DNA of 25,220 nucleotides from a virus. Below the pieces are notes generated by a model. The model saw nothing but the letters and a program-made list of their open reading frames with translations, ran no database searches and was not told where the DNA came from. Positions 1-25,220 of this stretch are shown piece by piece (the stretch's first letter is position 1; every line of letters begins with the position of its first letter). Position numbers and translations under genes: made by a program. Location of the stretch: IMG/VR virus record IMGVR_UViG_3300013286_000052, positions 1 to 25,220 of that record; one strand, given 5' to 3'.

Positions 1-1
1 A

Positions 2-88
2 AAGGCTATTGCTACCGATTGGGTGGCGGCATATAACAAGTACACTAGCGCAGCAGATATTAAGACTGTAGACTCAAATGGCAACTAA
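2..88 (+). CDS. 3' end of an unknown protein gene (start lies outside the window)
   Basis: Frame 2 is open from the window edge to TAA at 86-88 and encodes a C-terminal tail of 28 residues that looks like real protein (it includes ATDWVAAYNKYTSAADIKTV). It overlaps the start of the next gene by 11 bases, the same tight packing seen elsewhere in this window, which supports it being translated. Only the tail is visible and I do not recognise it, so no function is offered. Frame 3 is also open over most of this stretch, so the frame choice rests on protein-like composition and the overlap. Confidence 0.5.
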   Translation, partial: KAIATDWVAAYNKYTSAADIKTVDSNGN

Positions 89-371
89 GAAAAAAGCAGT
101 AGCTAAAGGTAAAGAGTACAAAGGCTCTGCTGCTAATGGCGGCCGTAAAATTATTGTTGAGCATTATAAGAAAGATGGCGTTTGGCACACTACCTCTAAG
201 AATGCTGCTCGTGCTAAGTACGAGAAAGCACACGGTAAGCTAGCTAAAGGCACAGACGTGGATCATAAGAATAATAACCACGATGATGACTCAAGTAAAA
301 ACCTGCGCCCGCTCTCCCACGGTAAGAATACCGCTAAGGAGAACAAGCGCAGGGCCGGTAAGAAGTCTTAA
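78..371 (+). CDS. Small basic HNH-type nuclease-like protein
   Basis: A 97-residue, very lysine-rich protein. The C-terminal half carries the pattern of a phage HNH endonuclease core: DVDHKNNNHDDD at 60-71, then NLRPLSHGKN at 75-84. The expected metal and catalytic residues would be His63, Asn75 and Asn84 (an H-N-N variant). The N-terminal 25 residues are basic and could contact DNA. Full HNH proteins of this kind are often 100-180 residues, so this is a short form with no visible extra DNA-binding domain. HNH proteins next to phage terminases are known to assist packaging in some phages (HK97 gp74 is the studied case); that role here is inference. There is no clear Shine-Dalgarno site before the ATG, so translation is probably coupled to the overlapping upstream gene. 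The stop overlaps that of the convergent lysozyme gene by four bases. Confidence 0.6.
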   Translation: MATKKKAVAKGKEYKGSAANGGRKIIVEHYKKDGVWHTTSKNAARAKYEKAHGKLAKGTDVDHKNNNHDDDSSKNLRPLSHGKNTAKENKRRAGKKS

Positions 372-883
372 ACCGAAGGTACTGCTTTTAACCAGTACTG
401 AACTACTCCACTATATTGTTGGTTTTTGCCGGCTCTCCAGGCAGTCCAATCTTTACCCCCAGCAGACATTTTAAAGGCTATCTGGGCATTGGTTACTGGA
501 TCATATAAGTCATTGGCTGAACTAAGCTTATACTGGCTTATACGGGCTTTTAAAGACCCATATACGTTGACCTGAAAGAGACCATAAGAGTTATCCCCAG
601 TTTTGGCATTACCATTGTGGGATCTTGGATTTCCGTGGGATTCTTTCATAGCAACAGCCCAAGCAATCTTTAATGAGTGGCCTCTAAAACCAGTTAGGTA
701 TAGAAGCGAATAAAGCTGCTCTTGAGTTAGCTTATGTAGGTTGGAGTACTTCATTAAGGGGCTCACACACGCGGGAGCTACCTTTGCTTTAACAGCTTGA
801 GCTGTTTGAACAAACGTATTTGTTAAGACCAATGTTATGGCCATTACGATTACAAATAGTTTTCTTTTTCCATTAAATATCAC
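368..883 (-). CDS. Secreted lysozyme/transglycosylase-like protein, probable endolysin
   Basis: A 171-residue protein, the only credible minus-strand gene here. Residues 1-30 look like a Sec signal peptide: a basic start (KRK), a hydrophobic core (LFVIVMAITLVL) and an AxA-type cleavage site ending TAQA. Residues about 68-155 have the layout of the lysozyme-like SLT fold: AWAVAMKESHGNP with the probable catalytic Glu81, YGLFQVN at 100-106, then NDLYDPVTNAQIAFKM and a WTAW motif near 146-149. Such domains cut the glycan strands of peptidoglycan. In a phage this is most simply the endolysin, exported by the host; a virion-associated wall hydrolase or a captured host gene are alternatives. The start is GTG (883-881) with AGGAGA a few bases upstream. 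It is divergent from the 1115 gene, so it should have its own promoter in 884-1114. No holin or spanin gene lies beside it. Confidence 0.8.
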   Translation of the reverse strand: MIFNGKRKLFVIVMAITLVLTNTFVQTAQAVKAKVAPACVSPLMKYSNLHKLTQEQLYSLLYLTGFRGHSLKIAWAVAMKESHGNPRSHNGNAKTGDNSYGLFQVNVYGSLKARISQYKLSSANDLYDPVTNAQIAFKMSAGGKDWTAWRAGKNQQYSGVVQYWLKAVPSV

Positions 884-1114
884 ACTATCTCCTAGGCTAG
901 AAGGCCAACCCGAATCCTCTATCTACTGTCACTAGATAGAAAATAGCTCGGCGTCCGTCTGCCAAGCTAGTTGCAACCCTTTTGTTTCGTTGTTAGTGTT
1001 AGAGGCTATGACCCCTCTATACAATACTATACCAGTAGTTACAGGGTTCAGGCAACACCCAACTCAATATAGTGTATGATTAATCTCATAGAATTACTCG
1101 AAAGGACCCTAAAT
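884..1114. promoter_or_regulatory. Divergent intergenic region with two inverted repeats, probable promoter region
   Basis: This 231-base gap separates the leftward lysozyme gene from the rightward late genes and is the only divergent junction in the window, so promoters for both directions are expected here. It contains a perfect 8-bp inverted repeat, TCTATCTA at 918-925 and TAGATAGA at 933-940 with a 7-base spacer, and a second inverted repeat, TAGAGG at 1000-1005 and CCTCTA at 1014-1019. Neither is followed by a T-run, so operator or mRNA structure fits better than a terminator. Possible -10 hexamers are TATGAT at 1075-1080 and TACAAT at 1020-1025, but neither has a convincing -35 at proper spacing. 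Promoter position is therefore unproven. Confidence 0.4.
1101..1106 (+). promoter_or_regulatory. Ribosome binding site that sets the start at 1115
   Basis: AAAGGA lies 8 bases before the ATG at 1115. The longer in-frame alternative, ATG at 1076, has no such site, so the 1115 start (90 residues) is preferred. Confidence 0.65.
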
Positions 1115-1387
1115 ATGCACTTTTGTAATGATTGCACTACACCTGCTAAGTATCTTGTAGCTAATCCAGGCTCAAATGTACAAACTTTTTGTGAAGAACA
1201 CTTTCCAAAGTTTTTAAAGTTAAATATGCCTTTTGTAAGCCTTCTTATGGAAGAACATACTAGAGTTGTAGAAGAACCTGTAGTTGAGGAAACACCGGTT
1301 GTTGAAGAACCAGTAGTTGAGGCTCCAGCCCCTAAGGTACGTAAAAAGGCCGCAGCAGTTCCCGCAGAAGAACCTGTTACTGAGTAA
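1115..1387 (+). CDS. Small zinc-site protein with an acidic VEEP-repeat tail
   Basis: I do not recognise the family. The 90-residue product begins MHFCNDC and has a four-ligand pattern Cys4, Cys7, Cys26, His29, which looks like a small zinc-binding knuckle. From residue 51 the chain becomes a repetitive acidic tail built from VVEEP / VVEETP units (four in a row), then a basic patch (KVRKK) and a short acidic end, so the second half is probably disordered. Start at 1115 is chosen because of AAAGGA at 1101-1106; an in-frame ATG at 1076 lacks a binding site. The stop overlaps the next ATG by one base (TAATG), implying translational coupling. It is first in the rightward string leading to terminase, which hints at a late-gene or packaging-linked role, but no function can be claimed. 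Confidence 0.75.
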   Translation: MHFCNDCTTPAKYLVANPGSNVQTFCEEHFPKFLKLNMPFVSLLMEEHTRVVEEPVVEETPVVEEPVVEAPAPKVRKKAAAVPAEEPVTE

Positions 1388-1659
1388 TGAGAATACAGAG
1401 GGTAATAACTAAACAGGGACATCCGGTTCCTAAAACAGCTGGTAATGCTAAGGGACCTTTTCCCTCAGAAATTTTTAGAACACCAGAAGTTATAGTAGAC
1501 TATACCCCAATAGATGAAGATACTCCTTTGGGAGGAACGGCACAAAACAATTTTACAGAGCCTCGTTCATTTAAGTGCAAATTTTGTGACGAAGTTATGT
1601 TTGAGCATAAGACGGCGGATCATGTATGTGAGGATATAGAATATGGCGAAGACGCGTGA
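1387..1659 (+). CDS. Unknown small protein with C-terminal Cys/His zinc-finger pattern
   Basis: A 90-residue protein without a recognised family. The first 60 residues are proline- and charge-rich with no obvious domain. The end holds FKCKFCDEV at 62-70, then His74, His79 and Cys81, which fits a CxxC...HxC or CxxC...HxxxxxxC metal site. It is the second protein in this small cluster with such a pattern. The ATG shares its A with the upstream stop (TAATG), and its 3' end overlaps the next gene by 17 bases, so the three genes are read as one unit. Confidence 0.7.
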   Translation: MRIQRVITKQGHPVPKTAGNAKGPFPSEIFRTPEVIVDYTPIDEDTPLGGTAQNNFTEPRSFKCKFCDEVMFEHKTADHVCEDIEYGEDA

Positions 1660-1936
1660 TGTTGGAAGTTTTTACTGGCACCCAATGGTGTACCCCGTAA
1701 AACCTCCGGTATTATTAGATAGGGCAGAAACCCAAGAGATAGATGGCAAATATCGTGGGGGCAAAGGTTGGGCAATACGTTTACCGTTTACTAGGTTATC
1801 ACTGGTAGTGGGTAAGTGGGGCCAAACATATAATGAGAGAGCGGCGCTTACTAGAGCTATTAACGGTAGAGCTATTGAAGAAGCATCTTTTGATTGGGAT
1901 ACAGTAAGATATGGGGCAGAATATGAAGATCTTTAA
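1643..1936 (+). CDS. Unknown small protein
   Basis: A 97-residue protein I do not recognise. It is mixed alpha/beta in composition, with aromatic residues near the start (SFYWHPMVYPVKPP) and a GGKGWAIRLPFTRLSLVVGKWG stretch between about residues 39 and 60 that could form beta strands. There is no signal peptide, membrane segment or Cys/His metal site. It overlaps its neighbours at both ends (17 bases upstream, up to 26 bases downstream), which supports its being a genuine, coupled member of the pre-terminase string. The usual position of a small terminase subunit is nearby, but nothing in this sequence shows a DNA-binding motif. Confidence 0.65.
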   Translation: MAKTRDVGSFYWHPMVYPVKPPVLLDRAETQEIDGKYRGGKGWAIRLPFTRLSLVVGKWGQTYNERAALTRAINGRAIEEASFDWDTVRYGAEYEDL

Positions 1937-2159
1937 TCGTAAAACAAAGCACACTAACGAACTAACTAAGGTTAAGCGTAGAGTAAGTAGCTTACCTACG
2001 GCAGAGCTTATTGGGTGGACAGACCAGACTATATACTCTATTGGTCGTAATCTATCAGCATGGCAAAAAAGTCAAAACCAAAGCTCATTAGATGAGGCTC
2101 AATTAGGTGCAGAAGTGCTACATGCGATTCTTGACACCCTTAAAGAAAGATCTGTGTAA
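1911..2159 (+). CDS. Unknown helical protein directly upstream of terminase
   Basis: An 82-residue protein (78 if it starts at the in-frame ATG at 1923, whose product begins MKIFNRK and which has GGGG seven bases upstream; I cannot decide between them). It has a basic N-terminal quarter (RKTKHTNELTKVKRR) and then a mostly helical remainder (PTAELIGWTDQTIYSIGRNL and EAQLGAEVLHAILDTLKER). It is joined to the terminase gene by a TAATG overlap. Its position, size, and basic plus helical make-up make it a candidate small terminase subunit, but it is shorter than most and no helix-turn-helix is obvious, so I leave it as unknown. Confidence 0.65.
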   Translation: MGQNMKIFNRKTKHTNELTKVKRRVSSLPTAELIGWTDQTIYSIGRNLSAWQKSQNQSSLDEAQLGAEVLHAILDTLKERSV

Positions 2160-3742
2160 TGGAAGAAATTGACGACGATTTTGAAGAGATTGAGTCTGAA
2201 GAGGATTTAGATCTTGAAGAAGGAGACTTACCAGAAACTCCTGAACCGGAGATGGATGAGCTTTCTAAAGAGTTTGTAAAAGTTTTAGTAGATAAAATTA
2301 TGCAGTTTATGGAGCTTCTTGTAGGTCATGAGCTTCACCCATATCAAAAGCCCTTAGCTAGACGAGTTATTGAATCGGTAATTATTAATGATGGTGAAGA
2401 AGTAACAGCTTTAGCTTCACGTCAGTCGGGTAAGTCAGAAACTATTGCCAATACGGTAGCAACCCTCATGGTTATTCTCCCACGCTTAGCTATAATGTAT
2501 CCAGAGCTATTAGGCAAGTTTGGTGATGGCATTTGGGTAGGCATGTTTGCTCCAGTACAAAACCAGGTGGAAACGCTCTACGGACGCACAGTTTCTCGTT
2601 TAACTAGTGAAAGAGCTATGGAAGTATTTGGGGATCCAGAAATTGATGATATCCCTACTAAAACACCGGGTGTAACTAAGAACATTAAGTTAAAGAAGTC
2701 CGGGTCTACTCTTATGATGATGACAGCAAACCCAAGAGCTAAGATTGAATCTAAGTCATTTCACTTAATTATCATTGATGAGTGCCAAGAGGCAGACGAC
2801 TTTGTAGTATCAAAGTCTATTGCTCCTATGGGCGCTTACTATAACGCTACGATTGTTAAAACCGGAACCCCTACAACGCATAAGAATAACTTCTACAGAG
2901 CCATTCAACTAAATAAGCGACGTCAGACTAGTTCTCGTGCTAAACAAAACCATTTCCAGTGGGACTGGAGAGACGTAGCAAAAGTTCAAGCTAACTATCA
3001 AAAGTTTATTAAAAAAGAAATGTTACGCATTGGAGAAGACTCAGATGAATTTCAGCTCTCGTATAACTGTAAGTGGTTACTTGAAAGAGGTATGTTCATC
3101 ACGTCCTCAATAATGGACAACCTTGGAGATACCTCTCAAGAACTCGTCAAGAGTTACTTTAGATCGCCGGTTGTTGTAGGTGTTGACCCGGCCCGTAAAA
3201 TGGACTCGACAGTTGTTACCGTGGTCTGGGTTGATTGGGATCGTCCTGATGAGTTTGGTTACTACGACCATCGTGTTTTGAATTGGCTAGAAATTCAAGG
3301 TGATGACTGGGAAGAGCAATATTTCCAAATTCAACAGTTCTTGTCTAACTACGATGTTTTAGCTATTGGTGTAGATGCTAACGGTGTGGGAGATGCGGTT
3401 GCACAGCGACTAAAGATCCTTATGCCTAGAGCTGAAGTTATATCTGTAACTTCTAGCCCTACTGAGCAATCAAAACGTTGGAAGCACCTACAATCCTTAA
3501 TTCAACGTCAGATGGTTTCCTGGCCTGCCCATGCCAAGACCCGTAGACTTCGTATTTGGAAAAAGTTTTATCAGCAAATGACAGATGCTGAGGTTCAGTA
3601 CAAAGGACCTAACTTCTTAGTAGCCGCCCCTGATGAAGCCCATGCCCACGATGATTTTGTGGATTCCTTGGCTTTAGCTTGTTCTTTAACCCAAGAAATG
3701 GTTATGCCTACTGTCGAAGTTAGTTCCAGTCCTTTCTTTTAA
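2159..3742 (+). CDS. terL: Terminase large subunit
   Basis: This 527-residue protein is the packaging motor: an N-terminal ATPase that pumps DNA through the portal and a C-terminal RNase H-like nuclease that cuts the concatemer. The ATPase part has a Walker A motif at 87-93 (SRQSGKS, with Lys92 and Ser93), a Walker B at 203-208 (LIIIDE) and a coupling motif VKTGTPT near 233-239. The nuclease part has three acidic sites: Asp343 in VVGVDPARK, Asp406 in IGVDANGVGD, and Asp498/499 with Asp502 in HAHDDFVDSLALA. Length is normal for the family. The first 35 residues are unusually acidic. The ATG overlaps the previous stop (TAATG). The gene heads the head-assembly module, as in most tailed phages. 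Confidence 0.95.
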   Translation: MEEIDDDFEEIESEEDLDLEEGDLPETPEPEMDELSKEFVKVLVDKIMQFMELLVGHELHPYQKPLARRVIESVIINDGEEVTALASRQSGKSETIANTVATLMVILPRLAIMYPELLGKFGDGIWVGMFAPVQNQVETLYGRTVSRLTSERAMEVFGDPEIDDIPTKTPGVTKNIKLKKSGSTLMMMTANPRAKIESKSFHLIIIDECQEADDFVVSKSIAPMGAYYNATIVKTGTPTTHKNNFYRAIQLNKRRQTSSRAKQNHFQWDWRDVAKVQANYQKFIKKEMLRIGEDSDEFQLSYNCKWLLERGMFITSSIMDNLGDTSQELVKSYFRSPVVVGVDPARKMDSTVVTVVWVDWDRPDEFGYYDHRVLNWLEIQGDDWEEQYFQIQQFLSNYDVLAIGVDANGVGDAVAQRLKILMPRAEVISVTSSPTEQSKRWKHLQSLIQRQMVSWPAHAKTRRLRIWKKFYQQMTDAEVQYKGPNFLVAAPDEAHAHDDFVDSLALACSLTQEMVMPTVEVSSSPFF

Positions 3743-3756
3743 TTATTGTATTTAAG

Positions 3757-3825
3757 GTGACAAATCGTCCCGTACAAGACAGAATTAAGCCTGAGGACCT
3801 CAATCCCAAACCTATAGGAGAATAA
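3757..3825 (+). CDS. Possible 22-codon ORF between terminase and the 135-residue gene
   Basis: A GTG-initiated frame runs 22 codons to TAA at 3823-3825, ending just before the next gene's ATG. The product would include RPVQDRIKPEDLNPKPIGE, which has a plausible proline- and charge-rich composition. The only Shine-Dalgarno-like bases (AAGG at 3754-3757) touch the start codon, which is too close. The frame also covers the next gene's own ribosome binding site. It could be a short peptide, a leader, or chance. Confidence 0.2.
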   Translation: MTNRPVQDRIKPEDLNPKPIGE

Positions 3826-3828
3826 ACA

Positions 3829-4236
3829 ATGGCAATGGAAAATATTGCACCTACTCCTCAATTCCCTGAGCGTGTAGGCACAAGTTATGAACGTAAGTTC
3901 AGCCCCGCAACACCAGGCCTTCGTGGCCCACTTCGTTTTGAAGAAGGTATTGCAACAGATACAGATGTTCCAAATGATTTCCAAGTTGGCTTGGATCAAG
4001 GTTATGACACACCAGCTGGCCGTCCTAACCACAATGAGAACGTCATGGAGAAGTACGCAGAAGAGACAATGCGTGAGCGTGCTCACGTAGGTTCTGCTTC
4101 ATGGGTAGAAGCACCAACATACCTTGGCGAATTTGCACAGGGTAATTTCGGTGATCACTCTCAGATCGTTATTGAAGAAGTTGTACGTTCAGGTGGCCGC
4201 TACGGTCGCATGAACCCTGCTTCAGTCAACGACTAA
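3829..4236 (+). CDS. Unknown head-module protein
   Basis: A 135-residue protein I cannot assign. It is rich in Pro, Gly and charged residues at the N-terminus (APTPQFPERVGTSYERKF), looks extended or disordered to about residue 70, and becomes more ordered afterwards (SASWVEAPTYLGEFAQGNF, then a basic Gly-Arg-rich end). It has no signal peptide, membrane segment, cysteine or catalytic motif. AGGAG at 3816-3820 lies 8 bases before the ATG, a strong site. It sits between terminase and portal, a place where small virion or assembly proteins are common, and is followed by a perfect hairpin at 4254-4285. A minor capsid or decoration role is possible but unproven. Confidence 0.7.
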   Translation: MAMENIAPTPQFPERVGTSYERKFSPATPGLRGPLRFEEGIATDTDVPNDFQVGLDQGYDTPAGRPNHNENVMEKYAEETMRERAHVGSASWVEAPTYLGEFAQGNFGDHSQIVIEEVVRSGGRYGRMNPASVND

Positions 4237-4253
4237 TTACTGTATACTAAGAC

Positions 4254-4285
4254 TGTTCCAGCCCCACTAACCTGGGGCTGGAATA
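4254..4285 (+). terminator. Strong perfect hairpin without U-tract (partial terminator or mRNA processing element)
   Basis: TTCCAGCCCCA at 4256-4266 pairs perfectly with TGGGGCTGGAA at 4273-4283 around a six-base loop, and a G-T plus a T-A pair extend it to 13 pairs. It is not followed by a T-run; TATCTTAAAGG follows instead and leads straight into the next ribosome binding site. It may therefore shield the 3' end of the upstream message or reduce read-through rather than fully terminate. Confidence 0.6.
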
Positions 4286-4300
4286 TCTTAAAGGAGAGAA

Positions 4301-4573
4301 ATGTCTAAAGGCGTTCCAAGTAATCCTAAGCTATACAATGCATTAGAGAGTCAAGCAAACGCTAGATATCCTAAGCATAGAGGTAAAGGTAACTCTCCAG
4401 CAGCAAACAAAATGCTGAGTAAACAGTGGAGTGCTATGGGCGGAACATTTGTTCCTAGTTTAAAAGATGTTGATCCAGATAATCGTGATTATAAAGAAGA
4501 AGAAAAAGCTAGAGAAAAATCAAGGGCGTCACGCAAAAAGCGTGAAATGAAGAAACAAAACTTCGTAGTTTGA
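4301..4573 (+). CDS. Small basic unknown protein
   Basis: A 90-residue protein. The first half (NPKLYNALESQANARYPKHR, then NKMLSKQWSAMGGTFV) loosely recalls short phage proteins with a PxLYxxxxxxA...W..GG layout, of the kind grouped as DUF5872, but I would not assign that family firmly. The second half is a highly charged helix (residues about 62-86, KEEEKAREKSRASRKKREMKK) that is likely to bind nucleic acid or remain extended. AAAGGAG at 4290-4296 lies four bases before the ATG, a slightly tight spacing. It sits between a hairpin and the portal gene. The start codon of the portal gene lies 25 bases after its stop. Confidence 0.7.
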   Translation: MSKGVPSNPKLYNALESQANARYPKHRGKGNSPAANKMLSKQWSAMGGTFVPSLKDVDPDNRDYKEEEKAREKSRASRKKREMKKQNFVV

Positions 4574-4598
4574 GGGCAAACATGATTGGAACTAATTA

Positions 4599-6323
4599 AT
4601 GGCCGGTGGTATTGATTTTAGTCCTCCGTCGTATAGAGCGGCGTCGAGTGATTTAACTATCTCAATTTCTCCATTAGGTCTTGTAGAACTAGCGGATGAA
4701 GAGTTTGAAGTACATGGTCCACGGTTAAACCGTTACTCACTTAACTGGGCAATGTATCTAGGACATCACTGGTCTTATCGCCGTGAGACTGGCGAATCGC
4801 AGATGGTATACAACTACTATCGTGCCTTTACAGATTTTATTATTAACTTTACATTTAGTCGCGGAGTTCAGTTCCGTAGCCCAACAGCAACAGAAGCCAT
4901 CATCCCAGATATCCTAAAGCGTGTATGGGAAATTGATAATGATAAGAATGGCGTTTTGTGGGAGATGGGGCAGCAAGGCGGAGTATCTGGGGACGTCTTT
5001 GTTAAAGTAGCTTATGAAGAGGGTTATGAAGATTCTATTGGTCAGTATCACCCAGGACGTGTACGTGTTCTTCCACTTAATGCCTCTTTTGCATTTCCAG
5101 AATTTCACCCACATGATCGCTCACGCTTGATTCGCTTTAAGCTTAAGTATCGTTTCTGGGGAACATCTATTGAAGGAACTCGTCAGGTTTACACCTACAC
5201 TGAAATCCTTACGGATGACCGCATTGAAGAGTACATTAATGACGAGCTTATTGACTCGCGTCCAAACCCAATTGGCGTAGTCCCTATTATTCACATCCCT
5301 AATACTCGTGTTTCAGGATCTCCTTGGGGACTTTCTGATTGCCATGATGTTATTACCCTAAACCGTAACTATAACGAAGTTGCTACTGATATTGCTGACA
5401 TCGTTAATTACCATGCCGCTCCTGTAACAGTTATTACAGGCGCTAAAGCCTCAGCACTTGAAAAGGGACCTAAGAAAGTTTGGGGCGGTCTTCCAAAGGA
5501 AGCTCAAGTATTTAATCTAGAAGGCGGCGGACAAGGACTAATGGGTGCTCTTGAGTACCTTAAAGTTGTAAAAACTGCTATGCATGAAATGATTGGTGTA
5601 CCTGAAACTGCTTTAGGACAAGTACAGCCTATCTCAAATACTTCTGGTGTAGCCCTTTCTATTCAGTATCAACCTCTGATGAATCGCTACCAACAAAAGC
5701 TTGTACAATACGGGGAAGGACTACGCCGCGTTAACGAACTAGTTCTTAGAACTCTTGCTTTTAAAGAGCCGGAGATGTTCACATACAACCCACTGTATAA
5801 TGGACCAATTAAGCCTAACCAGCTTACACAATTAGATTTGACCAGTCCAATCACCTATGAAACGATTGTTCACTTCCCACAACCTCTTCCATTGGATAAA
5901 CTCATTGTCCTCAATGAAATTCAGATGAAGATGGCTATGAACCTAGAAAGTCGTGAAGGAGCGCTACGCCAGCTTGGTGAAGAGTTCCCAGCAGAGAAAC
6001 TCGAAGAAATTCGTGCGGAGCTTATTGCTGATGCAAAGGCAGACGGAGCTGTTAACTTAATTAAGCAGCAGATCAACTCTGCTATCACTTCTTTGACAGG
6101 AATGATGCCAGACGGAACTACCCCTCCAGGAACTGCTCCAGGAGACGGTACAGGTCCTGGTCCTCTAGGACAGCCTGGCGTTGTTACCCCATTTGAAGAA
6201 CAAACCCTAGCTCAGATGCAACAAGAACTTGTAACTGAAGCGTACGGAACCAAACTCCCACAGTGGAGATCAGGAGATTCCAAGGGTGGATCTGATGATG
6301 GATTTAAAGGACAAACAGATTAG
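4599..6323 (+). CDS. Portal protein
   Basis: A 574-residue protein with the size and style of a siphovirus/myovirus portal. The portal forms the dodecameric ring at one head vertex through which terminase pumps DNA and to which the neck binds. Supporting stretches are the N-terminal YNYYRAFTDFIINFTFSRGV region, the beta-rich wing with GDVFVKVAYEE, the segment IGVVPIIHIPNTRVSGSPWG followed by a helical crown/stem region, and IGVPETALGQVQPISNTSGV, a characteristic portal motif, leading to a long helix with LMNRYQQKLVQYGEGLRRVN. The last 70 residues are Gly/Pro-rich and low-complexity. The binding site is weak (TTGGA 8 bases before ATG), and a five-codon mini-ORF (MIGTN, 4582-4599) ends on the start codon as TAATG, which may couple translation. 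It is followed by scaffold and capsid genes, as expected. Confidence 0.9.
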   Translation: MAGGIDFSPPSYRAASSDLTISISPLGLVELADEEFEVHGPRLNRYSLNWAMYLGHHWSYRRETGESQMVYNYYRAFTDFIINFTFSRGVQFRSPTATEAIIPDILKRVWEIDNDKNGVLWEMGQQGGVSGDVFVKVAYEEGYEDSIGQYHPGRVRVLPLNASFAFPEFHPHDRSRLIRFKLKYRFWGTSIEGTRQVYTYTEILTDDRIEEYINDELIDSRPNPIGVVPIIHIPNTRVSGSPWGLSDCHDVITLNRNYNEVATDIADIVNYHAAPVTVITGAKASALEKGPKKVWGGLPKEAQVFNLEGGGQGLMGALEYLKVVKTAMHEMIGVPETALGQVQPISNTSGVALSIQYQPLMNRYQQKLVQYGEGLRRVNELVLRTLAFKEPEMFTYNPLYNGPIKPNQLTQLDLTSPITYETIVHFPQPLPLDKLIVLNEIQMKMAMNLESREGALRQLGEEFPAEKLEEIRAELIADAKADGAVNLIKQQINSAITSLTGMMPDGTTPPGTAPGDGTGPGPLGQPGVVTPFEEQTLAQMQQELVTEAYGTKLPQWRSGDSKGGSDDGFKGQTD

Positions 6324-6332
6324 CTTTTAGCC

Positions 6333-6350
6333 TGTAAATATTGTAAATAT
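6333..6350 (+). repeat. Tandem 9-bp repeat in the portal-scaffold gap
   Basis: TGTAAATAT occurs twice back to back (6333-6341 and 6342-6350) in an otherwise AT-rich 110-base gap. Its function is unknown; it could be part of a promoter or protein-binding site or simple slippage. Confidence 0.5.
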
Positions 6351-6379
6351 TTGTCAGACTATGTACCAAACTAAACCTC

Positions 6380-6412
6380 AGGTCATCGTGGCACTAATTC
6401 GGACAACGACCT
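6380..6412 (+). other. Imperfect hairpin upstream of the scaffold gene
   Basis: AGGTCATCGT at 6380-6389 can pair with ACAACGACCT at 6403-6412, with eight of ten positions matched and a 13-base loop. It lies 21 bases before the scaffold ATG and has no T-run after it, so an mRNA structure near the translation start is more likely than a terminator. Confidence 0.3.
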
Positions 6413-6433
6413 CTTAAACCTAAAGGAACAATT

Positions 6434-7207
6434 ATGTCAGAACAAGCATCTCCAGTTGTAACGGATGCAGCGGCTCAAGAAGCTTTCCAAATGGAAGCAA
6501 AAGGAACCCCAGCTCCTGAAACAAATAATACAGTGGCCTCTTCACAGTTCACAGAACAGAAGAGCTATACTGAAGAAGATCTTAAGCGTGTACGTGAGCA
6601 GGAAAAAAACAAGCTCTATGACACAATTGAGTCTCTTAAGGGAGAAGTTTCACTTCTCGCTAAAGATCGTGAAGAACGTTTATCAGAAGCAGAACGCCTC
6701 CGTAAGGATGCCGAAGAAGAGTCCCGTAAAAAGGCCGAGTCTGAGATGGACACACGTCAGCTACTTGAACTAAAAGAAAAAGAGTGGCAAGCACAGCTAG
6801 AAGAAGTGAAGAGTGAAAACGCACGAAATCTCGCATTAGTAGAACGTGAACGTCAGTACGCCGCTCTTACAGAGTATCGTAACCGTCGCGTTCAAGAAGA
6901 ACAGGATAATATTATCCCTGAGCTTGTAGATCTAATCTCAGGAAATACTCCTGACGAGATTGAGCAGAGTATTACTGGACTTAGAGATCGATCCTCTAAG
7001 ATCCTAGATTCGGCATCACAGGCACTACAGAGCACACGTCGTGAAATGACTGGAACTCGCCCTACGTTGCCACCAACCATGGAAAATAATTCGGACCAAC
7101 AACAGTTCTCCGCAGAACAAATTTCTGCAATGTCGGTTAGCGAATACGCAAAGGTTCGTGATCGTCTCGGAATGGGACGTGGCACGGACAAAGGAATCTT
7201 TGGTTAA
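6434..7207 (+). CDS. Scaffolding protein
   Basis: A 257-residue protein placed directly before the major capsid protein, where scaffold genes usually lie. The scaffold drives correct procapsid assembly and leaves before DNA fills the head. It opens with a disordered, Ala/Glu/Thr-rich stretch, then the phage-scaffold-like segment SYTEEDLKRVREQEKNKLYD (44-63). A long charged coiled coil follows from about 60 to 160, full of Glu, Lys and Arg. The C-terminal part has a small helical region (IIPELVDLISGNTPDEIEQS) and ends in a basic SVSEYAKVRDRLGMGRG helix, resembling the capsid-binding tail of other scaffolds. TAAAGGAA precedes the ATG. There are no cysteines and no protease motif, so removal of the scaffold would need another enzyme or simple exit. 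Confidence 0.85.
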   Translation: MSEQASPVVTDAAAQEAFQMEAKGTPAPETNNTVASSQFTEQKSYTEEDLKRVREQEKNKLYDTIESLKGEVSLLAKDREERLSEAERLRKDAEEESRKKAESEMDTRQLLELKEKEWQAQLEEVKSENARNLALVERERQYAALTEYRNRRVQEEQDNIIPELVDLISGNTPDEIEQSITGLRDRSSKILDSASQALQSTRREMTGTRPTLPPTMENNSDQQQFSAEQISAMSVSEYAKVRDRLGMGRGTDKGIFG

Positions 7208-7263
7208 AAACTAAATAGTAAGTCTAATCCCCCCAACATATATGAACAAGGAGTAACACCGAC

Positions 7264-8349
7264 ATGGCATCAGCCGTAACAGGTACCGGCAATTTAGCCG
7301 CAGCACCTACAGCGTATTCTGGCTCAAACAGTCAGCTTACACAAGCAATTCAGACCATCTGGTCTAAGGAAATTCTATTCCAGTCAATGCCTATCTTGCG
7401 CTTCGAGCAATTCGCAGTCAAGAAGACAGAACTAGGCGTAGCCCCTGGACTTCAGATCAACTTCATGCGTTATAACAACCTCGGATCAGCAGCTTCACTA
7501 GTTGAAGGCGTCCGTATGTCAACAAGCGCACTAACAGCACAGCAGTTCTCAATCACTGTAGCAGAGCACGGCTTTGCAATTGCAGTATCAGAGCTTCTTC
7601 TTAACGCGTCATTTGATGACGTTATGGCATCAGCATCACGTCTTCTTGGACGTAACATGGCTCTCTATCTTGATGGCCAGGCTCGTGACACACTTATGGC
7701 CGCTTCATCTGTAATCTACGGTGAAGATCGCTCAGGTCTATACTCAACAGTTTCAAACGCTGCTGGTAACAACCTTTACGCATATGGCACAAATGCTACA
7801 TCACGCGCATCCCTTACAGGTAACTCATTCCTCTCAACACGTACCGTTAAGGATGCAGTTGAGACACTTGCAACACGTAACATTCCTCGCCTAGGTGAGA
7901 CATATGTTGCTTTCGTTCACCCTCACCAGAGCCGTCGCCTACGCGATAACTCAGAGTTTATCGAAGTAACAAAGTACGCAGCTCCAGGTAACTTCATGTT
8001 AGGTGAAATTGGTCGTCTATACGACACAGTATTCATCGAAACAACACAGATTGACAAGACTGTAAACGGTGCTGGTTCAGGCTACTCAGCTGACTCAGCA
8101 TACGCAGGCGCTCTTTCATCTGGTGGTGGATACTCTACCCCAGAAACAAAGCGCGGTAACGGTAATGCGGACCGCTATTCAGCTATCTTCATTGGAGATA
8201 ACGCATTCGGTCACGCAATCTCACTTCCAGTTGAGCTCCGCGATGGCGGAATCCTTGACTTCGGTCGTGAGCATGCACTTGCTTGGTACGCAATCTACGG
8301 TCTTGGTCTTATCACAGATCAGTCTGTAGTTATCGCAGAAACCAACTAA
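7264..8349 (+). CDS. Major capsid protein, N4-gp56 type
   Basis: A 361-residue protein, the main shell subunit, of the HK97-fold group usually called the N4-gp56 family. Features seen are an N-terminal SQLTQAIQTIWSKEILFQSM segment, the FEQFAVKKTELGVAPGLQIN region typical of the family, then EGVRMSTSALTAQQFSITVA and EHGFAIAVSELLLNAS followed by a long helix. A later stretch, ETYVAFVHPHQSRRLRDN, is a recognisable family motif before the C-terminal domain. AAGGAG at 7248-7253 precedes the ATG by 10 bases. Codon use is more biased toward a few codons than in neighbouring genes, as expected of the most abundant virion protein. A perfect GC-rich hairpin follows at 8357-8380. Confidence 0.9.
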   Translation: MASAVTGTGNLAAAPTAYSGSNSQLTQAIQTIWSKEILFQSMPILRFEQFAVKKTELGVAPGLQINFMRYNNLGSAASLVEGVRMSTSALTAQQFSITVAEHGFAIAVSELLLNASFDDVMASASRLLGRNMALYLDGQARDTLMAASSVIYGEDRSGLYSTVSNAAGNNLYAYGTNATSRASLTGNSFLSTRTVKDAVETLATRNIPRLGETYVAFVHPHQSRRLRDNSEFIEVTKYAAPGNFMLGEIGRLYDTVFIETTQIDKTVNGAGSGYSADSAYAGALSSGGGYSTPETKRGNGNADRYSAIFIGDNAFGHAISLPVELRDGGILDFGREHALAWYAIYGLGLITDQSVVIAETN

Positions 8350-8356
8350 TTTAATC

Positions 8357-8380
8357 GGGGGCGGGGTAAAACCCGCCCCC
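8357..8380 (+). terminator. GC-rich perfect hairpin after the capsid gene, no U-tract
   Basis: GGGGGCGGG at 8357-8365 pairs perfectly with CCCGCCCCC at 8372-8380 around a GTAAAA loop. TATCTAAAAACTC follows, so there is no U-tract. Placed seven bases after the capsid stop, it probably protects the abundant capsid mRNA from 3' decay or gives partial termination, leaving the 122-residue gene to be expressed at a lower level. Confidence 0.65.
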
Positions 8381-8416
8381 TATCTAAAAACTCAAACTAT
8401 AAGGAGAACACAAATC

Positions 8417-8785
8417 GTGTCAAAAGCAAAAGTATCAGATGTCACAGGACGTCAAAGAGAAGAACAACTTAAGGCAGTGGCTGAACAACAGGCTGCAAGG
8501 GTAAACGAAATTTCAATGGCTACTCGGGTTCAAGAAATTAAAGATGAGACTGAAGTTACAGATCTTACAATTAACCCGGCAGCTCCAACTATTATTGATG
8601 AGGTCGAAAGCGTAGGGGTTTCACTTGCGGATGATAGCGTAGTAGTACGCGTCGCAGAAAGCCTTGAAATGATGACTTTTGGTGCGGGTAATTATTACTC
8701 GTTTGAAGCTGGTAAGAAGTACAAGGTCTCTAAGGAACTTGCTAACCATCTTGAAGAAAAAGGCTATCTCTCAAATAGATTGTAA
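8417..8785 (+). CDS. Unknown protein following the capsid gene
   Basis: A 122-residue protein with no firm family. Residues 1-40 form a charged helix (REEQLKAVAEQQAARVNE). The C-terminal domain, about 70-120, is a small beta-rich unit with RVAESLEMMTFGAGNYYSFE, then KYKVSKELANHLEEKGYL. This domain type often follows capsid genes in phages and may belong to a head-associated or head-completion protein, but its role is not established. The start is GTG at 8417, chosen because AAGGAG lies upstream at 8401-8406 and no ATG fits. It is the last gene before the terminator at 8812-8855. Confidence 0.75.
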   Translation: MSKAKVSDVTGRQREEQLKAVAEQQAARVNEISMATRVQEIKDETEVTDLTINPAAPTIIDEVESVGVSLADDSVVVRVAESLEMMTFGAGNYYSFEAGKKYKVSKELANHLEEKGYLSNRL

Positions 8786-8811
8786 GAGGACTTAGATTTC
8801 CTCTATAGACC

Positions 8812-8855
8812 GCTCAACCTCGACAACCGCCCTCCTGTCGGGGTTGAGCCTTTTT
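8812..8855 (+). terminator. Intrinsic (rho-independent) terminator of the head module
   Basis: GCTCAACCTCGACA at 8812-8825 pairs with TGTCGGGGTTGAGC at 8836-8849 over 14 positions with one G-U pair and a 10-base loop, followed at once by CTTTTTA. This is a textbook terminator and the clearest in the window. A fresh promoter for the tail genes is therefore expected between 8856 and 8910, but the only hexamers I can see there (CTGACT and GATGAT, 17 apart) are weak. Confidence 0.9.
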
Positions 8856-8913
8856 ACCCTGACTAATACAAAGTTTTATAAGATGATTAGCACACTACCT
8901 TTATGGAGGATAA

Positions 8914-9999
8914 ATGACTGCCTCAGTACAGCAGCTCTCAGATAGACTAAGAGCAGAAATTGGCGACATAGCACGGTCATTTACTGACACATACACAGGC
9001 GATGGAACCACATACAGATTTCAGCTTTCTCAAGCCCCTGTTCAAGGCTATACACTAACGGTTACTGTTGGTGGAACAGATGTATCTTCACATGTAACTA
9101 TTGAAGAGGGTGTAGGCGTACTAACTTTTGCAACCGGGTACATCCCAGCAAACAATGCAGTGGTCAAAGTATATGGTCAGGCCTACCGTTACTTTACAGA
9201 TTCAGAAGTAAGCTACTATATTAATACTGCTTTCTTCCAACACGCGGGGCACACTACAGATACCCATGGCGCAAGAATCTCACAGATATCTTTGCTTCCA
9301 CCTATAGATGAATACCCGCTAGTTCTTTTAGCCTCAACTATGGCCTTATATACTTTAGCTACAGACTCAGCATTTGATATTGACATCATTTCTCCGGACG
9401 GTGTGTCCATCCCACGTTCAGAACGTTTTCGTCAACTTAATGAGATGATCGAGGTTCGTAAGGCTCAATACAAGGAGCTTTGCGCAATGCTTGGTGTAGG
9501 TATGTACCGTATCGAGGTTGCAAGCCTACGCCGTATTAGCCGTATGACTAACAAGTACGTACCTATCTATCGTCCACAAGAAATTGATGACTGGTCTCTA
9601 CCAGACAGAGTTAGACTTCCTATGCCGGACTACGGGGATATCACCCCTCCTACTCCAGTACTTACAAGAGATATCTCAATGTATGCTGGAGACGACTTCT
9701 CTATGAAGTATCAGTTTGGCTTTGACTTGACTAGCTACACTCCTAAAGGACAGGTTCGACTGTACACTCAGGGAAGTTTTGCACAGTTTGGGCCAGTATT
9801 ACTTGCCGACTTTACTATTACAAAGTACTCTGTAAATAATAATAGCGTTCTAGACGGACTGATTATTTCATTGCCTTCAGCTACCACAACCAACCTTCCA
9901 AGAGCTGCTTACTATGACATTCAAATGACCGGTCCGGACGGAAAGATTAAAACTTATGCTACGGGCAAGATCTATACAGAAAATCAGGTGACAATTTGA
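8914..9999 (+). CDS. Probable neck / head-to-tail adaptor-like virion protein
   Basis: A 361-residue protein, the first gene after the head-module terminator. An N-terminal helix (VQQLSDRLRAEIGDIARSF) leads into a beta-sandwich-like part (GDGTTYRFQLSQAPVQGYTL and following, about 29-90). Next is a helical region with FTDSEVSYYINTAFFQHAGH and ERFRQLNEMIEVRKAQYKEL (about 93-200), the sort of helical bundle seen in adaptor proteins. The end (about 250-361) is another beta domain, SMYAGDDFSMKYQFGFDLTS and onward, resembling Ig-like or baseplate fibre-anchoring (BppU-type) domains. The mix suggests a connector that anchors fibres near the neck. TGGAGG at 8904-8909 is a strong binding site. Family assignment is inference from layout. 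Confidence 0.6.
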   Translation: MTASVQQLSDRLRAEIGDIARSFTDTYTGDGTTYRFQLSQAPVQGYTLTVTVGGTDVSSHVTIEEGVGVLTFATGYIPANNAVVKVYGQAYRYFTDSEVSYYINTAFFQHAGHTTDTHGARISQISLLPPIDEYPLVLLASTMALYTLATDSAFDIDIISPDGVSIPRSERFRQLNEMIEVRKAQYKELCAMLGVGMYRIEVASLRRISRMTNKYVPIYRPQEIDDWSLPDRVRLPMPDYGDITPPTPVLTRDISMYAGDDFSMKYQFGFDLTSYTPKGQVRLYTQGSFAQFGPVLLADFTITKYSVNNNSVLDGLIISLPSATTTNLPRAAYYDIQMTGPDGKIKTYATGKIYTENQVTI

Positions 10000-10301
10000 G
10001 TAACGTTTGGCAGCCCAATCCGGCGTATGGGTTAGAAATCCCAGACATCACCACTATTATAAACTCACCATCAGTATTTTTAACAGATCCCAGCATAGAA
10101 GTTCCACAGCTAGGGTTCATTTATACTCAAAATACCCCTTCCGCTACATGGACCATTTCTCATAATTTGACCTTTCACCCTAATGTTACTGTAGTAGACT
10201 CTGGGGGTAGCGTTGTTGAAGGAGAAATTTCTTACCCAAACGCCGCAACAGTACTGCTAACGTTTAGGTCGGCATTTAGTGGAGTAGCTTACCTATCATA
10301 A
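9996..10301 (+). CDS. Small beta-rich virion protein with a fibre-type HNL domain
   Basis: A 101-residue protein with a TTG start (9996-9998) that overlaps the previous stop by four bases; AGGTG at 9986-9990 serves as the binding site. Residues 46-101 read ATWTISHNLTFHPNVTVVDS and onward, a small beta domain with a conserved HNL core that often caps phage fibres. The same domain type appears at the C-terminus of the next gene (SITVTHNLNTRDVTVGVYAS). It may be a separate cap or tip piece of the following fibre, or the detached C-terminal module of a once longer fibre. Its role is inferred. Confidence 0.65.
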   Translation: MSNVWQPNPAYGLEIPDITTIINSPSVFLTDPSIEVPQLGFIYTQNTPSATWTISHNLTFHPNVTVVDSGGSVVEGEISYPNAATVLLTFRSAFSGVAYLS

Positions 10302-10312
10302 GGAGATAGTAA

Positions 10313-11587
10313 ATGGCACGTAAATTTTTAACCCCGATTGATTTAACCAAAAATGAACTTCAAAATGCGGTTATTCAAAACCTAGCTGCTGATCCAGCAA
10401 CCCCTGTTGCAGGTCAAGTTTACTACAACACCGTTGCTAGTGAAATGCGCATCTACAACGGAACTATCTTTGAAGCGATTGGTCTTAACGGCGTAGTTGC
10501 TACAGCGCCCGAAATCAATATTCTTTCTGGAACTACAGTAACTGCTACTGAACTTAATTACGTACATAATGTTACTTCAAGCATACAAGGACAATTAAAC
10601 TTAAAGGCCCCTCTTGCTAGTCCAACCTTTACTGGAATTGTAGATATTGCTGCTACTGGCTCAATCCGTTTTGACGGTGCTACATCTGATGCTAATAAAA
10701 CAACTCTCACAGTAGTTGACCCAACTGCTGGACGAACAATTTCTTTGCCAAATGCTAATGGTACAGTGGCTCTTCTAGAGAACAAGCTTCACGACTTTGC
10801 TCTTGCAACCGCGTCTGTTGACTATAACAACCAAAAGATTATAAACCTTGCAGACCCAACTAACGCACAAGATGCTGCTAACAAGCGCTACGTTGATGCG
10901 GCAGTTGTCGGTATTGATTGGAAACCCTCAGTACGTGCAGCTACAGCTGCAGCTGGAACGCTTGCTACATCCTTTGCTAACGGTCAAGTTATTGATGGTG
11001 TGACACTTGTTACAGGTGACCGCATTCTTATTAAGAACCAAGTAGCTGGTTTTGAAAATGGTATTTATACCGTAAATGCAACAGGGGCACCTACTCGTGC
11101 AACAGATGCAGATACTAACGCAAAAGTTACAGCTTCTTTTGCAGTCTTTGTAGAAGAAGGAACTGCAAACTCCGACTCTGGATATACTTTAACTAACAAC
11201 GGTGCAATAACAGTAGGAACAACAGCTTTAACTTTCACGCAATTTACTGGCCTAGGTCAAATTACAGCAGGTAACGGTTTAACTAAGACAGCTAACACGC
11301 TCGATGTTGGTGCAGGTTTAGGTATTATTTCTAACGTTGATGACGTTGCAATTGATACCGCGGTAGTTGTTCGCAAGTATGCAGTGGCCATTGGTGACGG
11401 ATCTGCCACTTCAATCACTGTGACTCACAACTTAAATACACGCGATGTAACTGTTGGGGTATACGCTTCTGCTTCTACTTATGACGAAGTAATGTGCGAT
11501 ATACAACACACAAGTGTTAACACAGTTACTCTTCTGTTTTCAGTAGCCCCTACATCAGGACAGTATCGCGCAGTAGTACACGGATAA
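10313..11587 (+). CDS. Modular tail fibre protein, 424 residues
   Basis: This looks like a phage fibre assembled from shared modules. Residues 1-55 are an attachment-type module (MARKFLTPIDLTKNELQNAV, then AGQVYYNTVASEMRIYNGT). Next comes the repeat module TATELNYVHNVTSSIQGQLN (78-97) with PTFTG, then a linker with INLADPTNAQDAANKRYVD. A beta domain follows from about 198 to 310 (GIDWKPSVRAATAAAGTLAT, with RILIKNQVAGFENGIYTV), and a C-terminal HNL domain lies at about 360-424. Counterparts of several of these modules occur in the next genes, so exchange among them is likely. AAGGAGA precedes the ATG. Fibres of this kind are trimers that attach to the tail and touch the host surface; the receptor is unknown. 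Confidence 0.8.
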   Translation: MARKFLTPIDLTKNELQNAVIQNLAADPATPVAGQVYYNTVASEMRIYNGTIFEAIGLNGVVATAPEINILSGTTVTATELNYVHNVTSSIQGQLNLKAPLASPTFTGIVDIAATGSIRFDGATSDANKTTLTVVDPTAGRTISLPNANGTVALLENKLHDFALATASVDYNNQKIINLADPTNAQDAANKRYVDAAVVGIDWKPSVRAATAAAGTLATSFANGQVIDGVTLVTGDRILIKNQVAGFENGIYTVNATGAPTRATDADTNAKVTASFAVFVEEGTANSDSGYTLTNNGAITVGTTALTFTQFTGLGQITAGNGLTKTANTLDVGAGLGIISNVDDVAIDTAVVVRKYAVAIGDGSATSITVTHNLNTRDVTVGVYASASTYDEVMCDIQHTSVNTVTLLFSVAPTSGQYRAVVHG

Positions 11588-11590
11588 CAT

Positions 11591-14443
11591 ATGAGCAGAA
11601 AAAGCCTTGTTCCGTTAAACGTACTAGCGTCAGCAACTGCTCCAACAAGACCAACGCTTATTGCTGGTGATCTTTACTTTAACACTACTAATAACACCCT
11701 ATACAGCTACACAGGTTCTGTGTGGTCTGCTGCAGGTGGTGCTTCAGCATCTATTCAGTACGGACCTTTTGCTTCTCGTCCAGCTGCGGGTAGTGCTGGC
11801 GCTGTATATATAGCAACAGACACTTATAGCCTTATTGGAAACCTAGGGTTTTTGTATCTTGATAACGGTACGGCTTGGACCAAAGTAGGGCTTCTTCCTC
11901 AAGATATCTATGACTCCATCAATGGTGCTGTTGGATACGCACTTGGCGTAAGCGCTACAAACCTTACAACCGCAGAGGCGTATACAGATTCTCAAATTGC
12001 TCAAGAAGTAATTAATCGCAATATCAATATTGCTAACGCTAAAAATGAAGCAGTGGGTATCTCTGAAACATACGCCGATACTATTATGGCTACTGAAGTT
12101 ACAAACCGTAACTCAGCTATTTCTACTCACAACTCTGCAACTACTAGCGTTCATGGTATTGCCAACACAGCTAACTTAGCTACTAAATCTTATGCTGATA
12201 CCGCAGCATCTAGTGCATTAACTAGTGCTAACGGGTATACAGACGCATCTATATCTACTGAAGTTACAAATAGGAACTCTGCTGTTAGCTCTGCTATATC
12301 TACAGAAGTTACAAATCGTAACGCCGCTATTGCTTCTGAGGCATCACTACGAGTTACTGCGGATGCAACAACCCTTGCTAGCGCAAACACATATACAGAT
12401 GGTAGGTTTACAGCTCTTACCACCACCGGAGTTACTGAAGGTTCTAATCTTTACTTTACAACTAGTCGAGTCTCTACACAACTTAATGCCGCTACTGCAG
12501 TAGGTAGTGGCCTGACTAAGTCTTACAACTCTGGTACTGGAATACTAACATTAGATATTAGCTCGGCAGTGGCCACACTCACTGGGGCCCAAACCCTTAC
12601 TAACAAAACTCTTACAAATCCATATATTAACGATACAGTGGTTATCACAGCTACATCTACTGAGATTAACAAACTTGCTGGGGCAACTGCAACAACTGCT
12701 GAAATCAATAAACTTACAGGGCTAACAGCCACAACTACGCAGCTTAATTACGTTACTGGAGTTACATCTGCTATTCAACCGCAGATCGATGGTAAATCTG
12801 GCACGGGTCACGGACATAGTGGCTATCAAACAGTTAGTGCAGATCTTACAGCTATTGCGGCCATATCTTCAGGCATAGGTAACCTACGTCGTACGGGTGT
12901 TGGAACATATGCAATTGATACTAACACGTATCTTCTAGCCACATCAGGTACAGTTAATACTTCTATTATTGCTGGTACTACAAGCTTTAACCTACTTAAT
13001 ACTTTAGCTACAGCAATTAACTTTGCTGGGGCAGCAACTACCCTTTCAATTGGGTCTAATGACCCTACCTCAGTTACTACGCTTAATGCTCCAACGTTGG
13101 TAGGTAACTTAACCTACGTCAACCTGTTTAACACCGTAGCAACTACTGTTAACTTTGCTGGGGCCGCTACAAACCTAACCATTGGTGGGACCCCTTCAAC
13201 AACCATCACCCATAACTACTCTACTAACCCTACCGCTAGTGGAGTTACTAAAACAGTTAATCTTGCTACTGGAAGTGTGTCTGGGTCTGTTACGGTAGTA
13301 AACGTCGGATCAACTACTGACAGCGCAACAAGTTCTCTTAACGTAAAGATTCCAGCAGCCTTTAGCGGTTCTACCACAGTTCCTTACCCAACTACCTCTG
13401 GACAAGCCGCTAACAAGCAATACGTAGATAACGTAGCCGCAGGTATTATTATTAAGAACCAAGTTACCCTTGGTACTACTGGCTCTAATCTTAGCGCTGT
13501 GTACGTTGCAGGAACTTCTGATTCCTCGGGTGGCCTAGGTATTGGGGCCACTCTTACTGCCGCAGTCAACGGTGCTCTTACCCTTGATGGCATCTTGGCT
13601 GTTGTAAACAGCCGAGTTATTATCAAAGACCAGACTGACCAAAAGCAGAACGGCGTATACGTTGTTACCGCTGCAGGGGCAGGAGATGCCAAGTGGGTGC
13701 TTACCCGCGCCACAGACTTTAACGGTGATGGTAATACTGGTGTAATTAAGCCAGGAGCTTACGTATTTGTAACTGGTGGAACTTACTACGCAAACGCTTC
13801 CTATGTGGTATCCACCTCTGGAACCTCAACTAGCCCAAGCGGTGCCATCAAGGTAGGAACTGATGTAATCACTTTTGCCCAGTACTCAGGTGTGCCGCTT
13901 AACATTGCCACCCTAGGTAACGTAACAATTGGTACCTGGCAAGCTACTCCTATTGCTGCCGCGTATATTGATACCGCAATTGCTCGTACTGCTAACCCTA
14001 CCTTTACAGGACATGTAAGTGTGCCTGTTGTGCCTACAGACACCACCGATGCAACAAGCAAGAAGTATGTAGATGATTTAATTCTTGCCAGCTTGCCTTA
14101 CCTGCCAGACATTATTCCCCTTGATAGTCTGCGGTATGTGTTTGACGGTTACACAAGCCGATTTGCCCCTAAATTTCAAGGTGTTAAGCAAAATCTTATG
14201 AACCCACTACGACTGCTACTTACCCTAAACGGCATAGTTCAGACCCCCAGTTACCCTGAACAAACCTGGCTTTCCCTGCTACCATATGACGGATTCATAC
14301 TAGATAGCGATGGTTACATTGCTTTTAGTCAAGTGCCGCCAGCAGGATCTACTTTTGATGGTAGAGTTATGCTAGGACCTAACATTAATACGATCCACAA
14401 AAGCTATCCATTTAATGCAGTAGACGTACTGCTAGGAATATAA
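11591..14443 (+). CDS. Large modular tail fibre protein, 950 residues
   Basis: A long fibre protein. Residues 1-50 are an attachment-type module (SRKSLVPLNVLASATAPTRP, DLYFNTTNNTLYSYTGSVW). From about 130 to 270 there is a helical repeat region with units of the form TEVTNRNSAIS (four clear copies), probably a trimeric coiled shaft. ATELNYV-type repeats occur near 350-400 (INKLAGATATTAEINKLTG, TTQLNYVTGVTSAIQ), and a duplicated NTVATTVNFAGAATNLTIG unit near 470-540. About residues 618-770 match the beta domain of the preceding fibre (IIIKNQ, RVIIKDQ, GVYVV). The last 110 residues are a separate globular domain (RLLLTLNGIVQTPSYPEQTW, VPPAGSTF). The start lies three bases after the previous stop, suggesting coupling. 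Receptor and exact role are unknown. Confidence 0.8.
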   Translation: MSRKSLVPLNVLASATAPTRPTLIAGDLYFNTTNNTLYSYTGSVWSAAGGASASIQYGPFASRPAAGSAGAVYIATDTYSLIGNLGFLYLDNGTAWTKVGLLPQDIYDSINGAVGYALGVSATNLTTAEAYTDSQIAQEVINRNINIANAKNEAVGISETYADTIMATEVTNRNSAISTHNSATTSVHGIANTANLATKSYADTAASSALTSANGYTDASISTEVTNRNSAVSSAISTEVTNRNAAIASEASLRVTADATTLASANTYTDGRFTALTTTGVTEGSNLYFTTSRVSTQLNAATAVGSGLTKSYNSGTGILTLDISSAVATLTGAQTLTNKTLTNPYINDTVVITATSTEINKLAGATATTAEINKLTGLTATTTQLNYVTGVTSAIQPQIDGKSGTGHGHSGYQTVSADLTAIAAISSGIGNLRRTGVGTYAIDTNTYLLATSGTVNTSIIAGTTSFNLLNTLATAINFAGAATTLSIGSNDPTSVTTLNAPTLVGNLTYVNLFNTVATTVNFAGAATNLTIGGTPSTTITHNYSTNPTASGVTKTVNLATGSVSGSVTVVNVGSTTDSATSSLNVKIPAAFSGSTTVPYPTTSGQAANKQYVDNVAAGIIIKNQVTLGTTGSNLSAVYVAGTSDSSGGLGIGATLTAAVNGALTLDGILAVVNSRVIIKDQTDQKQNGVYVVTAAGAGDAKWVLTRATDFNGDGNTGVIKPGAYVFVTGGTYYANASYVVSTSGTSTSPSGAIKVGTDVITFAQYSGVPLNIATLGNVTIGTWQATPIAAAYIDTAIARTANPTFTGHVSVPVVPTDTTDATSKKYVDDLILASLPYLPDIIPLDSLRYVFDGYTSRFAPKFQGVKQNLMNPLRLLLTLNGIVQTPSYPEQTWLSLLPYDGFILDSDGYIAFSQVPPAGSTFDGRVMLGPNINTIHKSYPFNAVDVLLGI

Positions 14444-14459
14444 CAAAGGAAGAATATAA

Positions 14460-17393
14460 ATGGCAAGAAAAGTACTATTTGAAAACGGATACACTTTTAC
14501 CCCGTCTACTCGTACTATCACCCTACCAAGGTACATTGCCAGAGAACGTATGGTGCTTATCACCAACGTCTCAACAAACCAGGTAATCTACAACTTCTCT
14601 GACCCTAGCCTTGTTGCTACAGCTTACACAGCTACCATTGACTCTAGTAACAATGAATTAACCACAATTGTTTTAAACTACAATACAGTGGCTATGAATG
14701 TGGGAGACAAACTCCAATTTATTATTGACGAATATGCCGAACGTTTTATGCCAGAAGAGTCAATGATTGACCCAGTTCAGAAACTTCGTGTTTCTGAGCC
14801 ACAGTCCATGATGGATACTGACTTTGAATATGGAACCCAACCTACTAAGTGGGAAGTTCTTTCCCTTGTAAATAACAAGCCAACTCAGTATTACGATATT
14901 CAAGCGCCAATCGCTCAACCTGCTGGTGGAACTAACCCTATCGTTTCTGTCTCAGGCACTGGCTCTTCTCGCCTAGTAACAGTAGTAACTACTGCTGCAC
15001 ATGGACTTGTAGCTGGCTCTAAGTTCTTTATCCAAGACACTTTGGACCCATACGCTAACGGCTGGTTCATGGTTAAGGCAGTCTCTACAACAACTGTTTC
15101 TAACGATACCTTTACATACTACGCCCGTGCAAACATCCTTACAAACGGTTCAATCCTAGATGCTACCAAGACGTTTATCTATTCAGCCTCTGACTACACA
15201 TCTTCAGCAATTCCAGTATCAACATCCGCTGGAGCAGCCTTTACAAACTCAGGAACTACAGTAACTGCTACTACCACTAACGCTCACGGACTTGTTCCTG
15301 GAGACCTTGTTTACGTATCGGGTACAACAGCCTCAACTAACGCACCTAATGGAGCTTGGGAAGTAGCAACAACCCCTACTACAACTACCTTTACCTTTAC
15401 TGTAATTGATACTCCAACAGGAACAATTACAGCAACAGCAACATCACTTACACCACGTGCGGGAACTCAATCTATCCACCGCCCATTTGATGGTGGAGTA
15501 AAGTTTACAACTGGTTTATCTGCTCCTGGGTCTCGTGTAATTCGTCAAACACGTAAGTACTTCCGCTACCAGTCAGGTAAGGGGATTCAGTTCTCTACGG
15601 GCTCTATGATGAAGCCTGTCTTTACTGTTGACTCAGTAACAGCTTCCTCTAACGTGGTAACTGTAACCACTCACTACGAGCATTTCCTTGGAATCGGAGC
15701 ACAAATCGTAGTTTCTGGCGCAACAGATACTGCGTACAACGGAACTTGGACAGTGACGTCTGTACCAACACCTCTCTCATTTACATACGTAGCGACCTCA
15801 GTGCCTTCAATTACTCCTGCGCCAGGATGGCCTATCAACATCGCGCCAACTAACTGGTATGGTGCACAGGTTCGTTTGGGCATGTTTGATGACCAAAACG
15901 GGTTTTTCTTTGAGTACGACGGTCAAAACTTTAACGCGGTACGTCGTAACTCTATTGATCAAATTTCTGGAAACATTACTGCTACTAACGGCTCTCAGAC
16001 AATCACAGGAACAAGCTCAGCGTTCTCTAGCCAACTAACTCCTGGGGATAAAATTGTTATTCGTGGAATCACCTACAACGTAGAGTCTATCGTTAGCGAC
16101 ACTTCACTATACATTTTTCCAGAATATCGTGGACCATCTATTGCTTCTGGTGGAATTATCAGTAAGGTAGTGGAACTTCGTGTACCTCAGTCACAGTTTA
16201 ATATTGATAAGCTTGATGGAACAGGTCCTTCTGGCGTAACCCTTAACCTATCCAAGATGCAGATGTTCTACATTGACTACGCTTGGTATGGTGCTGGAGC
16301 TATTCGTTTTGGTGTTAAGGACGAACGTGGGCAGGTCATCTATGTTCACCGCATGACCCACGCTAACGTAAATACTGCCGCATATATGCGCTCAGGTAAC
16401 TTACCTGCTCGCTATGAAGCATCTAACGATACGCCTCGTACAACTATTGCAGCAACGGTTAACTCAGGCGACACCTCTATGACTGTAGCAAGTACAGCAG
16501 CGTTCCCTTCATCAGGAACTATCTTCCTTGCTCAATCAGGCGTGTCTGCAAAAACTATTGAGTACATTTCCTATACAGGTAAGACTGCAACAACCTTTAC
16601 AGGTTTGACTCGTGGGCTTACTAACGTAGTTATCAACCCAAACACTGGTGCAACTGGTGGTGGTTCTGCTGCAACTACCTTTACATATGCAGCTACTGCG
16701 CCTATCTCAGTTCGTTTATACTCACGTCAAGTTTCTACTGGAACCAGCCACTGGGGTTCATCTGTAATTATGGATGGTCGTTTTGATGATGATAAGTCTT
16801 ACATCTTCCAAACTCAGCAAAGTACAGGTATTAACATTCCACGAAGTACCACTCTTCGTTATGCCGCAATTAGCTTGCGTGTAGCTCCCTCTGTAGATAA
16901 CGGTGTGGTTGGTACTCTTGGTCAGCGTGAGTTGATTAACCGTATGCAGCTTGCCCTATACCAGATGGACGTGCTTGCTAACGTAGCATCTTCTGCTGGT
17001 AACCCAGGTTTATTTATGATTGAAGTCATCCTTAATGGTAGAGTAAGCACTACTACAGGTAACAGCTGGACAAACGTTGGTGGTTCAAGCCTTTCACAAG
17101 TTATGTATCACTCAGCCAACACAACAATTAACGGTGGAGAATCTATTTTTTCTTACTTCCTCAACGTGCCAGCTAACGATGCTAACGTAGCATCTAACTC
17201 ATTGAGCCAAGTAAAAGTTCTTGGTAACTCAATTTTTGCTGGGGGCAATACCGCAGTAGCATCTACTGATGGAAGTAACATCTTCCCAGATGGCCCAGAC
17301 GTAATAACAATCTGTATCCGTAACCTTTCGGGTGCAGGTGTAACATCTAACTCAATCAATGCCCGTCTCTCCTGGCAAGAGGCTCAAGCTTAA
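14460..17393 (+). CDS. Large virion structural protein, 977 residues, with repeated HGL beta domains
   Basis: A very long beta-rich protein, probably a baseplate, fibre or decoration component. Residues 1-150 are an N-terminal region with MIDPVQKLRVSEPQSMMDTD, a segment I associate with large phage virion proteins. Three similar beta modules follow at about 171-220, 265-315 and 396-444. Each has a Thr-rich strand, then HGLV-type or HFLG-type residues, a hydrophobic strand with G, an NG-W turn and a final TFTY strand. Between the second and third is RQTRKYFRYQSGKGIQFSTG (362-381), a conserved-looking core. The C-terminal half contains further beta domains, including VNSGDTSMTVASTAAFPSSG. AAAGGAAG precedes the ATG. 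Exact location in the virion is not known. Confidence 0.75.
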   Translation: MARKVLFENGYTFTPSTRTITLPRYIARERMVLITNVSTNQVIYNFSDPSLVATAYTATIDSSNNELTTIVLNYNTVAMNVGDKLQFIIDEYAERFMPEESMIDPVQKLRVSEPQSMMDTDFEYGTQPTKWEVLSLVNNKPTQYYDIQAPIAQPAGGTNPIVSVSGTGSSRLVTVVTTAAHGLVAGSKFFIQDTLDPYANGWFMVKAVSTTTVSNDTFTYYARANILTNGSILDATKTFIYSASDYTSSAIPVSTSAGAAFTNSGTTVTATTTNAHGLVPGDLVYVSGTTASTNAPNGAWEVATTPTTTTFTFTVIDTPTGTITATATSLTPRAGTQSIHRPFDGGVKFTTGLSAPGSRVIRQTRKYFRYQSGKGIQFSTGSMMKPVFTVDSVTASSNVVTVTTHYEHFLGIGAQIVVSGATDTAYNGTWTVTSVPTPLSFTYVATSVPSITPAPGWPINIAPTNWYGAQVRLGMFDDQNGFFFEYDGQNFNAVRRNSIDQISGNITATNGSQTITGTSSAFSSQLTPGDKIVIRGITYNVESIVSDTSLYIFPEYRGPSIASGGIISKVVELRVPQSQFNIDKLDGTGPSGVTLNLSKMQMFYIDYAWYGAGAIRFGVKDERGQVIYVHRMTHANVNTAAYMRSGNLPARYEASNDTPRTTIAATVNSGDTSMTVASTAAFPSSGTIFLAQSGVSAKTIEYISYTGKTATTFTGLTRGLTNVVINPNTGATGGGSAATTFTYAATAPISVRLYSRQVSTGTSHWGSSVIMDGRFDDDKSYIFQTQQSTGINIPRSTTLRYAAISLRVAPSVDNGVVGTLGQRELINRMQLALYQMDVLANVASSAGNPGLFMIEVILNGRVSTTTGNSWTNVGGSSLSQVMYHSANTTINGGESIFSYFLNVPANDANVASNSLSQVKVLGNSIFAGGNTAVASTDGSNIFPDGPDVITICIRNLSGAGVTSNSINARLSWQEAQA

Positions 17394-17405
17394 GGAGGAT
17401 TTACC

Positions 17406-19025
17406 GTGGCGCTAAACACGCTCAATCATAATTACGGTCAACCCCTTGTAGTTAGTTCTCTAAATGTAACGGGTAACACGGTCCTGGACGCTTCTCTAAC
17501 CGTCCTTGGATCTACTACCTTAGTTTCTGCTTCTATAGGTGCGGTCACAGCAGGTCAAATACAGTACCTAGCAGGCCTCACAAGCGACGTTCAGACCCAG
17601 ATTAATAACCGACTAACCTCCACTCAACTAACGACTGCACTGGCTTCCTACGCCGCTTTAGCGGGTGCTTCCTTTACTGGCAGTATTTCCGCCACATCTC
17701 TTACATTATCTACAACCCCTCTAGCCGTAGGCTCTGGTGGTTCTGGGTTAAGCGCCACTACTAAGGGCGGTATCCATATTGGTAATTCAACCACTGCTTT
17801 TACTAACCTTCCAGTAGGAACAGACACATACCTTCTTACTGCCGATAGCGCACAAGCTACAGGTGTTAAGTGGGCGGCAGCTCCAATTAGCCTACCATCT
17901 CAAACAGGTAACTCTGGCTACTACCTAACTACCAACGGAACAATTGCTTCATGGGCAGCCATACAAGCACTTCCAACTCAAACATCTAATTCAGGTAAGT
18001 TTCTGACCACAGATGGAACAAACCCTTCTTGGGCAACTCTTACAGCTTCTAGCCTAACTGGTGGAACTCTTTCCTCTGCTATTTTAGGTAACTCCACAGT
18101 GTATGTGGGAACAACAGCAATATTATTAAACCGCACCTCAGCTTCCCAGACGCTTACTGGAGTAAGCATTGATGGAAACGCCGCTACAGCTACTAACGGA
18201 TTAACTACAGGTAACTATAACTCTTATGCTTTACCACTAACTGGTGGAATCATGAGCGGTATTTTAACCATTGGAAATGGTGGCGACCAAATTCACCTTC
18301 ATCCAGGTGCTAATGGTACTTCAGGAAGAACAGTCCTTCTAAGAAATGATGGCTCTGATTATTATGTCCTTTTGGCAGATGCAAACACTACCCCTGCAAC
18401 TGCTTCTTGGAATGCTTTACGCCCTCTTGCTATTAATACTACTACTGGAGTATTAAGGTCTGAGAATAGTCAAAATTTTTATGGTGGAACAAATGTGTCA
18501 TCAGGTAACCTAACCATATCTTCTGGAAATATAAACTTTAATGCGTCTAACCCAACTATTTATGCGTCTAGCTACATAACATTTAATAATGGAATTTACG
18601 TAAACGGCGGGGCATCTCTATACACTGAGGTAGTTATATCAGCTCGTGGCGGTATACGAAATGACGCAGCAGCTTCTCTCAGTATAACAGGCGGTACATC
18701 AGGGCAGGTTAACTTCACTGGTTACATAACAGTGTCTTCTGATAAAAGACTCAAGAGCGACATTGTAAAGATTGAAGATGCTCTTACAAAGGTTGAAGCT
18801 ATCAACGGCTACACCTATGTAAAAGAAGGCCGTACAGACCGTGAAATGGGCGTTATTGCTCAAGAAGTCCTTGAAGTAGCTCCTGAGCTAGTAAGTGAAA
18901 ATGAAGAAGACGGGATGCTTTCAGTTTCTTATCAGAATATGGTAGCATTGCTTATTGAAGCTATTAAAGAACAATCAATTAAAATTGAAGCTCTTGAAGA
19001 GCAAGTAAAAGAACTTAAGGGCTAA
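17406..19025 (+). CDS. Tail fibre/spike with C-terminal S74 intramolecular chaperone
   Basis: A 539-residue fibre. The N-terminus carries the AGQIQYLAGLTSDVQTQINN module (49-68) with ASFTG, akin to the two earlier fibres, and a 26-residue repeat of the form LPxQTxNSGxxLTTxGTxxSWA at 163-184 and 189-210. The last 96 residues form an S74 (endosialidase-type) intramolecular chaperone: SSDKRLKSDI at 444-453, with Ser445 and Lys450 as the probable self-cleavage dyad, then EMGVIAQEVLEVAPELV and a final coiled coil (IKEQSIKIEALEEQVKELK). Such domains guide trimerisation of a beta fibre and then cut themselves off. Start is GTG at 17406 with a strong AAGGAGGAT upstream. The next tiny ORF begins two bases after the stop. 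Confidence 0.88.
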   Translation: MALNTLNHNYGQPLVVSSLNVTGNTVLDASLTVLGSTTLVSASIGAVTAGQIQYLAGLTSDVQTQINNRLTSTQLTTALASYAALAGASFTGSISATSLTLSTTPLAVGSGGSGLSATTKGGIHIGNSTTAFTNLPVGTDTYLLTADSAQATGVKWAAAPISLPSQTGNSGYYLTTNGTIASWAAIQALPTQTSNSGKFLTTDGTNPSWATLTASSLTGGTLSSAILGNSTVYVGTTAILLNRTSASQTLTGVSIDGNAATATNGLTTGNYNSYALPLTGGIMSGILTIGNGGDQIHLHPGANGTSGRTVLLRNDGSDYYVLLADANTTPATASWNALRPLAINTTTGVLRSENSQNFYGGTNVSSGNLTISSGNINFNASNPTIYASSYITFNNGIYVNGGASLYTEVVISARGGIRNDAAASLSITGGTSGQVNFTGYITVSSDKRLKSDIVKIEDALTKVEAINGYTYVKEGRTDREMGVIAQEVLEVAPELVSENEEDGMLSVSYQNMVALLIEAIKEQSIKIEALEEQVKELKG

Positions 19026-19027
19026 TC

Positions 19028-19138
19028 ATGACAAAAATCTTGGCACATTTGCAAGCATTGCTTTCTCAACTTAATTATTTTGCCGTTTGGTGGAATTCTT
19101 TTGCATTGCAATTATTTTCATTTATTAGGAGCAGATAA
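19028..19138 (+). CDS. 36-residue hydrophobic peptide, possible membrane protein
   Basis: A short ORF of 36 codons fills the gap between the S74 fibre and the first cassette gene. AAGGG (19017-19021) lies six bases before its ATG, and its stop overlaps the next ATG as TAATG. Both signs point to real, coupled translation. The product starts MTKILAHLQALLSQL and continues with NYFAVWWNSFALQLFSFI, a hydrophobic, aromatic-rich stretch long enough to cross a membrane, and ends in RSR. It could be a membrane peptide, a lysis helper or a fibre-associated peptide. No family is recognised, and the lysozyme gene is far away, so a lysis role is a guess. Confidence 0.55.
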   Translation: MTKILAHLQALLSQLNYFAVWWNSFALQLFSFIRSR

Positions 19139-19560
19139 TGGTGACTACTATTGACGGAACAAACGTATACTTCTTTGACGGTTCTTCTTTTAATGGGGAC
19201 TACCCAAGTGGAGTTATTACAGTAGATACTAACTATTCTGAGTTTACTGGAAGCTACGCTATCGGAGCTCTATTGTTTGCTGTTAACTTTTTCTTTGCGG
19301 GTAACTTTCCAGCTGGTCCCTCTGGTTCTCCTTTATCTTATTGGAATTTAAACTCAAATTCTCCCAATTATACATATAATGGGCTTGTTGCAGCTAACCA
19401 ATACTATGGAGGCAGCAATTCATACTTAGACCCTAAGATGGTATTTACTAATGGAGGCTCTGGGGTTGGGTTGGCTGGTACCTGGAAAGGTAGAGGAAAC
19501 CCGTATAACAAGGGGGCACAATACCTTTTGAACATAACTATGATTGAGAGAGTTGCATAA
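19138..19560 (+). CDS. First of three tandem adhesin-like paralogues
   Basis: A 140-residue secreted-looking but signal-less beta-rich protein. It begins TTIDGTNVYFFDGSSFNG, has a middle FTGSYAIGALLFAV segment, then a variable Asn/Tyr/Gly-rich part, then LAGTWKGRG and a final MIERVA. The next two genes keep the same order of landmarks: the opening GT-V-F-DG strand pair, a G-Y-IG segment, (L/S)GTW plus a basic G-rich turn, and the ending RVA. The variable middle suits a binding surface. Its position, after a fibre with an S74 chaperone and before a tail assembly chaperone, suggests a fibre tip or receptor-binding piece. Start ATG at 19138 has AGGAG six bases upstream. GTG at 19141 would align better with the other two starts but the ATG is better placed. 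Confidence 0.65.
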   Translation: MVTTIDGTNVYFFDGSSFNGDYPSGVITVDTNYSEFTGSYAIGALLFAVNFFFAGNFPAGPSGSPLSYWNLNSNSPNYTYNGLVAANQYYGGSNSYLDPKMVFTNGGSGVGLAGTWKGRGNPYNKGAQYLLNITMIERVA

Positions 19561-20000
19561 TGACTACAACTTTATCTGGTACAACACTTACTTTTACAAA
19601 CGGCACAACCTGGACAACTAAGCCTTCTTACGCAAACGTAGGTGGCACATACGGGACTAGCTATGGATTAGGTTCTTATGTTATGGCTAACCCACTTAAC
19701 CCAAAAACTTCGCAATCATATTTGAATAATATAGTGTTAGTAAATGGTAGTGCAGGATATTTAATTCCTTGGCCCACCAACTACTACCCTTACGCTGCAA
19801 ACGTTGGTCCTTACACAGGAGCGTCTAACTATAATACAGTTTCTGGGTTTATTACATCAGTATCTAGTGTGGTTAACTTTCCAACAACTAATACCAACTA
19901 CTATGCTTTGGCAGGAACTTGGAGAGCAGCTGGTTGGGCTGGAGATGGTGCTGACACAGACTTCCAGTACTTCTATCAATTGTTTAGGAGAGTAGCATGA
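19560..20000 (+). CDS. Second tandem adhesin-like paralogue
   Basis: A 146-residue relative of its neighbours. It starts TTTLSGTTLTFTNGTTWTT, has YGTSYGLGSYVMANP in the middle, a variable Tyr/Asn-rich stretch (ATNYYPYAANVGPY-like composition), then ALAGTWRAAGWAG and ends FRRVA. The ATG shares its A with the previous stop (TAATG), and its TGA overlaps the next ATG as ATGA. Compared with the other two it has lost the DG after the opening strands (it reads NG). Function as for the other cassettes: a putative receptor-binding or tip protein, based on position, variability and repetition, not on a recognised family. Confidence 0.65.
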   Translation: MTTTLSGTTLTFTNGTTWTTKPSYANVGGTYGTSYGLGSYVMANPLNPKTSQSYLNNIVLVNGSAGYLIPWPTNYYPYAANVGPYTGASNYNTVSGFITSVSSVVNFPTTNTNYYALAGTWRAAGWAGDGADTDFQYFYQLFRRVA

Positions 20001-20335
20001 CATTAACAGTTGACGGAGTTAATGTTTATTTTTCCGATGGGAGCTATCAAAACAATGGTAGATTTCGTGCTCTAGATAGCAACACATTTTATGGTGCCAC
20101 GTCATTCTCTATAGGTACTTATTTATTAACTGATTTGCAGACAACGGGTATGTTTAATCCAACTAACCCAATACCTTTAGATAGCTGGTCAAATGCCTAT
20201 ACGGGGTTAAACCCAGCTGCAAACAATACGTTACAAGTATATAGAGCCTCAAATAACACGGGAAATCATTTAAGTGGGACGTGGTATTCTAGGGGCTCAA
20301 GTCTTTTTCAAGTACTAATAGTACGAGTAGCATAG
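19997..20335 (+). CDS. Third tandem adhesin-like paralogue
   Basis: A 112-residue relative, the shortest of the three. It opens LTVDGVNVYFSDGSYQNNG, nearly the same as the first cassette, continues with TSFSIGTYLLTDL, has a shorter variable middle, then HLSGTWYSRGSS and ends LIVRVA. AGGAGAG upstream and an ATGA overlap with the second paralogue indicate coupled translation. Loss of about 30 residues relative to the others falls in the variable middle, so the ends are kept and the core varies, as expected for interchangeable tips. No enzyme motif is present. Confidence 0.65.
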   Translation: MTLTVDGVNVYFSDGSYQNNGRFRALDSNTFYGATSFSIGTYLLTDLQTTGMFNPTNPIPLDSWSNAYTGLNPAANNTLQVYRASNNTGNHLSGTWYSRGSSLFQVLIVRVA

Positions 20336-20344
20336 GAGAATAAA

Positions 20345-20788
20345 ATGGAAACAATCGGTGGAATCTCTATTGGAAATGTTAGGGAGCCTAAAAGGCTGAT
20401 ACCTGACTCAGACCAAGCCTTTCAATGCTTGGTTGACCTTCAACTTCCTGGTGGGCAGCTGGAAACTGTTCATTATGTGGCAAACAAAGACGACCACGTA
20501 GAAACTGGTCAATATGTTTACCAGCAAATTGTTAGCGGTGAGGCTGGAGAGATTGTGGATTTTGTTATCCCAACGCCTAGTGAGGAAACTCTGGCTGATG
20601 GAGTAAGGCATCAAAGAAAGATGATACTTGTTCAGTTGGATGCGGTAGTCACTAACCCACTTCGTTGGTCTGAGTACAGCGATGAGCAGAAGGCCGCTAT
20701 TGCTAAGTACAGACAAGATTTACTAGATATTACAGATCAGCCTAACTTCCCTACCGAGATCACCTGGCCTACCAGCCCTATCGGTTAG
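20345..20788 (+). CDS. Tail assembly chaperone-like protein
   Basis: A 147-residue protein with a C-terminal region typical of phage tail or tail-fibre assembly chaperones: VRHQRKMILVQLDAVVTNPL (87-106), then YRQDLLDITDQPNFPTEITW (122-141) and a WP motif. This pattern (R-rich helix, YRQxLxDIT, FP, WP) matches the Phage_tail_APC type seen next to fibre genes, which helps fold or join the distal fibre. The N-terminal half (IGGISIGNVREPKRLIPDSD) is beta-rich and its role is unclear. Its place right after the three adhesin-like cassettes supports a chaperone for one of them or for the S74 fibre. The ATG has AGGAG at 20335-20339, starting at the last base of the previous stop. Confidence 0.75.
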   Translation: METIGGISIGNVREPKRLIPDSDQAFQCLVDLQLPGGQLETVHYVANKDDHVETGQYVYQQIVSGEAGEIVDFVIPTPSEETLADGVRHQRKMILVQLDAVVTNPLRWSEYSDEQKAAIAKYRQDLLDITDQPNFPTEITWPTSPIG

Positions 20789-20811
20789 TCTATACAAAAG
20801 GGCTATTTTTT
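20774..20811 (+). terminator. Probable weak intrinsic terminator
   Basis: AGCCCT at 20774-20779 can pair with AGGGCT at 20799-20804 across a 19-base loop, followed by TATTTTTT. The T-run is good but the stem is only six pairs and begins inside the chaperone gene, so efficiency is doubtful. Confidence 0.45.
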
Positions 20812-20847
20812 AGTATTGTTAGTGCCATATAAGTCTGAAGGAGTACC

Positions 20848-21798
20848 ATGACAGCCAGTTACCCAACCAGCGTACGTGCTTATGTGGCACGTGTTGACCT
20901 TGTAGATACAGTTATTGCAGATAACGTAAACTCTTTGCAAGAAGAGGTTGTGGCTCTTGAAACTACTCTTGGTAGTGCAGCTAGTAATAAGAGCCCTCTA
21001 GTATCTGTTTTTGGCGCTACCGCATTTACTACTGTAATGAACGGTACTGGCGGCACATCTTGGCTTACAGTTTATGATCGCTTAAACAACATTGAGAATG
21101 GTTTGCTTAACGGCGTTTCTAACTCTCCATATGTATCAAGATCCGGTGGAAGCGTAATTGCTACCTCTGGTATTAAAGGCCTTGTACTTCAAACAGTGTC
21201 CGGTAGCTTTAACCTATTTGAGTCTTACTCAGCTGCTTCCGTTTTAGGATTCAACCTAGACGCAACTGGTATTCCCAAAGTAGGTACATCTAACGTTCTC
21301 TATGTAGGTAGTTCTGACTACAACACTCTGATAACTAATACCTCTAACTCTTCTACCTCGGCAGCAAGTAAGATTCCTCTGTCTACTGTTACAACAGCGG
21401 GAGATTTAATCTTAGGAACAGGTAACGCTGCAGTTACTCGTCTTGGTATTGGTACTTCGGGATACGCTCTAGTAAGCAATGGAACAACTGCTACTTGGGC
21501 AGTACCTACTGACACATCAAAGATCCCACTATCTACGATATCTGCTACTGGAGATCTAATTGTAGGCAGCGGAGCGGCTGCAGTAACTCGTATTCCTATT
21601 GGAACTAACGGCCAGGTTCTTACCTCTAATGGAACCACAGCTACTTGGGCAACAACAGCTACACCCTATGTTAACCAGTCAAATGGTACAGTAACAACAG
21701 CATCAACCTCTTTGGGAGTGGTTCGTAACGTCTGGGTATCTACCAGTACCTCCCCAACAGGTGGTATTGATGGCGATATCTGGATTGCTTACACATAA
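20848..21798 (+). CDS. Tail fibre / minor tail protein with two tandem 50-residue repeats
   Basis: A 316-residue fibre-like protein. Its N-terminus, SVRAYVARVDLVDTVIADNV with NSLQEEVVALETTLG, is a helical start common in phage fibre and minor tail proteins. Residues about 175-219 and 225-269 are two copies of a 50-residue unit with KIPLST, then GDLI, G-AAVTR, GT-G, and SNGTTATWA. The C-terminal end (about 270-316) holds SLGVVRNVWVSTSTSPTGGI and DGDIWIAYT, a typical small beta ending. GAAGGAG lies before the ATG. The stop overlaps the following ATG (TAATG), so it is coupled to the adhesin gene, and the two probably make one fibre. No chaperone domain is visible on its own end. Confidence 0.78.
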   Translation: MTASYPTSVRAYVARVDLVDTVIADNVNSLQEEVVALETTLGSAASNKSPLVSVFGATAFTTVMNGTGGTSWLTVYDRLNNIENGLLNGVSNSPYVSRSGGSVIATSGIKGLVLQTVSGSFNLFESYSAASVLGFNLDATGIPKVGTSNVLYVGSSDYNTLITNTSNSSTSAASKIPLSTVTTAGDLILGTGNAAVTRLGIGTSGYALVSNGTTATWAVPTDTSKIPLSTISATGDLIVGSGAAAVTRIPIGTNGQVLTSNGTTATWATTATPYVNQSNGTVTTASTSLGVVRNVWVSTSTSPTGGIDGDIWIAYT

Positions 21799-24062
21799 TG
21801 TCGGGGAATATTAAAGTATCAGGCACCTGGCGTAATGCCAGTAATTTATATATAAAAGTAGGCGGTACTTGGCGTACCGCGCTTCAAGCATATGTAAACG
21901 TAGGTGGTAGCTGGAGAATTTGGTACAACACTACTATCAGTGATACATTTACACGTGCTAACACAACAACAGGTTTAGGAGCTACCGAATTAGGTGGTAG
22001 CCTTACTTGGAACTCCCTTATTGGAAACTTTTTTGTAAACTCAGGAACAGCTAGATCAGATAACGCAGTTACTGCTGGAAACGCTGGGGCTCTTTCTTAT
22101 ATTAATTTAAACACTCCTAATGCAACTGCTTCAGTTGGAGGACAAACCACTACTGCTGGAGTAGGTCCTGCTGTATGGGTATCTGCTGCGGGTTCATGGT
22201 GGGCAGCTATTGGATCTAACGGCCAAACAAATACTACATATACCTACAGCTGTAACTGTACATGTAATGGCCACTCTGTTTGTAATACCTGTGCTAACCC
22301 TGCTTTTGGTACCTATACAGGAACAACTTACTATAGCCCTACAGCACATGATGAATTTAAAGTATATACAAACGTAACTACTTACAGTAACTCTGGCTCT
22401 ACCCCCACCACTTCAAGCAGCACGTCTTATAGTTACGCAGGTTCTGCAACCTCATCCTCTGCTACTGTAGCAACACGCTACTGTACTGCAGCAAATGCTG
22501 CGAATCCATCTAATAGTTGTCCTTATACAGGCTACTCAGGTCAGTGTAGGTCTGATGCTACAGGAGCAACATGTAGCTATACATGCCCATCTGGTCAACA
22601 ATCTGGGGCAACTTGTTATGATTGCGGAAGTAACACTAACGGTAATTTATGTTGCGGTACTAGTGCTAATTCTTGTTATACACCTGTTACTACTACTACT
22701 ACTACTTGTGCTACAGGCACATACTATGCGTCTCCTCCATCAGGATGTACAAGCGGTTGTTGTAACTCTTCAACCTCATTACAATGGACTAGCTGTTCAC
22801 AAGGAGCTACTCTTGGCTCTTCATGCCAGGTATGCGATTCAGGACCACAAAATTTAGCTTTTCAAGGCAACCCTACCACTGGTGGATATGGATATTACTG
22901 TACATATAATTATACATATTATGGTACTGGAACAAGTTGTACATATTGCGGAACTACTTTTATTTCTGGTGGTACAGCTAACTCATCTACTGGTGCTGGT
23001 TGTGACTCTTACGGCTTTACCTGCCAAACATGTACTGGTGGTTCTATTACTACTAACTATTACATGCAGATTATTAAAGCCACATCTACTGGCGCCCCAT
23101 ATACTATAGTCTCTACTAGTGCTGATTATGGTACACAGATTTCTAACATTTCAATTACTACATCTGATAACAACCTTACAGCTACGGCTTATGGAACAAC
23201 CGGTTCTTCTTTAGGAACTCTTACAACAACTAATACTGGTACTAAAAATAATGGCGTGGGAATTGTTAAAGGATACTCTGCTTACAATCAATCATCCACC
23301 GGAGATAATTTTTCTGCTACTGCTGGGGCTATTACATATATTCCTGTGGAATATCTTGTAGTAGGTGGCGGTGGTGGAGGCGGTAACGTAGCTGGTGGTG
23401 GATTTTATGGGGGAGGTGGAGGTGCGGGTGGTTTACTATCTGGTACTGTAAACGTAAACGTAGCTACCGCACAAACTCTTACTGTAGGTGGTGGAGGTGC
23501 TGGAGGAACTTACGCTAGCTCACCACATGGAAATAATGGTGGTAATTCACAATTTGGATCTTTCACAGCTATTGGTGGTGGTGGTGGCGGTAGAGGAGCT
23601 GCTGCATATGTTGGTTGTTATGATAGTGCTGGTTCTAATGGTGGCTCTGGTGGTGGCGGTCCTTGCGGTGGAGGTACAGGAACTGCGGGTCAAGGCTACG
23701 CTGGTGGCGGCGGAGATACCGGTGGTGCTTCTGGTGGTGGTGGTGCAGGAGGCGCAGGTACTACTAGTGGTGGCGGACCTGGTGTAAGCTCTTCAATTAC
23801 TGGTACTGCCGTTACATATGCGGCCGGTGGATTTACCTGGTCTTATCCAGGAACTGTCACTGGAATAGGAAGCGGCGGTCATGGAGCTTTCTATAATAGC
23901 CAAACATCTAGTTCTGGTAATAGTGGCACAGTTATTCTTGCTTACTTAAGTACTTATGCGGATCTTGTTATATCTGGATTAACCTATAATCGCAGCACTA
24001 CTAGTAGGCTTGGATATAAAGTATATACTTTTACGGGTGGAACAGGCACAGTTACTATATAA
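21798..24062 (+). CDS. Adhesin with split jelly-roll, 28-Cys insertion and polyglycine domain
   Basis: A 754-residue tail adhesin. Residues 1-43 have three short repeats (VSGTWRNA, VGGTWRTA, VGGSWRIW). From 47 a concanavalin/LamG-like domain begins (ISDTFTRANTTTGLGATELG and onward) and seems to run to about 140 (VWVSAAGSWWAAI). It is interrupted by a segment (about 145-417) with 28 cysteines between 152 and 412, five of them as CxCxC and CxxC near 152-165, and more CxxC at 273, 343, 381 and 409. The jelly-roll seems to resume at 420 (NYYMQIIKATSTG) up to about 510. Residues 519-668 are a glycine-rich domain (EYLVVGGGGGGGNVAGGG and onward), the polyglycine type found in some phage adhesins such as S16 gp38, which forms a helical sandwich. 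The last 80 residues are a beta domain. Function: host recognition, by inference. Confidence 0.75.
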   Translation: MSGNIKVSGTWRNASNLYIKVGGTWRTALQAYVNVGGSWRIWYNTTISDTFTRANTTTGLGATELGGSLTWNSLIGNFFVNSGTARSDNAVTAGNAGALSYINLNTPNATASVGGQTTTAGVGPAVWVSAAGSWWAAIGSNGQTNTTYTYSCNCTCNGHSVCNTCANPAFGTYTGTTYYSPTAHDEFKVYTNVTTYSNSGSTPTTSSSTSYSYAGSATSSSATVATRYCTAANAANPSNSCPYTGYSGQCRSDATGATCSYTCPSGQQSGATCYDCGSNTNGNLCCGTSANSCYTPVTTTTTTCATGTYYASPPSGCTSGCCNSSTSLQWTSCSQGATLGSSCQVCDSGPQNLAFQGNPTTGGYGYYCTYNYTYYGTGTSCTYCGTTFISGGTANSSTGAGCDSYGFTCQTCTGGSITTNYYMQIIKATSTGAPYTIVSTSADYGTQISNISITTSDNNLTATAYGTTGSSLGTLTTTNTGTKNNGVGIVKGYSAYNQSSTGDNFSATAGAITYIPVEYLVVGGGGGGGNVAGGGFYGGGGGAGGLLSGTVNVNVATAQTLTVGGGGAGGTYASSPHGNNGGNSQFGSFTAIGGGGGGRGAAAYVGCYDSAGSNGGSGGGGPCGGGTGTAGQGYAGGGGDTGGASGGGGAGGAGTTSGGGPGVSSSITGTAVTYAAGGFTWSYPGTVTGIGSGGHGAFYNSQTSSSGNSGTVILAYLSTYADLVISGLTYNRSTTSRLGYKVYTFTGGTGTVTI

Positions 24063-24101
24063 AAATTATGATAAACTAATCCTATCTAGAGAGGGTAAGA
24101 G

Positions 24102-24344
24102 ATGAAAGATCCATTTGAACGTCCCGCCCGCCCGTGGGACTTATTAAATAAGAACATTGGGCGAGTAGAAACCGTAGTAGCGGCAGAACGTTTTGCTATA
24201 TGCAAGGCTTGTCCTGAACTACTTCCTACAGGAAACTGTAAGGAATGCGGCTGCTTTATGTCACTGAAGGTAAAACTACCTAACGCATTTTGCCCACTAC
24301 ACAAGTGGGATCGAGTAGAACTATCATATGAGGAAGAACAATGA
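24102..24344 (+). CDS. Small zinc-binding protein
   Basis: An 80-residue protein with a likely metal site: Cys34, Cys37, Cys46, Cys49, Cys51, Cys64 and His67, arranged CxxC, CxxCxC, CPLH, followed by KW. The ordering (FAICKAC, ...GNCKECGCFM..., ...CPLHKW) resembles small phage proteins grouped as DUF6171, whose role is unknown. Placed between the tail adhesin and a structural gene, it could act in late gene regulation or virion assembly. GAGGG upstream is a moderate binding site. Its stop overlaps the next gene by four bases (ATGA). Confidence 0.78.
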   Translation: MKDPFERPARPWDLLNKNIGRVETVVAAERFAICKACPELLPTGNCKECGCFMSLKVKLPNAFCPLHKWDRVELSYEEEQ

Positions 24345-24583
24345 GCGATAACCAAGATCTTGAAAAGATTGACCTGCCAAAGCATAAGATTGCTTTTGTT
24401 ATTGATGGAGAAGTAGTAGACGTTCTTCACACAGATCAGCGCCTAGCCGCTATCTTTTTAAGCGAGCCTACCATCTTAGATGTTAGCGATAAGTTTGTTG
24501 TTGGTGAAGTACCTGGAGTTTGGATCGGGGACGCCTACAACGCAGAAACAAATACCTTTATCCGACCACAACCTACGGAGTAG
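24341..24583 (+). CDS. Unknown small protein
   Basis: An 80-residue acidic protein that starts with a disordered stretch, then HKIAFVIDGEVVDVLHTDQR (15-34), RLAAIFLSEPTILDV, and an end region VPGVWIGDAYNAETNTFIRP. The pattern (a short beta-hairpin, a helix with R-AA-FLS-P, and a C-terminal strand with N-FIRP) recurs in phage small proteins I have seen near tail genes, but no function is known. ATGA overlap with the zinc protein and GGAG ahead indicate one translation unit. Confidence 0.7.
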   Translation: MSDNQDLEKIDLPKHKIAFVIDGEVVDVLHTDQRLAAIFLSEPTILDVSDKFVVGEVPGVWIGDAYNAETNTFIRPQPTE

Positions 24584-24587
24584 ATAG

Positions 24588-25157
24588 ATGCGCGGAGACA
24601 ATAGAGAGGGCCGATTTAATATACAGTATGAAAGAGGCTCTAATGTTTCCGGGACTACGGTTGAGCTAGTACAGACTGTTGGTACTAATGTTGACTGGTG
24701 GATCTATGACCAGGATAACTCTGTTATTGACCCTATCTATGATGTTGGTTCTAGTGGTACGGGTGGCGGCCGTAAGTGGAAAACCCCATTTACTATCCCT
24801 GTAGTTAACGCTCACTTAGAACAAGGCACTACCGTACAAAATGATCGTGGTCTATATAATACTGATACATTAACTATTGTCATAAATGTAGATGTAATTG
24901 AAAATCACCTTAACTTCTATGGGGCTAATGCGGCAAATGCTCGTGAGCTTTCTACTGTAGAAGTTAACCCAGATGCGTATCTACGCGATAGAGTTGTATT
25001 TAGACGCCAAGTATTTACCCCTATAAAAGTTTTACCGCAGGGTATAATTAAAGATAAGTACTCTTTGCTTCAGATCAGTTGTGAGCAGGTAAATACGGAA
25101 GAGCTAATAAACGACAGTCAATTCCAGCAATATGCTAACTACTCGGCGTTTAACTAA
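24588..25157 (+). CDS. Unknown structural-like protein
   Basis: A 189-residue beta-rich protein, probably a virion component such as a connector, neck or tail terminator piece, but I cannot name it. It starts MRGDNREGRFNIQYERGSNV and has VDWWIYDQDNSVIDPIYDVG, then GGGRKWKTPFTIPVV (75-90 region). A later part is TLTIVINVDVIENHLNFYG, RDRVVFRRQVFTPIKVLP and DKYSLLQISCEQVNTEEL, which reads like a small beta sandwich with a capping helix at the end. It lies four bases after the previous gene, with GGAG inside the upstream stop region. Its job is unproven, but genes of this size after fibre genes commonly make head-tail joining parts. Confidence 0.6.
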   Translation: MRGDNREGRFNIQYERGSNVSGTTVELVQTVGTNVDWWIYDQDNSVIDPIYDVGSSGTGGGRKWKTPFTIPVVNAHLEQGTTVQNDRGLYNTDTLTIVINVDVIENHLNFYGANAANARELSTVEVNPDAYLRDRVVFRRQVFTPIKVLPQGIIKDKYSLLQISCEQVNTEELINDSQFQQYANYSAFN

Positions 25158-25178
25158 ACTACTATTTAAAGGACTTTT

Positions 25179-25220
25179 ATGGCAAAAATAAAGGTTAGTG
25201 GAAAAATCCACGATGTAAAA
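25179..25220 (+). CDS. 5' end of an unknown gene, continues beyond the window
   Basis: ATG at 25179 is preceded by AAAGGA at 25168-25173, five bases away, and opens a frame of 14 codons to the window end (MAKIKVSGKIHDVK). Too short to identify. Confidence 0.6.
   Translation, partial: MAKIKVSGKIHDVK

Follow-up and report, generated by a model that had tools for sequence, protein, structure and literature searches.

The ultralong CDR-H3 of bovine antibodies has a beta-ribbon stalk that leaves a beta sandwich and carries a cysteine-rich knob with a variable disulphide pattern (PMC5994613). A bias to even cysteine counts has also been reported for bovine heavy chains (PMC7366855). Among phages, the domains of gp20, the central fibre of mycobacteriophage Douge, bind mycobacterial surface glycans (PMC13033339). 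Phage tail proteins are synthesised in a reducing cytoplasm and as a rule contain few cysteines, and a widespread class of adhesins with up to 50 paired cysteines departs from this habit.

One such adhesin is encoded in a viral DNA stretch of 25,220 nucleotides (IMG/VR record IMGVR_UViG_3300013286_000052, positions 1 to 25,220), here called the window. It is likely (probability about 0.72) a phage receptor-binding adhesin composed of a lectin-like scaffold, a beta-ribbon stalk and a hypervariable knob tied by disulphides; the structure of the knob, the receptor and the function are inferred, and there are no host or binding data.

The adhesin gene and its parts

The adhesin gene is located between tail-fibre genes and more tail genes, and in its nearest relative (L002) a tail-sheath-like gene lies downstream of it. 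The gene, its parts and its upstream neighbour are as follows.

21798..24062, plus strand: adhesin gene, 754 aa (open reading frame)
21798..21941, plus strand: N-terminal repeats IKVSGTWR / IKVGGTWR / VNVGGSWR (phrog_25859, E 2e-9; phrog_6977, minor tail protein, E 0.003)
21942..22229, plus strand: predicted jelly-roll first half, DTFTRA...GSWWAAI, residues 49-144 (AlphaFold2 blocks mostly pLDDT 84-97; family HMM)
22197..22265, plus strand: predicted ascending stalk strand, residues 134-156, model strand 86-108 (AlphaFold2/DSSP)
22251..23033, plus strand: cysteine-rich putative knob C152-C412 with 28 cysteines (cysteine count; all 28 kept in L002)
23016..23081, plus strand: predicted descending stalk strand, residues 407-428, model strand 359-380 (AlphaFold2/DSSP)
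23055..23324, plus strand: predicted jelly-roll second half, NYYMQIIKATS...DNFSATA, residues 420-509 (AlphaFold2 pLDDT mostly 90-97; family HMM)
23346..23945, plus strand: glycine-rich domain PF21722 Gly_rich_2, residues 517-716 (Pfam E 3.6e-8, above cut-off; phrog_2295 E 1.4e-23)
20848..21798, plus strand: 316-aa protein directly upstream of the adhesin, in the same optional cassette (absent in L020; 430-aa counterpart in L015)

Residues 1-48 are short GTW repeats of a type known from phage tail proteins and likely form the segment by which the adhesin is attached. The match of the whole adhesin to phrog_2295 falls mainly on the glycine-rich C-terminus, and the insert alone matches nothing.

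In the closest sibling by the neighbouring 977-aa tail protein (L020, 93% identity in it), the adhesin and the 316-aa gene are both missing from this place (L020:12341-13649). Hence, these two genes form an optional cassette, at a site of the tail module whose content varies. The same site carries a knob protein of 334 aa with 20 cysteines in L015, where the 430-aa counterpart of the 316-aa protein precedes the adhesin, and a knob protein of 1062 aa with 24 cysteines in L038. The window also has three tandem small genes (140, 146 and 112 aa) at 19138-20335 with a common ending of the GTW...RG...RVA type, whose order is kept in the siblings L020, L031, L038 and L015; they likely encode small tail-tip proteins.

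Cysteine content of the segment

The cysteines of adhesin residues 152-412 are located at 152, 154, 156, 162, 165, 229, 241, 250, 259, 263, 273, 276, 285, 286, 293, 304, 317, 321, 322, 333, 343, 346, 368, 381, 384, 402, 409 and 412, with two further ones (607 and 623) in the glycine-rich C-terminus. Codon 152 starts at position 22251 and codon 412 ends at 23033. Cysteine accounts for 10.7% of the segment (28/261) versus 0.14% (8/5574) of the comparison set, which was the 13 other proteins of the window, mostly head and tail ones. The original prediction, made without database searches, had placed 28 cysteines in residues 152-412 (22251-23033) and had described the surrounding fibre genes as almost free of cysteine. 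The count and the coordinates held exactly, and the second statement held with the 8 cysteines in the 5574 residues of those 13 proteins.

The segment is composed of Thr, Ser, Gly, Cys, Tyr, Ala and Asn, along with two His, one Lys and one Glu. The nearest relative keeps 28/28 of the cysteines versus 66% of the other aligned insert residues. Hence, the cysteines of the segment are under selection and are not an accident of composition.

Predicted scaffold and stalk

The window domain was folded with AlphaFold2 from an alignment of 38 sequences. A pLDDT of 90 or more was reached by 183 of 462 residues and blocks of both flanking halves scored high, with the cysteine-rich part mostly below 50. 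Two predicted strands of 23 and 22 residues (134-156 and 407-428) leave the sheet and enter the base of the cysteine-rich part. There is good support for these as the two sides of a beta-ribbon stalk, although they are predicted by the model and their pairing is inferred from secondary structure. The sibling L133, folded from its own alignment independently of the window model, has the same jelly roll, stalk strands that reach the first CxC pair with interruptions, and a knob with pLDDT below 50. That the two flanks make up a single jelly-roll domain is well supported as a model prediction and not as a solved structure.

In Foldseek searches with the L133 model, the best PDB match was Douge gp20 (probability 1.00, E 5.6e-3), and VIP36 and other lectins, rotavirus VP8* and the receptor-binding domain of TM4 gp23 were also near. 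The window's own model gave weak matches to lectin-type folds (best E 0.38), and neither model matched a PDB structure at E <= 0.001. Among viral predicted structures, the L133 model matched proteins of uncultured Caudovirales (E to 5e-24) and minor tail proteins of Arthrobacter (E 2e-5), Gordonia and Mycobacterium phages. The scaffold is likely a concanavalin/lectin-like jelly roll of the kind found in the minor tail or central-fibre proteins of actinobacteriophages; the fold is predicted and glycan binding is inferred.

Sequence searches were negative. No match for the jelly roll or the insert was found in Pfam, NCBIfam, PHROGs or PDB sequences, and no profile of Laminin_G or any other Pfam domain matched the flanks or the insert above cut-off. 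Likewise, tblastn with the window protein, three sibling domains and the N-half consensus gave no match in 50,697 annotated phage records, and a GTDB scan with the N-half profile gave pattern matches with no relative confirmed.

Diverse inserts at one hairpin

Relatives were collected from IMG/VR, starting from the 977-aa tail protein and the jelly-roll halves, and the insert of each protein was located by a pair of profile HMMs (one for each half) run over all ORFs. Between the same two halves, 83 different complete inserts were found, of 53-365 aa with 0-50 cysteines, which are mostly dissimilar in sequence. Clustering at 50% identity yields 47 clusters, of which 46 bear cysteine. Some are near-regular repeats (SPSYPC x4, NPYNPCG units) and others are irregular. 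The smallest has 53 aa and 4 cysteines (L057, L060); other short ones are those of L242 (80 aa, 14 cysteines) and L143 (92 aa, 12 cysteines). In many inserts, a CxC pair forms a clamp at either end.

Un-inserted forms exist in the distant relatives L160, L161, L163 (two copies) and L164, whose matches to the first half have E values of 4e-12 to 8e-17. In these, the next strand follows at once after a short turn, as in NTYFIDAV-PGG-HYQLFKRVAG; the second half of these proteins was identified by eye and not by HMM. Because these relatives have a short turn there, the insert sits at a hairpin turn. The position of the insert is thus fixed at one hairpin of the predicted jelly roll. In L164 (2756-4609), the un-inserted jelly roll is fused to a glycosyl hydrolase family 26 domain.

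These results bear on the original prediction, which had read the flanks as the two halves of one LamG/concanavalin-like domain and the cysteine-rich part as an insertion into a surface loop. The first claim held in the AlphaFold2 prediction, in which the flanks fold together. A lectin-like jelly roll is predicted, and no Laminin_G profile matched. The insertion is supported by the model, by the 83 inserts at the same place and by the short-turn relatives. As to the checks proposed with it, structure prediction of the insert-bearing domain gave a single jelly roll with the cysteine-rich part not predicted, a profile search of the insert alone gave no family match, and relatives yielded both un-inserted forms (short turns) and different ones (83 inserts). 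Neither of the two outcomes named as refuting (flanks that do not fold together; absence of un-inserted forms along with an insert of a well-known family) was observed.

Several individual loci may be noted. At L157:3986-5110, the same jelly roll bears a 199-aa insert without cysteine that is rich in Tyr, Ser and Thr (PYTYAAPYTYATPYT...), possibly a non-disulphide knob at the same site. A single contig (IMGVR_UViG_3300046787_000129) encodes two distinct knob proteins (L128 and L141) separated by about 5.4 kb, both with 16 cysteines, whose knobs are more alike outside the cysteines (71%) than their jelly-roll first halves (55%). In L116 and L117, the frame breaks inside the insert near 4469 in each (...SSNGACMMQ stop), and the remainder lies in another frame and ends in CNCQTCYP and the second jelly-roll half; a frameshift, an intervening sequence or a decayed gene are all possible. 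Cysteine-rich stretches also occur on other tail scaffolds, one fibronectin-like (L050:9717-10370) and one after GTW-like repeats (L074:4901-5569), and therefore disulphide knobs are perhaps not confined to the jelly roll. The protein at L023:18917-20338, with a signal-peptide-like start, CWDGS...CP repeats and a Pro/Ser-rich tail, likely resembles a cell-surface rather than a virion protein.

Even cysteine counts and paired changes

The number of cysteines is even in 83/83 inserts, spread over the 46 cysteine-bearing clusters. The first set was even in 57/57 and the later scans in 12/12 and 14/14; those 26 inserts come from scans made after the even rule had been seen, so that the rule was a prediction for them. 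Prefixes of the same inserts, cut at random, were even in 51.6%. Unrelated ORFs of these loci with at least 4 cysteines lean even (81:46 clusters), which raises the null to as much as 64% even, and this lean likely stems in part from the even-numbered threshold. Under the 64% null, the probability that all of 40 independent clusters are even is about 2e-8. Because many repeat units hold a single cysteine, unselected gain or loss of units would yield odd counts at once. The rule provides a directly testable prediction for each new member.

In close sibling pairs, the cysteines are mostly fully kept while the other insert residues are 59-95% identical. For example, L215 and L218 share 50/50 cysteines at 59% identity elsewhere in the insert. 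Where siblings differ, they do so by exactly two distant cysteines (L103/L021, L114/L110, L148/L144 and L208/L211, with Cys versus Ala at both positions in L148/L144) or by four (L006/L004); more diverged pairs such as L092/L094 and L208/L210 differ at more cysteine positions and the total is again even. Between L017 and L034, two distant blocks are swapped together, SPSYPC-type first and YYYAC-type second versus the reverse, and the DNA between them is nearly or fully unchanged. L103 has one extra cysteine at each of the two places that match these blocks. Such a pattern is expected if the two segments touch and are disulphide-bonded, which does not prove the pairing.

Since the counts are even throughout and cysteines change in distant pairs, the knob cysteines are very likely held as disulphides. 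This evidence is indirect, without chemistry, and neither the pairing pattern nor the fold of the knob is predicted. Evr1/Alr thiol oxidase was found in 0/23 relatives, but the positive control likewise went undetected. Thioredoxin-family genes occur in 6/23 long relatives (the records behind L093, L095, L106, L115, L165 and L218), with no evident link to the knob disulphides.

An alternative is that the cysteines act as ligands for metal ions or Fe-S clusters, as in zinc-ribbon or ferredoxin-like CxxC/CxCxC motifs. The CxxC and CxC spacings and the CxC pair at both ends of many inserts speak for it. However, the counts do not come in fours (22 clusters are divisible by four and 17 leave a remainder of 2), the changes come in twos, His makes up only 50 of 16268 insert residues (0.3%), and no zinc or Fe-S family matches. 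Metal binding is very unlikely. The original prediction had left metal clusters and a dense disulphide net side by side; the even counts and the paired gain and loss strongly favour the latter.

It could also be argued that the insert is drifting low-complexity sequence without structure, given its low-complexity composition and the lack of an AlphaFold2 prediction for it. However, this is all but excluded: the parity rule (83/83) refutes it, the cysteines are conserved (28/28 and 50/50) at 66% and 59% identity elsewhere, and dN/dS is below 1 in all pairs for which it is computable.

Diversification of the insert

Most sibling pairs show a dN about 2-10 times as large in the insert as in the flanks; dS is also frequently elevated, and dN/dS stays under 1 where computable. 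Because dS is raised alongside dN, the likely source is block exchange by recombination rather than point mutation under positive selection.

Another possibility is that a diversity-generating retroelement (DGR) acts on the insert, as the DGR targets known from phages are receptor binders of lectin fold in which a hairpin varies (PMC10743442). However, reverse transcriptase was found in 0/28 relatives, several of them above 100 kb and many of them fragments, and was detected in the positive-control genomes. Moreover, the changes of length and module and the dS raised in blocks point to recombination and repeat turnover. A DGR is very unlikely.

Host and origin

WhiB, a hallmark of actinobacteria, is encoded in 16 of 28 long relatives. 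Among these is L015, which shares 76% identity with the window in the 977-aa tail protein. Hence, an actinobacterial host is inferred for the window phage. That the phage comes from freshwater is an inference drawn from what its relatives are and not from a record. Adhesins of this kind are carried by many uncultured phages, probably of freshwater actinobacteria, and would, if the reading is true, offer a handle on host recognition by phages of uncultured freshwater bacteria.

Proposed working of the adhesin

The adhesin polypeptide would be synthesised in the reduced state, and its jelly roll would fold inside the cell. At one hairpin, the turn is replaced by a predicted two-stranded beta ribbon bearing a knob of Ser, Thr, Tyr, Gly, Asn and many cysteines, all of the latter very likely disulphide-paired. 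The disulphides would probably form outside the reducing cell, once the particle has been set free into oxygenated water; this oxidation is inferred. The stalk may raise the knob off the particle towards the host surface. The disulphides would stand in for a hydrophobic core, because of which the surface residues of the knob could vary almost without limit. The knob, which differs from phage to phage, would be the part most likely to contact the host surface. Receptor binding remains inferred, and so does the protease-resistant receptor-binding head that had been suggested originally.

Alternatively, the knob may be a disulphide-rich, protease-resistant spacer or armour that serves stability, stiffness or sticking to particles or mucus, and not a specific receptor binder. 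Several inserts are near-regular repeats (SPSYPC x4, NPYNPCG), more rod-like than a binding site, and the window adhesin has a separate glycine-rich domain. Glycine-rich domains of this type are adhesin tips elsewhere. However, the extreme diversity of the knobs among related phages, with change elevated relative to the flanks, fits host recognition better, and carriage in an optional cassette fits it better than a passive rod. A spacer is therefore unlikely, and the receptor-binding reading is preferred.

Comparison with known systems

The receptor-binding adhesin resembles Douge gp20, the receptor-binding domain of TM4 gp23 and the minor tail proteins of actinophages in its lectin/CBM-like jelly roll, as judged by structural match. 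Unlike a close homolog, it shares no similarity with them at the level of tblastn, and no disulphide knob is mentioned for them in the relevant sections of the literature. DGR-diversified phage lectins (Mtd, tentaclins) are also lectin-fold receptor binders with a hypervariable surface hairpin (PMC10743442), but they have a C-type lectin fold, a reverse transcriptase and a template repeat, and no reverse transcriptase was found in the relatives of the adhesin. Similarly, the window adhesin ends in a glycine-rich domain (PF21722), as do Gly_rich_2 or T4-like gp38-type adhesin tips; here, however, the glycine-rich part is a separate domain, and most siblings, judged by ORF lengths, stop with the jelly roll or shortly after it. 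No description of such an adhesin was found in the open-access literature on cysteine-rich or hypervariable phage receptor binders. It is likely that the lectin-type receptor binder is of a known kind and its variable part of a new kind, in the absence of binding data.

The bovine ultralong CDR-H3 antibodies offer the closest parallel in build, with a beta-sandwich scaffold, a long beta-ribbon stalk and a cysteine-rich knob that is rich in Tyr, Gly and Ser and varies in length and in the number and positions of its cysteines. In contrast, the phage form is viral and genomically encoded, involves no AID and has a predicted jelly roll instead of an Ig fold, and its knobs measure 53-365 aa with up to 50 cysteines, versus about 70 aa at most for the whole bovine CDR. 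PDB searches revealed no sequence relation to bovine immunoglobulins. By analogy, the adhesin would work like the bovine stalk-and-knob antibody, with contact to the target inferred, but it is no member of that family because there is no homology. On this reading, hypervariable disulphide knobs on a beta sandwich would have arisen a second time, without relation to the first, and the adhesins would be a natural source of disulphide miniprotein binders.

A bolder reading, for which the case is no stronger than the case against, is that phages have evolved in this adhesin their own counterpart of the ultralong cow antibody. It would be a general platform for binding receptors, in which a lectin-like scaffold holds out, on a beta-ribbon stalk, knobs of near-unlimited sequence that only disulphides hold together and that diversify by recombination and by paired gain and loss of cysteines. 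If true, such adhesins would amount to a library of disulphide miniprotein binders supplied by nature.
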